Positions 1-64,000 of a stretch of DNA of 64,000 nucleotides are shown in pieces (the first letter of the stretch is position 1; every line of letters starts with the position of its first letter). The position numbers and the translations under genes are program-made. The DNA is taken from positions 62,001 to 126,000 of the forward strand of contig NCGO01000003.1 in assembly GCA_002256985.1 (NCBI GenBank), in the 5' to 3' direction. A model generated the notes under the pieces. The model saw nothing but the letters and a program-made list of their open reading frames with translations. It was not told the DNA's origin and made no database searches. Source of the stretch: Novosphingobium sp. 28-62-57 (lineage in GTDB: Bacteria > Pseudomonadota > Alphaproteobacteria > Sphingomonadales > Sphingomonadaceae).

Positions 1-387
1 AATTGCTATGGCACGCCCAAGGGCCGTATCCGTGACCGGTTGAAGGCGGGCGGCGATGTGCTGTTCGATATCGACTGGCAGGGAACGCAGCAGCTTTACC
101 AAAAGGCGCAGGCCGATGTGGTGCGCGTGTTCATCCTGCCGCCCAGCCTTGAGGAACTGCACCGCCGCCTGACCGGGCGGGGCACCGACAGCGCGGAAGT
201 GATTGCTGCGCGCATGGCGCGTGCGCAGGCCGAGATCAGCCACTGGGACGGCTATGACTATGTCGTGATCAACGACGATGTTGAGGGCTGTTTCGGCAAA
301 GTGCGCGAGATTCTGGCGGCAGAACGGATGAAGCGCACGCGGCAGACGGGGCTGATCGATTTTGTGCGTGGGTTGATGCGGGGGTGA
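1..387 (+). CDS. gmk: Guanylate kinase, C-terminal part
   Basis: This is the last ~128 codons of guanylate kinase, which converts GMP and ATP to GDP and ADP in the cytoplasm. The frame is open from base 1, so the start and the P-loop lie outside the window. The first visible residues contain the YGTPK segment of the GMP-binding domain. They are followed by GGDVLFDIDWQG, the lid segment with the Arg-Gly-Arg and Thr-Asp pattern, and the YDYVVIND segment near the C-terminus, all typical of Gmk. The gene ends at a TGA and a palindromic repeat follows; the next gene converges on it. Identification is secure, although only the C-terminal two thirds can be seen. Confidence 0.93.
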   Translation, partial: NCYGTPKGRIRDRLKAGGDVLFDIDWQGTQQLYQKAQADVVRVFILPPSLEELHRRLTGRGTDSAEVIAARMARAQAEISHWDGYDYVVINDDVEGCFGKVREILAAERMKRTRQTGLIDFVRGLMRG

Positions 388-411
388 TTTCGCATTCTGC
401 TTTGTATCCAT

Positions 412-555
412 GCGTCCCCGCGAAAGCGGGGACCTCAGGCCGTTTACGGAACGTCAGCGTAAACGGCCTGAGGCCCCCGCCTTCGCGGGGGCGCACGGTG
501 TTTTACGCAAGTGTTCCTTAACAACACCGAGGCCCCCGCCTTCGCGGGGGCGCGG
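412..555. repeat. Bipartite palindromic repeat, type A (one full copy plus a half copy)
   Basis: Two hairpin arms, one around GTCCCCGCGAAAGCGGGGAC and one around CCCCCGCCTTCGCGGGGG, flank a central inverted pair (GGCCGTTTACG / CGTAAACGGCC). The whole copy is therefore palindromic at two scales. A half copy containing only the right arm follows at about 525-555. Related copies lie at 7820-7904 and 36009-36092. This one fills the gap between the convergent gmk and SDR genes and could act as a bidirectional transcription stop, which is inference. Confidence 0.85.
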
Positions 556-568
556 GCTTGTTGATTGC

Positions 569-1372
569 TCAATGCCCGCTGGGGTCAATCGCGTTTTCAG
601 GGATCCAGCCGTTTACGATGCCGCCATCGATGGGGAGCGGCGTGCCGACCACATAATCGCCGGCGCGGCTGGCGAGGAAGATTGCACCACCGGCCATATC
701 CTCGATGGTGCCGACACGCTTTGACGGGATGCCCTTTGATGAGGCTTCGGGATTGCGCGCAGCGGCCTTGTTCATTTCCGAAGGGAACGCGCCGGGGCAG
801 ATGCAGCTGACCACGATGTTGTCGCGAATCAGGCGCGCGGCCATGCGCTTGGTCAGGTGGACCAGCGCGGCCTTTGACGCCTGATAGCTGTAGGTTTCCC
901 ATGGATTGATGCGCAGGCCATCGATCGAGGCGATGTTGATGACTTTGGCGGGCTGGCCATCCTTGGCTGAGGCCATCAGCAGGTCGTGCAGCTTTTGCGT
1001 GAGGAAGAACGGGGTCTTGACGTTGAGGTCCATGACCTTGTCCCAGCCCACTTCGGGGAAATCCTCGAACTCCGCGCCCCATGCCGCGCCTGCGTTGTTG
1101 ACCAGAATGTCGATCTTGTCTTCGCGCGCGGCGAGATCGGCGGCGAGCTGTTCGATTCCCGCTACGTTGGAAATGTCCCCGGCGATGGCGATGCAGCGTT
1201 CGCCGAGGCGGGCGGCGGTTTCTTCGACCACCGACACTTTGCGCGCGGTGATGTAAACGCGCTCGCATCCGGCGGCGATGAAGCCTTCGGCGATCATTGC
1301 GCCAATGCCGCGCGATCCGCCGGTGACGACCGCGACGCGGCCTTCGAGGCTGAAGAGTTTGGTGAAATCCAT
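569..1372 (-). CDS. Short-chain dehydrogenase/reductase (SDR)
   Basis: A 267-residue classical SDR, an NAD(P)-dependent oxidoreductase. The nucleotide-binding Rossmann motif TGGSRGIG is at residues ~17-24, the NNAG motif at ~90, the catalytic Ser lies in INIASIDGL, and the YxxxK pair is in YSYQASKAAL. The C-terminal segment ends with the usual GG-containing loop. It is the last gene of a minus-strand set behind two acyl-CoA dehydrogenases, so it probably oxidises or reduces a hydroxyacyl-CoA or related intermediate of the same pathway. That role is inferred from context only; the substrate cannot be read from sequence. The 156-bp gap before it contains a type D palindromic repeat. Confidence 0.88.
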   Translation of the reverse strand: MDFTKLFSLEGRVAVVTGGSRGIGAMIAEGFIAAGCERVYITARKVSVVEETAARLGERCIAIAGDISNVAGIEQLAADLAAREDKIDILVNNAGAAWGAEFEDFPEVGWDKVMDLNVKTPFFLTQKLHDLLMASAKDGQPAKVINIASIDGLRINPWETYSYQASKAALVHLTKRMAARLIRDNIVVSCICPGAFPSEMNKAAARNPEASSKGIPSKRVGTIEDMAGGAIFLASRAGDYVVGTPLPIDGGIVNGWIPENAIDPSGH

Positions 1373-1406
1373 TGGTATTCTCCTACCTGCTTTACCAAAC
1401 CCACTT

Positions 1407-1496
1407 CGTCATGCTGAACTTGTTTCAGCATCCATTTTGCACAACGAACCGCCGTGTGATTGGAGAAATGGACCCTGAAACAAGTTCAGGGTGACG
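1407..1496. repeat. Bipartite palindromic repeat, type D (CGTCAT...GTGACG)
   Basis: The left arm is CGTCATGCTGAACTTGTTTC and continues to CAGCATCCA. The right arm reads TGGACCCTGAAACAAGTTC and continues to AGGGTGACG. Each arm is itself a hairpin built on GAACTTGTTTC or its complement, and the two arms pair with each other. A related copy with an exchanged right tip is at 45937-46025. The repeat lies between the acyl-CoA dehydrogenase and SDR genes of one apparent operon. Confidence 0.85.
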
Positions 1497-1528
1497 AGGC
1501 AGATCTGTCTGACGGAACCAGCCGGGGC

Positions 1529-2668
1529 TCAATACCCGCTGAGTTGGGCTACGCGTTCGGCGTGGTAGTATTGGTCGCCCATGAATTCGGCCAAGGACCG
1601 GTCGCGCTTCATGTAGAGGCCGATGTCGTATTCGTCGGTCATGCCGACGCCGCCGTGCATCTGCACGCCTTCGCGGACCGAGAGGTTGCAGGCCTTCGAT
1701 GCCTTGGCCTTGGCGACCGAGACCATCAGGTCGGCCTTTTCCGAATTGCCATCGAGCAGCTGCTGGGCCTTGATCACGGCGGCTTCGGCGATTTCGAGTT
1801 CGGAATAGAGGTGCGCGGCGCGGTGTTGGAGGGCCTGGAATTCACCGATCAACTGGCCGAATTGCTTGCGCGTTTTGAGGTAGGCGGTGGTGATGTCGAA
1901 AGCGCCCTGCCCTACGCCGGTCAGCTCTGCCGCCGCGCCGATGCGGCCTGCGTTGATGACCTTGTTCAGCAAGGCGCGGCCGCCATCGACTTCGCCAATC
2001 ACGCAATCGCCATCGAGTTCGACATTGTCGAAAGTGACGTTGCTGGCCATGGCGCTGTCGACGAGACGCAGGCTTTCGTGGGACAGGCCCGATGCGTCCT
2101 TGGGCACGGCGAACAGCGTGATGCCATCAGCGTCGCTGTCACTGCCCGATGTACGCGCGGCGACGATGATCGCGTCTGCCGAGGCACCGTGGACGACGAA
2201 CGCCTTGCGGCCCTGCAGGCGGAAGCCATTGCCGGCCTTTTCGGCCTTGCACGCGATGCGTTCGGGGCGGTGCTTGGGGCCTTCGTCGATGGCCAGCGCC
2301 AGCACGCTTTCGCCTGCCAGCACGCCGGGCAGCCAGCGGCCGCGCAGGTCATCGGACCCGCCGGAAAGCGCGGTAACGCCCATGACCGAGGTGGTCAGAA
2401 ACGGCGATGGCGTGAGGTTGCGGCCGATTTCGCGCAGCACGATCCCGGCTTCGACATGGCCCATCGCAAGGCCACCATCAGCCTCTGCCGCCAGCATCCC
2501 GGTAAGGCCCATTTCGGCAAACTGCTTCCACAGCGCGTGGCCGAAGCCATCCTTGCAGTTCATGTCGCGGAAGTGGCGCAACTGCTGCTTGATCGCGCCT
2601 TCATCGGCCATGAAGCCGGTGACGGTATCGGCCAGCATGGCCTGATCTTCGGTGTGGTAAAGTGGCAT
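1529..2668 (-). CDS. Acyl-CoA dehydrogenase family protein, probable non-catalytic partner subunit
   Basis: A ~379-residue acyl-CoA dehydrogenase (FAD flavoprotein fold). The start at 2668 (MPLYHTEDQ...) was chosen because the frame upstream only runs through a palindromic repeat. The N-terminal helical domain, the beta domain and a C-terminal flavin segment (TRKQFGQLIGEFQALQH, then HGGVGMTDEYDIG) are visible. The usual C-terminal EG(G)T segment carrying a catalytic Glu is absent; the equivalent stretch reads SLAEFMGDQYYH. It lies just downstream of a second dehydrogenase of similar size. This fits the alpha/beta heterotetrameric dehydrogenases known from sterol side-chain degradation, in which one subunit lacks the base. 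Heteromer formation is inference. Confidence 0.85.
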   Translation of the reverse strand: MPLYHTEDQAMLADTVTGFMADEGAIKQQLRHFRDMNCKDGFGHALWKQFAEMGLTGMLAAEADGGLAMGHVEAGIVLREIGRNLTPSPFLTTSVMGVTALSGGSDDLRGRWLPGVLAGESVLALAIDEGPKHRPERIACKAEKAGNGFRLQGRKAFVVHGASADAIIVAARTSGSDSDADGITLFAVPKDASGLSHESLRLVDSAMASNVTFDNVELDGDCVIGEVDGGRALLNKVINAGRIGAAAELTGVGQGAFDITTAYLKTRKQFGQLIGEFQALQHRAAHLYSELEIAEAAVIKAQQLLDGNSEKADLMVSVAKAKASKACNLSVREGVQMHGGVGMTDEYDIGLYMKRDRSLAEFMGDQYYHAERVAQLSGY

Positions 2669-2674
2669 CCTGAC

Positions 2675-2791
2675 TCCCTCTCCCCTTGAGGGGAGAGGGT
2701 CGGGGAGAGGGGCTGTCTCTCGCGCCGACCCATAGCTTTTTTGTGGGAGGACAGCCCCCTCTCCCAACCCTCTCCCCTGAAGGAGAGAGGG
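2675..2791. repeat. Bipartite palindromic repeat, type F (CCCTCTCCCC)
   Basis: The left hairpin CCCTCTCCCCTTGAGGGGAG(AGGG) and the right hairpin CCCTCTCCCCTGAAGGAGAG(AGGG) flank a paired inner segment (GGGGAGAGGGGCTGTC / GACAGCCCCCTCTCCC) around a ~25-bp loop with a TTTTTT run. It occupies almost all of the gap between the two acyl-CoA dehydrogenase genes. It could act as an mRNA processing or attenuation hairpin inside the operon. Confidence 0.85.
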
Positions 2792-2799
2792 CTTAAACC

Positions 2800-3960
2800 T
2801 TACGCTCCCGGCAGTTCGAGAATGCGTTTGGCAACGACGTTGAGCATGACTTCGCTGGTGCCGCCTTCGATCGAGTTGGCCTTGGTGCGCAGCCACGAGC
2901 GTGAGGGCGTGCCGCCACTGGTGCGTTCGCTATCCCATTCGAGCGCGGTGGCGCCGCCTGCGGCCATCAGCAATTCGTGGCGGCGCTTGTTCAGTTCGGT
3001 GCCGACATATTTCATCATGTTCGGCTGCGCGGGATGCGCCTTGCCGACTTTGGCTTCATCAAGGAACTTCTCGCCCATGCAGGCATAGGCCAGCGCATCG
3101 ACATCGAACTGGGCGAGTTCGGCGCGCAGGATCGGGTCTTCGAGGCCGTTTCTGGCAACGACCGCGCCGATGGCGTTGAGCCGGTCCCCGCCGCCCGCGC
3201 CCGAGATCATCTCGCGCTCATGCCCCAACAGGTACTTGGCCACGTCCCAACCGCGGTTGAGTTCGCCGACGATCTGGTGCTTGGGCACCACGACATTGTC
3301 GAAGAAGGTTTCGCAAAAGGGCGAATTGCCGCTGATCAGCTTGATCGGCTTGGTGGTGACGCCGGGCGTGGTCATGTCGAACAACAGGAAACTGATGCCC
3401 TGATACTTGTTCGCCTTGTCGGTGCGGACGAGGCAGAAGATCCAGTCGGCCTTGTCGGCATAGGAGGTCCAGATTTTCTGGCCGTTGACGACCCAATGAT
3501 CGCCCTTGTCTTCGCCGAAGGTCTGCAAGCTGACAAGGTCCGAGCCTGAGCCTGGTTCGGAATAGCCCTGACACCAGCGGATTTCGCCGCGGGCGATCTG
3601 GTTCAGGTAGTGGACCTTCTGCTCTTCCGTGCCGAACTTCAGCAGCGCAGGGCCGAGCATCCAGATGCCGAAGCTGGACAGCGGCGGGCGCGCGCCGATG
3701 CGGGCGCATTCCTCGCGCCAGATCTTGGCCTGTGCCGGAGACATGCCTGCGCCGCCATAAGCCTGCGGCCAATCGGGCACGGTGTAGCCCTTGGCGACGC
3801 AGCGTTCGAGCCAGGTCTTTTGCGCTGCGTTCTTGAACTGGAAGTTGCGGCCGCCCCAGCAGACATCGGCCTCGTCGCGGGCAGGCTCGCGCATCTCTGC
3901 GGGGCAGTTTTCTTCAAGCCAAGCGCGGATTTCGGCGCGGAAAGCATCATGGTCAGACAT
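2800..3960 (-). CDS. Acyl-CoA dehydrogenase, probable catalytic subunit
   Basis: A 386-residue acyl-CoA dehydrogenase that would introduce a 2,3 double bond into an acyl-CoA using FAD. Visible landmarks are YSEPGSGSDLVSLQT (the flavin-contacting loop of the middle domain), WIFCLVRTDK, the HEREMI helix that could hold a catalytic Glu, and the C-terminal SIEGGTSEVMLNVVAKRIL segment carrying the EGGT motif. It is the first gene of the minus-strand set, with an AGGAG ribosome site just upstream. An 18-bp dyad lies at 3975-3992, immediately in front of that site. The sequence resembles the FadE-type enzymes that act on steroid or terpenoid side chains, but the substrate is not determinable. Confidence 0.9.
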   Translation of the reverse strand: MSDHDAFRAEIRAWLEENCPAEMREPARDEADVCWGGRNFQFKNAAQKTWLERCVAKGYTVPDWPQAYGGAGMSPAQAKIWREECARIGARPPLSSFGIWMLGPALLKFGTEEQKVHYLNQIARGEIRWCQGYSEPGSGSDLVSLQTFGEDKGDHWVVNGQKIWTSYADKADWIFCLVRTDKANKYQGISFLLFDMTTPGVTTKPIKLISGNSPFCETFFDNVVVPKHQIVGELNRGWDVAKYLLGHEREMISGAGGGDRLNAIGAVVARNGLEDPILRAELAQFDVDALAYACMGEKFLDEAKVGKAHPAQPNMMKYVGTELNKRRHELLMAAGGATALEWDSERTSGGTPSRSWLRTKANSIEGGTSEVMLNVVAKRILELPGA

Positions 3961-3974
3961 GGTTGTGCTCCTAT

Positions 3975-3992
3975 CTTAATCGACAGGTTAAG
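3975..3992. promoter_or_regulatory. 18-bp dyad operator, copy 1
   Basis: The sequence CTTAATCGACAGGTTAAG has arms CTTAA / TTAAG separated by 8 bp. It lies directly upstream of the ribosome site of the 3960 dehydrogenase, in the divergent region with the SDR at 4155. The same architecture, with a conserved CGAC core, recurs at 6435-6452. Size and symmetry suit a TetR-family repressor. No such regulator is encoded in the window. Confidence 0.6.
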
Positions 3993-4067
3993 GCGAGTCG
4001 CGCCTTGCTGGCAAGCGCCGAATTTCGGGGCGTTGCCTGCGCTTTGGGGCAAGCCAAGCATGCCGTA

Positions 4068-4092
4068 GCGTCAAGCGCATGTGCATTGACGC
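4068..4092. promoter_or_regulatory. Second dyad in the divergent catabolic promoter region
   Basis: GCGTCAA and TTGACGC form perfect 7-bp arms separated by 11 bp that are themselves nearly symmetric (GCGCATGTGCA). It sits midway between the divergent genes starting at 3960 and 4155, and it places a TTGACG hexamer on both strands. It is a possible regulator site or a pair of -35 elements; no convincing -10 element is visible at the right spacing. Confidence 0.4.
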
Positions 4093-4154
4093 GAGGTCTT
4101 TCGCGCCTAAGCTGACGTAAACGTAAAACAACAAGAATTTCGCTGGAGAGTGAG

Positions 4155-5003
4155 ATGCGATTCAACGGGAAGACGGTCGTCGTGACCGGCGCGGCATCGG
4201 GTATTGGGCGCGCGACGGCCATTGCCTTTGCCGCCGAGGGAGCCACGGTTTACGCCGCCGATATCGATGAAGCGGGGCTGGAGGAGACGGCCAGCGCTTC
4301 GAACGGCAAGGTGGTGACCGCGCGTTGCGATGTGACGCGGTGTGAGGACATCAAGGCGCTGATGGACCGGGCCGCGGCAGAGACCGGCGGCATCGACTGC
4401 GTGTTCAACAATGCAGGGGCCGGCGGGGATCGCGCCCCGATTGACGAGATCGAACCCGAAGGCTGGGACCGGACGATGGACCTGCTGCTGCGCTCGGTCG
4501 CGTTCGGCATCCGCTATGCCGTGCCGCACATGATCGGGCGCAAGGGTGCAGCGTTCGTCAACACATCGAGCGTGGCCGCTGTCGGCCCGGGCTATTCGCC
4601 CACCGCCTATGCCGTGGCCAAGGCGGGCGTGCTGCACCTGACCAAGGTGGCGGCGGCAGACCTGGCCAAGCACCAGATCCGGGTGAACGCGGTGCAGCCG
4701 GGCTTTATCAACACCAACATCTTCACCAGTTCGATGGGCATGCCCGAAGCGCTGGAAGCGCAGGCCAAGGGGGCCATCGCGGCGATGTCTGCCAGCGCGC
4801 AGCCGGTGGCGCGCGGTGGGCAGGCCGATGACATTGCACTGGCCGTGCTGTTTCTGGCGAGCGAGGCGGCGAGCTTTGTTACCGGCACGTCGCTGATCGT
4901 GGATGGCGGCATCACCATCGGGCCGCGGCAAAGCTGGGACCCTGCTATGCCCGGCCTGTTCGAAGCGCTGCAACAGATGGCGGACGGCGCGAAAGGCGCA
5001 TGA
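4155..5003 (+). CDS. Short-chain dehydrogenase/reductase (SDR)
   Basis: A 282-residue classical SDR. The Rossmann motif TGAASGIGRA is at residues ~11-20, NNAGAGG near 87, the catalytic Ser is in NTSSVAAV, and the YxxxK pair is in TAYAVAKAG. A GGAGAGTGAG stretch precedes the ATG. The stop overlaps the ATG of the transporter gene by four bases (ATGA), so the two are translationally coupled. Together with the downstream dehydrogenases and kinase it probably interconverts a hydroxy and a keto group on a carbon source taken up by that transporter; this is inference. It diverges from the acyl-CoA dehydrogenase operon across a region with two dyads. Confidence 0.88.
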   Translation: MRFNGKTVVVTGAASGIGRATAIAFAAEGATVYAADIDEAGLEETASASNGKVVTARCDVTRCEDIKALMDRAAAETGGIDCVFNNAGAGGDRAPIDEIEPEGWDRTMDLLLRSVAFGIRYAVPHMIGRKGAAFVNTSSVAAVGPGYSPTAYAVAKAGVLHLTKVAAADLAKHQIRVNAVQPGFINTNIFTSSMGMPEALEAQAKGAIAAMSASAQPVARGGQADDIALAVLFLASEAASFVTGTSLIVDGGITIGPRQSWDPAMPGLFEALQQMADGAKGA

Positions 5004-6427
5004 TCCCCGTTGCGGGCAAGGTGCCCACCCGCCTCGCCCTGTTCAACGGGCTGGGCAGCGTGGCCTATGGCGTGAAGGACAGCGGTTTCGCCACATTCCT
5101 GCTGCTGTTCTACAATCAGGTGCTGGGGATGGACGCGCGGCTGGTGAGCCTTGCGCTGCTGATTGCGCTGGTGTTCGATGGGCTGATCGATCCGGTGGTG
5201 GGCCATTTCAGCGACCGGACGCGCACGGCATGGGGGCGGCGGCTGCCGTTCCTCTACCTTGCGCCAATTCCGCTGGCTTTGGCATGGGTGTTCCTGTGGT
5301 CACCGGTGGGAGAGCCAAACTTCTGGCTGCTGTTGGGCTCGGCCATCATGGTGCGCGCGCTGGTGGCGATGTGCGAGGTGCCGTCGGCAGCGCTGATACC
5401 TGAGATTACCCGCGATTATGACGAGCGCACGCGGTTGACGCGGTTTCGGTTCCTGTTTTCGTGGGGTGGCGGGTTGCTGATGCTGCTGCTGGCCTATGGC
5501 GTGTTCCTGCCGAACGCGATGCTGGCGCGCGAGGGCTATCGCAATCTGGGGCTGTTTGGCGCAGGCCTGATGGCGGTGGGCGTGCTGGTTTCAGCCATGG
5601 GGCAGCACCGTTGGGTCAAGGGCTGGCCGCCCGAGCGCGCCACTGGCGGCAAGAGCGCGCTGGCATCATTGGGTGACATCCGCGAGAGCTTTTCGCACCC
5701 GGCCTGCCTGATCGTGATGGGCGGGATTGCGGCGGCGCTGACCGCGCAGGGGATTACCTTTGCGCTGTCGAACTACCTCTACCTTTATATCTGGAAGTTC
5801 ACGCCCACCGCGCTGCAGGCGTTTCCATTCCTGCTGTTTGCCAGCGTGATCGGCGCGTCGCTGCTGGTCGGCCCGGCGCAGAGGCGCTGGGGCAAAGTGG
5901 GCACGGTGGTGCGGATGGCACCGCTGGGCATGCTGTTCTGGGCCGGGCCGCTGCTGCTGCGCTGGCAGGGGCTGTGGGCTCCTGATGGGACGACATTGGC
6001 ATTCGCCGGAATGTTTGCCGGGACGCTGCTGTCGAACATGTTCACGGTCACCGGCACGATGACTCTCTGGTCGATGGTAGCCGATGTGACTGAGGCTTCG
6101 GAGGAACAGACCGGGCGCAGATCGGAAGGCACGCTTTCGGCAGGGGCGTTCCTTGCCAGCAAGTGCGCGGGCGGGCTTGGCGTGTTCGTGGCAGGGCTGC
6201 TGCTGAGCTTTGCCGGGCTGGAGGCGAATACCCCGCCCGATCAGGTCCTGCCCGAGGTGACCTACCGGCTGAGCCTTGCCTATGTGGCGAGCATTGCGGT
6301 GCTGGCGATCCTTACGGCATTGATTGTGCGCCGCTTTCCGATTGACCGAGCGGCGCATGTGGCCCGGGTCGCCCGCTTGGATCAGATCGCGCGGGCTGAT
6401 CCCGATGCATCTGGACTGCATCCATAG
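5000..6427 (+). CDS. MFS transporter of the GPH (glycoside-pentoside-hexuronide:cation symporter) type
   Basis: A 475-residue polytopic inner-membrane protein with about 12 hydrophobic segments. The family signature follows the second membrane segment: DPVVGHFSDRTRTAWGRRLP, which is the D-P-x-x-G-x-x-S-D-R-T-R-T-x-x-G-R-R-x-P pattern of GPH symporters. The start overlaps the SDR stop (ATGA). Many GPH members move sugars, but sphingomonad members next to acyl-CoA genes may carry other substrates. The substrate here is therefore open, and uptake of the compound degraded by the neighbouring enzymes is a context-based guess. Confidence 0.85.
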   Translation: MIPVAGKVPTRLALFNGLGSVAYGVKDSGFATFLLLFYNQVLGMDARLVSLALLIALVFDGLIDPVVGHFSDRTRTAWGRRLPFLYLAPIPLALAWVFLWSPVGEPNFWLLLGSAIMVRALVAMCEVPSAALIPEITRDYDERTRLTRFRFLFSWGGGLLMLLLAYGVFLPNAMLAREGYRNLGLFGAGLMAVGVLVSAMGQHRWVKGWPPERATGGKSALASLGDIRESFSHPACLIVMGGIAAALTAQGITFALSNYLYLYIWKFTPTALQAFPFLLFASVIGASLLVGPAQRRWGKVGTVVRMAPLGMLFWAGPLLLRWQGLWAPDGTTLAFAGMFAGTLLSNMFTVTGTMTLWSMVADVTEASEEQTGRRSEGTLSAGAFLASKCAGGLGVFVAGLLLSFAGLEANTPPDQVLPEVTYRLSLAYVASIAVLAILTALIVRRFPIDRAAHVARVARLDQIARADPDASGLHP

Positions 6428-6434
6428 CACAACT

Positions 6435-6452
6435 TAACCGACCGCTTAAGTT
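6435..6452. promoter_or_regulatory. 18-bp dyad operator, copy 2
   Basis: CTTAACCGACCGCTTAAG, extended by one more pair on each side (A...T), lies 57 bp upstream of the ACAD10/11-like gene start. Compared with copy 1 at 3975, both arms and the inner CGAC are identical, giving CTTAAyCGACmGsTTAAG. This suggests that the minus-strand operon, the plus-strand SDR/transporter pair and this gene answer to one regulator. Confidence 0.6.
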
Positions 6453-6509
6453 TCCGCTTGAAATCACCGCCTGCCCGTTGAACAGTGCCGGGCAACAAGG
6501 AGAGGCCTC

Positions 6510-7802
6510 ATGGATTTTGAACCGACCGACCGCCAGAAGTACTGGCGTGACCGCGTCCGCCAGTTCATCGAAGACAACGTCCGCCCGCGCCACAAGGACT
6601 ATAAGGCGGAGCAGGCCACGGGCGAGCGCTGGAAGGTTCTGCAAACGGTGGAGCAGGAAAAGGCCAAGGCCAAGGCGGCAGGCATCTGGAACCTGTTCAT
6701 GCCCCCGCGCAATGGCGGGCACCACCATGTGGAAGAGACATTCGAGTTCGAAGGTCCGGGCCTGACCAACCTTGAATATGCGCTGTGTGCGGAGGAAATG
6801 GGCCGCATCGGTTGGGCCAGCGAAGTGTTCAACTGCTCTGCGCCCGATACCGGCAACATGGAAGTGTTCCACCGCTACGGCACGCTGGAGCACAAGGAGC
6901 AGTGGCTGCGCCCGCTGATGAACGGCGAGATTCGCTCGGCCTTTCTGATGACCGAACCAGCGGTGGCATCGTCTGATGCGACAAATATCGAAACATCGAT
7001 CCGGCGGGATGGCGATCATTACGTGATCAATGGGCGCAAGTGGTGGTCATCGGGCGTGGGTGATCCGCGCTGCAAGATTGCCATCGTGATGGGCAAGACC
7101 GATTTCGAAGCCAAGCGCCACCAGCAGCAGTCCATGATCCTGATGCCGCTGGATGCGCCGGGCGTCGAGGTCGTGCGTCACCTGCCTGTGTTCGGCTATG
7201 ACGATGCGCCGCATGGCCACATGGAAGTGGTGATGAACGATGTGCGCGTGCCTGCTTCCAACATACTGCTGGGCGAAGGGCGCGGGTTCGAGATTGCGCA
7301 AGGCCGCCTCGGGCCGGGCCGCATCCACCACTGCATGCGCACCATCGGCGTGGCCGAAGAGGCGCTGGCCAAGATGGCCAAGCGGCTGCAATCGCGCGTG
7401 GCCTTTGGCAAGCGGGTGTCCGAACAATCGGTGTGGGAATGGCGCATCGCGCAGGCCCGCATCGACATCGAAATGACGCGCCTGTTGTGCCTGAAAGCCG
7501 CCGACATGATGGACACGGTGGGCAACAAAGCCGCCGCGCTCGAAATCGCCATGATCAAGGTGCAGGCCCCGCAAATGGCGCTGCGCATCATCGACGACGC
7601 CATTCAGGCGCATGGCGGTGGCGGGGTTTCGGAGGACTTCGGGCTCGCCGAAGCCTATGCCCATCAGCGGACGCTGCGGCTGGCCGATGGGCCTGACGAA
7701 GTGCACGCCCGCTCCATCGCGCGGATCGAATTTGCGCGTCATTCGGATATGCCGGGTAGTGATCGCGGGTTCAGTTCGGGTGATGTGGGCGTGGCGCGTT
7801 AG
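6510..7802 (+). CDS. Acyl-CoA dehydrogenase, ACAD10/ACAD11-like
   Basis: A 430-residue acyl-CoA dehydrogenase preceded by an AAGGAGAGG ribosome site. The N-terminal segment ([11 protein letters not shown]-type region, then [12 protein letters not shown]), the middle-domain [14 protein letters not shown] and the C-terminal [20 protein letters not shown] followed by [18 protein letters not shown] are typical of the ACAD10/11-like group. In this group ADGPDEV replaces the EGT segment of ordinary enzymes. Human ACAD10/11 and Pseudomonas LvaC work with an APH-type kinase on 4-hydroxyacyl-CoAs. Such a kinase is encoded at 9028-10104, which supports a 4-hydroxy-acid role here by inference. A dyad operator lies 57 bp upstream. 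Confidence 0.88.
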
Positions 7803-7819
7803 GCAAGTCCCCAAACTTG

Positions 7820-7904
7820 GCGTCCCCGCGAAGGCGGGGACCTCGGTGTTGTTACGGAACCTGCGAGTAAAAGGCCTGAGGCCCCCGCCTTCGCGGGGGT
7901 GCAC
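7820..7904. repeat. Bipartite palindromic repeat, type A
   Basis: CGTCCCCGCGAAGGCGGGGA(C) on the left and GCCCCCGCCTTCGCGGGGG on the right surround a degenerate inner pair (GTTACGGAACC / CGAGTAAAAGGCC). It fills the gap between the ACAD10/11-like gene and the alcohol dehydrogenase gene. It is the same family as 412-555 and 36009-36092. Confidence 0.85.
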
Positions 7905-7942
7905 ATTGTTTTGATGGTTCATCCTGTTTCTGGAGTTGTCGC

Positions 7943-9031
7943 ATGAAAGCTGCCGTCCTTGTCGCACCGGGTAGTCCGCTGGAAATCCATGACCTGACAG
8001 TCTCCAAGCCCGGCCCGCACGAAGTCCTGATTCGCACCGCCGCTTGCGGACTGTGCCATTCGGACCTGCACTTCATCGATGGCGCCTACCCTCACCCCCT
8101 GCCCGCTGTGCCGGGGCACGAGGCGGCTGGCATTGTCGAGGCGGTGGGCAGTGAGGTGCGCACGGTGAAAGTGGGCGATGCGGTTGTTACTTGCCTCTCG
8201 GCGTTCTGTGGCCACTGCGAATTCTGCGTGACCGGGCGGATGGCGCTGTGCCTTGGCGGTGAAACGCGGCGCGGGGCGGGCCAGCCGCCGCGCCTGACGC
8301 GCAGCGATGATGGCAGCACGGTCAACCAGATGCTCAACCTTTCGGCTTTTGCCGAGCAGATGCTGGTGCATGAACATGCCTGTGTGGCGATCAATCCCGA
8401 TATGCCGCTGGACCGGGCCGCTGTGATCGGTTGCGCGGTGACGACCGGCGCGGGCGCGGTGTTCAATGCGGCCAAGCTGGTGCCGGGCGAGACGATCTGC
8501 GTGGTCGGCTGCGGCGGGGTGGGCCTTGCCACGATCAACGCGGCCAAGATTGCGGGCGCAGGCCGGATCATCGCGGTCGATCCGATCGCCGAAAAGCGCG
8601 AGCTGGCGATGAAGCTGGGCGCGACCGATGTGATGGACGCAGGGCCGGATTCCGCCGCGCAGATCGTGGAGATGACCAAGGGCGGCGTGCACCATGCTAT
8701 CGAAGCGGTGGGGCGTCCGGCATCGGGCGATCTGGCGGTGGCGACGCTGCGGCGTGGCGGCACGGCGACGATTCTGGGCATGATGCCGCTGGCTCACAAA
8801 GTCGGCCTTTCGGCGATGGACTTGCTTTCGGACAAGAAGCTGCAAGGGGCTGTAATGGGGCAGAACCGCTTCCCGGTGGACCTGCCGCGTCTGGTCGATT
8901 TCTACATGCGCGGACTGCTCGATCTCGACACGATCATTGCCGAGCGCATTCCGCTTTCGGCCATCAATGACGGGTTCGAGAAAATGAAGCAGGGCCATTC
9001 CGCCCGCTCGGTCATCGTGTTCGATCAATGA
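7943..9031 (+). CDS. Zinc-dependent alcohol dehydrogenase (MDR superfamily)
   Basis: A 362-residue medium-chain dehydrogenase that oxidises an alcohol with NAD(P). The catalytic zinc ligands are in CGLCHSDLHF (Cys ~35) and PGHEAAGIVEAVG (His-Glu). The structural zinc lobe has Cys residues in CLSAFCGHCEFC and CLGG, and the nucleotide-binding motif is VGCGGVGLATINAAK. The lobe pattern and the long loop after it resemble class III or aryl-alcohol type enzymes. The stop overlaps the kinase ATG by four bases, so both are made together. It probably handles a hydroxylated intermediate of the surrounding pathway; the substrate is unknown. Confidence 0.88.
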   Translation: MKAAVLVAPGSPLEIHDLTVSKPGPHEVLIRTAACGLCHSDLHFIDGAYPHPLPAVPGHEAAGIVEAVGSEVRTVKVGDAVVTCLSAFCGHCEFCVTGRMALCLGGETRRGAGQPPRLTRSDDGSTVNQMLNLSAFAEQMLVHEHACVAINPDMPLDRAAVIGCAVTTGAGAVFNAAKLVPGETICVVGCGGVGLATINAAKIAGAGRIIAVDPIAEKRELAMKLGATDVMDAGPDSAAQIVEMTKGGVHHAIEAVGRPASGDLAVATLRRGGTATILGMMPLAHKVGLSAMDLLSDKKLQGAVMGQNRFPVDLPRLVDFYMRGLLDLDTIIAERIPLSAINDGFEKMKQGHSARSVIVFDQ

Positions 9032-10104
9032 GCGAAGCGCCGATGGATGCCCAGACGGCCTTCACCGGGACGGTAACGCCCGAGGGAGTGGACAAGCTGG
9101 ACGAGGCTGCCCTCACCCGCTGGTTCGAAGAGCATGTCGAGGGGTTTGCGGGGCCGTTGACGGTTTCGAAGTTCAAGGGCGGGCAATCGAACCCGACCTA
9201 CAAGATTGAAAGCCCGTCTGGCCCCTATGTGCTGCGGCGCAAGCCTTTCGGCAAGTTGCTGCCATCAGCGCATGCGGTGGACCGGGAATACAAGGTGCAG
9301 GCGGGTCTGTTCGGCACCGGCTTTCCGGTGGCGCGGCAATATGGGCTGTGCACCGACGAGAGCGTGATTGGATCGTGGTTCTATGTGATGGGCTGCGTCG
9401 AGGGTCGGACGATCTGGGACGGGGCTATGCCGGGGGCCACGGCGGATTTCCGGTGCGCGACTTATGACGCGATGGTCGATACGCTGGCGGCGCTGCATGC
9501 GGTCGATGTCGAGGCGGCGGGGCTTGGCGATTATGGCAAGCCGGGCAATTACTTCGGGCGGCAGGTTGACCGCTGGACCAAGCAGTACCGCCTGTCTGAA
9601 ACCGAGACGATGCCCGACATGGAGCGGCTGATCGAGTGGCTGCCCGCCACCTTGCCCGAACAGACCCGCACCAGCGTGGTCCACGGCGATTACCGCATCG
9701 ACAACATGATCTTTCACCCGACCGAGGCCCGGGTCGTGGCCGTGCTGGACTGGGAGCTTTCAACGCTGGGCGATCCGTTGGCGGACTTCACCTACTTTTG
9801 CACGGCGTGGGTGCAGGACAATGCAGGGCGTTCAGGCGTTCAGGATGTTGATCGGAAGGCCTTGGGCATTCCTGAGCTGGACGAAGTGGTGGCACGCTAT
9901 TGCGCGCAGACCGGGCGCGATGGCCTGCCGAATTTGGATTGGTACATCGGTTACAACTTCTTCCGTCTGGCGGCGATCGTCCAGGGGATCAAGAAGCGCG
10001 TGATCGACGGCACGGCATCGAGCGCGCACGCCAGGGCGATGTCGGAGCGGGTCAAGCCGCTGGCTGAACTGGCGCTGGGCTTTGCGGTGAAGGCCGGGGC
10101 CTGA
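9028..10104 (+). CDS. APH-type phosphotransferase of the ACAD10/11 N-terminal family
   Basis: A 358-residue protein of the aminoglycoside phosphotransferase/choline kinase fold. The nucleotide-binding part shows KFKGGQSNPTYKI and YVLRRKPFGKLLPSAH. The catalytic loop is HGDYRIDNMIFH, and the metal-binding Asp is in VLDWELSTLGDPLADFTY. This set of motifs defines the domain fused to the acyl-CoA dehydrogenase in human ACAD10/11 and found separately as LvaA in Pseudomonas. Members phosphorylate the 4-hydroxy group of acyl-CoAs before elimination. The dehydrogenase partner is encoded two genes upstream (6510-7802). An antibiotic resistance role is unlikely given this context. Confidence 0.87.
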   Translation: MSEAPMDAQTAFTGTVTPEGVDKLDEAALTRWFEEHVEGFAGPLTVSKFKGGQSNPTYKIESPSGPYVLRRKPFGKLLPSAHAVDREYKVQAGLFGTGFPVARQYGLCTDESVIGSWFYVMGCVEGRTIWDGAMPGATADFRCATYDAMVDTLAALHAVDVEAAGLGDYGKPGNYFGRQVDRWTKQYRLSETETMPDMERLIEWLPATLPEQTRTSVVHGDYRIDNMIFHPTEARVVAVLDWELSTLGDPLADFTYFCTAWVQDNAGRSGVQDVDRKALGIPELDEVVARYCAQTGRDGLPNLDWYIGYNFFRLAAIVQGIKKRVIDGTASSAHARAMSERVKPLAELALGFAVKAGA

Positions 10105-10116
10105 TACCGACGCTGC

Positions 10117-10500
10117 ATGGAACGGCGGCTCAAGGTTTTCTTTGATGGGGGTTGTCGGCCCAATCCGGGCCGGATCGAGGTCGCCGCAGTGATGCGCGGC
10201 GTGGCGCATGTGCGCGATGATCTGGGTGACGGCACCAACGGCGATGCCGAGTGGCTGGCGCTGATCCATGCGCTGGAATGTGCTTTGGCCAGCGGCGCGG
10301 TGGCGTTCGATCTGATTGGGGACAGCACTTCGGTGATCGAACAGGCCAATGGGCGTGTGAAGGCGCGGTCGGAGGCGGATCGGGCGCATCTGGCGCGGTT
10401 TCAGGCTTTGGCCGCTGTGCACCCGCCTGCGCGCATTCGCTGGACCAAGCGGGCACAGAACTTGGCCGGAATTGCGCTGAACGCGCGGCATCCGCGGTAA
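10117..10500 (+). CDS. RNase H-like protein
   Basis: A 127-residue RNase H fold protein starting 12 bp after the kinase gene. The first strand carries FFDGGCRPNPG (Asp ~10), the helix carries Glu ~45 in GDAEWLAL, and the third acidic residue is Asp ~69 in LIGDS. The segment that normally reads N-x-x-A-D near the C-terminus is NLAGIALN, so the fourth acidic residue is Gly. Activity may therefore be reduced or altered. Short stand-alone RNase H-like proteins (RnhA/YpdQ type) are common, but the cellular substrate of this one is unknown. Its place after a catabolic gene is probably incidental. Confidence 0.75.
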   Translation: MERRLKVFFDGGCRPNPGRIEVAAVMRGVAHVRDDLGDGTNGDAEWLALIHALECALASGAVAFDLIGDSTSVIEQANGRVKARSEADRAHLARFQALAAVHPPARIRWTKRAQNLAGIALNARHPR

Positions 10501-10518
10501 AGCCCCCCTCCGTCCTGC

Positions 10519-10605
10519 AACCCCGCTCACCCTGAGCCTATCGAGGGGCGGATGAAAACACACGCCGCGCCAGCGTCCTTCGACAGGCTCAGGACGAGCG
10601 GGGTT
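10519..10605. repeat. Bipartite palindromic repeat, type C (CCTGAGCC...GGCTCAGG)
   Basis: AACCCCGCTCACCCTGAGCC(TATCGAGGGGCG) pairs with CGTCCTTCGACAGGCTCAGG(ACGAGCGGGGTT). It is the first of two repeats in the convergent gap between the RNase H-like gene and aroG. Other type C copies are at 31185-31317, 36121-36150 and 38241-38424. Confidence 0.85.
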
Positions 10606-10631
10606 GGGGAGACTTGGTGCTGAACACCCAA

Positions 10632-10709
10632 CTTCGTCATTCCCGCGCAGGCGGGAATCCAGTGCGCAACCGTGGGAACTGGATCCCCGCCTGCGCGGGA
10701 ATGACGAAG
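10632..10709. repeat. Bipartite palindromic repeat, type B (CGTCATTCCCGC...GCGGGAATGACG)
   Basis: The left arm CTTCGTCATTCCCGCGCAGG(CGGGAATCCAGT) pairs with the right arm ACTGGATCCCCGCCTGCGCG(GGAATGACGAAG). Each arm contains its own hairpin. The outer sequence (CGTCAT, ATCCA) matches type D repeats, but the hairpin tip differs. It directly abuts the aroG stop codon. Confidence 0.85.
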
Positions 10710-10716
10710 GCTTGGT

Positions 10717-12090
10717 TCAGGCCGCTTCGGCCTTCGCCTCCGCACGCTCGGCATTCAGCGCTTCGGCCAGCAGAAACGCCAGTTCGATCGACTGTGCCGC
10801 GTTGAGGCGCGGGTCGCAGTGGGTGTGGTAGCGGTCGGCCAAGCCTTCGTGCGTGATGGCAATAGCGCCGCCGACGCACTCTGTAACATCCTGTCCGGTC
10901 ATCTCGATGTGAATGCCACCCGCGTGGGTGCCCTCAGTGCGATGGACGGCAAAGAAGCCCTTCACCTCATTGAGGATGCGGTCAAACGGACGGGTCTTGT
11001 AGCCGCTGTTCGATTTGATCACATTTCCGTGCATGGGATCGCACGACCAGACGACCGGGTGCCCTTCACGTTTCACCGCACGCACCAGCGGGGCAAGCCC
11101 TGCCTCGACCTTGTCGTCACCAAAGCGGCTGATCAAAGTCATCCGGCCCGCTTCACGCGCCGGGTTCAGCGTATCGAGCATCTTGAGCAAGGCGTCCGGG
11201 GCCAGCGACGGGCCGCACTTCATGCCGATAGGGTTGTGCACGCCGCGCAAGTATTCGACATGGGCCGATCCTTCAAAGCGGGTGCGGTCACCGATCCACA
11301 GCATGTGTGCGCTGGTATCGTACCAGTCACCGGTCAGCGAATCCTGACGGGTCATCGCCTCTTCATAGGGCAGCAGCAGGGCTTCGTGGCTGGTATAGAA
11401 GCTGGTGCCCTGAAGCTGCGGCACGGTGCGCGGATCGACGCCGCAGGCTTCCATGAAATCGAGCGATTCGCCGATCTTGTCGGCCATTTCGCTGAACTTC
11501 GTGGCCCAAGGGCTCTTGCCGATATGGTCGAGCGTCCACTGGTGGACCTGCCGCAAGTTGGCATAGCCGCCGGTCGAGAACGCGCGCAGCAGGTTCAGCG
11601 TGGCCGCCGCCTGGCTATAGGCGCGCAGCATGCGTTCGGGATCGGGGATGCGCGATTCCGGGGTGAAATCGATGCCGTTGATGTTGTCGCCCAGATAGCT
11701 TGGCAGTTCAACGCCGCCGATGCTCTCAACCGGCGAGGAGCGCGGCTTGGCGAATTGCCCGGCCATGCGGCCAACCTTCACCACCGGCTGCTTGCTGGCG
11801 AACGTCAGCACAACCGCCATCTGCAGCAGCACGCGGAACGTGTCGCGGATGTTGTTGGGGTGGAATTCGGCGAAGCTTTCAGCGCAATCGCCGCCCTGCA
11901 GCAGGAACCCCTTGCCCGCAGCGACTTGCGCCAGATCAGCCTTCAGCGCGCGCGCTTCACCGGCAAAGACCAGCGGCGGAAAGCTCGTCAGGGTCTGCTC
12001 GACCTCGTTCAGCTTTTGCGCGTTGGGATAAGTCGGCAGATGCCGCCCTTCAAATCCCCGCCATGATCCCGCAGTCCAGTTCTGTGCCAC
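10717..12090 (-). CDS. aroG: Class II 3-deoxy-7-phosphoheptulonate (DAHP) synthase
   Basis: A 457-residue class II (plant-like) DAHP synthase. It condenses phosphoenolpyruvate and erythrose 4-phosphate in the first step of the shikimate pathway. Signatures include the [18 protein letters not shown] start, [14 protein letters not shown] with the metal-binding Cys, [20 protein letters not shown], and [18 protein letters not shown] near the C-terminus. Length is normal for the class. The gene stands alone on the minus strand; a type B repeat touches its 3' end and a divergent pilus-type operon starts on the other side. Class II enzymes are often feedback-regulated by aromatic amino acids, but nothing in the sequence shows this here. 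Confidence 0.96.
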
Positions 12091-12187
12091 TTGTGCTTCC
12101 TTTCAAGGCGGAGGCCTTTACGCCGCCAAGCCGCGAATTGCAAAGGCAGCGTTGCGTTCAGGGTAATCGGATGAATTGCTCAATCCC

Positions 12188-12203
12188 TAGGGGATTTCCC
12201 CTA
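12188..12203. promoter_or_regulatory. Short perfect palindrome upstream of the TadG operon
   Basis: TAGGGGATTTCCCCTA is a near-perfect inverted repeat in the 189-bp divergent gap between aroG and the TadG/TadE operon. It could be an operator for either unit. No known regulator site was recognised. Confidence 0.35.
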
Positions 12204-12223
12204 ATCGGCTGAACCGAAACTTT

Positions 12224-12257
12224 TGGTGGATCGGCGGTTAACCCCGATCATCCACCA
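12224..12257 (+). promoter_or_regulatory. Hairpin in the presumed leader of the TadG operon
   Basis: TGGTGGAT and ATCCACCA form 8-bp arms around an inner GGCGGTTAACCCC segment that also pairs. It ends 22 bp before the ATG at 12280 and has no T tract, so it looks more like a leader structure or a regulator site than a terminator. Confidence 0.4.
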
Positions 12258-12279
12258 TAAGGTTCCGCTCATCCGCGTC

Positions 12280-13866
12280 ATGTCCGCCTTTTGCCGTTCC
12301 CTAGCCGAACTTGCCCGGTGCCGGTCGGGCAATATTCTGCCGCTGTCGGCGCTGGCGATCTTTGCCGTGGCCGCGCTGATTGGCGGGGCGGTGGATATCA
12401 GCCGGGGCTGGCGCGTGCAGACGCGTTTGCAAGCGGCCTGCGATGCCGGAGTGCTGGCCGGGCGGCGCGCTGTGACGTCGAACGGGTTTGATACTACGGC
12501 CAATACACAGGCAGAAAACTACTTCTACGCCAATTTCAACGTCGACAAGCAAGGCGTCGGCGAGACGACGTTTCTCACAACGTCGGCTGACCGTGGCAGC
12601 ACGATCAGCGCTGTCGCGACCACAACCCTGCCACCGATCATGATGCAATTGTTCGGGTTTGAAGGATTTGATCTGCGCGCTGCCTGCACCGCATCAATGG
12701 AAGTGGGCAACAGCGACATCATGATGGTGCTCGATACCACCGGATCGATGGGTTGGACGCTGTCTGGCAGCAGCCAGACGCGGATTCAGGCGCTGCGGGC
12801 ATCGATGAAGAGCTTTTACGACACGGTTTCCGCTGCCGCATCAGGCACCAACGCCCGCATCCGCTATGGCTTTGTGCCCTACAGTTCGAGCGTGAATGTG
12901 GGGCGACTGATCCTTGACCGGGACCCGGATTATCTTGTCGATAGCTGGACGATCCAGTCCCGCCGGGCCATTCGCCGCACCAACGGGACGTTCCAGAGCT
13001 GGGAGTATCGCCCGCTGACCTTTGATGTCAGCCGATACAAGAACTTCAACACAGTCAGCACCAACACCGGCACCAATGGTGCGGCGGTATCATCCACGTG
13101 GGAAGGGTGCATCGAAGAGCGCTCAACCGTTTCGGAAGATGCTTTTACCTGGTCTTCGCAGACCGGGTTTTTGCCAGAAGGTGCAAACGATCTGGATATC
13201 GACAACGCGCCTGATGGGACAAACGCCACGAAGTGGGCACCGATGTGGCCCGAACTGGCCTTTATCCGCACGTTTACCGACTGGCGCGGCAACGTCTACA
13301 TGAACGATGCCATGCCCTCACCGACCGGCTCGCAAGCCCCGTCGTTCTGCCCATCGCCCGCCCGTCTGCTGGGTGAAATGGATCGCTCCAGCTATTTTGC
13401 CTATGCCGATGCGCTCGTGGCCGAAGGCGCAACTTATCATGATATCGGGCTGGTCTGGGGCGCGCGGTTGCTTTCACCGCATGGGATCTGGTCGGACAAT
13501 GTGCTTGAGCGACCGCTGAACGGTGGTGAAGTTTCGCGCCATCTGATCTTCATGACCGATGGCGAAATGGCCGCGAACTATTCGATCCAGTCATCGTGGG
13601 GCGTGGAGTATCACGACCGCAGAGTGACCGACAACGGCTTCTCCCGCGATACTCAACGCCACAATTCGCGTTTTTTGGCGCTGTGTGAAGCGGTGAAGGC
13701 CAAGGGTATCCGGCTGTGGGTGATCGCTTTTGCAGCGGGCATGACGACCGAGCTTTCAACCTGCGCATCCACCGACAGCGCGTTCCTTGCGGCCAATGCC
13801 AGCCAGCTTGATGAAGCGTTCCAGAACATCGCCAAGCAGGTGGGCGAACTGCGAGTGGTGCAATGA
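12280..13866 (+). CDS. TadG-like pilus assembly protein with von Willebrand A domain
   Basis: A 528-residue protein. Its N-terminal membrane segment (residues ~17-38, after RCRSGN) is followed by DISRGWRVQTRLQAACDAGVL, as in TadE/TadG pseudopilins. The middle contains a vWA domain with the metal-site sequence MMVLDTTGSMGW, and later HLIFMTDGEM. The rest, rich in Ser, Thr and Tyr, would lie in the periplasm or outside the cell. The ATG at 12280 is preferred over an upstream TTG because it starts directly before the membrane segment. It is the first of three overlapping genes. The usual Tad machinery (TadA, TadB, TadC, RcpA) is not in the window. Confidence 0.88.
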   Translation: MSAFCRSLAELARCRSGNILPLSALAIFAVAALIGGAVDISRGWRVQTRLQAACDAGVLAGRRAVTSNGFDTTANTQAENYFYANFNVDKQGVGETTFLTTSADRGSTISAVATTTLPPIMMQLFGFEGFDLRAACTASMEVGNSDIMMVLDTTGSMGWTLSGSSQTRIQALRASMKSFYDTVSAAASGTNARIRYGFVPYSSSVNVGRLILDRDPDYLVDSWTIQSRRAIRRTNGTFQSWEYRPLTFDVSRYKNFNTVSTNTGTNGAAVSSTWEGCIEERSTVSEDAFTWSSQTGFLPEGANDLDIDNAPDGTNATKWAPMWPELAFIRTFTDWRGNVYMNDAMPSPTGSQAPSFCPSPARLLGEMDRSSYFAYADALVAEGATYHDIGLVWGARLLSPHGIWSDNVLERPLNGGEVSRHLIFMTDGEMAANYSIQSSWGVEYHDRRVTDNGFSRDTQRHNSRFLALCEAVKAKGIRLWVIAFAAGMTTELSTCASTDSAFLAANASQLDEAFQNIAKQVGELRVVQ

Positions 13867-14447
13867 CCCGGCACACCCTGATGGAAAACCGCGAGGGCGC
13901 AACGGTGGTGGAATTTGCCATCGTCTTGCCGCTGTTCTTGGTGTTCCTGATCGGCATCCTGGATGTGGGCCAGATGGTCTATGGCAAATCGGTGCTGACA
14001 GGCGCAGTGCATCGCGCTGCCCGCGCCTCTGCCACCGAAACCCGCAATATCGCGCTGGCCGATGCATCGGTGCTTAGGGCCGTTCAGCCGGTTCTTCCGG
14101 GGGTGAAGATCGAGAGCACCCGCACCAGCTATTTCGATTTCGCCGATGTTGGCCGCCCGGAAAAATGGAACGATGCCAACGGCAATTCCCGCTGCGATAA
14201 CAACGAAGTCTATACCGACGAGAACCGCAACGGCCAGTGGGACGAAGACGTGGGCAGAGTTGGCGACGAAGGCAACGCCAATGATGTGGTCGTCTACCAG
14301 GTGATCGCGCGGTTCGATCCGGTTTTCAAAGTGCCATTCGCGCCAGAGCGCTGGTCCAAACGGTCGCTGTCGGCCACGGCCGTGGTGAAGAACCAGCCCT
14401 TTGGCAACCAGACCGATTATGGATCGACTGCAGGGAGTTGCCCATGA
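13863..14447 (+). CDS. TadE-like pseudopilin
   Basis: A 194-residue TadE family protein whose ATG overlaps the TadG stop (ATGA). Residues ~10-35 form the conserved TadE segment GATVVEFAIVLPLFLVFLIG, with the Glu of the prepilin-type motif, followed by the ILDVGQMVYG helix. The rest is a periplasmic domain with an Asp/Asn-rich stretch (DANGNSRCDNNEVYTDENRN) resembling a calcium-binding or dockerin-like loop, which is unusual for a TadE. It probably forms a minor pilus or envelope complex with its two neighbours. Confidence 0.87.
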   Translation: MTRHTLMENREGATVVEFAIVLPLFLVFLIGILDVGQMVYGKSVLTGAVHRAARASATETRNIALADASVLRAVQPVLPGVKIESTRTSYFDFADVGRPEKWNDANGNSRCDNNEVYTDENRNGQWDEDVGRVGDEGNANDVVVYQVIARFDPVFKVPFAPERWSKRSLSATAVVKNQPFGNQTDYGSTAGSCP

Positions 14448-15103
14448 CACGTCAGGTCGCGCACAGACGCCCGCTGCGCAGCCTTGCCCGCAATACCGAT
14501 GCGGTATCGGTGATGGAATTCGCGCTGGTGCTGCCGCTGTTCATGACGCTTGGCATGTATGGCGCAGAAATCGCATGGCTGAATGCCACCGCGCTGGAAG
14601 TCAGCCAGGTGGCGGTATCGATGGCCGACAATGCATCGCGCATCGGCCAGACCGACAATAGCGGCGTTACCCCCACGATCAGCAGTGCGGACGTGGAATC
14701 CGTGCTCGACGGCGCGCTGGAGGAAGGCGCTTCGGCCAATCTGGAGGATAACGGGCGGGTGATCCTGTCCAGCCTTGAAGGCCATCCGGTGACGGGTAAG
14801 CAGTACATTCACTGGCAGCAGTGCAAGGGCAAAGGGAAGCAGGAATCAAAGAAAGGGAAAGCCGATCCCAGCGGCGGACTGCTGTCCTCGCTGGTCAACG
14901 GCCTGACCATGGGCGGCAAGACCATCAGGGCACCCAATGGCGGCGCGGTGATGGTGGCCGAAGTGTGGTACGAATACAAAGGCCTGTTCGGCACGCTGTT
15001 CATCGACAAGATCATGCTTCACGAAGAAGCCGCCGTCATCGCCCGCGACGACCGCAGCGTGGACAACGGCCTGACGGGCAATGACAAGAAGAACGCCTGT
15101 TAG
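14444..15103 (+). CDS. TadE-like pseudopilin, second copy
   Basis: A 219-residue TadE family protein. The ATG at 14444 overlaps the preceding stop (ATGA) and has GGGAG seven bases upstream, so it is preferred over a TTG six bases earlier. The signature is VSVMEFALVLPLFMTLGMYG, followed by ALEVSQVAVSMADNAS. The C-terminal half carries a Lys/Gly-rich loop (KGKGKQESKKGKADPSGG), then a second hydrophobic patch and an acidic end. It is the last gene of the TadG/TadE/TadE operon. Confidence 0.85.
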   Translation: MTRQVAHRRPLRSLARNTDAVSVMEFALVLPLFMTLGMYGAEIAWLNATALEVSQVAVSMADNASRIGQTDNSGVTPTISSADVESVLDGALEEGASANLEDNGRVILSSLEGHPVTGKQYIHWQQCKGKGKQESKKGKADPSGGLLSSLVNGLTMGGKTIRAPNGGAVMVAEVWYEYKGLFGTLFIDKIMLHEEAAVIARDDRSVDNGLTGNDKKNAC

Positions 15104-15220
15104 TTAGAGGGTGGGGCCGAGTAGCTGTGGCGGCGGCTTTTGGTGGGTGTTCTGGGCAGTTGGTATGGCAAGAAGTGGGTGGGAAGCTGACATCGCGTCC
15201 AGATACTGTATGACTGCCGG

Positions 15221-15469
15221 ATGGCAGCCGAAGAACGTTACGGAACCTATCAGATTCGATGGCTTGAGACGGGCGAAAGGTTTGTCGCCGTCGTTCGAAG
15301 TGCCGCTGATGAAGATCCGCCTGCGATAATCGAGGTCAGCGTTAGTGAGGGAATGGATGTCCTCAAGGCGCGCACCTATACCGCCATTGATGCTAGAGTT
15401 ATCGAAGCTTATCGTCCAAATCTATCGGCGCCAAACGATGCGTCGTGCGTTCGCGTCCTTTCTTGTTGA
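15221..15469 (+). CDS. Small hypothetical protein
   Basis: An 82-residue frame (MAAEERYGTYQIRWLETGERF...) with no recognised domain. It has a plausible beta-rich composition and a codon pattern less GC-biased than its neighbours. No clear ribosome site precedes the ATG. Its 3' end overlaps the start of the Imm35-like gene by about 32 bases. It could be a small accessory protein of the same pocket; it is kept because there is no better gene in the interval, with low confidence. Confidence 0.4.
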   Translation: MAAEERYGTYQIRWLETGERFVAVVRSAADEDPPAIIEVSVSEGMDVLKARTYTAIDARVIEAYRPNLSAPNDASCVRVLSC

Positions 15470-15686
15470 AAAAGAACGGGAAATGGGAGAGCATTTGTCA
15501 CTAGCTAAAGGCCCTGATCGCCTCTCCACAGGATGGGTCTTTTACTATCAGTCCCGCGCCTACGTAGAGACCAGCTCTATCAATGAAATGCTTGTCGGAC
15601 ACGGGCCAGTGATCGTCGCTGACGACGGCCGGGTCATAGAGGGAAGCTCGATGGACCGGGATCCCGAGGAAATGCTCAAACGTTGA
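15438..15686 (+). CDS. Imm35/YrhB-like small protein (putative immunity protein)
   Basis: The 82-residue product from the ATG at 15438 has the pattern GWVFYYQSRAYVET, then LVGHGPVIVADDGRVIEGS. This matches the W-x-F-Y / GxGPxIV-x-x-x-G pattern of the Imm35 (YrhB-like) family seen beside polymorphic toxins. An upstream in-frame start (15345) would add an unrelated basic leader. No toxin gene is recognised next to it, so it is an orphan immunity-type gene in a low-GC pocket between the pilus operon and the M16 protease. The family assignment is from motif memory and should be treated as probable only. Confidence 0.55.
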   Translation: MRRAFASFLVEKEREMGEHLSLAKGPDRLSTGWVFYYQSRAYVETSSINEMLVGHGPVIVADDGRVIEGSSMDRDPEEMLKR

Positions 15687-15825
15687 TTCACGCATGTCCG
15701 GAACGGGGTCGATTCTTGAATGTGACCTGCTGGCGAGAAACCCGTTGACGCCGCGCAGCGGCTTTCGGGGGCCACCCGCCAGCCCCGCATATGGATGGAT
15801 TGCCGTTATTGGCCGGTTGGTTTGG

Positions 15826-16035
15826 TCAGTCCCGGACAGCCAAGTCAGGATACTCACGACAGATAGGATTGATGAAGCCCTCACTCAATTGGTAGAAAAT
15901 CTCGCCAAGCTTAAGTGCAAGAGCCTTGCGTTCGGCTTCATTAGAAACTTCGGAGATGGCCAAATCGATTTCCCCGAGTAACGGGTCAAGCGCCATGACC
16001 GCATCAATAATGCGCTTTGCTATCTGCTTTTCCAT
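15826..16035 (-). CDS. Small hypothetical protein
   Basis: A 69-residue, largely helical protein (MEKQIAKRIIDAVMALDPL..., with LLGEIDLAISEV and YQLSEGFINPICREYPDL). Its regular amphipathic pattern and good start context make it more credible than the overlapping plus-strand frame of 95 codons, which has a random-looking composition. No family was recognised. It lies in the same AT-richer pocket as the Imm35-like gene and may belong with it. Confidence 0.55.
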   Translation of the reverse strand: MEKQIAKRIIDAVMALDPLLGEIDLAISEVSNEAERKALALKLGEIFYQLSEGFINPICREYPDLAVRD

Positions 16036-16147
16036 TTGAGCAGATGTGGCGAAACTAGCTTATGACCGCAATGGCATCGCAACCGTACCCGCAGCATTCG
16101 CTCCAAAGGAAATCGAAAGCTGCCATCCAGACCCAACCCGAACCCGA

Positions 16148-19042
16148 TCAAGGCTTCTTTTCAGGCACCACTTCCAGCCGCCAGCTCTTGTCCTTCACCA
16201 GATAGCGTTGTGCCAGCGCCTGCATACGTTCTGGTGTGGTCTGGCTGTAGTCGTTGAGGATCGTGCGGATTGCGGCGATCTTGCGTGGATCGCTCGCGGC
16301 GCCTTCCAGCTGGAACATGTAGAAGCCGTTGCCGGTGCTGGCGCGGGTGATCAGCTGCTTGAGCGGTTCGGTGACGCGGCCGATTTCGTCGGCGGTGGGC
16401 GGATTTGCTGCAAGGTCGGCAGCAATCTTGTCAGCTGCGGCAAAGAACGTGTCGAAATCGCCGGGGCGCAATTGCACCATGGCTGAAAGGTAACCGCCCG
16501 AGGGCAGATCGAGCGGCCAGCTTGAGCCGACTTGTGGCGCATAGCTTGCCCCCACCTTCTCGCGCATGGCATCGAACAGGCGGTTGTTGAAGATCTGCGC
16601 GAGGATTTCGAGCTGGCGGCTTTCGCGCACGCCCTGCTGCCCGCCACCGGTTGGCCAGGCGACGACCGCCGCGGCCTGCGAAGGATCACCGCGATGGGTC
16701 AGGACCAGCGGCTCGGCATTGTGGGCAGGGATCGTGGGCGTTAGCGGCGGTTGCTGCACGGCAGGGCGCGCGGGCAGTGCGCCAAAGGTCTTTTCCAGCG
16801 CGGCGATGGCCTGTTCGCGCGTGAAATCGCCGAACATGTCCACTTCGATCGGGCCTTGCGCCAGCAGCGGCTCCCACGCGGCGCGGAAGCCTTCGGGCGT
16901 GACCTTTTCCAATTCGGCCGGATTGGGCGTGGCATAGCGCGGATCGCCATCGCGCAGCAGCCAGTTCAGATCGCGGTTGAGCACCGCCATGGGCGCGGAG
17001 TTGTAGCTTTCATACTGAAGCCTTGCCGCAGCCTTGGCGCGTAGCACCGGATTGGGCTCCCACCGCGGCGTGGCCAGCTTTGCCGCCATCAGATAGAGTT
17101 GATCGGCAAGGTCGGCGGGCCGGGTATCAGCGGACAGCACGAAGGCGGTGTCATCGATGCTGAAATCAAGGCTCAGCTTGCGGCCCGTGGCGAGCCGATC
17201 AAGATCGTCGCGGCCCAATTCGCCAATACCGCTGTCCATCAGTGCCACTTGCCCGATGGGGCCATAGACCGCGTTCTGCGGGCTGATCGCCGAATAGCCG
17301 CCGCCAAAGCGGGCTTTCAGGATGATGCGTCCGGGTTCGGCATCGTTGGGCCAGAGCAGGACTTTCACCCCGTTGGACAGTTCGATCTGCTCAATACCCA
17401 GCAGGCCGATGGGCCGGGCGCTGGCCACCGTTCCGGGCGTGCCCACCGGCGGCAAATGTGCAAACTTGATCGAATTGGCCGCAACGCGGCTACCTGATGC
17501 AGCCTCGACCGACGTGGTCAGCGCGGCGCGCAGCGCAGTTTCATCGGCCTCGCCCGCCTTGGGCGTGATCATCATCGGGCGGATCACCGTGCCTTCAAAC
17601 AGCGCGCGGGTGCTTTTCAGGATGGCATCGGGTTTGAACAGCGGGATTGCGCTGCGGAAGATTTCATACACGGTATCGGGATTGGCCACCGTTTCCCGGA
17701 TATCCACCGCGTTGACGATATCGTCTGCCGCGCGTGATCCGGCCAGCGTAGATTGCGTTTCCACGCCCACCTTGAACGCCACTTCGAACTCAGCCACTTC
17801 GCGGTCGATCTCTTCCTGCGATGGCGGGGTGGCAAGCGCATCGGCGATGACGGCGCGCACATCGGTGACGGCGCTTTTCCAATCCTCGCCCAGCGGCGTG
17901 ACGGTGACGATGGTGGCATCGGCAGAGCGCGAAAGCTCCTGCTTCATCTCGTCAACCGAGGCGGCAAGGTAGCTACCCCCTGCCCGCGCGCGCCCTTCAA
18001 GACGGCGGTTGATCAGCGCCAAGCCCAAACGGCCGACCATCAAGCCCTGATTATAGGCAACGGTATCGTTCACCTTTTTCCATGGCCGCAGGATCGCCCA
18101 GTTGACGATGCGCGGAAGGTCAGGCTCGACCATCACGCGCGCTTCACCCACCGGGTTTTTCGGGTCTATCCCGGCGGGGGCAACGGGCTTTCCAAAATCA
18201 GGCTGCGGAGACTTTTTGCCGGCCACTTTCCAGCCGCCAAACCACTGTTCGATGCGTGCAACCAGCGTGGCGGGATCAGCATCGCCTGCAACCACGATCA
18301 CGGTGTTGTCGGGCCGATACCACTTGTCGTGGAACGCTTTGACCTTGGCCCCGTTGGCCGCTTCCAGCGTGGGCACCGTGCCGATGGGGGAGCGCGAGGC
18401 GAGCAACTGGCCCTTGAAGAACAGGTTGCGCGTTTCATCCAGCACGCGCGACTGGGCGCTGGTGCGCTCGCGCATTTCGGCCAGCACGATCGGCACTTCG
18501 GTCTTCACGCCGCGATCGGTAAAGATCGGCGCGATGATCATGCCGGACAGGAGGCGGAACGTCTCGTCCAGCTTGGCTGGATCGGCCTGCGGAATGTCGA
18601 GCTTGTAGACGGTTTGCGTCGGGCTGGTTTCGGCGTTCGTATCGCTGCCGAAGGTCGCGCCAAGGCGCTGCCACGTGGGGATCGTCTCGCCTTCTTTCAG
18701 ATACTTCGATTCGCGGAAGGTCAGGTGTTCAAGCAAGTGGGCATAGCCGCGCTGGCTTTCGGTTTCATACATGGACCCGGCATCGACCAGCACGCGGATC
18801 GAGACTTGCTCGGGCGGGACGCCGCTGTGGCGCACCGCATAGCGCAGGCCATTGGACAGGACGCCAAAGGTCCAAGCCTTGTCCTGCGGCACGTCCGACC
18901 CCTGATAGAGCCACGGCACTGCCGCCTTCGTGGCGGTCGCGGCCGGTTTCGCGGGGGCCTGTGCGATGACAGGTGCCGTCGAAACCAGCAGGAGGGAAAG
19001 GAACAGGCCAAGGCGCCGGGCGCGCGAGTTATGAGATTGCAT
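16148..19042 (-). CDS. M16 family zinc metalloprotease, two-domain (PqqL/YhjJ-like), exported
   Basis: A 964-residue protein with an N-terminal signal peptide (RRLGLFLSLLLVSTAPVIAQA). The first M16 domain holds the inverted zinc motif HLLEH in GYAHLLEHLTF, and the third ligand Glu lies in the helix around VLAEMRERTS. The second half is an M16-like domain without HxxEH, as usual for the inactive partner domain. It would act in the periplasm on peptides or unfolded proteins. The stop is at 16148 and the gene follows the FKBP isomerase gene by 48 bp, so the two likely form an operon concerned with periplasmic protein quality; that link is inference. Confidence 0.93.
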   Translation of the reverse strand: MQSHNSRARRLGLFLSLLLVSTAPVIAQAPAKPAATATKAAVPWLYQGSDVPQDKAWTFGVLSNGLRYAVRHSGVPPEQVSIRVLVDAGSMYETESQRGYAHLLEHLTFRESKYLKEGETIPTWQRLGATFGSDTNAETSPTQTVYKLDIPQADPAKLDETFRLLSGMIIAPIFTDRGVKTEVPIVLAEMRERTSAQSRVLDETRNLFFKGQLLASRSPIGTVPTLEAANGAKVKAFHDKWYRPDNTVIVVAGDADPATLVARIEQWFGGWKVAGKKSPQPDFGKPVAPAGIDPKNPVGEARVMVEPDLPRIVNWAILRPWKKVNDTVAYNQGLMVGRLGLALINRRLEGRARAGGSYLAASVDEMKQELSRSADATIVTVTPLGEDWKSAVTDVRAVIADALATPPSQEEIDREVAEFEVAFKVGVETQSTLAGSRAADDIVNAVDIRETVANPDTVYEIFRSAIPLFKPDAILKSTRALFEGTVIRPMMITPKAGEADETALRAALTTSVEAASGSRVAANSIKFAHLPPVGTPGTVASARPIGLLGIEQIELSNGVKVLLWPNDAEPGRIILKARFGGGYSAISPQNAVYGPIGQVALMDSGIGELGRDDLDRLATGRKLSLDFSIDDTAFVLSADTRPADLADQLYLMAAKLATPRWEPNPVLRAKAAARLQYESYNSAPMAVLNRDLNWLLRDGDPRYATPNPAELEKVTPEGFRAAWEPLLAQGPIEVDMFGDFTREQAIAALEKTFGALPARPAVQQPPLTPTIPAHNAEPLVLTHRGDPSQAAAVVAWPTGGGQQGVRESRQLEILAQIFNNRLFDAMREKVGASYAPQVGSSWPLDLPSGGYLSAMVQLRPGDFDTFFAAADKIAADLAANPPTADEIGRVTEPLKQLITRASTGNGFYMFQLEGAASDPRKIAAIRTILNDYSQTTPERMQALAQRYLVKDKSWRLEVVPEKKP

Positions 19043-19090
19043 CGCCCGACTATAGGAAGCCTTCGGATGAAGGACCAGTGAATAGACCCG

Positions 19091-19663
19091 TTATTGTTGG
19101 GGTGTTGATGGCTGTGGCGATTGGCCTGCTTGCGGTGAGGCAGCCTGAGCGGCGCGCATGGCTTCAATCTCGGCAGTGGTCTTGAAGTCGACCAGTTCAA
19201 CCTGAAACACGAGGTCGGAGTTCGCCGGGATCGGGCCCGATGCCTGCGCGCCATAGCCCAGCGCCGAAGGCACACAAAAGCGCCAGATGCTGCCCTTGGC
19301 CATCATCTGCAGGCCTTCGGAAAAGCCGGGGATCACGCCATCGACCGGGAATGCCGATTGCATGCTTTGGTCAAAGACATCGCCATTAGCAGCAAGATAA
19401 CCGATGTAGTTGACCAGAACATAATCGGCCTTGGCAGGCTTTGCCCCTTCGGCAGGCTTCAGCACAAGCGAGCCAAGGCCGCTTGGCGCAAGTGTGCTGC
19501 ACAGACGCTGCGGGGCTGCCACAACCGGATTGAGCGGCAGGGGGATGGCGGTGGCCGATGGAGCGATGGGCTTTGGCGCAGGCGCGGCATGGACGGGCGC
19601 GGCAATTGCAAAGAAGACAGGGGCGAGGCGGCACAGCGCGCGAAGGTTCGTGATCATTCTCAC
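19091..19663 (-). CDS. FKBP-type peptidyl-prolyl isomerase, exported
   Basis: A 190-residue protein with a signal peptide (LCRLAPVFFAIAAPVHAAPAP), a proline-rich linker and an FKBP domain. The domain contains VLVNYIGYLAANGDVFDQSM, FPVDGVIPGFSEGLQMM, WRFCVPSALGYG and FQVELVDFK, the standard order of FKBP motifs. The C-terminal tail is rich in Ala, Gln and Pro. It would catalyse proline isomerisation in the periplasm. The M16 protease gene follows 48 bp downstream. Some residues of the canonical active site differ, so catalytic strength is uncertain. Confidence 0.9.
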   Translation of the reverse strand: MRMITNLRALCRLAPVFFAIAAPVHAAPAPKPIAPSATAIPLPLNPVVAAPQRLCSTLAPSGLGSLVLKPAEGAKPAKADYVLVNYIGYLAANGDVFDQSMQSAFPVDGVIPGFSEGLQMMAKGSIWRFCVPSALGYGAQASGPIPANSDLVFQVELVDFKTTAEIEAMRAAQAASPQAGQSPQPSTPQQ

Positions 19664-19765
19664 GCCATAGCGTTGCTGTGCGGACTATGCCATTTTTCTG
19701 TTTACGCCCGGTTTAGGACTCTACGGACCACTTGACCCCAAGCAACACTGGCCTACATGCAAAGC

Positions 19766-20344
19766 ATGTTCATAGAAACCGAAACCACGCCCAACCCGGC
19801 AACGCTGAAATTTCTGCCCGGCGAACAGGTCATGCCCACAGGCACGCGCGAGTTTACCTCGCCCGAAGCGGCTGAGGCCTCGCCCCTGGCACAGGCCCTG
19901 TTCGATCTGGGCGATGTGACGGGCGTGTTTTTCGGGCGTGATTTTGTGTCGGTCACGGCGGCTCCCGGGGTTGAATGGGCCTCGCTCAGGCCGCAGGTGC
20001 TTTCGATCCTGCTCGATCACTTCGTATCGCAGGCCCCGCTTTTTGCGCCGGGCAGCGCGGGCGGCATTGCCGTTCCTGCCGAAGGTGATGAGGACTTTGC
20101 CGATGATCCGGCCGATGCTGATGTGATCGACCAGATCAAGGACCTGATTGAAACGCGTGTGCGTCCTGCCGTTGCCAACGATGGCGGCGACATCATCTAT
20201 CGCGGCTTTCGCGAAGGCGTGGTCTATTTGCAGATGCAGGGCGCGTGTTCTGGTTGCCCCTCGTCCACAGCCACGCTGAAGAACGGGATCGAAAGCCTGC
20301 TGAAGCACTATGTGCCCGAAGTCAGCGAAGTTCGGGCTGCCTGA
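19766..20344 (+). CDS. nfuA: NfuA/NifU-like iron-sulfur cluster carrier
   Basis: A 192-residue Fe-S scaffold or carrier protein. The N-terminal Nfu domain begins MFIETETTPNPATLKFLPGE, which is why the ATG at 19766 is preferred to one three codons earlier (19757). The C-terminal NifU domain runs from VIDQIKDLIETRVRPAVAND and ends in the cluster-binding GACSGCPSSTATLKNGIE (CxxC). It delivers Fe-S clusters to apo-proteins in the cytoplasm. It heads the plus-strand run that continues with tsaB and rimI; the clients might include MiaB, encoded 3.7 kb downstream. Confidence 0.94.
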   Translation: MFIETETTPNPATLKFLPGEQVMPTGTREFTSPEAAEASPLAQALFDLGDVTGVFFGRDFVSVTAAPGVEWASLRPQVLSILLDHFVSQAPLFAPGSAGGIAVPAEGDEDFADDPADADVIDQIKDLIETRVRPAVANDGGDIIYRGFREGVVYLQMQGACSGCPSSTATLKNGIESLLKHYVPEVSEVRAA

Positions 20345-20365
20345 ATGCAGCGCATCGGGGCCTGA

Positions 20366-20983
20366 ATGCGCAAGCTGGTGATCGACAGCGCGACAGAAGC
20401 CTGCTCGGTCGCCCTGTTCGAAGATGATGTGCTGATTGCAGGCGAGTGTCTGACGCTGGGGCGCGGGCATGCCGAGCGACTCGTGCCGATGATCGCAGCC
20501 CTGCCCGACAAGGGCCGCGCCAGCGTGATTGCCGTTGATATCGGCCCCGGCAGTTTCACCGGCATCCGCGTTGGCCTTGCTGCGGCGCGCGCGCTTGGGC
20601 TGGCGTGGCATGCAGAGGTTGTGGGCTATGAAAGCCTGGCCCTCGTTGCCGCAATGGCAAAGGCGCAGCATCCGGACCAAGCCATCGACGTGTGCATGAC
20701 CGGCGGGCACGGTGAATGGTTCTTTCAGCCATTTGGCGGCGATGGCGCTGCTTTGGCCGGGATCGAATCACTCACGCCCGAACAGGCGGCCGAGCGCAGC
20801 ACGGCCCGCGTGATTGCCGGAACGCAAGCGCTTGGCCTGGCGCAGCATCGGCGCGATGCCATTGCGCTCGATCTGCGCCCTGACGCGCGGTGCCTGCAGT
20901 TGCTGCCGCCCGGCGCCTTTCAGGCCGATCCGCGTCCGAGTTATGGGCGAGCGCCCGATGCGCGACTGCCCGCGGCAGCCTGA
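20366..20983 (+). CDS. tsaB: tRNA threonylcarbamoyladenosine biosynthesis protein TsaB
   Basis: A 205-residue ASKHA-fold protein that partners TsaD and TsaE in making t6A37 of ANN-decoding tRNAs. Visible are LVIDSATEACSVALFEDD at the start, GHAERLVPMI, and the conserved DIGPGSFTGIRVGLAAARAL block around residues 58-77. The C-terminal part is short and variable, as usual for TsaB. It starts 22 bp after nfuA and is followed 18 bp later by the rimI-like gene; tsaB-rimI pairs are common in bacteria. Confidence 0.94.
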   Translation: MRKLVIDSATEACSVALFEDDVLIAGECLTLGRGHAERLVPMIAALPDKGRASVIAVDIGPGSFTGIRVGLAAARALGLAWHAEVVGYESLALVAAMAKAQHPDQAIDVCMTGGHGEWFFQPFGGDGAALAGIESLTPEQAAERSTARVIAGTQALGLAQHRRDAIALDLRPDARCLQLLPPGAFQADPRPSYGRAPDARLPAAA

Positions 20984-21001
20984 CGCAGTCCGGCCCCTCA
21001 G

Positions 21002-21484
21002 ATGAGCCTCGAACACATGAACGCCCCGCTGGATGATATCGACCGGATCATGTCGGTGATGGAGCGTGCATTTCCGGCAGAATTTGGTGAGGCGTGGAAC
21101 AGGCGGCAGGTGATCGAGGCGCTCTTGGTCGGCAATTGCCGTTATGGCCTGATTGGCGCGGACGGTAATGACCAGATACCATCGGGCCAGGATACTGCGG
21201 GTTTTTTCATGAGCCGCGTGGTGCTGGACGAGGAAGAATTGCTGCTGTTTGCGATCGTGCCCGAGCATCGACGCAAAGGTCTGGGGCATCTGCTGCTGTC
21301 ACGATTTCTTGAAACAGCCAAGCAATCCGGGATGTCGCGCGTTTTTCTTGAAATGCGCAAAGGCAACCCTGCGGCCATTCTGTATGCTGCTCATGGATTT
21401 ATACAGATTGGTACGCGTCCGTCCTATTATCGGACTCCTGACGGGAACCGGATTGATGCAATCAGTCAGGAATTGTCCTTCTGA
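21002..21484 (+). CDS. rimI: GNAT N-acetyltransferase, RimI type
   Basis: A 160-residue GNAT protein. The acetyl-CoA-binding motif is FAIVPEHRRKGLGHLLLSRF (Q/R-x-x-G-x-G/A pattern), followed by VFLEMRKGNPAAILYAAHGF with the N and Y residues of motif B. RimI acetylates the N-terminus of ribosomal protein S18. The position after tsaB supports the RimI name, though GNAT specificity is hard to read. The start could alternatively be the Met six codons in. Confidence 0.87.
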   Translation: MSLEHMNAPLDDIDRIMSVMERAFPAEFGEAWNRRQVIEALLVGNCRYGLIGADGNDQIPSGQDTAGFFMSRVVLDEEELLLFAIVPEHRRKGLGHLLLSRFLETAKQSGMSRVFLEMRKGNPAAILYAAHGFIQIGTRPSYYRTPDGNRIDAISQELSF

Positions 21485-21665
21485 AATCGGGTCGAGATTT
21501 GACCGATACTTGTGATATCTGGAGCATTAACCACATTTGGGTCCAGATTTTTCGTCCGAAATGCTTGTATCTTTCGGTAAGACGATTATGTCGTGTGTGC
21601 TGGATCACCAAAATCAGTTGCAGCGCAGCTGGATGCAAAACACTTTAAAAGAAGGCCGGTTCGCC

Positions 21666-22109
21666 ATGAGTGAAATTCAAAACGATATGCGGGAGACACT
21701 GATCACGCTCACGTCTGACATTGTCGCAGCACATGTCAGCAACAACAGCGTGTCGGTGAGTGACCTGGGGACCTTGATCACCAACGTCTATTCGGCGCTG
21801 GCCGGGCTGGATCAGCCCGCCCCGATTGAAGAACCGGCTCCGGAACCTGCCGTTTCCATTCGCTCGTCTATCAAGAACGATCACATCGTTTGCCTTGAAG
21901 ATGGCAAGAAGCTCAAGATGCTCAAGCGTCACCTTGCCACTCGCTACAACATGACCCCGGACCAGTACCGCACGCGCTGGAATCTGCCTGCGGACTATCC
22001 GATGGTTGCCCCCGCTTACGCTGAAAAGCGCCGCGAACTGGCCAAGAAGATCGGCCTTGGCCGCAAGCCTGCGCCAAAGCGCGGGCGCAAGCCTGCTGCT
22101 GCGGTCTGA
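21666..22109 (+). CDS. mucR: Ros/MucR family transcriptional regulator
   Basis: A 147-residue global DNA-binding regulator of Alphaproteobacteria. The start at 21666 has AAGAAGG about nine bases upstream and begins the conserved MSEIQNDMRETLITLTSDIV helix. The DNA-binding core is VCLEDGKKLKMLKRHLATRY, followed by MTPDQYRTRWNLPADYPMV and APAYAEKRRELAKKIGLGR. The zinc ligands Cys, Asp and first His are visible, but the second His position holds Arg/Tyr, so zinc binding may be weak; some MucR homologues are known to work without zinc. An AT-rich 180-bp leader precedes it, as expected for autoregulation, and a strong hairpin follows. Confidence 0.93.
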   Translation: MSEIQNDMRETLITLTSDIVAAHVSNNSVSVSDLGTLITNVYSALAGLDQPAPIEEPAPEPAVSIRSSIKNDHIVCLEDGKKLKMLKRHLATRYNMTPDQYRTRWNLPADYPMVAPAYAEKRRELAKKIGLGRKPAPKRGRKPAAAV

Positions 22110-22156
22110 CCGCCAACCGATCTTTCCGCTATACGATAGCGCGTGGTTGAAGATTT

Positions 22157-22193
22157 GGCCCGTCAGTCTATAGACTGGCGGGCCGATCCTTTA
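22157..22193 (+). terminator. Rho-independent-like terminator after mucR
   Basis: GGCCCGTCAGTC, a TATA loop and GACTGGCGGGCC form a 12-bp stem (one G-U pair), followed by GATCCTTTATT. The U tract is weak, but the stem is very stable. It separates mucR from fur; a regulator-site role cannot be excluded. Confidence 0.65.
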
Positions 22194-22207
22194 TTGACGA
22201 GTACACA

Positions 22208-22630
22208 GTGCACCAGTTGATCGACATCGAAGCACTCTGCGCCGAACGTGGCCTGCGCATAACCGATCAGCGCCGCACAATTGCGCGCGTCCTGTCGGAA
22301 AGCGAAGATCACCCCGATGTCGAAAAACTGCACGAGCGGGCCTCTGCCATCGACTCGCGCATTTCAATCGCCACGGTATACCGCACCGTTCGCCTGTTCG
22401 AAGAAGCCGGCATTCTGGATCGGCATGATTTCGGCGATGGCCGCGCCCGGTATGAAGCCACGCCTGAGGCGCATCACGATCACCTGATCGATGTTGAAAC
22501 CGGCAAGGTCATCGAATTCGTCGATCCTGAACTCGAACAGCTGCAGCGCCAGATCGCCGAAAAGCTTGGCTACAGGCTCGTCGATCACCGCATGGAGCTT
22601 TACGGCGTCAAGCTTGAACGCGACGGCTAA
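22208..22630 (+). CDS. fur: Fur family iron/manganese-responsive regulator
   Basis: A 140-residue Fur family repressor starting at a GTG. The winged helix is seen in RITDQRRTIARVLSES and ISIATVYRTVRLFEEAGI. The metal-sensing region contains HDFGDGRARYEATPEAHHDH and VIEFVDPELEQLQRQIAEKLGY. The CxxC pair of E. coli Fur (HHDHLICLDC) is absent here (HHDHLIDVET), as in alphaproteobacterial Fur/Mur proteins. A candidate target with two Fur boxes lies in this window at 34101-34162. The stop overlaps the possible start of plsC. Confidence 0.93.
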   Translation: MHQLIDIEALCAERGLRITDQRRTIARVLSESEDHPDVEKLHERASAIDSRISIATVYRTVRLFEEAGILDRHDFGDGRARYEATPEAHHDHLIDVETGKVIEFVDPELEQLQRQIAEKLGYRLVDHRMELYGVKLERDG

Positions 22631-23399
22631 CGCTTTAGATCGGCCAACCATCTCGCTGGTCGGGCGGCTGCGCATTGGTGCGCGCCTTGGCTCCATGCTG
22701 CTTTTGCTGATCGCTTGTGTGCCGCTTTACTATCTGTGGCGGTTGGCGCGCTTGCCCAATCCGTGGCCGCGCATCTTCCTTGGCGGCATCGCCCGGATTG
22801 CAGGTGCGCGTATTCGCGTAACTGGGGCCAAGGCACAGGGCGGTGCCTTTCTATTGTCCAACCACGTCAGCTGGCTGGATATTCCCGTCATCGCCGGGAT
22901 CAGCGGCAGCGCATTCATAGCGCATTCCGGCCTTGCCGAGATCGGTCTGCTGAAATGGCTTTGCGCCATGAACGACACGGTTTTCGTGGCCCGCCACGAT
23001 CGCCGCACCGTGCATGCGCAAGTCGAACTGGTCCGCGCGGCCCTGACTGACACCGGGGCATTGACGGTGTTTCCCGAAGGCACCACCAGCGATGGCCACG
23101 GCCTCCTGCCCTTCAAATCCTCGCTGCTCTCGGCGCTTGACCCCGTGCCACCGGGAATCGCCATACAGCCGCTGTGGATCGATTATGGCCCGGACGTGGC
23201 CAGTATCGCATGGGTTGGTGAGGAGCATGGGCTCGACAACTTTCTCAAGATCCTTGCGCGCCGCAGGCCGGTTCCGGTCACCGTCCACTTCCTGCCCCCA
23301 CTCGCTGCTGACGAGACGGCAAATCGCAAGACAATGGCTGCTGCTGCACGCGAACGCATCATGGCGGCGATGGACAGCGTGAAGGCCGGGGCGCGTTAG
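22614..23399 (+). CDS. plsC: 1-acyl-sn-glycerol-3-phosphate acyltransferase (PlsC-like)
   Basis: A lysophosphatidic acid acyltransferase, acting at the inner membrane in phospholipid synthesis. The acyltransferase motifs are [13 protein letters not shown] (HxxxxD), RHDRRTV, and [20 protein letters not shown]. One hydrophobic segment ([15 protein letters not shown]) precedes them. The start is uncertain: a TTG at 22614 overlapping fur by 17 bp gives 261 residues, and the ATG at 22695 would begin directly at the membrane segment. The longer frame reaching into fur is unlikely because its sequence there is a shadow of fur. It is probably cotranscribed with fur. Confidence 0.88.
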
Positions 23400-23433
23400 A
23401 CAAAGCGGCCCAAATCCAGTATCGGCCCGGCCC

Positions 23434-24753
23434 ATGGCCACCAATCCCGCTCCCAAAACCTTCCGCGTCAAAAGCTTCGGCTGCCAGATGAACGTCTATG
23501 ACGGCGAGCGCATGGCCGAATTGCTGGGTGCCGAAGGCATGACGGCGGCGGCAGAGGGCGCTGATGCCGATCTGGTCGTGCTCAACACCTGCCACATCCG
23601 CGAAAAGGCGACCGAGAAGGTCTATTCCGACATCGGCCGGCTGCGCCGCGATGATGGCACCAGTCCGCTGATCGCGGTGGCCGGCTGCGTCGCGCAGGCT
23701 GAGGGCGAGGAGATCATGGCGCGCGCGCCGAGCGTGAAGGTCGTCGTCGGCCCGCAGTCCTATCACCGCCTGCCCGAAATGGTGGCAGACGCGGCATCGG
23801 GCAAACGCTCGACCGAGACCGACATGCCCGCCGAGGCCAAGTTTGCCGCGCTGCCCAAGCGCCGCAAATCCGGCCCCACGGCGTTCCTGACGGTGCAGGA
23901 AGGGTGCGACAAGTTCTGCACTTATTGCGTTGTGCCCTATACCCGTGGCGCGGAAATCAGCCGCCCCTTTGTGGATCTGGTCGAAGAGGCCAAGCACCTG
24001 ATCGCAGGCGGCGCGCGGGAGATCACGCTGCTGGGCCAGAATGTGAATGCCTGGACCGGAGAGGATGACCGTGGCCGCCCGGTCGGGCTGGAAGGCCTTG
24101 CCCGCGCGCTGGCGGCAGAGCCCGATCTGGCCCGGATACGCTATACCACCAGCCATCCCAACGACATGACCGATGCCCTAATCGCGGCACATGGCGAGGT
24201 GGATAAGCTGATGCCGTTCCTGCATCTGCCGGTGCAAGCGGGCAGCGACCGTATCCTGAAGGCCATGAACCGCAGCCACACCGTGGACAGCTATCTGCAA
24301 TTGCTCGAACGGTTCTGCGTGGCCCGGCCCGACATTGCCTTGTCCGGTGATTTCATCGTCGGTTTCCCCGGTGAAACCGAGGCTGAATTTGAAGAGACGC
24401 TGCAGGTTGTCGATGCCGTCGGCTATGCGCAGGCCTTCAGCTTCAAGTATTCGCCCCGCCCCGGCACACCTGCGGCCACCATGGCCAACCATGTGCCGAC
24501 GAGTGTGATGGACGAACGATTGCAGCGTCTTCAGGCCGCCCTCAACCGCGATCAGTGGGCCTTCAACAAGGCCAGTGTGGGCAAGACTTGCGAGGTTCTG
24601 GTCGAGCGCAAAGGCAAGCATCCCGGCCAGTGGCTCGGCAAATCGCCGTGGCTGCAATCGGTCCATTTCTTCGGGGATGCCCACATCGGAGCACTGGTCC
24701 GGGTCGAACTGGTTGAGGCCGGTCCCAACTCGCTTTCGGGCCGTCTTGTCTAA
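23434..24753 (+). CDS. miaB: tRNA-2-methylthio-N6-isopentenyladenosine synthase MiaB
   Basis: A 439-residue radical SAM methylthiotransferase modifying A37 of tRNAs that read UNN codons. The N-terminal UPF0004 domain has its three Cys in [22 protein letters not shown] and [10 protein letters not shown]. The radical SAM motif is [15 protein letters not shown] (CxxxCxxC), and a C-terminal TRAM domain ends the protein. All cluster ligands are present. The order miaB, phoH, ybeY, corC is a conserved RNA-processing and envelope cluster in proteobacteria. Confidence 0.97.
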
Positions 24754-24853
24754 TACCGCTGTGGAATAATCGCGCAGCGTCTTGTCTGCGCAACATCCGC
24801 TCTTATGCTCTGATCTAGGCCTTCTTCTGCAAGGCCCAACGCATAAGGAGCGC

Positions 24854-25909
24854 ATGGCCCGAAAACTCCCCCGCGTCCAAGATGAGGCGCATCACCGGCC
24901 CGATCAGCAACGCCTGGCGCAACAGCAGCGCGCTGGCGCCGACAGGCGCGCAAGGGTGGAAGTCGAATTTGACGAACAGACCGTGCTTGGCGCGCTGTTT
25001 GGCCAGTTTGATACCAACCTTGTCCATATCGAGAACCGGCTGGGCGTGTACATTTCGGCGCGCGGCAACCGTGTGGTGATCGAAGGGCCGGATGATTCGG
25101 TCGCCCGCGCACGCGAAGTGCTCAAAGGCATGCACCAGCGTTTGCTGTCCGGGCTGGACCTTGATTCAGGCGCCGTCGATTCGCTGATTGCGATGAGCGT
25201 TGAGCCCACGCTGGAAGGCATCATTACCGGCGCACCGGGCGGCGCTCCACCGATCATGATCCGCACGCGCAAGAAAACCATCGTCCCGCGCTCTGCCACG
25301 CAGATCGAATATATGCGGGCGCTGGTCAGCAACGACGTGATCTTTGCGCTTGGTCCTGCAGGCACCGGAAAGACTTATGTCGCCGTGGCGCAGGCCGTGG
25401 CGCAACTCATGTCAGGCTCGGTCCAGCGGCTGATCCTGTCGCGCCCGGCGGTTGAGGCGGGTGAGCGGTTGGGCTTTCTGCCCGGCGACATGAAGGAAAA
25501 GGTCGATCCCTATCTGCGCCCGCTTTACGATGCGCTTTACGATTGCATGCCGCCCGAACAGGTGGAACGCCGCATCGCCAGCGCCGAAATCGAAATCGCG
25601 CCGATTGCCTTCATGCGCGGGCGGACGCTCGCCGATGCCTTTGTTATCCTTGATGAAGCGCAGAACACCACGCCTGCACAAATGAAGATGTTCCTCACCC
25701 GCTTTGGCCAGAACAGCCGCATGGTGGTGTGCGGCGATCCCAAGCAGGTCGATCTTCCCGGTGGCACAGCGGCCAGCGGCCTCAACGATGCGGTGCAGCG
25801 GTTGGAAGGCGTGGAAGGCATCGCCACCGTGCGCTTCAACACCGCAGACGTTGTGCGCCATCCAATCGTGGGCCGCATTGTCGAGGCTTATGAGGGGAAG
25901 GACGGTTGA
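24854..25909 (+). CDS. phoH: PhoH-like ATPase (YbeZ)
   Basis: A ~351-residue PhoH family P-loop protein, thought to act with YbeY in RNA metabolism. Start at the ATG at 24854, preceded by AAGGAG; the frame is open further upstream from a TTG but without homologous sequence. Motifs: a KH-like N-terminal part (ENRLGVYISARGNRVVIEGP), Walker A GPAGTGKTY, the LSRPAVEAGERLGFLPGD block and Walker B VILDEAQNTTP. The following gap to ybeY carries a large type E palindrome, so the two partners may be expressed at different levels. Confidence 0.94.
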   Translation: MARKLPRVQDEAHHRPDQQRLAQQQRAGADRRARVEVEFDEQTVLGALFGQFDTNLVHIENRLGVYISARGNRVVIEGPDDSVARAREVLKGMHQRLLSGLDLDSGAVDSLIAMSVEPTLEGIITGAPGGAPPIMIRTRKKTIVPRSATQIEYMRALVSNDVIFALGPAGTGKTYVAVAQAVAQLMSGSVQRLILSRPAVEAGERLGFLPGDMKEKVDPYLRPLYDALYDCMPPEQVERRIASAEIEIAPIAFMRGRTLADAFVILDEAQNTTPAQMKMFLTRFGQNSRMVVCGDPKQVDLPGGTAASGLNDAVQRLEGVEGIATVRFNTADVVRHPIVGRIVEAYEGKDG

Positions 25910-25921
25910 ACGTGTGCAGTC

Positions 25922-26035
25922 CTTCTCCCCCTCCTCTTCAGAGGAGGGGGCCGGGGGGTGGTGCTCTCCTTCCGGCAAATGCGCGCGGGGCACACCACCC
26001 CCAAACCCCCTCCTCTGAAGAGGAGGGGGCTTCAC
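25922..26035. repeat. Bipartite palindromic repeat, type E (CCCCCTCCTCTTCAGAGG)
   Basis: Two near-perfect hairpins, CCCCCTCCTCTTCAGAGGAG(GGGG) at 25927-25950 and CCCCCTCCTCTGAAGAGGAG(GGGG) at 26006-26029, flank an inner pair (GGGGGGTGGTG / CACCACCCCC). The element fills the phoH-ybeY gap completely, ending seven bases before the ybeY ATG, so it could mask the ybeY ribosome site in RNA. Confidence 0.87.
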
Positions 26036-26036
26036 G

Positions 26037-26540
26037 ATGACCGCACCCACACTTGAAATCGATATCGATCCCGTCTGGGGCGATGAAACCGATTGGGAGG
26101 CGCTGGCTAACCGCGCTGCAGAGGCCGCCGGGAAAATTGCTCCTGAACTCGCGCATGAAAACCTGCTGGTCAGCCTTGTGCTGGCCGACGACGAGGAAGT
26201 GCACACGCTGAACAAGCAGTGGCGCGCCAAGGACAAGCCAACCAATGTCCTGTCATTTCCGATGCTCTCGCGCGAAGAAGTGCTGCACGCCGCCGCCGAT
26301 GAAGGCGCACCGGGCATGCTGGGCGACATGATCCTCGCGCACGGTGTCTGCACGCGTGAAGCGGCGGAAAGAGGTGTCTCGACGCAAGTCCACGCGACCC
26401 ACCTGATTGTTCACGGCCTGCTGCATCTTGCAGGGTACGATCACGAACTGGGCGAGGCTGAGGCGGAGGAAATGGAGGAGTTGGAGCGGAAGACGCTTGC
26501 ACTGATGGGTATTGCCGACCCATATGCGGTCGAAGATTGA
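26037..26540 (+). CDS. ybeY: Endoribonuclease YbeY
   Basis: A 167-residue zinc endoribonuclease for 16S rRNA 3' processing and ribosome quality control. The metal motif is HGLLHLAGYDHELGEAEAEE (H-x3-H-x5-H). Also visible are LNKQWRAKDKPTNVLSFP and MLGDMILAHGVC. The stop is 19 bp before corC. Unusually, no free ribosome site is seen in front, because the upstream bases belong to a type E palindrome (AGGAGGGGGC is itself in the hairpin's right arm and could serve as the Shine-Dalgarno). Confidence 0.95.
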   Translation: MTAPTLEIDIDPVWGDETDWEALANRAAEAAGKIAPELAHENLLVSLVLADDEEVHTLNKQWRAKDKPTNVLSFPMLSREEVLHAAADEGAPGMLGDMILAHGVCTREAAERGVSTQVHATHLIVHGLLHLAGYDHELGEAEAEEMEELERKTLALMGIADPYAVED

Positions 26541-26559
26541 CCGCAAGGAGATTTGAGTA

Positions 26560-27501
26560 GTGCCCGAGGGCAATGACTCCACTGGCGAAAGCCGGTCGGG
26601 AGACGCAGACAGTAGCAATCGCACGCTATGGCGTGCGATCAGAGCGTTCTTCAAAGGGCCGGACCACGACCAGTCCCTGCGCGCGCAGATCGAAGAAGCG
26701 ATTGACGAGCATGAGGGCGAAAAGCCCCATTCCGGCCCAAGCAATGGCGATCTGGTGCCGCTTGAGCGCCAGATGTTGCGCAATCTGCTCCACTTCAGCG
26801 AACATGACGCCGATGACGTAGCGATCCCGCGCGGCGAGATTATTGCCGTTCCGGCATCGGCAACCTTCGACGAAATCGTCGCCGCCTTTGCCGACAATGG
26901 CCACAGCCGCCTGCCGGTCTATGGCGAATCGCTCGACGAGATTATCGGCATGATTCATGTAAAGGACGTGTTCGTGATCGTTGCGGGCATGCTCCTGTCC
27001 AACAAGCCCGCGCCGAAGGACTGGACCAGCCTGATGCGCCAGCCGTTGTTCGTGCCACAGGCACGGGGCGCGCTTGACGTATTGGCGGATATGCGCAGCA
27101 AGCGTACGCACTTGGCCGTGGTTATCGACGAATACTCCGGCACGGATGGCATCATCACCATCGAAGACCTCGTTGAGGAAATCATCGGCGAGATCGAAGA
27201 CGAGCATGACGATGCTCCACAGGAACTGCTGCAACGCATCGATCCCGAAACGTGGGATGCCGATGCTCGCGTCGAACTTGATGATGTTGCGCAAACTATT
27301 GATCCGCGTCTTGCCGAAGTGGAAGAAGACGTGGATACGCTTGGCGGCCTTGCAGTCGTATTGGCAGGCGAAGTGCCGCCTGTCGGGCGCGTGCTGGAAC
27401 ATGCCAGCGGCTGGCGGCTGGAAGTGACCGGGGGCGACGAACGCCGCCTCACCCGGCTTCGGCTGCACGCCCCGCGTGCCGGCACCGCGTTAGAAGAATA
27501 G
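26560..27501 (+). CDS. corC: Hemolysin C/CorC family protein with CBS pair
   Basis: A 313-residue cytoplasmic protein starting at a GTG nine bases after AAGGAG. Two CBS domains (VAIPRGEIIAVPASATFDEI..., GMIHVKDVFV..., FVPQARGALDVLADM, VVIDEYSGTDGIITIEDLVE) are followed by a CorC/HlyC transporter-associated domain (LDDVAQTIDPRLAEVEEDVD). It lacks the DUF21 membrane part, as in CorC. Proposed role: magnesium or cobalt efflux, or envelope maintenance. It closes the miaB/phoH/ybeY cluster. Confidence 0.92.
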   Translation: MPEGNDSTGESRSGDADSSNRTLWRAIRAFFKGPDHDQSLRAQIEEAIDEHEGEKPHSGPSNGDLVPLERQMLRNLLHFSEHDADDVAIPRGEIIAVPASATFDEIVAAFADNGHSRLPVYGESLDEIIGMIHVKDVFVIVAGMLLSNKPAPKDWTSLMRQPLFVPQARGALDVLADMRSKRTHLAVVIDEYSGTDGIITIEDLVEEIIGEIEDEHDDAPQELLQRIDPETWDADARVELDDVAQTIDPRLAEVEEDVDTLGGLAVVLAGEVPPVGRVLEHASGWRLEVTGGDERRLTRLRLHAPRAGTALEE

Positions 27502-27510
27502 GACGACAAG

Positions 27511-28392
27511 ATGATTCGCCGCCTTCCCCCTTTGCGATCGCTCGAGGCGTTCATTCGCGTCGTGCGCGCAGGGTCGGCCAAGACCGCTGCGGCTGAACTC
27601 GCGCTCAGCCCCTCGGCCCTGTCGCGCCGCCTTGGTGCGCTGGAGGATTTTGTCGCCAAGCCGCTGTTCGAACGCAAGCATCAGGCGCTTAAGCTAACCG
27701 AAGAGGGCCAGCAACTGTATGATGCGGTCGCCCCGTTGATTGACGAGATGGCAGACCGGGTGGACCGGCTGATCGATACCGGCAAGGTCATGCGCCTGCG
27801 CCTTGGCGTGCTGCCGCTGTTCGGCAGCCAGCGCCTGTTCCCGCGGCTGGGCGAGTTGCGCAAGCTTCACCCGCAATTGCACATCGACATCGATTCGGGC
27901 CACGCGGCTGAAACCAAGCTAGGCGATACTATCGACGCGGCCATCGTCCTGTCCGAAGGGCCGGACGCGTCGCTCCACTCGGTCCGGCTTGATCACAACC
28001 GCGTCCACGCGATCACGTCTGTCGCCATGGCCGAGGAACTGGGTGATCGGCCCGATGTGGCCAAGCTTTCGAAGCAGACGTTCCTTGTCCACAACGATCT
28101 GCCGATGAGCTTTGAGGCGTGGAAGAAAGCCCTCCACCTCGAAAAGCTGGAACCGGCTGCGATTGACCACTTTGATTCAGGCCAGTTGATCCTTGAAGCC
28201 GCTGCGCAGGGCCTTGGCATCGCGATCATGCATGACGATCACTACACGCGCAGCCACGATTCGCGGCTTGCCCGGCTCTATGATATCGACGTCGACAGCC
28301 CCTATTCCTACTGGTTCGTCTGCCGCCCCCGCGCCTTGCAATCACGCCCGGTGCGGCTGTTCCACGAATGGATGCTCAAGGCCGGGCTCTAA
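27511..28392 (+). CDS. LysR family transcriptional regulator (GcvA-like)
   Basis: A 293-residue LysR regulator. The N-terminal winged helix-turn-helix is PLRSLEAFIRVVRAGSAKTA followed by ALSPSALSRRLGALEDFVAK. The effector-binding domain contains ILEAAAQGLGIAI. This start pattern and the C-terminal RLFHEWMLKA resemble the GcvA subgroup. It starts ten bases after corC, so it may be cotranscribed. Its end overlaps the convergent GGCT-like gene by four bases. No target can be named. Confidence 0.9.
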   Translation: MIRRLPPLRSLEAFIRVVRAGSAKTAAAELALSPSALSRRLGALEDFVAKPLFERKHQALKLTEEGQQLYDAVAPLIDEMADRVDRLIDTGKVMRLRLGVLPLFGSQRLFPRLGELRKLHPQLHIDIDSGHAAETKLGDTIDAAIVLSEGPDASLHSVRLDHNRVHAITSVAMAEELGDRPDVAKLSKQTFLVHNDLPMSFEAWKKALHLEKLEPAAIDHFDSGQLILEAAAQGLGIAIMHDDHYTRSHDSRLARLYDIDVDSPYSYWFVCRPRALQSRPVRLFHEWMLKAGL

Positions 28393-28841
28393 TTTTCCCC
28401 GCAACCAAACGCACGCAGGCCGCGCTGGCGCTGCCACGCGGTAAAGTCTCCGCGGGCAATCACCGTTAGCCCCGGATGACATGGCCGGTTGTGGAGATAG
28501 GCCTGTGCCATGACCCAGCCCCGGCCTGGGACCCGCACCCTGATAGCGCGGCGCACATATTCCGACCGACCACGATTGCGCGGATTATACGTTTCATAGG
28601 CATCAAGGGACCGCAGATGACGCGCCGAAAACCGTGGCCCGCTCCGGTACAGCCGCCCTGCCACTCTGCCCCGGCCTGCACATAGCACCGGATACCAGCC
28701 ATCGGTGCCCCGCACCGCGCGCAAGGCTCCGCGAACCGTTGCTCGCCAACTGCCCTCCATCAGCGGCAGCATGGCGTGGTTTACCGGATTGTCGTGATCC
28801 TCGCTGAGCGTTCCGTAGAAAAAGAACCACGTTCGGTGCAT
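28389..28841 (-). CDS. Gamma-glutamylcyclotransferase-like protein
   Basis: A 150-residue protein of the GGCT/AIG2 fold starting at the ATG at 28841 (MHRTWFFFYGTLSEDHDNP). The nucleotide or glutamyl loop YGTL and the later SLDAYETYNPRNRGRSEYVR with a catalytic-type Glu are present. It would act on gamma-glutamyl amines or peptides. The frame continues upstream into hisN, but that part is a shadow. It lies 19 bp downstream of hisN in the same direction, so the two are probably an operon. Confidence 0.83.
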   Translation of the reverse strand: MHRTWFFFYGTLSEDHDNPVNHAMLPLMEGSWRATVRGALRAVRGTDGWYPVLCAGRGRVAGRLYRSGPRFSARHLRSLDAYETYNPRNRGRSEYVRRAIRVRVPGRGWVMAQAYLHNRPCHPGLTVIARGDFTAWQRQRGLRAFGCGEN

Positions 28842-28860
28842 GGCTGCGTTCTGGCTGGCG

Positions 28861-29640
28861 TCAGTGGTGGCAGGCCAGCGCTTCGACCACATCTTCCAGC
28901 CGAGCCGGATCACCCACGGCAATGACATGGCCATCCGACCCGGCGTGAAGCGGGTCGCCGTTCCAGTCGGCCATCGTGCCCCCTGCCCCTTCAACGATGG
29001 GAACGAGCGCGGCCCAATCATGCAGTTTCAGGCCGGCTTCGCACACCACATCAAGCTGGCCGGTGGCCAGCATCGCATAGTTGTAGCAATCGCCGCCCAT
29101 CACCATGCGCTTGTGATCGGTCTTTGCGGCAAGGCCCATGAAGTGCGCACCATCATGGTCGTCAAAATAGTGCGGCCCGGTGGTTGCCAGCGTGGCATCG
29201 GACAGATCACGGCACAGGCGCGTGCGCACCGGGTTGCCGTTCAGCGTTGTGGGCTTTCCCATCGCCCCAACCCAGCGTTCACCGGTGATCGGCTGATCGA
29301 GCACGCCCAGCACCGGAAAACCCTCAACCACCAGCGCAATCAGCGTGCCGAAAATTGGCCGCCCTGCAAGGAACCCAGCGGTGCCATCAATCGGATCGAG
29401 CACCCAACTGCGCCCGGATGAGCCTGCGGTTGAACCAAACTCTTCGCCGATCACCGTATCGCGCGGCACTTCGGCAGTGAGGATGCGGCGCATCGCCTCT
29501 TCGGCCTCACGATCAGCCAGTGTTACCGGCGTGGCATCGCCTTTGCGCTCTGCCACAACGGTGCGGAAATGCGGGCGGATGGCCGCTGCTGCCGCATCGG
29601 CGAGCCGCATGGCGATGGCGATATCCTGATCAAGTTTCAT
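28861..29640 (-). CDS. hisN: Histidinol-phosphatase of the inositol monophosphatase family (HisN)
   Basis: A 259-residue metal-dependent phosphatase. The motifs are IGEEFG (Glu), WVLDPIDGTAGFLAGRPIF (DPxDGT) and LKLHDWAALVPIVEGAGG (hDWAA), which define the IMPase family. The GFLAGRP segment and the GLKLHDWAALVPIVEGAGG end match the HisN branch, which supplies the histidinol phosphate phosphatase step of histidine synthesis in Alphaproteobacteria and Actinobacteria. The other his genes are elsewhere. A GGCT-like gene follows. Confidence 0.9.
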   Translation of the reverse strand: MKLDQDIAIAMRLADAAAAAIRPHFRTVVAERKGDATPVTLADREAEEAMRRILTAEVPRDTVIGEEFGSTAGSSGRSWVLDPIDGTAGFLAGRPIFGTLIALVVEGFPVLGVLDQPITGERWVGAMGKPTTLNGNPVRTRLCRDLSDATLATTGPHYFDDHDGAHFMGLAAKTDHKRMVMGGDCYNYAMLATGQLDVVCEAGLKLHDWAALVPIVEGAGGTMADWNGDPLHAGSDGHVIAVGDPARLEDVVEALACHH

Positions 29641-29806
29641 GGCACGGCTGTGCCTCCCACCCTTGGCAAGGTCAACCCGAAGTGGATAAATTGCAGCATG
29701 GACAAGACGCGAACCGCCAATTCAGACTGCAGTGACTTCAGACACAGATGCGGCAGCGGATGATCACTAGACCGTCACACGCAACAATGGTGGGGGCACC
29801 TTAGCA

Positions 29807-30766
29807 GTGACACGAAGCAGCAGGTGGAATGCGGATAGATTACCCGGCGTAGATCGCGCCATCGCTTCACCCAATGCCACGCGCGATGGGCAGCCCATTT
29901 CCTTCAGTCGCGCCCCGTCGGCCGATCTCGAACGCTGGATCGGCCGCTTTTATGTCACCATCGTTGACACGCCACCCGATCATCACCTCGAATGCGGACT
30001 GTTGAGCGATTTTGCCTGCATCCGCATACAGCTGCGCGGACGGTGGCAGGCAAACACCGCCGATGGGATCAAGACCGCAGATAACGCCGCGATGCTGTTT
30101 GGCCCGCAATCGCACCGCATGCCGGTTAGCGTGGCGGGCAGCTTTACCAGCGTGGGCGCCTTTCTGCGTCCGGGCGTGTGCCATGCCCTGAACGGCCCGA
30201 AACTGGCGGATCTGGTCGACCGGCTTGAGCATTTTGCGGATATCGGCCTGCCGGGGCAGCGCTGGCTGACGATGTTCGACCCCCAAGGTTCGCCTGAAGA
30301 CTGGGTGCAGTCGATGGAATATGAAATGCGCTGCCTGATCGCAGAGCGTGCCGTGCGCGAGCCTGATCCCATCTCTGCGCGGTTTGAGGCTGCCGCCTTT
30401 TCCGATCCGACCATCAGCGTGGCCAAACTGGCCGAGGATTTCGGCGTGGAGCAGCGCCGCCTTGAACGCATCGTTCGCCGCGACTTTGGCATGGCCCCCA
30501 AGCAGGTGCTGCGCCGCGCGCGCGCGCTGGATATGGCCAGCCACTTGCGCGGCGTGGCCGATCATGCCGAGGCCGAGGCGATTGCGCTGCGCTATTACGA
30601 CCAGAGCCACCTGATCCGCGAATTCACCGAACTGTTCGGGATGAGCCCGCGCCAATTCGTCGAACGCCCGCAACCGCTGATGACATTGGGCCTGGAAACG
30701 CGGCAGGCGCGCAGGCTGGAGACGATCCGCAGGCTGGAGCCCGGCGAAGTCAAGCCTTGGGAATGA
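29807..30766 (+). CDS. AraC family transcriptional regulator
   Basis: A 319-residue regulator from a GTG start; no in-frame ATG gives a better start. The C-terminal DNA-binding domain covers residues ~205-290: ISVAKLAEDFGVEQRRLERI (first helix-turn-helix) and AIALRYYDQSHLIREFTELF followed by GMSPRQFVERPQ (second). The N-terminal 200 residues have no recognised ligand motif, but a cupin-like pattern (HLECGLLSDFACIRIQLRG, FGPQSHRMPV) is visible. Targets are unknown. The 165 bp upstream hold no recognised feature. Confidence 0.9.
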   Translation: MTRSSRWNADRLPGVDRAIASPNATRDGQPISFSRAPSADLERWIGRFYVTIVDTPPDHHLECGLLSDFACIRIQLRGRWQANTADGIKTADNAAMLFGPQSHRMPVSVAGSFTSVGAFLRPGVCHALNGPKLADLVDRLEHFADIGLPGQRWLTMFDPQGSPEDWVQSMEYEMRCLIAERAVREPDPISARFEAAAFSDPTISVAKLAEDFGVEQRRLERIVRRDFGMAPKQVLRRARALDMASHLRGVADHAEAEAIALRYYDQSHLIREFTELFGMSPRQFVERPQPLMTLGLETRQARRLETIRRLEPGEVKPWE

Positions 30767-30807
30767 TCGCAGTTGCCAGTTTTCAGTGCGCCGCCTAGGC
30801 CAGCGCC

Positions 30808-31155
30808 ATGGCAAGGGCTGACCGTCTCGAACGTCTCGACAATCGCCGCTCCGAACTGGAAGCGGACTATCTGGCTGCGCTAATCGCCGCGCTGGAAGTG
30901 ACCGCAGCGGGAAAATGGGGGCTGTTCGATCACAACGCCGACAAGATCATGCGCGCCGCCACCGCCCCGGTGATCGAAAACCTGACCGAGTTGGCCGACG
31001 AGATTGCCGAAGCGCGCGAGCAATTGTTCATGGAACCGTTCGCGCTGCATGATGAATTCATGGCCGCGCGCGGCAGGCCCCCAGCAAATGCCGTCGGCGA
31101 ACCCAAACAAGCGCGGGCATGGCTGGAGCGGTTGAGGTTGGCTACGAAGACCTGA
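30808..31155 (+). CDS. Conserved hypothetical protein
   Basis: A 115-residue protein (MARADRLERLDNRRSELEAD...) of helical, charged composition, with YLAALIAALEVTAAGKWGLF and DEIAEAREQLFMEPFALHDE. No domain was recognised. It follows the AraC regulator by 41 bp and is followed by type C repeats, so it may be the second gene of that unit. Coding quality is normal for the genome, and the alternative minus-strand frame is poorer. Confidence 0.7.
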   Translation: MARADRLERLDNRRSELEADYLAALIAALEVTAAGKWGLFDHNADKIMRAATAPVIENLTELADEIAEAREQLFMEPFALHDEFMAARGRPPANAVGEPKQARAWLERLRLATKT

Positions 31156-31184
31156 AATCTTACGCTTCAGGATCATCCCTAAAT

Positions 31185-31317
31185 CCGCTCACCCTGAGCC
31201 TGTCGAAGGGTGCTAGCACAAGCGTAGTGCAAGATGCTTCGACAAGCTCAGCATGAGCGGGTCAGGGAACACTGAAAAACCTCAACCCCGCTCGTCCTGA
31301 GCCTGTCGAAGGACGCA
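31185..31317. repeat. Palindromic repeat, type C (one full and one half copy)
   Basis: CCGCTCACCCTGAGCCTGTC(GAAGG) pairs with GCTTCGACAAGCTCAGCATG(AGCGG) at 31185-31260; the half unit ACCCCGCTCGTCCTGAGCCT(GTCGAAGGACG) follows at 31285-31317. They occupy the convergent gap before prs. Confidence 0.85.
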
Positions 31318-31391
31318 CTCACAACGTCTGATGTTTCGAGAGGATCAGGCTGCGCGGGCTTTGGAAAGCGGGACTCCGGGCCTTCGCTACC

Positions 31392-32327
31392 TCAATCAAA
31401 CAGGCTGGAAACCGAGCTTTCATCGGCAATGCGGCGCACGGCTTCACCGATCAGCGGCGCAATCGTCAGCACGCGGATGCGGTCCGACAATGTCGTTGCC
31501 TCGGTCGGCATGATCGTATCGGTGATCACCAGTTCCTTGAGCGCCGAATTGCTGACCCTCGCCACTGCGCCGCCCGACAGCACGCCGTGGCTGATATAGG
31601 CCGAAACGCCCGCGGCCCCAGCATCCATCAGCGCTTGCGCGGCGTTGCACAGCGTACCGCCCGAATCGATGATGTCATCGATCAGGATGCACATGCGGCC
31701 TTTCACATCACCGATGATGTTCATCACTTCGGACTGGCCGGGCCGGTCACGCCGCTTATCCACAATCGCCAGCGGTGCGTTGTTCAGGCGCTTGGCCAAA
31801 GACCGCGCGCGGACAACGCCGCCCACGTCAGGCGATACGACCATCAATTCCTGCGAGCCATAACGCGTCTGAATATCCGCCGCCATGACCGGCGCGGCAA
31901 ACAGGTTGTCGGTCGGAATATCGAAAAAGCCCTGAATCTGCCCTGCATGCAGATCCACTGCCAGCACGCGGTCGGCGCCTGCCTCGGTGATCAAATTGGC
32001 CACCAGTTTGGCCGAAATCGGCGTGCGCGGCCCCGGCTTGCGGTCTTGCCGGGCATAGCCGAAATAGGGCACAACCGCCGTGATCCGCTTTGCCGAAGCG
32101 CGGCGCAGCGCATCGATGCAGATCAGCAGTTCCATCAGGTTGTCGTTGGCAGGATAGGCCGTGGACTGAACCACGAACACGTCTTCGCCGCGCACATTCT
32201 CGTGAATTTCCACGAAAACTTCTTCATCGGCAAAGCGGCGCACGCTGGCATCGGTCAGCGGAATTTCGAGATAGGCCGCAATGGCGCGGGCGAGCGGCAA
32301 GTTTGAGTTGCCAGCCATGATCTTCAT
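31392..32327 (-). CDS. prs: Ribose-phosphate pyrophosphokinase
   Basis: A 311-residue PRPP synthase making the precursor of nucleotides, histidine, tryptophan and NAD. The start at 32327 ([20 protein letters not shown]) has GAGGG ten bases upstream; a longer frame upstream lacks family similarity. Motifs: [53 protein letters not shown], and the PRPP loop [14 protein letters not shown]. It diverges from nadE, an NAD-synthesis gene, across 101 bp. Confidence 0.97.
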
Positions 32328-32428
32328 GCGTGCGATTCCCTCGAATTCGGTCCCCAACGCGCCCTTAGCCCAAGATGACAGGTTTGCAACTCTTGCGGGG
32401 ATCATGCGTTGCAGCCTAGTGATTACCC

Positions 32429-34096
32429 ATGGCCGAAACACTCCGCATAACCCTCGCCCAGCTCAACCAGTCGGTTGGCGATCTTGCCGCCAATGCCGCG
32501 GCCATGCTCGCCGTGCGCGAGAGGGCGCGTGATGCGGATCTGATCGTTTTTCCCGAACTGCAACTGATCGGATACCCGCCGGAGGATCTGATCATGAAGC
32601 CCGCGCTGATTGCCCGGGCTGCGCTGGAATTGGAAAAGCTGGCACAAGTCACTGCCGATGGCGGCCCGGCCATGCTGGTCGGCTCGGTCTTCGTGCGCGA
32701 TGGCGATCTGCACAATGGCGTTGCGCTGCTTGATGGCGGGCGCATTGCCGCCACCCGCTTCAAGTATGAACTGCCCAACTACGGCACGTTCGATGAAAAG
32801 CGCTACTTCATGCCCGGCCCCCTGCCTGAACCGGTGCTGTTCAAGGGCGCAATGCTGGGCCTGCCGATTTGCGAGGATATCTGGCACCCTGACGTATGCC
32901 GCCATCTGGCCGATCAAGGCGCCGAGATTTTCATCTGCGTCAACGGCAGCCCATATGAGATCGACAAGGACGTGCTACGCATCGATGGCGTGGCCAAGCG
33001 CCGCGCGATCGATACCGGCATTCCGCTGGCCTATGTCAACCGCGTTGGCGGGCAGGATGAACTCGTGTTCGATGGTGCCAGCTTCGTCGTTGGCCCCGAA
33101 GGCGCACTGTGGGTGCAGATGCCCGATTGGGAAGAATCCATCGTCACCACCGTCTGGACCCAGACCGCGCGCGGCTCCGGCTCGCGCTGGCGGTGCGAGG
33201 CGGGCGACGTCCACGATCTGGCCGAACACCCCGAGGACATCTACTGCGCCATGGTTCTGGCCCTGCGCGATTATGTGAACAAGAATCGCTTTTCGGGCGT
33301 GGTGCTCGGCCTTTCGGGCGGTATCGATTCGGCGATCTGCGCCGCCATCGCGGTCGATGCGCTGGGTGCGGACCGCGTGTGGTGCGTGATGATGCCCAGC
33401 CGCTATACCAGCACCGAAAGCCTTGAGGACGCCGAAGGCTGCGCCAACATGCTCGGCGTGCGGCTTGATACCGTGCCGATTTCCCCCGCTGTCGATGCCT
33501 TCGATGGCATGCTCGCCCCGGTCTTTGTCGGCAAACAGCCCGACCTTGCCGAAGAGAATATCCAGTCACGCATCCGCGGCGTCACGCTGATGGCGTTGTC
33601 GAACAAGTTCGGCCCGATGCTGGTCACCACTGGCAACAAGAGCGAGATGAGCGTGGGCTACGCCACGATCTATGGCGACATGAACGGCGGCTACAACCCG
33701 CTGAAGGATGCCTACAAGACAACCGTCTTCGCTGTGTCCGAATGGCGCAATCACAATCGCCCCAAGATCGGCCTCGGGCCCGATGGCCCGGTCATGCCGC
33801 AACGGATCATCACCAAGCCACCCAGCGCCGAACTGCGCCCAGACCAGAAGGATTCGGATTCGCTGCCACCCTACGACGTGCTCGATGCGATCCTGCTGGG
33901 GCTGGTGGAGAACGAGAAGAGCGTCGATCAAGTCGTTGCCGAGGGGCACGACCGCGCCACCGTGGTCCGCGTGGAACGTCTCCTCCACCTTGCCGAATAC
34001 AAGCGCCGTCAGGCTCCTCCGGGCGTAAAGCTGGGAGCGCGCAACTATGGCCGTGACCGGCGCTATCCGATCACCCACAGCTTCCGCACGGGCTGA
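32429..34096 (+). CDS. nadE: Glutamine-dependent NAD+ synthetase
   Basis: A 555-residue two-domain enzyme amidating nicotinic acid adenine dinucleotide. The N-terminal nitrilase-type glutaminase has Glu in [15 protein letters not shown], Lys in [10 protein letters not shown] and Cys in [12 protein letters not shown]. The C-terminal synthetase has the P-loop [40 protein letters not shown] and the [20 protein letters not shown] segment. All three catalytic residues of the glutaminase triad are present. Fur-type boxes begin just after its stop. Confidence 0.97.
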
Positions 34097-34100
34097 CCTA

Positions 34101-34121
34101 TTTGCGAACGATTCTCATTGA
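34101..34121. promoter_or_regulatory. Fur box 1 (inverted)
   Basis: TTTGCGAACGATTCTCATTGA, read on the minus strand, is TCAATGAGAATCGTTCGCAAA, close to the Fur box of Caulobacter and sphingomonads (TGAGAATCATTCGCA type). It overlaps the TTGACG -35 hexamer at 34118. A second box with the same 13-mer in opposite orientation is at 34144-34162. Confidence 0.7.
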
Positions 34122-34146
34122 CGCATCGGAGCGCCTGACTTAGCTT
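34118..34146 (+). promoter_or_regulatory. Sigma-70-like promoter of the Fur-box gene
   Basis: TTGACG (34118-34123), a 17-bp spacer, and TAGCTT (34141-34146) form a plausible promoter for the gene at 34175. Fur box 1 covers the -35 element and box 2 covers the -10 element and start point, the arrangement expected for iron repression. Confidence 0.6.
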
Positions 34147-34162
34147 GCGAATCGTTCGCAAC
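34144..34162. promoter_or_regulatory. Fur box 2 (perfect dyad)
   Basis: TTGCGAATCGTTCGCAA (34145-34161) has 7-bp perfect arms around TCG. It shares GAATCGTTCGCAA with box 1 in the opposite orientation and lies just upstream of the ribosome site of the gene at 34175. Confidence 0.7.
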
Positions 34163-34174
34163 AAAGGATGCGCA

Positions 34175-34615
34175 ATGCCTGCTCAAAACTCGCCCAGCGA
34201 AACCTCTGCCCGCTTTTCATCCCTGATCGAAAGCATGGCCCGCCCCCACGATGTGCGCGGTCTTTCGATCAAAGGCCTGCACATGGTCATGGCCATGCGC
34301 CTGTGCGCCCTGTTCGATGCAGCAGGGCAGGACCCGTTGCCCGATCTCGCGCGGCGCTATCGCAGCATTGAGGCTGCCTTTGCAGTCCACGGCCTGGTCC
34401 AGACGATCAAGAAGGTCTGGCCCGAACCGTTTCTGGTCAATCGCCCCTGCTGCCACGCGATGACCCCGGATGAAGTGACGCTGGCGGCGCTGGCCCGCAC
34501 AACCCGCGCCGGAAACCGCGATGCCTTCACCGCCGCCATGGCCGGATTCGTCCGCGCCGAACGCCACGAAGCGCTTTACAACGCCACGATCCACGCGGTG
34601 GCTCTCCTGCCATAA
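34175..34615 (+). CDS. Small conserved protein of unknown function, probably Fur-regulated
   Basis: A 146-residue protein starting at the ATG at 34175 after AAAGGA. It is cytoplasmic by composition (no signal or membrane segment) and mostly helical, with the striking segment FLVNRPCCHAMTPDEVTLAA around residues 88-107 holding a Cys-Cys pair and a His, possible metal ligands. Two Fur-like boxes overlap its promoter, so it is likely made under iron limitation. The gene ends 46 bp before gltX. Function is not recognised; a role in iron or haem handling is inferred from regulation only. Confidence 0.72.
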   Translation: MPAQNSPSETSARFSSLIESMARPHDVRGLSIKGLHMVMAMRLCALFDAAGQDPLPDLARRYRSIEAAFAVHGLVQTIKKVWPEPFLVNRPCCHAMTPDEVTLAALARTTRAGNRDAFTAAMAGFVRAERHEALYNATIHAVALLP

Positions 34616-34661
34616 GCGCCCACCCTTCCCCTGGAACGCCGCCCGCGCTAGGGCGGCAGGC

Positions 34662-35990
34662 ATGACCACGGTAACCCGCTTCGCACCCTCACCCACCGGC
34701 AACCTCCACGTGGGCAACGTCCGCACCGCGCTGCACAACTGGCTGCTGGCCAAGAAGACAGGCGGCAAATTCCTGCTGCGCATCGACGATACCGATGCAG
34801 AGCGCAGCCGCGAAGAACACGTCGACGCCATCCGCGCCGATCTGGCGTGGCTCGGCCTGAGCTACGACGGCGAAGAGCGCCAATCCCTGCGCACCGCCCT
34901 CTACGAGCGCGAATTCCAGCGCCTCGTCGAAGCAGGCCGCATCTACCGCGCCTATGAAACCGCGCAGGAGCTTGATCTGAAGCGCAAAGTCCTGCTCGGC
35001 CGCGGCCTGCCGCCGATCTATGACCGCGCTGCGCTCAAGCTGACCGAGGCAGACCACGCCGCCAAGGCGGCTGCCGGAGAGCGCCCGCACTGGCGCTTCC
35101 TGCTCGATCACGATCAGCCGATCACTTGGGACGATGGCATTCGCGGCCCCCAGAACTTCGATGCGCGCCAGATGTCGGACCCGGTGATCCGCCGCGCCGA
35201 TGGCTCATGGCTCTACATGCTCCCTTCCGCAATTGACGACATCGCGATGGGCATCACCGATGTGCTGCGCGGCGAAGATCATGTGTCGAACACCGCCACG
35301 CAGATCCAGATGTTCACTGCCCTTGGCGCCACACCCCCGCGCTTTGCCCACGAAGCCCTGCTGACCGGCAGCGAAGGCAAACTGTCCAAGCGCCTTGGCG
35401 CACTCGGCATGGCCGATTTCCGCGAACAGGGCATCGAGCCCGAAGCCATCGTCACGCTATTGGCGCGCCTCGGCACATCCGATCCGGTTGACCCCTCGCT
35501 TGATGCCACCGCGCTGGCCGCCAGTTTCGATCTGTCCCGCTTCGGTCGTGCACCCGCGCGCTTTGACGAAGCCGACTTGCACCGCGTCAACGCCCAGATC
35601 GTCCACCGCCTGCCCTACGCCCGCGTCGCACAACTCTTGCCGCAAGGCATGAGCGAGGCCGCATGGGACGTAATCCGCCCCAACCTTGCGCACATCAACG
35701 AAGCTGGCGATTGGTGGCAGGTGCTCACCGGCCCGGTCACCCCGCCCGCTTTTGACGATGAAACCCGCAGCTTCCTCACGCAAGCCGCCCAGATCGCCGC
35801 CACGCTCGATTGGCAGGCTGACCCATGGCGCGCGCTGACATCAGCCCTGAAAGACAGCACCGGCCGCAAGGGCAAGGCCCTGTTCCTCCCCTTGCGCCAG
35901 GCGCTCACCGGCCAAGACCACGGCCCCGAAATGGCCGCACTCCTGCCGCTGATCGCACAGGACGAAGCCGTGAGGCGGCTGTCCGCTTAA
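34662..35990 (+). CDS. gltX: Glutamyl-tRNA synthetase
   Basis: A 442-residue class I synthetase charging tRNA(Glu), possibly also tRNA(Gln) if GatCAB is present. The ATG at 34662 begins MTTVTRFAPSPTGNLHVGNV with the HIGH-like HVGN motif; the frame upstream is a shadow. The KMSKS-like motif is GKLSKRLGALGMADFREQGI. LRIDDTDAERSREEHVDAI and DDIAMGITDVLRGEDHVSNT are also present. Many Alphaproteobacteria carry two GltX copies; this one is on the short side but has all main motifs. Confidence 0.95.
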   Translation: MTTVTRFAPSPTGNLHVGNVRTALHNWLLAKKTGGKFLLRIDDTDAERSREEHVDAIRADLAWLGLSYDGEERQSLRTALYEREFQRLVEAGRIYRAYETAQELDLKRKVLLGRGLPPIYDRAALKLTEADHAAKAAAGERPHWRFLLDHDQPITWDDGIRGPQNFDARQMSDPVIRRADGSWLYMLPSAIDDIAMGITDVLRGEDHVSNTATQIQMFTALGATPPRFAHEALLTGSEGKLSKRLGALGMADFREQGIEPEAIVTLLARLGTSDPVDPSLDATALAASFDLSRFGRAPARFDEADLHRVNAQIVHRLPYARVAQLLPQGMSEAAWDVIRPNLAHINEAGDWWQVLTGPVTPPAFDDETRSFLTQAAQIAATLDWQADPWRALTSALKDSTGRKGKALFLPLRQALTGQDHGPEMAALLPLIAQDEAVRRLSA

Positions 35991-36008
35991 AGCACACCCC
36001 ATCGCAGG

Positions 36009-36092
36009 GCGTCCCCGCGCAGGCGGGGACCTCGTGCCTGCTACAAAACCTCTCGTAAACGGCCCGAGGCCCCCGCCTGCGCGGGGGAGCGC
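36009..36092. repeat. Bipartite palindromic repeat, type A
   Basis: GCGTCCCCGCGCAGGCGGGG(AC) and GCCCCCGCCTGCGCGGGGG surround a degenerate inner pair. It lies between the convergent gltX and cyclophilin genes, next to a type C half unit at 36121. Confidence 0.85.
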
Positions 36093-36120
36093 AGCGCAAC
36101 AACGCGACAAACACCCCCAC

Positions 36121-36150
36121 CCCCGCTCGTCCTGAGCCTGTCGAAGGACG
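36121..36150. repeat. Type C half repeat
   Basis: CCCCGCTCGTCCTGAGCCTG followed by TCGAAGGACG, the single-hairpin unit also seen at 31285, 38308 and 38352. It sits 28 bp after the type A copy. Confidence 0.8.
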
Positions 36151-36215
36151 TAACCCAAGCAAAAGGGGCGGAAGCCCATCGGCCCCGCCCCTTCCACGCA
36201 ATCGCTAAAACCCAA

Positions 36216-36671
36216 TCAGGCGGCGACGATCTTCGCTTCCTTGATCACGCCCGGTGCCTTGGGCGGTTCACCCTTGGGCAGGGCGTCGACGTGTTCCATG
36301 CCGCTTTCTACCACACCCCACACGGTGTACTGCTTGTCGAGGAAGCGGGCATCGTCAAAGCAGATGAAGAACTGGCTGTTGGCCGAATGCGGCGCGCTGG
36401 TGCGGGCCATCGAACATACGCCACGCACATGCGGTTCGGCGTTGAATTCGGCCTTCAGGTCAGGCTTGCTGGAACCGCCCATGCCGGTGCCATCGGGGCA
36501 GCCGCCCTGCGCCATGAAGCCGGGGATCACGCGGTGGAACTTCACACCGTTGTAAAAGCCTTCACTCGTCAATTCCTTGATCCGCTCCACATGGCCGGGG
36601 GCAAGATCGGGGCGCAGCTTGATCACAACGTCGCCGGTTTCGAGTGTCAGTACGAGATTTTCGTCAGCCAT
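36216..36671 (-). CDS. Cyclophilin-type peptidyl-prolyl isomerase
   Basis: A 151-residue cytoplasmic cyclophilin. The ATG at 36671 begins MADENLVLTLETGDVVIKL. The active site is seen in GVKFHRVIPGFMAQGG (Arg, Phe, Gln), VCSMARTSAPHSANSQFFIC and YTVWGVVESGMEHVDAL. It has no signal peptide, so it is a PpiB-like cytoplasmic form. It stands alone, divergent from mgtE across 111 bp. Confidence 0.94.
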   Translation of the reverse strand: MADENLVLTLETGDVVIKLRPDLAPGHVERIKELTSEGFYNGVKFHRVIPGFMAQGGCPDGTGMGGSSKPDLKAEFNAEPHVRGVCSMARTSAPHSANSQFFICFDDARFLDKQYTVWGVVESGMEHVDALPKGEPPKAPGVIKEAKIVAA

Positions 36672-36782
36672 TTGTCGCAGTCCTTGTTGTCTTGCAGGCC
36701 GATATAGTGGTTCGCGAAATAAAGTCACGCATAGCTCGCCCGAGCGGTTGCAATTGACGCCTCAGTGGGTAACCCCGCCCTT

Positions 36783-38231
36783 ATGCAGCGCGACGAAGAC
36801 ATCATCGAAACCCTGCTCCCCGAAGCGGCCACCGACGCGCCGACAGCAGAACCTGTCCGCAACGCTGAAAGCCTGGACGAGGAATACAATACCCTGCGCC
36901 CCGGCTTCGTGCGCAAGGTGGTCGATGCGCTGGAATCAGGTGACGACGAGAAAGTCTACAACCTCGTCGAACCGCTGCACCCGGCAGACATCGCCGACCT
37001 TTTCGAACTGATCGACCAGCAGGACCGTGTCTTTCTGGCGCGCGCCATTTCGGATTTGCTCAGCGGCGAGGTGATCGCCGAACTCAACGATTACGTACGC
37101 GAATACCTCGTCGAGGAACTGGAACCCGAAGAGGTTGCCGAACTCGCCGAGCAGATGGAGACGGATGACGCCGTCGCCCTGATCGAGGACATGGACGAGG
37201 AGGACCAGCAGGCCGTCCTTGCCGAGATGGAGCCGGAAGACCGCGCCGCCATCGAATCCGCGCTGTCCTACCCCGAAGAAACCGCCGGCCGCCTGATGAG
37301 CCGCGATCTGATCGCCGTGCCCGAAGCGATGACCGTGGGCGATCTGATCGATTACATGCGCCGCGACGACAAACTTCCCACCGAATTCTGGGAAGTATTC
37401 ATCGTCGATCCCAAGCACCACCCCATTGGCACCTGCAGCCTGTCATGGATCCTGCGTGCCCCGCGCAGCGTCCCGCTGGCCGATGTGATGAAGCGCGACC
37501 AGACGCTGATTCCCGTCAGCATGGATCAGGAAGAAGTCGCGCTGCGTTTCCAGAAATACGCACTGATTTCAGCAGCGGTGGTGGACGAAAACGGGCGGCT
37601 GGTCGGCCAGATCACCGTCGACGATATCGTGCACATCATTCAGGAAGAAGCGAGCGAGGATATCCTGCGCCTGTCGGGCGCAGGCGATGGAGACATCAAC
37701 GAGCCGATCCTGCTCACCGTTCGCACCCGCCTGACCTGGCTGGTCGTGAACCTTGGCACGGCCATGCTCGCCGCCTCGGTCGTCGGCATGTTTCAGGGCG
37801 CTATCGCGCGGTTCGCACTGCTGGCTGTGCTGATGCCGATCGTTTCAGGCATGGGCGGCAATGCGGGTACGCAGACGCTGGCCGTGGTCGTGCGCGCGCT
37901 GGCCACCAATCAGCTGACCAGTTCCAATACCGTGCGCATGATCCTGCGCGAACTGCGCATCGCGGCCACCAATGGCTCTGCACTGGGCCTGCTGGTCGGC
38001 AGCGCCACCGCGATCCTGTTCTCCAACCCGCTGCTTGGCGCAGTGATCGGCACGGCCATGGTCATCAACAATCTGGTCGCAGGCCTTGCCGGAATCCTCG
38101 TGCCCGTCACGCTCGACCGGTTGAAAGTGGACCCGGCTGTCTCATCTGCCGTATTCGTAACCATGGCCACCGATGTCATGGGCTTCTTCTCGTTCCTCGG
38201 CCTTGCGGTGCTCAGCGGGCTGACGGGTTAG
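36783..38231 (+). CDS. mgtE: Magnesium transporter MgtE
   Basis: A ~482-residue magnesium channel. The cytoplasmic N domain (ALESGDDEKVYNLVEPLHPA, then VEELEPEEVAELAEQMETDD) and a CBS pair precede five membrane segments, among them RLTWLVVNLGTAMLAASVVG and the conserved VLMPIVSGMGGNAGTQTLAV pore region. A GTG six codons upstream is a possible alternative start. It is followed by several type C repeats. Confidence 0.95.
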   Translation: MQRDEDIIETLLPEAATDAPTAEPVRNAESLDEEYNTLRPGFVRKVVDALESGDDEKVYNLVEPLHPADIADLFELIDQQDRVFLARAISDLLSGEVIAELNDYVREYLVEELEPEEVAELAEQMETDDAVALIEDMDEEDQQAVLAEMEPEDRAAIESALSYPEETAGRLMSRDLIAVPEAMTVGDLIDYMRRDDKLPTEFWEVFIVDPKHHPIGTCSLSWILRAPRSVPLADVMKRDQTLIPVSMDQEEVALRFQKYALISAAVVDENGRLVGQITVDDIVHIIQEEASEDILRLSGAGDGDINEPILLTVRTRLTWLVVNLGTAMLAASVVGMFQGAIARFALLAVLMPIVSGMGGNAGTQTLAVVVRALATNQLTSSNTVRMILRELRIAATNGSALGLLVGSATAILFSNPLLGAVIGTAMVINNLVAGLAGILVPVTLDRLKVDPAVSSAVFVTMATDVMGFFSFLGLAVLSGLTG

Positions 38232-38240
38232 CATTCGGGT

Positions 38241-38424
38241 GCTTCGCCCTTCGGCAAGCTCAGGATGAGCTCAGCATGAGCGGAAATTGGAGCTGTGCCT
38301 CACCTCACCCCGCTCGTCCTGAGCCTGTCGAAGGACGCAGAACACACCCCACCCCGCTCGTCCTGAGCCTGTCGAAGGACGCTGGCGCAACGCACGATGC
38401 TTCGACAAGCTCAGCATGAGCGGA
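38241..38424. repeat. Cluster of type C palindromic repeats
   Basis: Three units: 38241-38283 (GCTTCGCCCTTCGGCAAGCT, then CAGGATGAGCTCAGCATGAG), a half unit at 38308-38338 (CCCCGCTCGTCCTGAGCCTG...) and a full palindromic pair at 38352-38424 ending GACAAGCTCAGCATGAGCGG. It fills the 218-bp gap between mgtE and the DUF1489 gene. Confidence 0.87.
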
Positions 38425-38449
38425 CAATATTCGGATTTCAGGATCACCC

Positions 38450-38857
38450 ATGCCCCTGCACATGACCAAAGTCGCCTACGGAGCCCAATCGCTCGCAGAA
38501 ATCCACGAATGGTTTTCTGCCGAAGGCCGCAGGGGCGGCGCGAAATACGCCTACCTCACCACCCGCAACCGCCCCAAGCGCGCCGAGGAAATGATCGGCG
38601 GCTCGCTCTACTGGATTCACAAACACCAGCTCGTCGCCCGCTCCGAAATCGTCGGCTTTGAAGAGGCCGAAGGCGGCTATACCAACATCGTGGTCAGCAC
38701 CAAACTGATCGACGTCCACCCCAAACCCAAACGCGCCCACCAGGGCTGGCGCTATCTCGAACCCGCCGACGCCCCCGCCGATCTGGCCGAGGGCGAAACT
38801 GGCGAAGTCCTGCCAGCGCAGATTGCGTCTGATCTGGCGAAGTTGGGGTTGGTTTAG
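38450..38857 (+). CDS. DUF1489 family protein
   Basis: A 135-residue protein with the layout of DUF1489: MPLHMTKVAYGAQSLAEIHE at the start, RPKRAEEMIGGSLYWIHKHQ in the middle and HQGWRYLEPADAPADL near the end. The family is widespread in Alphaproteobacteria and has no known function. The conserved basic residues and small size could suit nucleic-acid or ribosome binding, but that is a guess. It stands between type C repeats and the parDE module. Confidence 0.85.
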   Translation: MPLHMTKVAYGAQSLAEIHEWFSAEGRRGGAKYAYLTTRNRPKRAEEMIGGSLYWIHKHQLVARSEIVGFEEAEGGYTNIVVSTKLIDVHPKPKRAHQGWRYLEPADAPADLAEGETGEVLPAQIASDLAKLGLV

Positions 38858-38938
38858 GACGCGAATGCCGTGCCGATACCTTTCACGCATTGAACGACGG
38901 CCCATCTTGGGGCATGATCAGGCCATGGAGATGTCGTC

Positions 38939-39205
38939 ATGTTGAAGGTTTCGTTTGCTCAGGTCGATGAGGCCTATTTGCGCAGCAAGGTCGAAAATGG
39001 CTTTTACAGCAGCGTATCCGAAGCGATCCGCGACATGGTGCGCAAGCAGCGTGAGCGCGAGCAATCGAGTTTGCTAGCCGCACTGGAAGCTGGCGAACAG
39101 GCGATCCGTGACGGGCAGGTGTTCGACTACGATACCGCAGCTTTTGAAGGCGCAGTAAGCCGTGGCGTAAAGGCGGCACGGGTTCCTGATGCCGGACCGC
39201 AATAA
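38939..39205 (+). CDS. parD: ParD-like type II antitoxin
   Basis: An 88-residue protein with GGAG eight bases upstream of its ATG. The N-terminal ribbon-helix-helix part (MLKVSFAQVDEAYLRSKVEN, GFYSSVSEAIRDMVRK) binds DNA, and the C-terminal LLAALEAGEQAIRDGQVFDY wraps the toxin. The stop overlaps parE by 17 bp. It would neutralise the ParE-like toxin and autoregulate the cistron. Confidence 0.87.
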   Translation: MLKVSFAQVDEAYLRSKVENGFYSSVSEAIRDMVRKQREREQSSLLAALEAGEQAIRDGQVFDYDTAAFEGAVSRGVKAARVPDAGPQ

Positions 39206-39518
39206 GCCCCGTCTGAAAATCACCGCTCCGGCCCTTGCCGACATCGAGGATATCGCCACTTACACCGTCAACCAATGGGGAGAGGCGCAGGCACGGACAT
39301 ATCTTGCCCGGATCGACCAGACTATTCTCGCAATTGCCGATCAGCCGGAATCTGGCACACCCCGCTTTGGTGTTCCCGCCGCGATAAGAGGCCGCAAGGC
39401 CGGTTCCCACGTGATATTTTACCGGCTCGAAGGGCAGGGCACGCTCTACATTCTGCGCATCCTGCACGAGAGCATGGATCATGGGCGACATTTGGGTAGC
39501 GAAGGATCAGTTGGGTGA
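39189..39518 (+). CDS. parE: ParE-like type II toxin
   Basis: A 109-residue RelE/ParE superfamily protein: LKITAPALADIEDIATYTVN, then the core IDQTILAIADQPESGTPRFG and SHVIFYRLEGQGTLYILRIL with HESMDHGRHL at the end. ParE toxins inhibit DNA gyrase. It is preceded by parD and followed, with a four-base GTGA overlap, by an HTH gene, which is a less common third component. Confidence 0.88.
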   Translation: MPDRNKPRLKITAPALADIEDIATYTVNQWGEAQARTYLARIDQTILAIADQPESGTPRFGVPAAIRGRKAGSHVIFYRLEGQGTLYILRILHESMDHGRHLGSEGSVG

Positions 39519-39847
39519 TCATGATCCCGCTTGGCGAATATCAGACCCTGCGCCAAGCCGCCGAAGAACTGGACGACCTGCGCGCCTTTAACCGTGCCAA
39601 GGCAGCGCTTGACGCTGGCGAGGACGAACTTGTCCCTGCCGAAACGTTCAAGCGGTTGCTTTCTGGCGAAAGCCCTTTGCGCGTCTGGCGCGAGTTGCGC
39701 GGCCTCACTCAGTCGAGCCTAGCCAACACGTCAGGCGTGAACCGTGTCCAGATCGCCGATATCGAAGCTGGCCGCCGCAAGGGTTCACTTGAAACGGCCC
39801 GCAAATTGGCCAACGCTCTGGGCATTGCCATCGACGATCTGGCCTGA
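39515..39847 (+). CDS. XRE family helix-turn-helix protein attached to parDE
   Basis: A 110-residue protein whose GTG overlaps the parE stop (GTGA); an ATG lies two codons later. The N-terminal part (IPLGEYQTLRQAAEELDDLR) resembles a Phd/YefM-type antitoxin N-terminus. The C-terminal part is a Cro/CI helix-turn-helix: WRELRGLTQSSLANTSGVNR, then IADIEAGRRKGSLETARKLA. It may regulate the parDE cistron or be an antitoxin for another toxin. No partner toxin follows. Confidence 0.82.
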   Translation: MIMIPLGEYQTLRQAAEELDDLRAFNRAKAALDAGEDELVPAETFKRLLSGESPLRVWRELRGLTQSSLANTSGVNRVQIADIEAGRRKGSLETARKLANALGIAIDDLA

Positions 39848-39974
39848 CTTTAAGGCGGAAGGGTTCTTGGCAGCTATTCAGCAATTCGATGCGAAAGCTG
39901 CCGTTCGGGACACGACGCCATTGCAGACTTAGGGAAGCTAATGGCAGTATTCTAATTGCAGACCTTCGGGGCAT

Positions 39975-40460
39975 GTGCGAAGATACTTGGAGATGTGGCG
40001 GATAGCTCTCCTCACCCTATCGGTAACTTTGCTTAGCGGATGCTCATACGTTTATGACCTGTTGGCGGTGGCTCGCAACGGTGAACTGACATTTATCGTT
40101 AGCGAGCAGTCTCCAAGCGACCCTAGTTGTTTTCACGAGATTGAAGTGGTTTCGGCCGATCGGATTGCTGTTGACCCCGCGCCGGGAGATGATCCGATCC
40201 GAGCGGGTTACGGCACAGTTTGGCGCGATCAAGTCGAACGCGAAGTCGGATGGGGAGTGGATTGTGAAAACCAGTTTCCTTTTGCTTATGGGCGCAATCT
40301 GAAAGGTAGTCAGCGTGCCGATCGTGGTCTCGTTGAACCAAAACCGCTCGCTCGAAATACCGTCTACGAGATTCACACTGTTTCAGGAGCAACAGGCTAC
40401 GGAGGCGGACGGTTTTTAATCCACGACGATGGCCGGATCGAGAATCTTCCTGCAACTTGA
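39975..40460 (+). CDS. Putative lipoprotein of unknown function
   Basis: A protein of 155-161 residues; the start is either the GTG at 39975 or the ATG at 39993. The N-terminus is a lipoprotein signal (ALLTLSVTLLSGC, lipobox L-S-G-C). The mature part (VARNGELTFIVSEQSPSDPS, later GGRFLIHDDGRIENLPAT) matches no family that I recognise. Base composition is lower in GC than its neighbours, which points to an accessory gene. It has no apparent partner. Confidence 0.65.
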   Translation: MRRYLEMWRIALLTLSVTLLSGCSYVYDLLAVARNGELTFIVSEQSPSDPSCFHEIEVVSADRIAVDPAPGDDPIRAGYGTVWRDQVEREVGWGVDCENQFPFAYGRNLKGSQRADRGLVEPKPLARNTVYEIHTVSGATGYGGGRFLIHDDGRIENLPAT

Positions 40461-40593
40461 ACTGGAATGCCTTTTTCAGGCGATTTGTTGCCTTAAGTAG
40501 ACGTGCAGCTTTCCACCCAACTTCGGTCATTGGAGCCTATCAAGCTAATCTCCAAAACTTGCCGTAGCGGGTGATGCGTTCAGGTTGACGCAC

Positions 40594-41301
40594 TTAAACC
40601 GAGCCCGCCCCATCGCGCGCCAGCACCTTGCGGATCAAATCCGCGTAAACCTCCGGCTCCTGCGCCCCCGGCACGATCAGCTTGCCGTTGATCAGCACGG
40701 CGGGAACGCCAGATACGTTCAGGTCCCACGCCTGCCGTTCACCGGCGATCACTGTGGCGTCGATTTCCGCATCGATCATCGCCTGCAACGCGCCTACGCG
40801 CGGCAGGCCTACGCTCTCCGCCACATCGGCCAGCACTTCCGGGTCCGAAACATTGCGCCGCGCCTGAAAGTGCGCGTCGAACAGCGCGCGCTTCAGCCGC
40901 ACCTGCTGCTCCGGGCCGAAATCGCGCAAGGTCCACGTCAGCAGCCGGTGCGCCAGCCGCGTGTTCCACATCATTGCGGGCGGTGCGTCACCCTCGCCGG
41001 TGTAGTCGAACGAATAGCCAGCGCGCGCACCTGCCTGCTTCAGCGTATCGCGCACGCCCGCAGACTGCTCCGCCGTGCGCCCATACTTGCGCTGGATGTG
41101 CGCGGCCTGCTCCTCGCCCTCTTCGGGCATATCCGGGTTCAGCTCGAACGGGTGGAACCGCACTATGGCGTCCACTTCATCCGTCATGCCCGCCAGCGCC
41201 TTTTCCAGCTGGTTCACCCCGATGACGCACCACGGGCACATCACGTCTGACCAGATATCGAGCGTGACCTTGGCCAGCGCAATCACTGCTCCAGCCACCA
41301 T
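40594..41301 (-). CDS. DsbA family oxidoreductase, FrnE-like
   Basis: A 235-residue cytoplasmic DsbA-like protein with the active site WSDVMCPWCVIGVNQLEKAL (CPWC) and the cis-Pro loop VSGVPAVLINGKLIVPGAQE. It has no signal peptide, as in FrnE. The frame starts at the ATG at 41301, overlapping nudC by 19 bp; a GTG at 41286 overlapping the nudC stop as GTGA would shorten it by five residues. It is the last gene of the mutY/hydrolase/nudC unit. Confidence 0.9.
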   Translation of the reverse strand: MVAGAVIALAKVTLDIWSDVMCPWCVIGVNQLEKALAGMTDEVDAIVRFHPFELNPDMPEEGEEQAAHIQRKYGRTAEQSAGVRDTLKQAGARAGYSFDYTGEGDAPPAMMWNTRLAHRLLTWTLRDFGPEQQVRLKRALFDAHFQARRNVSDPEVLADVAESVGLPRVGALQAMIDAEIDATVIAGERQAWDLNVSGVPAVLINGKLIVPGAQEPEVYADLIRKVLARDGAGSV

Positions 41302-42179
41302 TTCAGCAAGTGGTGCGCCACGGCAAACGGGGGCGGTGCGATGAACGCCCCGTCCTCTTCACCCCGCGCCAAAGCATCCATGGCATATTGCACCTCTTCG
41401 CGGGTGAACCAGCGCGCATCGTCGAGTTCGGTCGTGTCGATGGTGATCTCGCGCTGCGTCGTGAACGCATGGCATGCGATCATCAGCGAGGACGGGAACG
41501 GCCATGGCTGGCTCGCCACATAGCTGACCGCGTCCACCTTGACGCCCGCCTCCTCCATGATCTCGCGCCGTACGGCATCTTCCAACCCCTCGCCCGGCTC
41601 CACAAAGCCCGCCAGCGCCGAATAGCGCCGTGCCGGAAAGCGCGGCTGGCGGCCCAGCAGCAACTCGCCTTCGCACTCCACCGTCATGATCGTGACCGGA
41701 TCGACACGCGGGAAATGTTCGGCCTTGCACGCATCATTGGTGCAGGTCCGCTGCCAGCCGCCCTTGCGCAGCACCGTGGCCGAACCGCACCGCGCACAGA
41801 ACCGGTGCCGCGCGTGCCAATCCACCAGACTGCGCGCGCCGCCATAGATCGAAAGATCGGCGGGCGAGAGCATGCCCATCGCGCCCCACAGCCGCGGATT
41901 GGGCGGAGCCACGCTGCCGATGATCGCAGGCGTCACTTGCGCAAAGCAGCCACGCCCATCTTCGCCCAGCCCCAGAAACACCAGTTCAGCCTCAGGATCG
42001 GCATCGGCCAGCGTGCCCCAATCCAGCCCGCCATCGGGCGCGATCACCGGGTCGATCCCATCAAGCTTCAGCAGCCGCGCGCGCCAGTTCATCAGATCGG
42101 CCAGCCGGTCCGCGTCGGCGCGGATATGGTCCGCGCGGTCAATCATGCCACCGGCAAAAGCTATCGTCGTCGTATCCAT
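41283..42179 (-). CDS. nudC: NADH pyrophosphatase NudC
   Basis: A 298-residue Nudix hydrolase cleaving NAD(H) and NAD-capped RNA. The zinc ribbon is FCARCGSATVLRKGGWQRTC followed by TNDACKAEHFPRVDP. The Nudix box is GFVEPGEGLEDAVRREIMEE plus AG, and the NudC-specific SQPWPFPSSLM segment follows it. The ATG overlaps the stop of the serine hydrolase gene (ATGA), and the 3' end overlaps the FrnE-like gene, so translation is tightly coupled. Confidence 0.95.
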   Translation of the reverse strand: MDTTTIAFAGGMIDRADHIRADADRLADLMNWRARLLKLDGIDPVIAPDGGLDWGTLADADPEAELVFLGLGEDGRGCFAQVTPAIIGSVAPPNPRLWGAMGMLSPADLSIYGGARSLVDWHARHRFCARCGSATVLRKGGWQRTCTNDACKAEHFPRVDPVTIMTVECEGELLLGRQPRFPARRYSALAGFVEPGEGLEDAVRREIMEEAGVKVDAVSYVASQPWPFPSSLMIACHAFTTQREITIDTTELDDARWFTREEVQYAMDALARGEEDGAFIAPPPFAVAHHLLKWWLEQ

Positions 42180-43474
42180 CAGGCTGCTGCCTTCTTTCCT
42201 AGAACATCGGCCAGCACGGCCTGCGCGAATTCCCTATGCACCGGATAGGCCTCTGACGGCATGTACTGCGTATAGCACCCGGCGCGCAGGCCCACGCGGA
42301 AGTTGACGAAGCCAACCGTGCCTGCAGCGCCTGCCCAGCCATAGGTGCTGGCGTCCTCACCCAGCCCCACAGAGCCGCCCGCGCCAAAGCCATTGCCCTT
42401 GATGAAAGCCTTGGAAAGGTCGGTCCCCACCGGCAGCAGATTGCTCGTCCCCAGCCGCACCGCCGCCTCGCTCATCACCTGCCGTCCGTCGATCCGCCCG
42501 AAGCCCAGCAGCATCCGCTGAAACCGGTCATAATCGCGCGGAGATGACACCAGCCCCGCCCCGCCGAACGGATAGGGCGGCTGATCCAGATAGATCGAAT
42601 TGCGGCCCGGATCGACCGGCAGCAGCATCCCGCCCACCGCCGCATAATTGGTCGTCAGCCGCGCCACTTCGCTCACCGGCACACGGAACCACGTGGAGGT
42701 CATGCCGCAGGGGCCAAACATCCGCTCCGCCAGAAACGCATCGAACGGCTTGCCCGAAGCGACCTCGATCACGCGCCCCAGCAGGTCCAGCCCCACCGAA
42801 TAGCTCCACACCGTCCCCGGTTCATAGACCAGCGGCAGTGTGGCCAGCACATCGGCAAATTCGGCAAGGCTGCCCAGCGGCTTGAAGCCCTCCATCCCCG
42901 GCAAAGGCAGCCTGCTGGCCTGACCCGGCACCACGCCTGCCTTGATGAAAGCATCCTTGATCGGTCCGCTCTGCACGATCGAATAGCCCAGCCCCGCCGT
43001 GTGAGTCAGCAGGTGCCGCACCGTGATCTGCGTCTTGGCCGGACGCAGATCGGTGATCGATCCATCGGGCGTGGTCTGCACCATCATCTTGCCATAAGCT
43101 GGCAGCAGATCGGCAATCGGCTGGTCCAGCCGCAGCTTGCCCTCGTCCACCAGCATCATCGCGGCCATGCCGGTGATCGGCTTGGTCATCGAATAGATGC
43201 GGAACAGGCTGTCCATGTCCACCGGCTGTTCAGAACCCTTGGCCAGCATCCCGCGCGCAATGTCCAGCGGTGCCTCGGCAGCGCCCCAGCCCATCGCGGC
43301 GATCATCCCCGGCAGTTTGCCCGCCGAAACATAGCCGTCCAGCATCCGCGCAACGGCAGGAAACCGCGCCTCTGCCGCCGCCGATGCCCACACCGTGCGC
43401 GGCAGGAACGCCGTGCCACCCAGCGCTCCGATAGAGCCCAACAAACCCCTGCGCGAAATCGTCATGCGCTGCAT
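42179..43474 (-). CDS. Beta-lactamase-fold serine hydrolase, exported
   Basis: A 431-residue serine hydrolase of the class C beta-lactamase / EstB family. A twin-arginine-type signal (ISRRGLLGSIGALGGTAFLP) is present. The active site SxxK is in FRIYSMTKPITGMAAMMLVD, the Tyr motif in WSYSVGLDLL. The C-terminal GWAGAAGTVGFVNF segment takes the place of the KTG-type motif. Such proteins are usually esterases or peptidases, so antibiotic resistance should not be assumed. The gene sits 3 bp after mutY and overlaps nudC. Confidence 0.88.
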   Translation of the reverse strand: MQRMTISRRGLLGSIGALGGTAFLPRTVWASAAAEARFPAVARMLDGYVSAGKLPGMIAAMGWGAAEAPLDIARGMLAKGSEQPVDMDSLFRIYSMTKPITGMAAMMLVDEGKLRLDQPIADLLPAYGKMMVQTTPDGSITDLRPAKTQITVRHLLTHTAGLGYSIVQSGPIKDAFIKAGVVPGQASRLPLPGMEGFKPLGSLAEFADVLATLPLVYEPGTVWSYSVGLDLLGRVIEVASGKPFDAFLAERMFGPCGMTSTWFRVPVSEVARLTTNYAAVGGMLLPVDPGRNSIYLDQPPYPFGGAGLVSSPRDYDRFQRMLLGFGRIDGRQVMSEAAVRLGTSNLLPVGTDLSKAFIKGNGFGAGGSVGLGEDASTYGWAGAAGTVGFVNFRVGLRAGCYTQYMPSEAYPVHREFAQAVLADVLGKKAAA

Positions 43475-43477
43475 CTC

Positions 43478-44542
43478 TCAGCCGTTCCTCTCAGCAATGG
43501 CCATCCTCGCCGCCTTGGCAAAGACGGTGGGCAGCCCGGCAGCTTCGATGTCATCCACCGGCCACCACTCTCCGCTTCCATGACTAACCGCTTCTGGTGA
43601 CAGGCAAAGCATCAATTGCAATTCAAGATCGAAATGCGTGAAAGAATGCCGCACCACGCCGCCACTGTGCCACGCCCCGTCCAAAGCCGCCGCGCCATCC
43701 CCCTTGGCCGACCAGCCATCGTCAGGCAGCGCCCGCATCCCGCCCAGCATCCCATGCCCGGGCCGGGTTATCAGCAGGACCTCGCCCCCACGCTCAATCC
43801 AGTAAGCGCGACCCTGCCGCACCGGCTTGGCCTTCTTGGCGGCCTTCACCGGCAACCGCTCGGGCGCACCCTCGGCCAATCCCCGGCATTGGCCGGACAG
43901 CGGGCAGAGCATGCAGCGCGGCGATCGCGCCGTGCAGATCGTTGCCCCCAGATCCATCATTGCTTGCGCAAAGTCTCCGGCGCGCGCGTCAGGCGTCACC
44001 TGCCCCGCCGCAAAGCGCACCGCCGCCCGACCACCGGGCAAAGGCTCGTCGATGGCAAACAGCCGCGCCACCACGCGCTCAACATTGGCATCCACCACCA
44101 CCGCGCGCCGCCCAAAAGCAATCGCGGCCACAGCCGCCGCCGTATATTCCCCCAGCCCCGGCAGCGCGCGAAGACCTTCTTCGGTATCGGGAAACACGCC
44201 GCCCATCGCTGCAACTGCCCGCGCACAGGCCAGCAGATTGCGCGCCCGGGCATAATATCCCAGCCCCGCCCATGCCGCCATTACATCGGCATCGTCTGCC
44301 GCTGCCAGATCGCCCACCGTTGGCCAACGCTCGGTGAATTTCGCAAAGTATGGCCCCACCGCCGCCACGGTGGTCTGCTGCAGCATGACCTCGGACAGCC
44401 AGACCTTGTATGGGTCTTGCCGCGCTTCTCCCGGCAACTTGCGCCATGGCAACCTGCGCGCATGAACGTCATACCAGCCCAGCAAACGCGGCGCGATGGC
44501 CTCGGGATCGAACTTGGCGGTGGCTTCCTCTCTGGCTTGCAT
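43478..44542 (-). CDS. mutY: A/G-specific adenine glycosylase MutY
   Basis: A 354-residue base-excision enzyme removing A opposite 8-oxoG. The ATG at 44542 starts MQAREEATAKFDPEA; the frame upstream is a shadow. The catalytic Glu is in SEVMLQQTTVAAVGPYF, the HhH in LPGLGEYTAAAVAAI, and the Asp in VVDANVERVVARLF. The 4Fe-4S ligands are in CTARSPRCMLCPLSGQC (C-x6-C-x2-C-x5-C). The C-terminal Nudix-like domain reads the 8-oxoG. It diverges from dciA with only 14 bp between the starts. Confidence 0.96.
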   Translation of the reverse strand: MQAREEATAKFDPEAIAPRLLGWYDVHARRLPWRKLPGEARQDPYKVWLSEVMLQQTTVAAVGPYFAKFTERWPTVGDLAAADDADVMAAWAGLGYYARARNLLACARAVAAMGGVFPDTEEGLRALPGLGEYTAAAVAAIAFGRRAVVVDANVERVVARLFAIDEPLPGGRAAVRFAAGQVTPDARAGDFAQAMMDLGATICTARSPRCMLCPLSGQCRGLAEGAPERLPVKAAKKAKPVRQGRAYWIERGGEVLLITRPGHGMLGGMRALPDDGWSAKGDGAAALDGAWHSGGVVRHSFTHFDLELQLMLCLSPEAVSHGSGEWWPVDDIEAAGLPTVFAKAARMAIAERNG

Positions 44543-44556
44543 CGCGCACCTATGGC

Positions 44557-45165
44557 ATGGCGCAAAGCGATATGAAAACCACCCCTTCTGACGCGGACAA
44601 ACCAAAGGCGCAAAAGGCAGCAAAGCCTGCGCCAAAGCCCGCGCTTAAGCCTTTTGAACGCCCGCGCGGCGGCGAAGCGCGCCAGATTGCCGATCTGATG
44701 CCCGCCATCGGCCGCACCGCCTTCCGCCGCTTTGGCTTCGTGCAATCCAGCGTCGTCACCCGCTGGCCGGAAATCGTGGGTGAACGCAACGCGCGCAATT
44801 GCATGCCCGAATCGATCCGCTTCCCACCGGGCGAAAAGTCCGAGGGCATCCTGCAACTCGTCGTCAGCCCCGCCCACGCGCCGATGATCCAGCACGTGAT
44901 CCCCGAAATCATCGATCGGGTGAACCGCTTCTTCGGCTACAATGCCGTGGTCAAGGTCAAGATCCGGCAAGGCGCGGTTCAGGCGCCAAAGCCGAAAGGA
45001 GAGCCGCGCACCGCGCCGCCCTCGCTCAAACCGATCCCCATGGAACTGGGGGATTCCTTGCGCGATATCGGCGATCCCGAACTGCGCACCGTGCTCGAAT
45101 CATTGGCGCGCAGCTTGGACAGCGTAAACGCCGAAAGTGCCAAAAAGGGGACCAATCAGGGATGA
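44557..45165 (+). CDS. dciA: DUF721 / DciA-like replicative helicase regulator
   Basis: A ~202-residue DUF721 protein. DciA is the ancestral partner that helps the DnaB helicase in bacteria without DnaC. The N-terminus is a Lys/Ala/Pro-rich tail (DKPKAQKAAKPAPK). The KH-like core includes IGRTAFRRFGFVQSSVVTRW, PEIVGERNARNCMPESIRFP and VSPAHAPMIQHVIPEIIDRV. A start at 44572 (MKTTPS) is possible. The stop overlaps the next gene (ATGA). Confidence 0.9.
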   Translation: MAQSDMKTTPSDADKPKAQKAAKPAPKPALKPFERPRGGEARQIADLMPAIGRTAFRRFGFVQSSVVTRWPEIVGERNARNCMPESIRFPPGEKSEGILQLVVSPAHAPMIQHVIPEIIDRVNRFFGYNAVVKVKIRQGAVQAPKPKGEPRTAPPSLKPIPMELGDSLRDIGDPELRTVLESLARSLDSVNAESAKKGTNQG

Positions 45166-45884
45166 AGCGCGCGTTTGCCAATCTGGCCGCCACAGTGACG
45201 CTGGCCATTGCTGCCACCTTCACGCTCACCGGTGCAACGAAACCGGCCGCGACAAAGGCCGCTTCGCCTGCAGGAGCGCCGGTGATCGGCACCGTCACGC
45301 CCGAAGGCCACCATCTGCTTGGCAGCCCCAAGGCCCCGCTGCGCCTGGTCCAATTCGTCAGCTATACCTGCCCGCACTGTGCGCAGTTCGAAGTGGAATC
45401 CGAAACCCAGCTGAAGCTCGGCCTGGTCACAACGAACAAGGGTGCGGTCGAAGTGCGCAATTTCGTGCGTGATCCGATTGACGTTACTGTCGCCCTGATC
45501 ACCAACTGCGTGCCCGCCAACCGGTTTTTCCAGCTGCACACCGCCTTCATGCGCGCGCAGCCGCAGTGGATCGGCCCGCTGGCCACCTCCACCCCGGCTC
45601 AGCGTCAGCGTTGGACCACCGGCCCGTTTGCCAGCCGCACCCGGGCGATTGCATCAGATTTCCGCTTCTATCAATTCATGGCCACCCGCGGGATGGACCG
45701 CCCCGCACTGGACCGCTGCCTCGCCAATGAAGCGCTCGCCACCAAACTGGCCCAGCAGACCAATGATGCGGTTGAAAAGCTTGGCGTCACCGGCACCCCC
45801 AGCTTCATGATCGATGGCATCGTGCTGGCCGGCACCCACAACTGGGAAGCCCTGCGCCCGCAACTGATGGCTAGAACGAAGTAG
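45162..45884 (+). CDS. Exported DsbA-like thiol:disulfide protein
   Basis: A 240-residue protein with a signal peptide (RAFANLAATVTLAIAATFTL), then a thioredoxin/DsbA fold with the CPHC site in VQFVSYTCPHCAQFEVESET and a cis-Pro loop GVTGTPSFMIDGIVLAG. It would make or shuffle disulfides in the periplasm. It is coupled to dciA by an ATGA overlap. A second DsbA-like gene follows after a 308-bp gap. Confidence 0.92.
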   Translation: MKRAFANLAATVTLAIAATFTLTGATKPAATKAASPAGAPVIGTVTPEGHHLLGSPKAPLRLVQFVSYTCPHCAQFEVESETQLKLGLVTTNKGAVEVRNFVRDPIDVTVALITNCVPANRFFQLHTAFMRAQPQWIGPLATSTPAQRQRWTTGPFASRTRAIASDFRFYQFMATRGMDRPALDRCLANEALATKLAQQTNDAVEKLGVTGTPSFMIDGIVLAGTHNWEALRPQLMARTK

Positions 45885-45936
45885 AGTTGAGCAGTCGATT
45901 CTCCAGCAATTTCGCCGTAATTTCGCACCAAATTGC

Positions 45937-46025
45937 CGTCATCCTGAACTTGTTTCAGGATCCATTTCGCCGATTTGACGGCGGCTAGTGACGAGAAATG
46001 GACCCCGGCCTTCGCCGGGGTGACG
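45937..46025. repeat. Bipartite palindromic repeat, type D with exchanged right tip
   Basis: The left arm CGTCATCCTGAACTTGTTTC (AGGATCCATTTCG) is the same as at 1407. The right arm is GAAATGGACCCCGGCCTTCG (CCGGGGTGACG), so the GAACTTG hairpin is replaced by CCCCGGCCTTCGCCGGGG. The rest of the 308-bp gap 45885-46192 between the two DsbA-like genes shows only low-complexity CA-rich sequence near 46100 and no gene. Confidence 0.82.
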
Positions 46026-46192
46026 ATGCTAGAGGGACATATGCGAACCGACCACGTTTCAGGTGACCAAGTTAGGGATTGCACCGCATAGCAAGCCTAT
46101 CATCCACAAACCCACACCCCACACCCCTTCAATCCCCGCGCACAATCCGCTAGCGTTGCCGCCAGATCGCCAGAAACGGGAATATCCACCTG

Positions 46193-46942
46193 ATGAAGTT
46201 CGCCCGCGCCCTCCTGCTTGCCGCCCTGCCCCTCACGCTCGGCCTCGCCGCCTGCGACAACAAGGACGCCACCGCCAATGGCGAAGTCGCCACCAGCGAA
46301 CCCATCGCCAAAATCCCGGCACCCGCAGGCAAATCGTGGACCGAAACTTTCACCACCACGCCTGAGGGCGGCTATGTCATCGGCAATCCCGATGCGCCGA
46401 TCAAGGTCATGGAATTTGGCGCGCTATCCTGTTCGCACTGCGCGGAATTTTCGGAAAAGGGCTTCCCCAAACTGCGCGATGAATACATCGCCTCGGGCCG
46501 CGTCTCGTTCGAACTGCGCCTGTTCCTGCTGAACGCGCTCGATATGCCATCGGTCCTGCTGGCCACGTGCAGCGCGCCCGAAGCGGTCATTCCGCTGTCC
46601 GAACAGTTCTGGGGCTGGCAGCCTCAGATGTTCACCAATTTGCAGGCCAATGAAGCCGCCCTTCAGCAAGTGTCCACCCTTCCCCCGGAAAAGCGCTTTG
46701 GCGGCATCGCGCAGGTTTCGGGCATGAGCGAATTCTTCGCCTCGCGCGGCGTTGCCGCAGCGCAGGGCGCATCGTGCCTTGCCGATACGGCGCGGGCCAC
46801 CAAGCTTGCCGAAACGAACGAAAAGTGGAGCAAGGAGTACGATATCACCGGCACGCCCACCTTCTTCATCAACGGCAACAAGACCGGCGTTGCCGATTGG
46901 GCCTCGTTGGAGCCGATGATCCAGAAGGCCGGCGCACGCTAA
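46193..46942 (+). CDS. DsbA-like thiol:disulfide lipoprotein
   Basis: A 249-residue protein with a lipoprotein signal (ALLLAALPLTLGLAAC, lipobox L-A-A-C) and a DsbA fold. The active site is MEFGALSCSHCAEFSEKGFP (CSHC), with cis-Pro in ITGTPTFFINGNKTGVADWA. It is anchored in the envelope. It is the second such protein before smc; the pair may divide oxidase and reductase roles, which cannot be read from sequence. Confidence 0.91.
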   Translation: MKFARALLLAALPLTLGLAACDNKDATANGEVATSEPIAKIPAPAGKSWTETFTTTPEGGYVIGNPDAPIKVMEFGALSCSHCAEFSEKGFPKLRDEYIASGRVSFELRLFLLNALDMPSVLLATCSAPEAVIPLSEQFWGWQPQMFTNLQANEAALQQVSTLPPEKRFGGIAQVSGMSEFFASRGVAAAQGASCLADTARATKLAETNEKWSKEYDITGTPTFFINGNKTGVADWASLEPMIQKAGAR

Positions 46943-46971
46943 GGGTATAGCGGCAGCCGGGGGCCACAGGC

Positions 46972-49900
46972 ATGCTGTTCAAGCGTTTGAAACTGTCGGG
47001 TTTCAAAAGCTTTGTAGAGCCTGCCGAACTGCGCATTGAACCGGGCCTCACCGGCGTTGTTGGCCCCAACGGCTGCGGCAAATCCAATCTGCTCGAAGCG
47101 ATCCGCTGGGTCATGGGTGAAAGCTCGGCCCGGTCAATGCGCGGCGGCGGGATGGAAGATGTGATCTTCGCAGGCACCGCCACCCGCCCCGCGCGCGCCT
47201 TTGCCGAAGTCCTGCTGACGGCGGAAACCGATCCTTCGGGGCCCTTCGGCGGCGAGCTCGAAGTCGTTCGCCGCATCGAACGCGGCGCAGGCAGCGCCTA
47301 TCGTGTCAATGGCAAGGATGTGCGGGCCAAGGACGTAGCGCTCGTCTTTGCCGATGCCGCCACCGGCGCACACAGCCCGGCGCTGGTCAGCCAGGGCCGC
47401 ATTGCTGCTGTTATCGCCGCCAAGCCGACCGAACGGCGCATGATGCTCGAAGAAGCCGCCGGAATCGCCGGGCTACACGTGCGCCGCCGTGACGCTGAAC
47501 AGAAGCTGCGCGCCACTGAAGTGAACGTCGCAAGGCTCGAAGACCTGCTTGCGGGCCTAGAAAACCAGATCAACACCCTGCGCCGACAAGCCCGCGCCGC
47601 CGAACGCTACAAGGCCGTCAGCGAAAAGATCCGCCTGTCCGAAGCGCGCCTTGTCTTCGCCCGCTGGCGCGATGCCGCCGCCGCCGCCGATGCTGCGCGC
47701 AAACAGGCCACTGCCGCAGATGAAGCGGTAAAGGCCGCGGCCCTCCTCGCCAATCAGGCGCAATCCGCCCAGCACAAAGCCGCCGCCGCGCTATCGCAAG
47801 CGCGCGACGAACTGTTTGATCGCAGGCAGGATGCCGCCGCCCACGGCCAGCGCATGGCCTCGCTCACCGCGCAATTGGAAGCTGCCGAACAGCGGGTGCA
47901 GGACATTGACCGCCAGCTCGCCCGGATCGAACAGGACCGCGCCAGCGCCGACAAGCTGACCGAAGACGCCGCCGCCGCCATGGCGAATCTGGAACAAGAC
48001 CTTACCGCCGCAGAAGCCGCCCTCAACGCAGACACCGCGCGCCGCCCGATCCTCGCCGCCGCTACCGACGATGCAGACCGCGCCGCGCGCGCCGCCGAAT
48101 TGGCCTTGGCGCAGCGCGTGGCCGAGCAGGCTGGGATCGATGCCGAATGGCGCGTGGCCGAGGCCGCCGTTGCGGCTGCGCGCCAGCGGCTTGCGCGGAT
48201 TGAGGCGGATGTGGCGCGCTATGCCCAGCAAGCCGAGGCCTTGGCGCGTGAACCTGATCCCACAGTGCAAATCGCTGATGCAGAAGCGAAAAGAGCGAAT
48301 GCCGCTGCGGCCATCGCATCAGCCGAAGCCGAACTCGCCACCCTCACCAGCCAGCGCGAGGCCCTGTCGGCGGAGCGTGACTCGGCGGGCAATGCCCTTG
48401 CTCAAGCCCGCGCCGAACTCTCCGGCGTAGAGCGTGAGGCTGACGCCTTGGCGCGCGACAAAGCGGCGCGCGAAAAAGCCCGCGCTGCAAAAGGCTTGGG
48501 CCAATCCGCCATCGCCGGGACCCGCGCTGCGCCGGGCTATGAACGCGCGCTCGCCGCCGTTCTGGGCCGCGATGCCACAGCCCCCGTCGGCGCTGCCCCG
48601 GCCAATGCCGAAGGCCGCTTCTGGACCGGCGCAGTTGCGCCAGAACCGCTGGCAGATTCGCTGGCCCACCACGTGCCGCAATGTCCGCCCGAGCTTGCCG
48701 CAAGGCTCGCCTTGGTGCGTGTGGCAGACAGCGATGATGAACAAGTCCTTCAGCCAGGTGAGTGGTTGGTCACGAAAGTTGGACGGCTCAGAAGGTGGGA
48801 TGGATTTGTCGCGCGCGGTGAAGGTTCAGCCGAGGCGGCAGCACTCGAAGCCGAAAATCGGCTGAGCGAACTTGAGGCAATTTTGCCCGAGCGCCAAGCC
48901 GCGGTTAGCGCCGCGCTGGCGGCACTTGAAGGCGTGCAAATGCGGCTAGGTGCGATCTCTGTGCATCTAGGTGCAGTTCAGAAATCCATCACCCAAGCCG
49001 CCGATTCCGAACGTGCAGCGCTGCGGGCATTGGACGCCGCCGAGGCAGCGCGAGCCCGGCTGGAGCAAAGAAAGGCCGAAATTTCAAGGACTCAAGCCGA
49101 TCTTGCGGACCAGCGCGAAGCTGCACAGGGCGAACTTTCCGCCGCCGAAGACAAACGCAACACCCTGCCAGACCCCGCCGCAGGACGCGCCGCGCTCGAA
49201 GCTGCCCGCGCCCGCAATGATGCAGCGCGCACCGCCCTGCAAGCCGCCACCGCCGCAGCGGCCTCGCTCGATCAGAATATTGCCGTGGGAAAAGAAAGAC
49301 TTACAGGCATCCGCGGCGATATCCGCGCTTGGCAGGCCCGCGCCGGAGACGCCGCCAAGCGCCTTGCCGAAATGACCGGACGGCGCGAGGAATTGGACAC
49401 CGAACGCGCAATTTCTGCAGCGAAACCAAAGGGTTTGATCGCAGAGTTGGAACAAGGTGAAAGCATCCGCACCCGCCTCGCCACCGATCTCGGCGCTGCA
49501 GAATCGGCTCTGTCCACAGCAGAAACTGCATCAAAACAAGCAGATAGCGCCCTTTCCTCCGCCAACGAAGCCTTGGCCACCGCCCGCGAATCCCGCGCCG
49601 GCGCCACCGCCCGCGCCGAAAATGAAGACGCACGGCGGCAGGAAATGTCTGGAATCTCAGGAGAAAGGTTCCAGTGCCCACCCCCGCTCCTGCCCGAACG
49701 CTTCGGCTTTGCCAGCGCCGAAGTTGGAATCGCCAGCGAGGAATCCGCCGCGATGGACCGCCTGACCGCCGAGCGCGAACGTATCGGCCCGGTCAACCTC
49801 GTCGCCGCCGATGAACTGGCCGAAGTGGAAGAACGCCACGGCACGAGCGCGGCCGAACAGGCTGAACTTACCGAAGCTGTTCATAGACTTAGAGGCTCGA

Positions 49901-50412
49901 TCGGCAATCTGAACCGCGAAGGCCGCGAACGGTTGCGCGCCGCTTTTGAAGCGGTGGATGGCCACTTCCGCGCCCTGTTCGCGCGGCTGTTTGGCGGCGG
50001 CGAAGCTCACCTTGCGCTGATCGACAGCGACGATCCGCTCGAAGCTGGCCTAGAAATCTTCGCACAACCGCCCGGCAAACGCCTGCAATCGCTGACTCTT
50101 CTGTCCGGCGGCGAACAAGCGCTGACCGCCGTCGCCCTGATCTTCGCCCTCTTCCTCACCAACCCCGCCCCCATCTGCGTCCTCGACGAAGTCGACGCCC
50201 CGCTGGACGACGCCAACATCGAACGCTTCTGCGACCTGCTCGACGCGATGGTCGCGCAAACCAGCACCCGCTACCTGATCGTCACCCACAACGCGGTGAC
50301 AATGAGCCGCATGCACCGCCTGTTCGGCGTAACGATGGTGGAACGCGGCGTCTCGCGGTTGGTCAGCGTGGACTTGGGCGGTGCGGTGGAACTGCTGGAA
50401 GCGGCGGGTTGA
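46972..50412 (+). CDS. smc: Chromosome segregation protein SMC
   Basis: A 1146-residue SMC ATPase that organises and segregates chromosomes. Walker A is VVGPNGCGKSNLLEAIRWVM at ~residues 29-48. Two long coiled-coil arms rich in Ala, Glu, Arg and Lys flank a hinge around residues 500-610 (AKGLGQSAIAGTRAAPGYER, then ALAAVLGRD). The C-terminal head holds the signature LTLLSGGEQALTAVALIFAL and Walker B ICVLDEVDAPLDDANIERF. Length is typical. No scpA/scpB is nearby. Confidence 0.97.
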   Translation: MLFKRLKLSGFKSFVEPAELRIEPGLTGVVGPNGCGKSNLLEAIRWVMGESSARSMRGGGMEDVIFAGTATRPARAFAEVLLTAETDPSGPFGGELEVVRRIERGAGSAYRVNGKDVRAKDVALVFADAATGAHSPALVSQGRIAAVIAAKPTERRMMLEEAAGIAGLHVRRRDAEQKLRATEVNVARLEDLLAGLENQINTLRRQARAAERYKAVSEKIRLSEARLVFARWRDAAAAADAARKQATAADEAVKAAALLANQAQSAQHKAAAALSQARDELFDRRQDAAAHGQRMASLTAQLEAAEQRVQDIDRQLARIEQDRASADKLTEDAAAAMANLEQDLTAAEAALNADTARRPILAAATDDADRAARAAELALAQRVAEQAGIDAEWRVAEAAVAAARQRLARIEADVARYAQQAEALAREPDPTVQIADAEAKRANAAAAIASAEAELATLTSQREALSAERDSAGNALAQARAELSGVEREADALARDKAAREKARAAKGLGQSAIAGTRAAPGYERALAAVLGRDATAPVGAAPANAEGRFWTGAVAPEPLADSLAHHVPQCPPELAARLALVRVADSDDEQVLQPGEWLVTKVGRLRRWDGFVARGEGSAEAAALEAENRLSELEAILPERQAAVSAALAALEGVQMRLGAISVHLGAVQKSITQAADSERAALRALDAAEAARARLEQRKAEISRTQADLADQREAAQGELSAAEDKRNTLPDPAAGRAALEAARARNDAARTALQAATAAAASLDQNIAVGKERLTGIRGDIRAWQARAGDAAKRLAEMTGRREELDTERAISAAKPKGLIAELEQGESIRTRLATDLGAAESALSTAETASKQADSALSSANEALATARESRAGATARAENEDARRQEMSGISGERFQCPPPLLPERFGFASAEVGIASEESAAMDRLTAERERIGPVNLVAADELAEVEERHGTSAAEQAELTEAVHRLRGSIGNLNREGRERLRAAFEAVDGHFRALFARLFGGGEAHLALIDSDDPLEAGLEIFAQPPGKRLQSLTLLSGGEQALTAVALIFALFLTNPAPICVLDEVDAPLDDANIERFCDLLDAMVAQTSTRYLIVTHNAVTMSRMHRLFGVTMVERGVSRLVSVDLGGAVELLEAAG

Positions 50413-50440
50413 CTTTGGCTTTTTTGTAGTTACATATATT
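50409..50440 (+). promoter_or_regulatory. Possible brnTA promoter
   Basis: TTGACT (50409-50414), overlapping the smc stop codon, is followed by an AT-rich stretch with TACATA / TATATT at the -10 distance (16 to 20 bp). The segment GTTACATATATTAC is an imperfect dyad and may be the BrnA autoregulatory site. Confidence 0.4.
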
Positions 50441-50523
50441 ACACCTGAGATTGCCCAACTCAGCACCTATTCAGGGCATAGGAAAGGACAATCACCATGT
50501 AACTTCAAGGGTGGGAGGCCGTT

Positions 50524-50805
50524 TTGCGTGGATTCGAAATCGAGTATGATGAAGCTAAGCGGCTAAAAATCCTTGAAGAAAGAGGCATCGACCTTGCGGA
50601 CGCTGGTCTTGTTTTTGAAGGTAAATACTCAGAGTTGCTCGACGACCGCCAATACTATGGTGAAGATCGATTCAGAGTTTGGGGGTACCTTCACGGTCGT
50701 CGTGTGAGCTTGGTTTGGACGCCCCATGGTAATCGTCGTCGTATCATCACGATGAGACATGCACATGGAAACGAACACAAGGCCCGGCTCCAAACCTTGG
50801 ATTGA
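50524..50805 (+). CDS. brnT: BrnT family type II toxin
   Basis: A 93-residue RelE-like ribonuclease toxin, likely starting at a TTG five bases after GGGAGG. The BrnT pattern is visible: FEIEYDEAKRLKILEERGID, LADAGLVFEGKYSELLDDRQ, YYGEDRFRVWGYLHGR and HGNRRRIITMRHAHGNEHKA. The gene directly follows smc and overlaps brnA by 47 bp. It would cleave mRNA under stress when BrnA is degraded. Base composition is clearly lower in GC than smc, a sign of transfer. Confidence 0.87.
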   Translation: MRGFEIEYDEAKRLKILEERGIDLADAGLVFEGKYSELLDDRQYYGEDRFRVWGYLHGRRVSLVWTPHGNRRRIITMRHAHGNEHKARLQTLD

Positions 50806-51049
50806 TCCAGACGACGATGACGTTGAATGGACTGAAGACCATTTTCGACGTGCGGCAGTCTATGTAGGCGACAAGCTTGTTCGTCCCGCTGACGGCACTT
50901 GGACCAAACCCGGCCGCCCCGTGTCCGAAAACCCCAAGAAGCAGGTCACTCTGCGCCTTGATCCCGATGTGATCGAGAAGTTCCGCGCGACCGGCAAGGG
51001 CTGGCAATCACGGATCAATGCCGAGTTGCGGAAAGCGCTCGGGATTTAA
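50759..51049 (+). CDS. brnA: BrnA family antitoxin
   Basis: A 94-96 residue antitoxin; the ATG is at 50759 or 50765. The N-terminal acidic part (WIDPDDDDVEWTEDHFRRAA) binds BrnT, and the C-terminal ribbon-helix-helix (KKQVTLRLDPDVIEKFRATG, WQSRINAELRKAL) binds DNA. The start lies inside brnT, in the usual toxin-first order of brnTA. The stop shares bases with the convergent soxR stop. Confidence 0.88.
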   Translation: MHMETNTRPGSKPWIDPDDDDVEWTEDHFRRAAVYVGDKLVRPADGTWTKPGRPVSENPKKQVTLRLDPDVIEKFRATGKGWQSRINAELRKALGI

Positions 51050-51486
51050 TCCAGCACAAACCTTGGCCCCGGACCGCCTGCCGCCGCACGGTCTTCCTTG
51101 TTGTACAAGGCGCAGCGGTCGAGGCTCAGGCAGCCGCAGCCGATGCATTCGTCGAGCTTGTTGCGGGTGCGGGTGAGCAATTGGATGCGGCTGTCGATGT
51201 CCTTGCGGAGTGAGCGGCTGATCTTTTGCCAGTCCATGATGTTGGGCGTGCGGCCCTGCGGCAGGGTGGCGAGTTCGCGTTCGATCTCGACCAGTCCGAG
51301 GCCCAGTTTCTGGGCGATCTGAATGAAGCTGAGGCGCCGGATGTCCGAGCGGAGGAAGCGGCGCTGGTTGCCATTGGTGCGGATCGAGGTGACGAGGCCG
51401 CGATCTTCGTAATAGCGGATGGCCGATACGGCGAGGCCAGTGCGGCGCGAAAGCGTGCCGATGGGGATCAGATCGTTGCGGTGCAT
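51046..51486 (-). CDS. soxR: Redox-sensitive MerR family regulator SoxR
   Basis: A 146-residue MerR protein from the ATG at 51486. The winged helix is in LIPIGTLSRRTGLAVSAIRY and RSDIRRLSFIQIAQKLGLGL. The four Fe-S ligands are in ECIGCGCLSLDRCALY (C-x2-C-x-C-x5-C), the SoxR-specific cluster sensed by redox-cycling compounds. A 16/18 match to the SoxR box lies 38 bp upstream. Outside enterobacteria SoxR usually controls pumps or oxygenases rather than soxS. Confidence 0.94.
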   Translation of the reverse strand: MHRNDLIPIGTLSRRTGLAVSAIRYYEDRGLVTSIRTNGNQRRFLRSDIRRLSFIQIAQKLGLGLVEIERELATLPQGRTPNIMDWQKISRSLRKDIDSRIQLLTRTRNKLDECIGCGCLSLDRCALYNKEDRAAAGGPGPRFVLD

Positions 51487-51523
51487 TTGCACTCTCTGTG
51501 GCGACTGCAATCGAATGTCTTGA

Positions 51524-51541
51524 GCTCAAGTTAGCTTGAGG
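51524..51541. promoter_or_regulatory. SoxR box
   Basis: GCTCAAGTTAGCTTGAGG matches the consensus CCTCAAGTTAACTTGAGG at 16 of 18 bases. On the minus strand the classic 19-bp-spacer layout would be GCTACC / AGACAT, pointing to soxR autoregulation; the plus-strand layout toward the acetyltransferase is poorer. Confidence 0.8.
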
Positions 51542-51629
51542 TAGCGGCTTGACAAGCATCGATTGCATAACGTGCCCAAAAGGGTTGGATCTGATAGCGA
51601 AGAGCGGTGCAACGGCGATGGGGAGCAAG

Positions 51630-52475
51630 ATGGCGATGGAACTGCTGAACCAGCAACAGTTGAATGCCTATCTCGCGCGGATTGGCTTTGCCGGCGCGCT
51701 ACGGCCCGATCTTGCCACGCTGCACGCGGTGGTGAGCGCACATGTGCAGGCAATCGCGTTTGAGAACATAGATGTGCAGCTTGGCCGCAGCCTTACCACC
51801 GATGTCGGCGCGGCCTTTGCCAAGCTTATCGCGGCGCGGCGCGGGGGCTGGTGTTATGAACACAATGGCGTTCTGGGCGCGGCGCTGATGGCCATCGGTT
51901 TTGACGTCACGCGAATGAGCGCAGGGGTGATGCGCCAGGTGCGCGGTGATGACAGCATGGGTTCGCACTTGTGCCTGCTGGTGCAATGCGAAGGCGAATG
52001 GCTGGTGGACGCAGGGTTTGGCAGCTGGCTGGCAGCGCCGGTGCCGCTGGAGCATGGCACGTGGATGCAACCGCCTTTGCCGGTGAGCCTTGGCACGACT
52101 GACGATGGATTGTGGCGCCTTTGCGTGGGCAAGGGTGCCAGCGCGATGTCTTATGACTTCTGTGCCGAAGCTGCGAACGAGGATCAGCTTTCGGCGCTAT
52201 GTGATTGGCAATGCAGCGATCCGGCGTCGGTGTTCGTGCAGAATTTGACGGTGCAGCGCCGCGATGGCGCGCGCTATCTGATGCTGCGGGGCAAAGTGCT
52301 TTCCGAGGTCAGCGCGCAAGGCGAAGAGCGGCGGGAACTGGCTTCGGCGGCAGAACTGGTCGACGTTTTGCGCGACGTGTTTCTGCTTGATGTGCCGGAA
52401 GTGGCTTCGCTCTGGCCTGCGATCTGTGCGCGGCATAAGGCGTTGTTCGGCGCTCAGGCGGCTCCGACAACGTAG
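51630..52475 (+). CDS. nat: Arylamine N-acetyltransferase
   Basis: A 281-residue NAT transferring acetyl from acetyl-CoA to arylamines. The ATG at 51630 has GGGGAG four bases upstream; the open frame upstream is not homologous. The catalytic triad is visible: Cys in RRGGWCYEHNGVLGAAL, His in MGSHLCLLVQC, Asp in WLVDAGFGSWLAAPVPL. The N-terminus is LLNQQQLNAYLARIGF. It diverges from soxR over a SoxR box and converges with ubiA (22-bp overlap). A xenobiotic-related role is inferred. Confidence 0.92.
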   Translation: MAMELLNQQQLNAYLARIGFAGALRPDLATLHAVVSAHVQAIAFENIDVQLGRSLTTDVGAAFAKLIAARRGGWCYEHNGVLGAALMAIGFDVTRMSAGVMRQVRGDDSMGSHLCLLVQCEGEWLVDAGFGSWLAAPVPLEHGTWMQPPLPVSLGTTDDGLWRLCVGKGASAMSYDFCAEAANEDQLSALCDWQCSDPASVFVQNLTVQRRDGARYLMLRGKVLSEVSAQGEERRELASAAELVDVLRDVFLLDVPEVASLWPAICARHKALFGAQAAPTT

Positions 52476-53368
52476 CAGGCGGCGGCCATCAGCAGGCCAG
52501 CGGTGCGGTTCGAGCGGAATTTGGTGAGCGGGTCGGTGCCGTCTTCCTTCAGCGTCAGAACTTGCCAGCACAGATGCAAAGCGACCGGAAGCAGGGTCAG
52601 CAGGGCCAGCGGATCAGGCCGGGCCAGCCACACGGCTCCCGCCCAGCCTGCCAAGGCCAGCGCATAGAGCGCGGCGACTCCCGCCTTCACATATTGGCCG
52701 AAGGACAGCGCGGACGAGCCGATGCCGACCAGAGCATCATCCTCACGGTCTTGCATCGCGTAGATCGTGTCATAGGCCATGCACCACGCCCAGCACCCGG
52801 CATAGAGCGCGGTCAGCGGAGCGAGATTGTCGAACCCGGTTGCCTGCACCCAGCCGACGGGCGCGCCCCATGTGAAGACGAGGCCAAGCCATGCCTGCGG
52901 CCAACCGGTGATGCGCTTCATGAAAGGATAGGCGGCGACCAGCGCAAGGCTGCCGAGCGCGACAAGTTGCGCCTCCCAGCGCAATTGCAGCAGCACGACG
53001 AAGCCGACGGCGCAAAGCGAGAGCAGCCAGATCCACGCTGCGCGCTTGGTCACTGCGCCGCTGGCGATGGGGCGCAGGGCCGTGCGCGCAACGCGGGCAT
53101 CAAGATCGGCATCGACGATATCGTTATAGACGCAGCCTGCGCCGCGCATCGCGACTGCGCCGAGCAGGAACCATGCGAGGATCACCCAGGCACTGGTGCC
53201 GCCGCCGAGAAACAGACCCCACGCGCAAGGCCAGAACAGCAGCCACGAGCCGATGGGCCGATCAAACCGCGCCAGCAGCGCATAGTTGCGCCATGGCTGC
53301 GGCAGGCGGGCGACGAGGCCCTTGTGTTCGCTATCAGGGACGATTTGCGCAGGTGCCGTCTCGATCAT
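52454..53368 (-). CDS. ubiA: 4-hydroxybenzoate polyprenyltransferase
   Basis: A 304-residue inner-membrane prenyltransferase of ubiquinone synthesis. About eight membrane segments are visible. The metal-diphosphate motifs are CVYNDIVDADLDARVARTAL (NDxxDxxxD) and YAMQDREDDALVGIGSSALS (DxxDD). Both sites are intact. The gene diverges from rsmE; its end overlaps the convergent acetyltransferase gene. This ubiA-rsmE-gshA order is familiar in Alphaproteobacteria. Confidence 0.95.
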   Translation of the reverse strand: MIETAPAQIVPDSEHKGLVARLPQPWRNYALLARFDRPIGSWLLFWPCAWGLFLGGGTSAWVILAWFLLGAVAMRGAGCVYNDIVDADLDARVARTALRPIASGAVTKRAAWIWLLSLCAVGFVVLLQLRWEAQLVALGSLALVAAYPFMKRITGWPQAWLGLVFTWGAPVGWVQATGFDNLAPLTALYAGCWAWCMAYDTIYAMQDREDDALVGIGSSALSFGQYVKAGVAALYALALAGWAGAVWLARPDPLALLTLLPVALHLCWQVLTLKEDGTDPLTKFRSNRTAGLLMAAACYVVGAA

Positions 53369-53415
53369 GGGCCGAAGCCTTACCGCGCGGGACGAATTGC
53401 GCTAGTGGCGAAATC

Positions 53416-54165
53416 ATGCCTGCTGTTCCCGCCTGGCCGCCAAAGTCGGCCCCTCGCCTGTTCGTTTCAACGCCGCTATCCGATGGGCAGCGCGTGGTGA
53501 TTGAGGGCGGGCAGGCCCATTATCTGGGCAAGGTCATGCGCGTTTCGCCCGGCGACGCGGTGATCGTGTGCGATGACGTGACGGGCGAATGGGTGGCTCG
53601 GGTGGCTGAGGCGGGCAAGCGCGAGGTGGCGCTTGACGTGGAACGGATGCTGCGGGTGCGCGAGGATGTGCCCGATTTCTGGCTTTGCGCGGCACTGCTG
53701 AAGAAGCCGAACTTCGATCTGGTGCTGGAAAAGGCGACCGAACTGGGCGTGGCCCAAGTGGTGCCATTGGTGACGCGGCGCTGTGTGGCGGACAAGCTGA
53801 ACCCGGAACGCGCGCGCACGATCATGGTGGAAGCGGCAGAGCAATGCGCGCGCACCGCGCTGCCGGTGCTGGGCGAGACGGGCAAGCTGGACGCATTGTT
53901 GCGCGACTGGCCTGAGGGGCGCGTCCTGTTCTTTGCCGATGAGAATGGCGGAATGCCGGTGGCCGAAGCCTTTGCCGCGCATAAAGGAGCCGCCGCGCTG
54001 CTGGTGGGGCCGGAGGGCGGCTTTGATGAGGCTGAGCGCGCCGCCATCCGCGCACATCCCGCCGCTGTGGCAACTGCGCTGGGGCCGCGTATCCTGCGGG
54101 GAGAGACCGCTGCGATTGCCGGAATGGCGCTATGGATGGGGCTGAATGGCGATTGGGCTTCGTGA
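53416..54165 (+). CDS. rsmE: 16S rRNA (uracil1498-N3)-methyltransferase
   Basis: A 249-residue SPOUT methyltransferase. The ATG at 53416 begins MPAVPAWPPKSAPRLFV; an upstream frame is a shadow of ubiA. Motifs: GGQAHYLGKVMRVSPGDAVI (PUA-like part), EKATELGVAQVVPLVTRRCV, AAEQCARTALPVL, and the SAM knot LLVGPEGGFDEAERAAIRAH followed by ALGPRILRGETAAIAGMALW. It is followed by gshA 93 bp later. Confidence 0.95.
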   Translation: MPAVPAWPPKSAPRLFVSTPLSDGQRVVIEGGQAHYLGKVMRVSPGDAVIVCDDVTGEWVARVAEAGKREVALDVERMLRVREDVPDFWLCAALLKKPNFDLVLEKATELGVAQVVPLVTRRCVADKLNPERARTIMVEAAEQCARTALPVLGETGKLDALLRDWPEGRVLFFADENGGMPVAEAFAAHKGAAALLVGPEGGFDEAERAAIRAHPAAVATALGPRILRGETAAIAGMALWMGLNGDWAS

Positions 54166-54258
54166 GTTGGGGCGCGTTGCGATTTCCATCTGATTTGCAA
54201 CAAAGGTTCTCACGAATAGCACTGGTATAAACTTGTCTGGCGCATTAACTCGGCGGCC

Positions 54259-55632
54259 ATGAGCACGCGGCAAGTTTCAGATCGCAACGATCCCATCATC
54301 GAAAGCCGCGACATGCTCGTGGCCCCCATGCAGAAGGGCGAAAAGCCCAAGTCTGCGTGGCGCATCGGCACCGAGCACGAAAAGTTCGTCTATCGCACGC
54401 AGGATCGGCGCGCGCCGTCCTATACCGAGCCGGGCGGCATTCGCGATCTGCTGATGGCGCTGACCGAATATGGCTGGGAGCCGGTGATCGAGGGCGGCAA
54501 TGTGATCGCCATGTCCGGGCCGGACGGGGCGGTGAGCCTTGAGCCTGCGGGACAACTGGAGCTTTCAGGTGCGCCGCTGGTGAACTTGCACCAGACCTGT
54601 GCGGAAACCGGGCGGCATCTGGCGCAAGTGAAGTCCATCGGCGACAAACTGGGTCTTGCCTACCTTGGCCTGGGCCTGTGGCCGGACAAGACGCGCGAAG
54701 AGCTGCCGATCATGCCCAAGGGCCGGTACGATATCATGCTGCGGCACATGCCGCGCGTGGGATCGATGGGCCTTGATATGATGCTGCGGACTTGCACCAT
54801 TCAGGTCAACCTCGACTATTCGAGCGAGGCGGACATGGTAAAGAAGTTCCGCACCAGTCTGGCGTTGCAGCCGCTGGCGACCGCGCTGTTTGCCAATTCG
54901 CCGTTCCTTGAGGGCAAGCCCAACGGGTTCCTTTCCTATCGCAGCCACATCTGGACCGATACCGACCCTGCGCGTACCGGCATGCTGTCGTTCGTGTTCG
55001 ACGAAGGCTTCGGGTACGAGCGCTATGTCGACTACATGCTTGATGTGCCGATGTATTTCGTGTTCCGCGATGGCAAATATATCGATGCTTCGGGGCTTTC
55101 GTTCCGCGATTTCCTTGATGGGAAGCTGTCTGTCCTGCCGGGGGAAAAGCCGACCGCTTCGGACTGGGTGGACCACCTTTCCACCGCTTTCCCGGAAGTG
55201 CGGCTGAAATCTTTCCTCGAAATGCGCGGGGCCGATGGTGGGCCTTGGAACAGGATCTGTGCGCTGCCCGCGCTGTGGGTGGGGCTGCTCTATGATCAGG
55301 GTGCGCTGGATGCGGCGTGGGATCTGGTCAAGGACTGGGACATGGAAGGGCGCGAGAAGCTGCGCGCTGAAGTGCCCAAGCTGGGCTTGAATGCTACGCT
55401 GCCGGGTGGTGGCACCTTGCGCGATATTGCCGCCGAAGTGCTGGCGATTGCGCGTGGCGGGCTTTCAGCGCGGGCCATGCTGAACGATGCGGGCGACAAC
55501 GAGACTGGCTATCTCCAGCCGCTGGATGAAATCATTTCGACCGGAAAATCTCCGGCAGAGCGGCTGTTGGACCTCTATCACGGGCCTTGGGGCGGTGATC
55601 TTTCGCAGGTCTATGGCGAAAAGAGCTTCTGA
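54259..55632 (+). CDS. gshA: Glutamate-cysteine ligase (class 2/plant-type)
   Basis: A 457-residue ligase making gamma-glutamylcysteine, the first step of glutathione synthesis. The active site segment is RIGTEHEKFVYRTQDRRAPS, with GGNVIAMSGPDGAVSLEPAG, QLELSGAP and MLRTCTIQVNLDYSSEADMV later. The length and motifs match the plant/alphaproteobacterial type. A one-base overlap (TGATG) couples it to the next gene. Confidence 0.96.
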   Translation: MSTRQVSDRNDPIIESRDMLVAPMQKGEKPKSAWRIGTEHEKFVYRTQDRRAPSYTEPGGIRDLLMALTEYGWEPVIEGGNVIAMSGPDGAVSLEPAGQLELSGAPLVNLHQTCAETGRHLAQVKSIGDKLGLAYLGLGLWPDKTREELPIMPKGRYDIMLRHMPRVGSMGLDMMLRTCTIQVNLDYSSEADMVKKFRTSLALQPLATALFANSPFLEGKPNGFLSYRSHIWTDTDPARTGMLSFVFDEGFGYERYVDYMLDVPMYFVFRDGKYIDASGLSFRDFLDGKLSVLPGEKPTASDWVDHLSTAFPEVRLKSFLEMRGADGGPWNRICALPALWVGLLYDQGALDAAWDLVKDWDMEGREKLRAEVPKLGLNATLPGGGTLRDIAAEVLAIARGGLSARAMLNDAGDNETGYLQPLDEIISTGKSPAERLLDLYHGPWGGDLSQVYGEKSF

Positions 55633-55931
55633 TGATCATCGTGATGGGCACCGTGCGCGTGCCGGTGGAGAATATCGAGGCGATCAGGCCGATGATGGCC
55701 AAAGTGATTGCGGCAACGCGGGCGGAGGATGGGTGCATCCAGTATGCCTATGCGCAGGATATGCTTGATCCCGAGCTGATCCACATTGCCGAAAAGTGGC
55801 GCGACAGGGCGGCGCTGGATGCGCATTTCCAGATGCCGCACATGAAGGTGTGGGCAGAAGAGCGCTCATCGTTGGGCCTGTTTGACCGCAATATCCGCGT
55901 GTTCGAAAGCGACGAGGGCATCGCCGTCTGA
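55632..55931 (+). CDS. Antibiotic biosynthesis monooxygenase (ABM) domain protein
   Basis: A 99-residue ABM-fold (dimeric ferredoxin-like) protein: VMGTVRVPVENIEAIRPMMA, EDGCIQYAYAQDMLDPELIH and EKWRDRAALDAHFQMPHMKV. Members are quinol or aldehyde-type monooxygenases or haem enzymes; this one is unassigned. It is coupled to gshA, so a link to redox or electrophile defence is suggested by context. Five bases separate it from the convergent membrane gene. Confidence 0.88.
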   Translation: MIIVMGTVRVPVENIEAIRPMMAKVIAATRAEDGCIQYAYAQDMLDPELIHIAEKWRDRAALDAHFQMPHMKVWAEERSSLGLFDRNIRVFESDEGIAV

Positions 55932-55935
55932 CGCA

Positions 55936-57270
55936 TTACTCGGCGGGCTGGGCTGCCGGGCTTTTGGGGGTGATTGCGCGAGTCAGTTTGCGCAAGGTGC
56001 GGGTGATCGGGCCGTGCTCAGCCATCCACGCGTGGTATTCGCGGTACTTGGCGTCTTCGGCCAGCAGGTGCTTTTCTTCAGTGCGGGCGCGCCAGTAGTA
56101 GACGCCGCTAACGATGGCGAGGATGGCGGTGTTGCGGATCGCATCGACCCATGAACCGCTGGTGGTGAGGAACGGCAGGCCTGCCAGCCACCAGTAGGCG
56201 TTCTTCGACAAGTAGGCCGGGTGGCGGGTGAAGCGGTAGGGGCCGTTGGTCAGCACGCCGCGATAGGTGAGGTTCGAAAAGCGCAGGCCGAAGGCGACCG
56301 TAGCCCAGGCGTAGATGCCGGTCAGGAACACCAGCGCAACCGCCCAGATCCACTGCAACGTCACTTGGCCCTCCAGCCAATGCGGCCATTCCGCGCCGTT
56401 GTGGTGGTAATCGAGCATGCCGCCGCCGCCCATCAGGACGAACGGGGGATAGCAGATCAGCGCAGCGACCCATGCCGACAGATGCGGGTTGGCGGTGCGG
56501 ATTTGCGCGTCCAATGGCTTCATGGTGACGAGATAGCCGACCATGGCGATCTGCACGTCGATCATGAACATCGTTTCGATCAGCAGCGTGGCGAATTCCA
56601 CCGGGCTGCCCAGCGCGTTTGACCAATCGAATCGTACCACGGCGCCAAAGCCGCCGGGGACGATGGAGATCATGAAGGCGCAGAAGAAGCCTTTGACCAG
56701 CCATGACAGCGCGTGCTTCTTGACCTCGCCCGCATCCCACGGCTCGCGACCGATCAGCATTGCGCCGAAGTGCCACGATGCGTCGCGCGGGTTGACCAGC
56801 ACGCGATCCAACCAAAGCACATAAGGAATGGCGCCGAGGAACAGGAACGGGATGACCGTTTCCAGCACTTCCATGGCAAAGACATATTGCCCGCGCCAGT
56901 ACCAGCGGCCGAGGCAATAGGCGAAGCCGATCAGCGCCCATGTGGCCCAGAGGCCTGCGATCTTGGTGATCGAAATGTCGAGCGTCTCGCGCACAGGGCG
57001 CGGGGCGCTCCAGTCTATGCCGGTGGAGGGGCGCAAGTGGACTTTGTCGACCAGCAGCGACCAGCCGACCATGCCGGTGCCCGAAAAGAGCAGCGCCATC
57101 ATCGCCGCGCCGGGGCCGTCCATCACCTCACGCGGGGCATTGAAGCCGAATGTATCGACGATCTGCGGCCAGAAGCGGCAGACCAGCACCCAGAAGGCAA
57201 GGCCGACGAGGCCAGCAAGACCAACGCCTGCGGAGACGTCGGAAGGCGGTAGAGAGGGACGCGCGGACAT
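55936..57270 (-). CDS. ICMT/phospholipid methyltransferase-like membrane protein
   Basis: A 444-residue protein with about ten membrane segments. The C-terminal ~170 residues carry the isoprenylcysteine carboxyl methyltransferase-like pattern: LTNGPYRFTRHPAYLSKNAY and RARTEEKHLLAEDAKYREYH, the His-Pro and Arg-x-x-x-E-E signature for SAM binding. The N-terminal half is an unassigned membrane domain. It follows bamB by 42 bp in the same direction. Its substrate is unknown. Confidence 0.82.
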   Translation of the reverse strand: MSARPSLPPSDVSAGVGLAGLVGLAFWVLVCRFWPQIVDTFGFNAPREVMDGPGAAMMALLFSGTGMVGWSLLVDKVHLRPSTGIDWSAPRPVRETLDISITKIAGLWATWALIGFAYCLGRWYWRGQYVFAMEVLETVIPFLFLGAIPYVLWLDRVLVNPRDASWHFGAMLIGREPWDAGEVKKHALSWLVKGFFCAFMISIVPGGFGAVVRFDWSNALGSPVEFATLLIETMFMIDVQIAMVGYLVTMKPLDAQIRTANPHLSAWVAALICYPPFVLMGGGGMLDYHHNGAEWPHWLEGQVTLQWIWAVALVFLTGIYAWATVAFGLRFSNLTYRGVLTNGPYRFTRHPAYLSKNAYWWLAGLPFLTTSGSWVDAIRNTAILAIVSGVYYWRARTEEKHLLAEDAKYREYHAWMAEHGPITRTLRKLTRAITPKSPAAQPAE

Positions 57271-57312
57271 GCGCGCAGGCTTAGCCCAGAAGCGTTAGGA
57301 AAGCGTTTGCGA

Positions 57313-58677
57313 TCAGCGGAAAGCGGTGATCTTGCCCTTGTCGTCAAGGATATAGATCGTCTGGTTGGCCACGATGGGCGCAAGCGTGACCCCGGTGCCC
57401 AGCTTGGTAAACAGGCTGGCGGTGCCATCGGTGACCGAAGCCGTCATCACTTCGCCGCGCGAATTGGCAACCCACAGGCGGTTTCCTGCCAGAATCGGCC
57501 CAGTCCACTGGATCGGGTTCTTCTTTTTCTTCTCGTTCTTGAAGCGCTGAAGCTGCGTCATCCAGCGGACTTTGCCGTTGGACTTGGCGATGCACAGCAG
57601 CTTGGCTTCATCGGTCAGGGCAAAGATCCATTCGCCCGCGATGGCGGGGGTGGAAATGCCTGCGAGGTTGAGTTCCCAGATGCGCTGGCCAGTGACCAGT
57701 TCATAGGCGGCCATGCGCCCGCCCTGCCCCAGCGCATAAACGCGGCCGTTCTCGATGATCGGATCGGCGTCAATGTCGGTCAGCGTGGATACGGAGGTGG
57801 CGATGCTGGTGCGCGCCAGGGCATCGGCCCAGAGTTCGCGTCCGTTTTCATAGCGGTAGGCGACCAGTTCGCCCGAGGAATAGCCCGCCACGATCGTGCC
57901 CTGCCCGGCGGCGGGAGAGGCCACGCCGAACACGTTGGTCTGCCCGACCGAGGCATTGGCGTTCCACAGCACCGCACCATCGGGCGCGTTGAGCGTGACG
58001 ATCTGGTTGTCCTGCGTCATCACCATGACTTGCCCGAAGGCGACCGTCGGCGAACCGCGCAAGGGGCCAGCGGGCTTTACGCGCCACTTGATGCTGCCCG
58101 TGGCGGCATCGAGTGCGGCCACTTCTCCAACGCCATTCGTGACATAGAGGCCGCCATCATCGAACGAGGCACCGCCGCCGAAGGTAGAGCTGGAACTGCC
58201 CTTGTCCCCCTTTACCGAAGTTTCCCACACGCGCGCGCCGCTGATCGCGTCAAAAGCGTGGACTGTGCCTTCGGTGTCCATCGCAAAAAGCTTGCCCCCA
58301 CCGACAACCGGCGATGCTGCAAGACGCTGTGTCGAGGATGTGCCGCGGATGCTGGCCGTCCACGCGCGCTGCGGCGAATCGCCAATCAGCGCGTGGCCAT
58401 AAGACTTGCTGGCATTGCCGCCGCCTTGGGCAAATTCGGTGTTCACGGCAGGCGCGGGCAGCACCACGGTGATCAGCGAGATTGAATCATCGACCTTGGT
58501 GCCCGCTTCGATCTTGGACAGGATCGGTTCGCGCTGGCCCACGGTGGGCGTGGTCTTGGCCTTGTCCTTGCCGCCGAAGATGCCGCAGCCACCCAGCGCG
58601 AGCGTGAGGACCAGTGCGCCGGCAAGCGAGGCGCGCCGGAAGCCGGGGCGGAAAGTGGGTTCGGGCTTCATTGGCAA
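57313..58677 (-). CDS. bamB: Outer membrane assembly lipoprotein BamB
   Basis: A 454-residue lipoprotein (LAGALVLTLALGGCGIFGGK, lipobox L-G-G-C) with an eight-bladed PQQ-like propeller. Blade repeats are seen as YVTNGVGEVAALDAATGSIK, VYALGQGGRMAAYELVTGQR and ALTDEAKLLCIAKSNGKVRW. It helps the BAM complex insert outer-membrane proteins. The YfgM-like gene lies 13 bp upstream, a conserved pairing. Confidence 0.94.
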   Translation of the reverse strand: MPMKPEPTFRPGFRRASLAGALVLTLALGGCGIFGGKDKAKTTPTVGQREPILSKIEAGTKVDDSISLITVVLPAPAVNTEFAQGGGNASKSYGHALIGDSPQRAWTASIRGTSSTQRLAASPVVGGGKLFAMDTEGTVHAFDAISGARVWETSVKGDKGSSSSTFGGGASFDDGGLYVTNGVGEVAALDAATGSIKWRVKPAGPLRGSPTVAFGQVMVMTQDNQIVTLNAPDGAVLWNANASVGQTNVFGVASPAAGQGTIVAGYSSGELVAYRYENGRELWADALARTSIATSVSTLTDIDADPIIENGRVYALGQGGRMAAYELVTGQRIWELNLAGISTPAIAGEWIFALTDEAKLLCIAKSNGKVRWMTQLQRFKNEKKKKNPIQWTGPILAGNRLWVANSRGEVMTASVTDGTASLFTKLGTGVTLAPIVANQTIYILDDKGKITAFR

Positions 58678-58690
58678 TGCTTCCTAAAAA

Positions 58691-59461
58691 TCATTTCGCA
58701 GCCGGTGCAGTGGCCGGGACAACCTTGATCGCGCCGGGATCTTCGACCGCATCAAAGCCCAGCAGCCCGGCCATCTGCCGCGTGCGGCGGCGCAGCGTAT
58801 CGGGCACGGTTTCATCCTTGGCAATTTGCGCAAAGAGCGCGCCGGCCAGTTCGTTCTTGCCCTGCTTCATATAGGCAATGCCGACCAGTTCGCCCGCGCT
58901 GCCGAACCAGGCGTTGCCCGGCACGGCCAGCGGCTTGAGCCGTTCGACAACCTTGTCGGCACCGATCTTGTCAAAGGTGAGAGCCACTTCGCGGATCGTG
59001 GCGAGATCGCGGAATGCCTTGGGCGCAGCAGCGTCGGCGGCGATGGCGGCAAAGGCCTTGGCCGCTTCATCCGGTTTGCCCTGTTCGGACAGGACACCGG
59101 CCTGCAGCATCAGGGCCGAGGCGCGATAGCCATCGGTGCCATCCTTGACGAGGGGCGCGACATCTTCGCTGGCAGCCTTCAGGTTGCGCACTTCAAGCTT
59201 GTCAATCGCCTGAGTCAGCACTTCGCCCTGTTCACCCGCGACAGTGTTCTGCTGATTTTCATACCACAGCCAACCGCCAAGACCGAGCAACCCAGCCACG
59301 ATCACCGCGCCGACCGGCTTGCCATAACGCTGAAATGCGGTGAGCACCTGATCTTCGCGCAGCGCATCATCGACTTCGCGCAAGAAGGCATCACCCTGCG
59401 CGCCAGAGCGTTCGGCCAGTTGTTCGGAACGGGTTTGCGTACGATCAGGACGGAGAGCCAA
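58691..59461 (-). CDS. YfgM-like membrane-anchored TPR protein
   Basis: A 256-residue protein: a cytoplasmic N-terminal tail (LREVDDALREDQVLTAFQRY), one membrane segment (PVGAVIVAGLLGLGGWLWYE), and a periplasmic TPR-like domain (GYRASALMLQAGVLSEQGKP, AGALFAQIAKDETVPDTL). YfgM acts with the chaperone/SecYEG system and neighbours BamB in many Proteobacteria. It is the first gene of the pair. Confidence 0.9.
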   Translation of the reverse strand: MALRPDRTQTRSEQLAERSGAQGDAFLREVDDALREDQVLTAFQRYGKPVGAVIVAGLLGLGGWLWYENQQNTVAGEQGEVLTQAIDKLEVRNLKAASEDVAPLVKDGTDGYRASALMLQAGVLSEQGKPDEAAKAFAAIAADAAAPKAFRDLATIREVALTFDKIGADKVVERLKPLAVPGNAWFGSAGELVGIAYMKQGKNELAGALFAQIAKDETVPDTLRRRTRQMAGLLGFDAVEDPGAIKVVPATAPAAK

Positions 59462-59600
59462 GGCAGCGCTTTCAAGTAATGCAGCGGAAGATTGCTAGCG
59501 TTTGTCTGGCGGGGTGTTTAGCGGATGGGTGCGCCTTTTCAACCGAATTGCTTCATTATGGCGCTCGGGTGAACGCTGGCTGAAGCACGCGCGCGCAGTT

Positions 59601-60767
59601 TCAGTCGAAACTGCTGCGCCCCAGCGCCTGCGCATAGACCTCGACATAGCGTTTTGCCATCACCGCCTCGTCAAATTCAGCCTTTGCCCGCATGCGGTTA
59701 GCCGTGCCGATCCGCTGACGCAGGCCATCATCAGCCGCAAGAGTGGCGATGGCTTTGGCAAAGGCTGGTTCATCCCCCATGGCCGAAATGAAGGGGTGGT
59801 TTTCAGCAGCGACCATATCGGCCACATCGCCCACCGCCGGGCTGGCTACGGCCAAGCCCGATGCCATCGCCTCGATCACCGAAAGCGGGGCCTGTTCGCT
59901 GTCCGATGACAGGGCAAACAGATCGAACAGCCCGATTGCTGCTGATGGATCAGCGACATGGCCCGGCAGATGAACGCGGTGGCCAATCTCCAGCCGGATC
60001 GCTTCGGCCAAGATTGCCTCGCGCTCGGGCCCTTCGCCAAGGATGACGAGGTGCCATTCGGGCGGCAGGCTTTGCATCGCCCGCACCATGCGCGGCAGGT
60101 TTTTCACCGCGCGCAACCCCGCCAAGGTGCCCAACCACTTCTCGCCAGAACGCTTGACCAGCCGGGGCAGAACATCGGGCCGCGGCTTTTTGGTATAAAG
60201 CGCAGTGTCGATGCCATTGGCGATGCGCTGCACCCGCCCGCGCGGCTGATTCCAGACGGTAAGGGCGATCTGTTCAAGGTTGCGCGATGGCACAATCAGC
60301 GCGCTGGCGCGCGACAGCGCAATCATGCGGTACCAATTGCGGTGGCGCTTCAGCCCGCCCGCTTCATCGGCATTGAAGCCATCTTCGTGGTGGATCAGCG
60401 GCGGCAGACCCATGCCCGGCGCAAAGACCGCGTGGGCCATGGCGGCATCCATCGCGCCCCAATTGTAAGTCAGAACCAGATCAAAGCCCTGCATCGCGCG
60501 GGCCAAGCGTTGCAGCCGCCCGATCCGCAGTTTTCCGGCGAGTGGCGGGAAGCCGAACGGGAAAAACGCCTTCACGCGCTTGTCGATCAGCGATTGCGCA
60601 CCCATCGCGGCAGGCACGGCAGAGACGATGTGATGTTCAAGATGCTTGGTCGATGACCCCTTGGCCCAACGGTTCATAAGCGCGACGACGCGGCGCTCCT
60701 TTCCGCCTGCATCGAACGTGGAATGCAGGTGAAGGAGTTTCAGCGGGCGCTTTGCCGGAGCGGTCAT
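59601..60767 (-). CDS. GT4 family glycosyltransferase
   Basis: A 388-residue retaining glycosyltransferase. The N-terminal Rossmann part opens KLLHLHSTFDAGGKERRVVA; the C-terminal part has AGLRAVKNLPRMVRAMQSLP, LVILGEGPEREAILAEAIRL, GHVADPSAAIGLFDLFALSS and the EX7E motif EQAPLSVIEAMASGLAV. It would add sugar to a lipid or polysaccharide. Its ATG overlaps the stop of the hydrolase gene by four bases. Substrate unknown; no other polysaccharide gene is near. Confidence 0.9.
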   Translation of the reverse strand: MTAPAKRPLKLLHLHSTFDAGGKERRVVALMNRWAKGSSTKHLEHHIVSAVPAAMGAQSLIDKRVKAFFPFGFPPLAGKLRIGRLQRLARAMQGFDLVLTYNWGAMDAAMAHAVFAPGMGLPPLIHHEDGFNADEAGGLKRHRNWYRMIALSRASALIVPSRNLEQIALTVWNQPRGRVQRIANGIDTALYTKKPRPDVLPRLVKRSGEKWLGTLAGLRAVKNLPRMVRAMQSLPPEWHLVILGEGPEREAILAEAIRLEIGHRVHLPGHVADPSAAIGLFDLFALSSDSEQAPLSVIEAMASGLAVASPAVGDVADMVAAENHPFISAMGDEPAFAKAIATLAADDGLRQRIGTANRMRAKAEFDEAVMAKRYVEVYAQALGRSSFD

Positions 60768-61642
60768 ACGCGGGCGAGCAAGCGCCTGATCGCAGCAATG
60801 CTTTCGGGTTCGTCGAGCGTGGGAGCGTGACCGATACGCGGCAAGGTAACAAGCTCAACACCGGGCCGCGAAGCCATGTTTGCCGCCGTTTCGGCACTGA
60901 GAATATCGGACGTTTCGCCACGCAGCACCAGCAGTGGGCGCGTGGCCAGCGCATCGAACATCGGCCACATATCCACCTGCGGCGTTGCGCCAGCGGGCGC
61001 TTCGAACGGCTCGGCAATCTTCATGTCATAATCGAACGCGATCCGGCCGCCGCTGCCCAGCACCATGATCCGTTTGGCATATTTCAGCCACTGGGCAATG
61101 TCCCAATCGGGATAGACATCGCCGCTGCTTTCCTGAAGCGCACGAGCAGCGTGCATCCATGTTTCGAAATTGCGCCCCTGCCCCACATAGCCGCGAATCC
61201 GCTCAAGCCCGGCGGCGGAGACTTCGGGGCCGATATCATTCAGCACGGCAGCGACGATGCATTGGGGGTTGGTGGCCGCCAGCAGCATGGTCAGCAATCC
61301 GCCCAGCGACGTGCCGATCGATATGAACCGGTCGATCTCTTCCTGCGCCAGAAGGGCCTGCACATCCTGCAGATATTGCAGGGGAGTGTAGGTCATCGGG
61401 TCCTTGGCATAATCGCTATCCCCGCGCCCGCGCATTTCGGGGCACAATACGCGCCATTCACCAGCCAGCGCGGCTGCCAGATCCTCAAAATCCCGGGCGT
61501 TGCGCGTCAGCCCCGGCAGGCAGATTACCGGCGGGCGATGATGTGCTTTGGCAGAATCCTTGGCTGAATCGCTTTCATAATAGCGAAAATGCAGGCGCAA
61601 ACCGTCGCTGCTGGTCCAGTAGCGATCTTCGTAATCTGCCAT
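60764..61642 (-). CDS. Alpha/beta hydrolase
   Basis: A 292-residue hydrolase. The ATG at 61642 (MADYEDRYWTSSDGLRLHFR) is preferred to a further upstream start. The oxyanion region is VICLPGLTRNARDFEDLAAA, the nucleophile elbow GTSLGGLLTMLLAATNP (GxSxGG), and the His is in LPRIGHAPTLDEPESI. It resembles the esterase/haloperoxidase branch. It leads the two-gene unit with the glycosyltransferase and diverges from selO over 74 bp containing a small hairpin. Confidence 0.89.
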   Translation of the reverse strand: MADYEDRYWTSSDGLRLHFRYYESDSAKDSAKAHHRPPVICLPGLTRNARDFEDLAAALAGEWRVLCPEMRGRGDSDYAKDPMTYTPLQYLQDVQALLAQEEIDRFISIGTSLGGLLTMLLAATNPQCIVAAVLNDIGPEVSAAGLERIRGYVGQGRNFETWMHAARALQESSGDVYPDWDIAQWLKYAKRIMVLGSGGRIAFDYDMKIAEPFEAPAGATPQVDMWPMFDALATRPLLVLRGETSDILSAETAANMASRPGVELVTLPRIGHAPTLDEPESIAAIRRLLARV

Positions 61643-61716
61643 GATCTTTCGATGTTCCGCATGAAATCCGGTGGAGCCTGCTTGTAGGCAGGCCCTTGCT
61701 ACCCCACTATTGCCGT

Positions 61717-63126
61717 ATGCCAGCCCGCCTGCAAGACGCGATCTATCGCCCATCCCCCCGCATCATGGCGCTGGCCGACTGGATCGGCGATCCGGTGAAG
61801 GCCGCCGACTTCCCCGAAACCCGCCTGCGCTGGCGCAATGACCGGGCTGCGCAAGCGGTGGGTCTGGCCGAATTGAGCGATGCGGACTGGCTGAACCATT
61901 TCGGACGCTTTGTGCCCCTGCCCGACAATATGCCGGGACCCATGGCGCTGCGCTATCACGGTCACCAGTTCCGCGTGTACAATCCGGACCTTGGCGACGG
62001 GCGCGGGTTTACCTTTGCGCAAATGCTCGATGCCGACGGGCGGCTGATGGATCTGGGCACCAAAGGATCAGGCCAAACGCCGTGGAGCCGCGCGGGTGAC
62101 GGGCGGCTGACGCTGAAAGGCGCGATGCGCGAAATTCTGGCGACCGAAATGCTCGAAGCACTGGGCGTGAACACCAGCCGGACGTTTTCGGTGATCGAAA
62201 CCGGCGAAAAGCTGTGGCGCGGGGACGAGCCAAGCCCCACGCGCTCTGCCGTGATGGTGCGGCTAAGCCATGGGCACGTCCGCATCGGCACGTTTCAGCG
62301 GCTGGCCGCGCTGGAACTGGAAGACGAGATGGCGCAACTGGTCAGCTACTGTCTGGCCAATTTTCCAGGCGGAGCATTTCCCGATGCGCCGCACCCTGCT
62401 GTGCGGTTTTTCAATCAGGTGGTTGAACGCATGGCCGATATGGCGGCCAGTTACATGGTGGCAGGCTTTGTCCATGGCGTGCTCAATTCGGACAACATGA
62501 ACGTGACGGGCGAAAGCTTTGACTATGGTCCATGGCGCTGGCTGCCAAAGTGGGAGCCGGGCTTTACGGCTGCGTATTTCGACCATTCAGGCCTCTATGC
62601 CTATGGCCGCCAGCCTGAGGCAATCCATTGGAACTGCGGGCAATTGGCCATCGCCCTGCGCTCTTTGGTGGAGGCCGCGCCGCTGATCGAGGCGCTGAAC
62701 CGCTATCCGGCGCTTTACCAAGAGGCGATGGCGCGGCGCTGGTGCTGGCGGCTCGGCGTGGAACCGCGCGGGATCGAAGAGGACACCGCGCTGATCGGGG
62801 CGTGCGAGCAGGCCATGGTGGCGCAGGGGATCGGGCCGGATGCGTTCTTCTTTGCCCATCGCGGTGGGCGTGGCCCCTTTGCCGATAGTGCCGAAGGCGC
62901 GGCGCTAAAAGAGGCGCTGGCGGCCTATACTGCGGCCGACAGTAGCCATGCGTACTGGGCAGACCCTGCACCGCAGGCCATGCTGATCGATGAAGTGGAA
63001 GCGATCTGGCAGCCAATTGCCGAAAGCGACGATTGGTCAGCGCTTCATGCCAAAGTGGCCGCCGTGCGCCGCGCAGGCGGAGCATTGGGGCCAAAGCCGT
63101 TGGCTATGGGCCACACAGCTGCCTGA
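61717..63126 (+). CDS. selO: Protein adenylyltransferase SelO (YdiU-like)
   Basis: A 469-residue pseudokinase-fold protein that transfers AMP to Ser, Thr or Tyr of redox proteins. The ATG at 61717 fits; a TTG seven codons earlier is less likely. Motifs: LRYHGHQFRVYNPDLGDGRG, DLGTKGSGQTPWSRAGDGRL, and the active-site loop GVLNSDNMNVTGESFDYGP (Asp, Asn, Asp). The C-terminus ends without the terminal Cys pair common in other SelO proteins. It is divergent in several positions. Confidence 0.9.
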   Translation: MPARLQDAIYRPSPRIMALADWIGDPVKAADFPETRLRWRNDRAAQAVGLAELSDADWLNHFGRFVPLPDNMPGPMALRYHGHQFRVYNPDLGDGRGFTFAQMLDADGRLMDLGTKGSGQTPWSRAGDGRLTLKGAMREILATEMLEALGVNTSRTFSVIETGEKLWRGDEPSPTRSAVMVRLSHGHVRIGTFQRLAALELEDEMAQLVSYCLANFPGGAFPDAPHPAVRFFNQVVERMADMAASYMVAGFVHGVLNSDNMNVTGESFDYGPWRWLPKWEPGFTAAYFDHSGLYAYGRQPEAIHWNCGQLAIALRSLVEAAPLIEALNRYPALYQEAMARRWCWRLGVEPRGIEEDTALIGACEQAMVAQGIGPDAFFFAHRGGRGPFADSAEGAALKEALAAYTAADSSHAYWADPAPQAMLIDEVEAIWQPIAESDDWSALHAKVAAVRRAGGALGPKPLAMGHTAA

Positions 63127-63171
63127 AATCGTGCAGCAAGGGTGGCACGAAGCCAAATTGTTGTTTAATCA

Positions 63172-63190
63172 GTAACGTCTGACGCGTTAC
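63172..63190. promoter_or_regulatory. Dyad upstream of astD
   Basis: GTAACGTCTGACGCGTTAC has 6-bp arms GTAACG / CGTTAC separated by 7 bp. It lies between selO and astD, 63 bp before the astD GTG. It may be a regulator site for arginine catabolism; no T tract follows, so a terminator is less likely. Confidence 0.4.
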
Positions 63191-63253
63191 GGTACGGCGC
63201 AACAACCGCGACCACCGGTTTGCGAACATACCTTGAAAGAGCGGGCATAATCT

Positions 63254-64000
63254 GTGGCAGTTGCCGAAATCGTATCTTATGAACCTGCCACCGGCGCGGA
63301 AGTGTGGCGCGGCAAAGTTGGCGATGTTGAAGATGTCGTCGCGCGCGCGCGGCGCGCCTGGCCCGCTTGGGCTGGGCAGCCACTGGCCACGCGCATCGAA
63401 CTGGTCCGCCGCTTTGCCAATGAAGTGCGCAAGGATGCCGACAAGCTGGCCACGATGATCGCGCGCGAAACCGGCAAACCCATGTGGGAGGCCCGCACCG
63501 AAGTTGAAAGCGTTATCAACAAGGTGGAGATTTCGGTCCGCGCCTATGCCGACCGCACTTCGCAACGCAAGCTGGATTCCGCGCTGCAGGGCACAGCGGC
63601 GCTGCGGCACAAACCGCATGGCGTGATGGCGGTGCTGGGGCCATACAACTTCCCCGCGCACTTGCCCAATGGCCATATCGTGCCCGCGCTGATTGCCGGG
63701 AATGTGGTGATCTTCAAGCCTTCGGAAAAGACGCCTGCCACGGGCGAAATGCTGGCGCAGTGTTTCCATCGTGCCGGCATTTCCGCAGCCATCGTGCAGG
63801 TCCTGATCGGTGGGCCGCAAGAGGGCCAGGCGCTGGTGGCGCACGATGGCATCGATGGCGTGCTGTTTACCGGATCGGTCCATGCCGGCATCGCGATCAA
63901 CCGCAAGCTGGCATCGAACCCCGGCAAGATGGTTGCGCTGGAAATGGGCGGCAACAACCCGATGGTGGTGTGGGATACCCCCAAGATTCAGGACGCGGCC
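63254..64000 (+). CDS. astD: Succinylglutamate semialdehyde dehydrogenase, N-terminal part
   Basis: The frame is open from a GTG at 63254 to the end of the window (249 codons); an in-frame TAA at 63248 bars an earlier start. It is an ALDH of the arginine succinyltransferase pathway. Visible are VSYEPATGAEVWRGKVGDVE, the AstD signature VLGPYNFPAHLPNGHIVPAL, the NAD-binding IAGNVVIFKPSEKTPATGEM, the GVLFTGSVHAG loop and the Glu in ALEMGGNNPMVV. The catalytic Cys lies past the edge. Confidence 0.93.
   Translation, partial: MAVAEIVSYEPATGAEVWRGKVGDVEDVVARARRAWPAWAGQPLATRIELVRRFANEVRKDADKLATMIARETGKPMWEARTEVESVINKVEISVRAYADRTSQRKLDSALQGTAALRHKPHGVMAVLGPYNFPAHLPNGHIVPALIAGNVVIFKPSEKTPATGEMLAQCFHRAGISAAIVQVLIGGPQEGQALVAHDGIDGVLFTGSVHAGIAINRKLASNPGKMVALEMGGNNPMVVWDTPKIQDAA

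Follow-up and report, generated by a model that had tools for sequence, protein, structure and literature searches.

The genes around the two dyads

The window, that is, the whole stretch of 64,000 nucleotides analysed here (Novosphingobium sp. 28-62-57, GCA_002256985.1, contig NCGO01000003.1, positions 62,001-126,000 of the forward strand), carries two copies of an 18-bp dyad within a block of acyl-CoA-related genes (Table 1); its genus, Novosphingobium, was taken from the named TetR loci. Dyad 1 heads an operon that resembles pimeloyl-CoA dehydrogenase genes, and dyad 2 heads an operon encoding an ACAD11-like dehydrogenase and kinase as separate proteins.

Table 1. Genes, predicted operators and candidate promoter elements around the two dyads in the window
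Feature	Position	Strand	Remarks
SDR family oxidoreductase	569..1372	-	probably part of the minus-strand acyl-CoA dehydrogenase operon
Acyl-CoA dehydrogenase	1529..2668	-	best NCBIfam match pimeloyl-CoA dehydrogenase small subunit, far under cut-off
Acyl-CoA dehydrogenase	2800..3960	-	best NCBIfam match pimeloyl-CoA dehydrogenase large subunit, far under cut-off
Operator dyad 1 (predicted), CTTAATCGACAGGTTAAG	3975..3992	.	14 bp 5' of the minus-strand acyl-CoA dehydrogenase start; present in orthologous promoters
Candidate -35 TTGCCA, minus-strand acyl-CoA dehydrogenase promoter	4009..4014	-	read from the sequence; CTTGC-type element kept in orthologs at about the same distance
SDR oxidoreductase	4155..5003	+	points away from dyad 1, 162 bp off; control by the dyad uncertain
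MFS_2/GPH-type transporter	5000..6427	+	ends 5 bp 5' of dyad 2
Operator dyad 2 (predicted), CTTAACCGACCGCTTAAG	6433..6450	.	59 bp 5' of the ACAD11-like gene; present in orthologous promoters
Candidate -35 TTGAAA	6458..6463	+	just 3' of dyad 2; read from the sequence
ACAD11-like acyl-CoA dehydrogenase	6510..7802	+	dehydrogenase half of ACAD11 (8v3u residues 381-767, E 7.1e-134)
Zinc-dependent alcohol dehydrogenase	7943..9031	+	behind dyad 2
APH-family kinase	9028..10104	+	kinase half of ACAD11 (8v3v residues 13-352, E 1.1e-80); Pfam APH

A sequence-only reading of the window had described the pattern CTTAAyCGACmGsTTAAG as occurring twice, with identical arms and core and in front of catabolic genes. 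Both copies are present and their arms (CTTAA/TTAAG) are identical, but the core is shared only in part, and the second copy had been placed two bases too high, at 6435-6452. Allowing up to three mismatches, the pattern has three matches in the 64-kb window, one of which is the second site on the opposite strand; shuffled sequences gave 0.06 matches on average, and none of 100 shuffles reached three. Acyl-CoA dehydrogenase genes (2800-3960 and the one starting at 6510) do follow the sites. The first site had been regarded as lying in a divergent promoter region; since it is so much closer to the minus-strand dehydrogenase gene (14 bp) than to the plus-strand SDR gene (162 bp), we assign it mainly to the minus-strand operon. 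Upstream of the SDR gene, a LiuR-like sequence was seen in 2 of 23 orthologous regions.

Both dyads recur in orthologous promoters, as a comparison with close relatives, proposed at the outset as a way to refute them, has brought out. With up to three mismatches, dyad 1 is kept in 23 of 26 assessable promoters, 13-17 bp 5' of the start, and dyad 2 in 20 of 30, one of these 20 being the site of a divergent neighbour; the closest match to the reversed pattern in the dyad 2 promoters has at least five mismatches. Within 23 orthologous promoters, the arms of the dyad are more conserved than its flanks.

A symmetric motif in the genome and the genus

Genome-wide (4.1 Mb), the pattern as first written has two exact matches, one with one mismatch and two with two mismatches. 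At up to three mismatches on both strands, its 16 matches are at background (21 for the reversed pattern), and it was abandoned in favour of a symmetric consensus. Across the other sites, the dyad resolves to CTTAAYCG-NN-CGRTTAAG, and in its wider form to the symmetric 18-mer YTTAAYCG-NN-CGRTTAAR. Searched with CTTAAYCGNNCGRTTAAG at no more than one mismatch, the genome holds six sites and none of the reversed pattern, and therefore the dyad is not a chance occurrence. The same search in 59 genomes of the genus returned 141 sites, as against 7 with the pattern reversed.

A reading of the dyads as chance matches or as copies of a dispersed repeat draws on the weaker matches: the symmetric form with up to three mismatches occurs 47 times (39 in the control), which like the 16 and 21 of the original pattern is background, and of five inspected matches that depart from the symmetric form at three or more positions, four are intragenic. 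The strong sites (up to one mismatch) behave differently. In eight genomes that are 91% coding, all 63 of them (61 plus the two in the window) are intergenic and no more than 85 bp away from a called start codon, such that the many random matches inside genes that had been named as a possible refutation do not materialize. The flanking sequence moreover varies from site to site, while the arms outlast their flanks in the orthologous promoters. The genus counts, the intergenic placement and the conservation in orthologous promoters refute chance or a repeat, to which we assign a practically negligible probability.

The genes beside the sites encode acyl-CoA dehydrogenases, enoyl-CoA hydratases, thiolases, acyl-CoA ligases, a class III CoA-transferase, an acyl-CoA thioesterase, SDRs, P450s and APH kinases. 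Targets less obviously connected to acyl-CoA are found as well, namely a MoxR-like AAA ATPase, VWA/CoxE, a nitroreductase, a GST, a HAD hydrolase and an EamA transporter.

Linkage of the motif to a TetR gene

One dyad site heads an operon that itself carries a TetR gene (thiolase-SDR-enoyl-CoA hydratase-TetR). This gene, on contig C29 (G000:C29:169985-170635), encodes a protein 91% identical to Saro_1072 of N. aromaticivorans over residues 11-216 of 217, whose crystal structure (PDB 2QTQ/2RHA, 2007) was deposited as that of a predicted DNA-binding regulator. A TetR gene with its own copy of the site, which the sequence-only reading had suggested to look for, thus exists. That reading had proposed that a TetR-type repressor with its gene elsewhere controls a local regulon; a TetR protein so encoded can now be named at the sequence level as the one that would bind and repress, but the regulon is not local, being genome-wide and extending beyond the genus. 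Among the matches listed for open-licence PMC text, we found no site, regulon, ligand or function for Saro_1072 and no paper on the motif; an earlier prediction is possible.

The protein carries the ligand-binding domain PF14514 (TetR_C_9, E 4.2e-67), and in phmmer its N-terminal part matches 2QTQ as well as further TetR structures, as befits an N-terminal helix-turn-helix (HTH); Pfam TetR_N was not among the matches listed for it at E 0.001. Its HTH stretch GLNSALVKYYFGNK does not vary among 20 aligned orthologs, nor among the 33 orthologs from the family.

We examined 80 named and 33 family tetR loci, which may share species. An upstream match with no more than two mismatches is present in 66 of the 70 assessable named loci and in 30 of the 33 assessable family loci (96 of 103 in total), while the reversed pattern is found in none of the 103. 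All 96 sites lie within 150 bp 5' of the first recognised gene in the run leading to tetR, be it thiolase-SDR-enoyl-CoA hydratase-TetR (57), SDR-TetR (31), thiolase-SDR-TetR (4), tetR alone (3) or thiolase-TetR (1), and the site thus persists ahead of the tetR operon despite five gene orders. Of the seven assessable loci without such a site, five have a three-mismatch form in a like place, and two (L045, L046) have none.

Site and regulator also occur together. Among 249 family genomes, 21 of the 34 with the TetR gene have the site (60 sites) as compared to 8 of the 215 without it (8 sites; Fisher p 1.5e-15), and by genus the proportions are 9 of 10 and 8 of 81 (p 2.8e-7), with p-values that are inflated by the relatedness of the species. 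Genomes without a TetR of at least 59% identity show the motif at background only. One genome, 80% complete (G018), has four sites and no TetR match. Conversely, the C...G form at up to one mismatch is missing from 13 of the 34 TetR-bearing family genomes and from 22 of the 54 genomes of the genus that have a TetR match; 10 of those 13 have a site ahead of tetR in the Y...R form at the same threshold, and in these 10 the added regulon seems to be absent or diverged. The link of the site to the TetR gene is strong and, like the motif, its placement and its conservation, is established by computation.

Operon membership and co-occurrence are no proof that the Saro_1072-type TetR itself binds the dyad, and one may ask whether the dyad is read by a TetR paralog whose HTH is similar, or by an unlinked regulator, with the Saro_1072-type protein a mere member of the regulon. 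The invariant HTH is not specific in this respect: NSALVKYYFGNK also occurs in two of four inspected paralogs of 40-43% identity, and therefore paralogs might read a similar site, though at the four paralog loci no site with up to two mismatches was found upstream of their own gene. Retention of the site ahead of the tetR operon across the five gene orders, together with background levels of the motif in genomes without this TetR, makes such a scenario improbable.

Still more improbable is binding of the dyad (YTTAAYCGNNCGRTTAAR sites) by the MarR-type regulator whose gene adjoins tetR here (L016:5304-5762), and which by position and family name we take as the Saro_1073 ortholog. MarR proteins, too, bind palindromes of such length. 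For Saro_1073, the portion of PMC12352068 available to us gives nine DAP-seq peaks in N. aromaticivorans. However, 187 of the 249 family genomes, including all 34 with TetR, have a MarR relative (E up to 1e-20), and where it occurs without TetR the motif is found in 4 of 153 genomes, as compared to 4 of 62 with neither. Among the 96 loci with the site before the tetR operon, the MarR relative is absent from 27 whose visible sequence runs 2.5 kb or more past tetR, present in 48, and 21 are too short. On the strength of this distribution we set the MarR neighbour aside as the binder.

Predicted control and known systems

We therefore favour, with a probability of roughly 85%, an autoregulating TetR repressor, the Saro_1072 ortholog, that would control a widespread acyl-CoA catabolic regulon, be relieved by acyl-CoA, and have both dyads as operators. 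A TetR dimer would bind the symmetric 18-mer within core promoters of operons for acyl-CoA catabolism and, when ligand-free, block RNA polymerase; an acyl-CoA, either a product of the induced pathways or imported and then activated, would release it. Since the regulator is encoded within a predicted target operon, it would limit itself. This autoregulated operon would form the constant core in those Sphingomonadaceae that have the TetR, to which Novosphingobium lineages would have added up to about a dozen further target operons, including both in the window.

At proximal sites, the dyad overlies what are likely to be the -10 element and the start point, and dyad 1 would do so as well, given the candidate -35 element read from the sequence. 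Dyad 2 belongs to the distal-type sites, where activation and repression are equally possible: just ahead of the -35 is a usual place for an activator, and in 16 such sites a likely -35 (TTGA/TTGC) follows 5-9 nt past the dyad in eight occurrences. Nevertheless, TetR proteins mostly repress, and the proximal sites overlie elements where bound protein would hinder the polymerase; we consider an activating or dual TetR at the distal-type sites rather unlikely.

Repression by the Saro_1072-type TetR might be part of a larger picture, for which we would give even odds: the protein may be the master sensor for acyl-CoA catabolism across much of the Sphingomonadaceae, with an old autoregulated thiolase-SDR-hydratase-TetR core, and Novosphingobium may repeatedly have recruited operons for acyl chains that are hard to oxidise (dicarboxylic, hydroxylated, P450-oxidised). 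If so, a single site motif could reveal unknown catabolic pathways genome by genome. The analysis gives a structurally solved, functionally orphan repressor a DNA site, a candidate regulon and a putative autoregulatory circuit, in bacteria that are in use for the conversion of lignin aromatics. The motif is a testable handle on the control of acyl-CoA catabolism in Sphingomonadaceae, and it unites many dehydrogenases, ligases, kinases and P450s, including the bacterial split ACAD11, as one physiological set.

A predicted model of the TetR protein (mean pLDDT 73, middling quality) has as fold neighbours, past 2QTQ/2RHA, general TetR proteins, several of which are fatty-acid regulators (FadR of B. 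subtilis, FadR of B. halodurans, FasR), as well as PfmR; these similarities do not suffice to identify the ligand. Orthology to PsrA is not evident: 2FBQ, presumably PsrA, matches the TetR protein only over residues 23-97 (E 5.9e-4). The predicted system resembles PsrA and FadP of Proteobacteria, which excerpts of PMC5343134 describe as TetR proteins in control of regulons for fatty-acid degradation that span several operons (averaging 11.1 and 17.9 genes per genome), FadP being unique to betaproteobacteria according to the same excerpts. As in their case, the candidate regulon consists of beta-oxidation and related acyl-CoA genes, with some targets of other kinds.

For the dyad 2 operon, a putative counterpart is provided by ACAD10/ACAD11 and bacterial LvaA/LvaC, in which, as far as the consulted part of PMC11342911 goes, a kinase and a dehydrogenase feed 4-hydroxyacyl-CoAs to beta-oxidation. 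Here, too, the two parts are encoded together, but as separate genes with an alcohol dehydrogenase in between.

Large lipid-catabolic regulons are likewise governed by the mycobacterial TetR repressors KstR and KstR2 (sections of PMC1995591 and PMC3068626), and the KstR operator also precedes its own gene (in part of PMC8700777); the likeness is by description, and these belong to another phylum. Closer in lineage is EdcR of the sphingomonad Caenibius tardaugens, which the portion of PMC8700777 that we consulted portrays as repressing steroid (estrogen) catabolism from a palindromic operator that lies across the -10 box. A by-eye comparison of that operator, TnnCnnTACnAnTnGTAnnGnnA, with the base counts at our sites shows no resemblance to the dyad, and EdcR carries domain PF16859 instead of PF14514.

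The dyad in the genome and the genus

The two copies of the dyad that the sequence-only reading had reported in the window are both present, though the second lies at 6433-6450 and not at 6435-6452. At up to three mismatches, the pattern given by that reading has three matches in the window as against 0.06 in shuffled windows, one of the three being dyad 2 on the opposite strand. Across the genome, the only exact matches are the two in the window; a third match differs at one position and two more at two positions, and all five are intergenic. At up to three mismatches, the genome-wide count shows no excess over background. A genome-wide search, of the kind that the same reading had proposed, thus adds three sites to the window pair (Table).

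Table. Dyads and associated features of the window, its genome (contigs C1 and C29) and locus L015
Feature	Location	Gene(s) behind it
Dyad 1	window 3975-3992	minus-strand acyl-CoA dehydrogenase (ACAD) gene, start 3960
Dyad 2	window 6433-6450	ACAD11-like gene at 6510
Dyad 2 operon	window 6510-10104	
LiuR-like sequence	window ~4112-4128	SDR gene at 4155
Two added sites	C1, 2.9 kb apart	MoxR-like AAA ATPase gene; VWA/CoxE-like gene
Third added site	C29	thiolase gene
Two strong sites	L015:8051-12216	VWA/CoxE-like gene; MoxR-type AAA ATPase gene

Taken together, all sites suggest the symmetric form CTTAAYCGNNCGRTTAAG. Allowing one mismatch, this form is seen 6 times in the genome of the window and 141 times in the genus sample, spread over 33 of its 59 genomes; the reversed pattern, used as a control, has 7 matches there. 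All sites at this threshold in eight genomes (G000, which is that of the window, G003, G004, G009, G044, G046, G053 and G054) were placed relative to genes called by a simple codon-usage method with 20 bp tolerance at gene ends. The many matches inside genes that would have spoken against the original proposal did not appear: all 63 of these strong sites are intergenic, in sequence that is 91% coding, and each lies at most 85 bp from the called start of the gene it faces. The reversed pattern has four matches in the same DNA at up to three mismatches, all four in genes. Eight more sites in the host genome carry two mismatches to the symmetric form; seven were inspected (C23:65119 being left out), of which six are intergenic and one falls in a called gene, 71 bp short of the gene's end. 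Three-mismatch matches there are at background level, and of five inspected matches with three or more mismatches four were in genes, while the fifth was intergenic, in front of a P450 gene.

Both window sites are also conserved in the orthologous regions whose comparison had been suggested, the promoters being picked by protein similarity irrespective of the motif. At up to three mismatches, dyad 1 is kept in 23 of 26 assessable promoters, each time 13-17 bp before the start codon (two more loci were excluded, as the gene start was missing); the proteins at the three loci without it are 51-75% identical. Dyad 2 is kept in 20 of 30, one of these matches (locus L222) being the site of a divergent neighbour. 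At five of the ten loci without it, the protein is an ortholog or paralog with 55-74% identity; three others have a four-mismatch form, and at L209 and L224 no form of the site was found. The best match to the reversed pattern has at least five mismatches throughout. For promoters of the 3960 type (n=23), the mean majority frequency is 0.93 in the arms versus 0.76 in the 30 bases before and 0.67 in the 14 after, and the two central bases are variable. Separately, a LiuR-like sequence with ACGTAAACGTAAAA precedes the SDR gene and is found in only 2 of the 23 orthologous regions.

A candidate regulator of the TetR type

The C29 site heads an operon of thiolase, SDR, enoyl-CoA hydratase (ECH) and TetR genes, behind which lie genes for a MarR protein and for a FAA hydrolase. 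A TetR gene with its own copy of the site, which the sequence-only reading had recommended looking for, was thereby found, the copy standing at the head of its operon. The protein has the domain PF14514 (E 4.2e-67) and matches PDB 2QTQ/2RHA (E 1.3e-122), whose entry in the structure library is labelled saro_1072 (N. aromaticivorans) and to which it is 91% identical. We searched up to 4.3 kb upstream of tetR with YTTAAYCGNNCGRTTAAR, a form loosened after inspection of the same loci, in the best 80 of 258 named loci (nearly all Novosphingobium or unnamed Sphingomonadales) and in 33 orthologs from across the Sphingomonadaceae, two sets whose species may overlap. A site with up to two mismatches is present in 66 of 70 assessable loci of the former (10 being cut by contig ends) and in 30 of 33 of the latter; the reversed pattern is found in none of the 103 assessable loci at this threshold. 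Each of the 96 sites is at most 150 bp upstream of the gene recognised as first in the run that leads to tetR, the order being thiolase-SDR-ECH-TetR in 57, SDR-TetR in 31, thiolase-SDR-TetR in 4, tetR alone in 3 and thiolase-TetR in 1. Three loci of one genus (L270, L271, L273; g83) have two site-like matches per operon, before the thiolase gene and directly before tetR. The site is absent at four loci of paralogs with 40-43% identity; two of these share the HTH stretch NSALVKYYFGNK with TetR, which argues that the HTH alone is not decisive.

Motif and regulator tend to occur together across the family. Among 249 genomes of at least 90% completeness, 34 have TetR, taken as at least 59% identity, a cut placed after a gap between 45% and 59% was seen. 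Of the genomes with TetR, 21 contain the motif (up to one mismatch; 60 sites), versus 8 of the 215 without TetR (8 sites; p 1.5e-15), in which the reversed pattern has 17 sites; by genus, the numbers are 9 of 10 versus 8 of 81 (p 2.8e-7). Ten of the 13 TetR genomes lacking the motif at that threshold have a site of the looser Y...R form (up to one mismatch) before tetR. A MarR relative is present in 187 of the 249 genomes, including all 34 with TetR, and is not predictive of the motif among genomes without TetR. In the genus sample, 54 of 59 genomes have a TetR match (G017 by paralogs only) and 33 have the motif; a site with at most one mismatch is missing from 22 of the 54, and one genome (G018, 80% complete) has the motif and no TetR match.

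Genes behind the sites and their proposed control

A Pfam scan of 40 gene products (39 site neighbours and one second gene), of 10 more in the host genome and of the contexts of the first sites returned, among others, acyl-CoA enzymes (acyl-CoA dehydrogenases, enoyl-CoA hydratases, thiolases, AMP-dependent ligases, a class III CoA-transferase, a succinyl-CoA-ligase-type protein, an acyl-CoA thioesterase), oxidoreductases (SDR, zinc alcohol dehydrogenases, P450s, GMC oxidoreductases, nitronate-monooxygenase-like and old-yellow-type enzymes, an FMO-like enzyme) and APH-type kinases. Other neighbours were nitroreductase, GST, M20 peptidase, HAD hydrolase, universal stress protein, EamA transporters, ThiF, inositol phosphatase, amidohydrolase, DUF3604, PQQ dehydrogenase, TonB receptor, a beta-lactamase-family neighbour, MoxR and VWA; in divergent pairs, either gene could be the target. 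At locus L015, the VWA/CoxE-like and MoxR-type genes, about 3 kb apart, each have a strong site of their own, and homologs of each have a site in other species. In other species, APH-type kinase genes, one matching DUF6285 weakly and the other EcKL-like, also lie behind sites (L195 and L199), so that acyl pathways dependent on a kinase may be a recurrent part of the regulon.

At proximal sites (at most 45 bp from the start codon, n=47), TTGA/TTGC precedes the dyad by 20-24 bases in 16 cases (best window of the same size in shuffles: mean 3.4, none of 2000 reaching 16), and at the 16 distal sites there are 8 occurrences 5-9 bases after it, counts that are generous since related promoters were counted repeatedly. 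With the former spacing, the dyad would contain the -10 element and the start point; with the latter, it would lie just upstream of the -35. A blocking repressor usually sits over the -10 element and start point. From the placement of the dyads, the targets and the habits of TetR regulators, we infer that the regulator would repress at proximal sites, limit its own operon by autoregulation, and be released by an acyl-CoA.

Relation to known systems

The dyad 1 operon encodes two dehydrogenases and probably an SDR; among curated families the dehydrogenases come closest to the two subunits of pimeloyl-CoA dehydrogenase, one to the large and one to the small, with scores that fall far short of the cut-offs. 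The dyad 2 operon has a dehydrogenase (E 7.1e-134) and a kinase (E 1.1e-80), each matching one half of animal ACAD11; the two are encoded by separate genes, with a zinc alcohol dehydrogenase gene between them. ACAD10/11, and in bacteria LvaA/LvaC, feed 4-hydroxyacyl-CoAs into beta-oxidation (PMC11342911), and on the strength of this role and the ACAD11 match, the dyad 2 operon probably does likewise.

In the openly searchable literature, no function of Saro_1072 was found, and its locus tag and those of two neighbours are absent; the codes 2QTQ and 2RHA both occur in one crystallographic methods paper, among the matches listed, most of which use the letters in another sense. The 44 N. aromaticivorans regulators of a DAP-seq study include Saro_1073 and do not include Saro_1072 (PMC12352068). 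TetR regulators of fatty-acid degradation, such as PsrA and FadP, are already known (PMC5343134). The candidate regulator described here is thus of a known type, with a putative site and regulon of which no description was found in the open literature.
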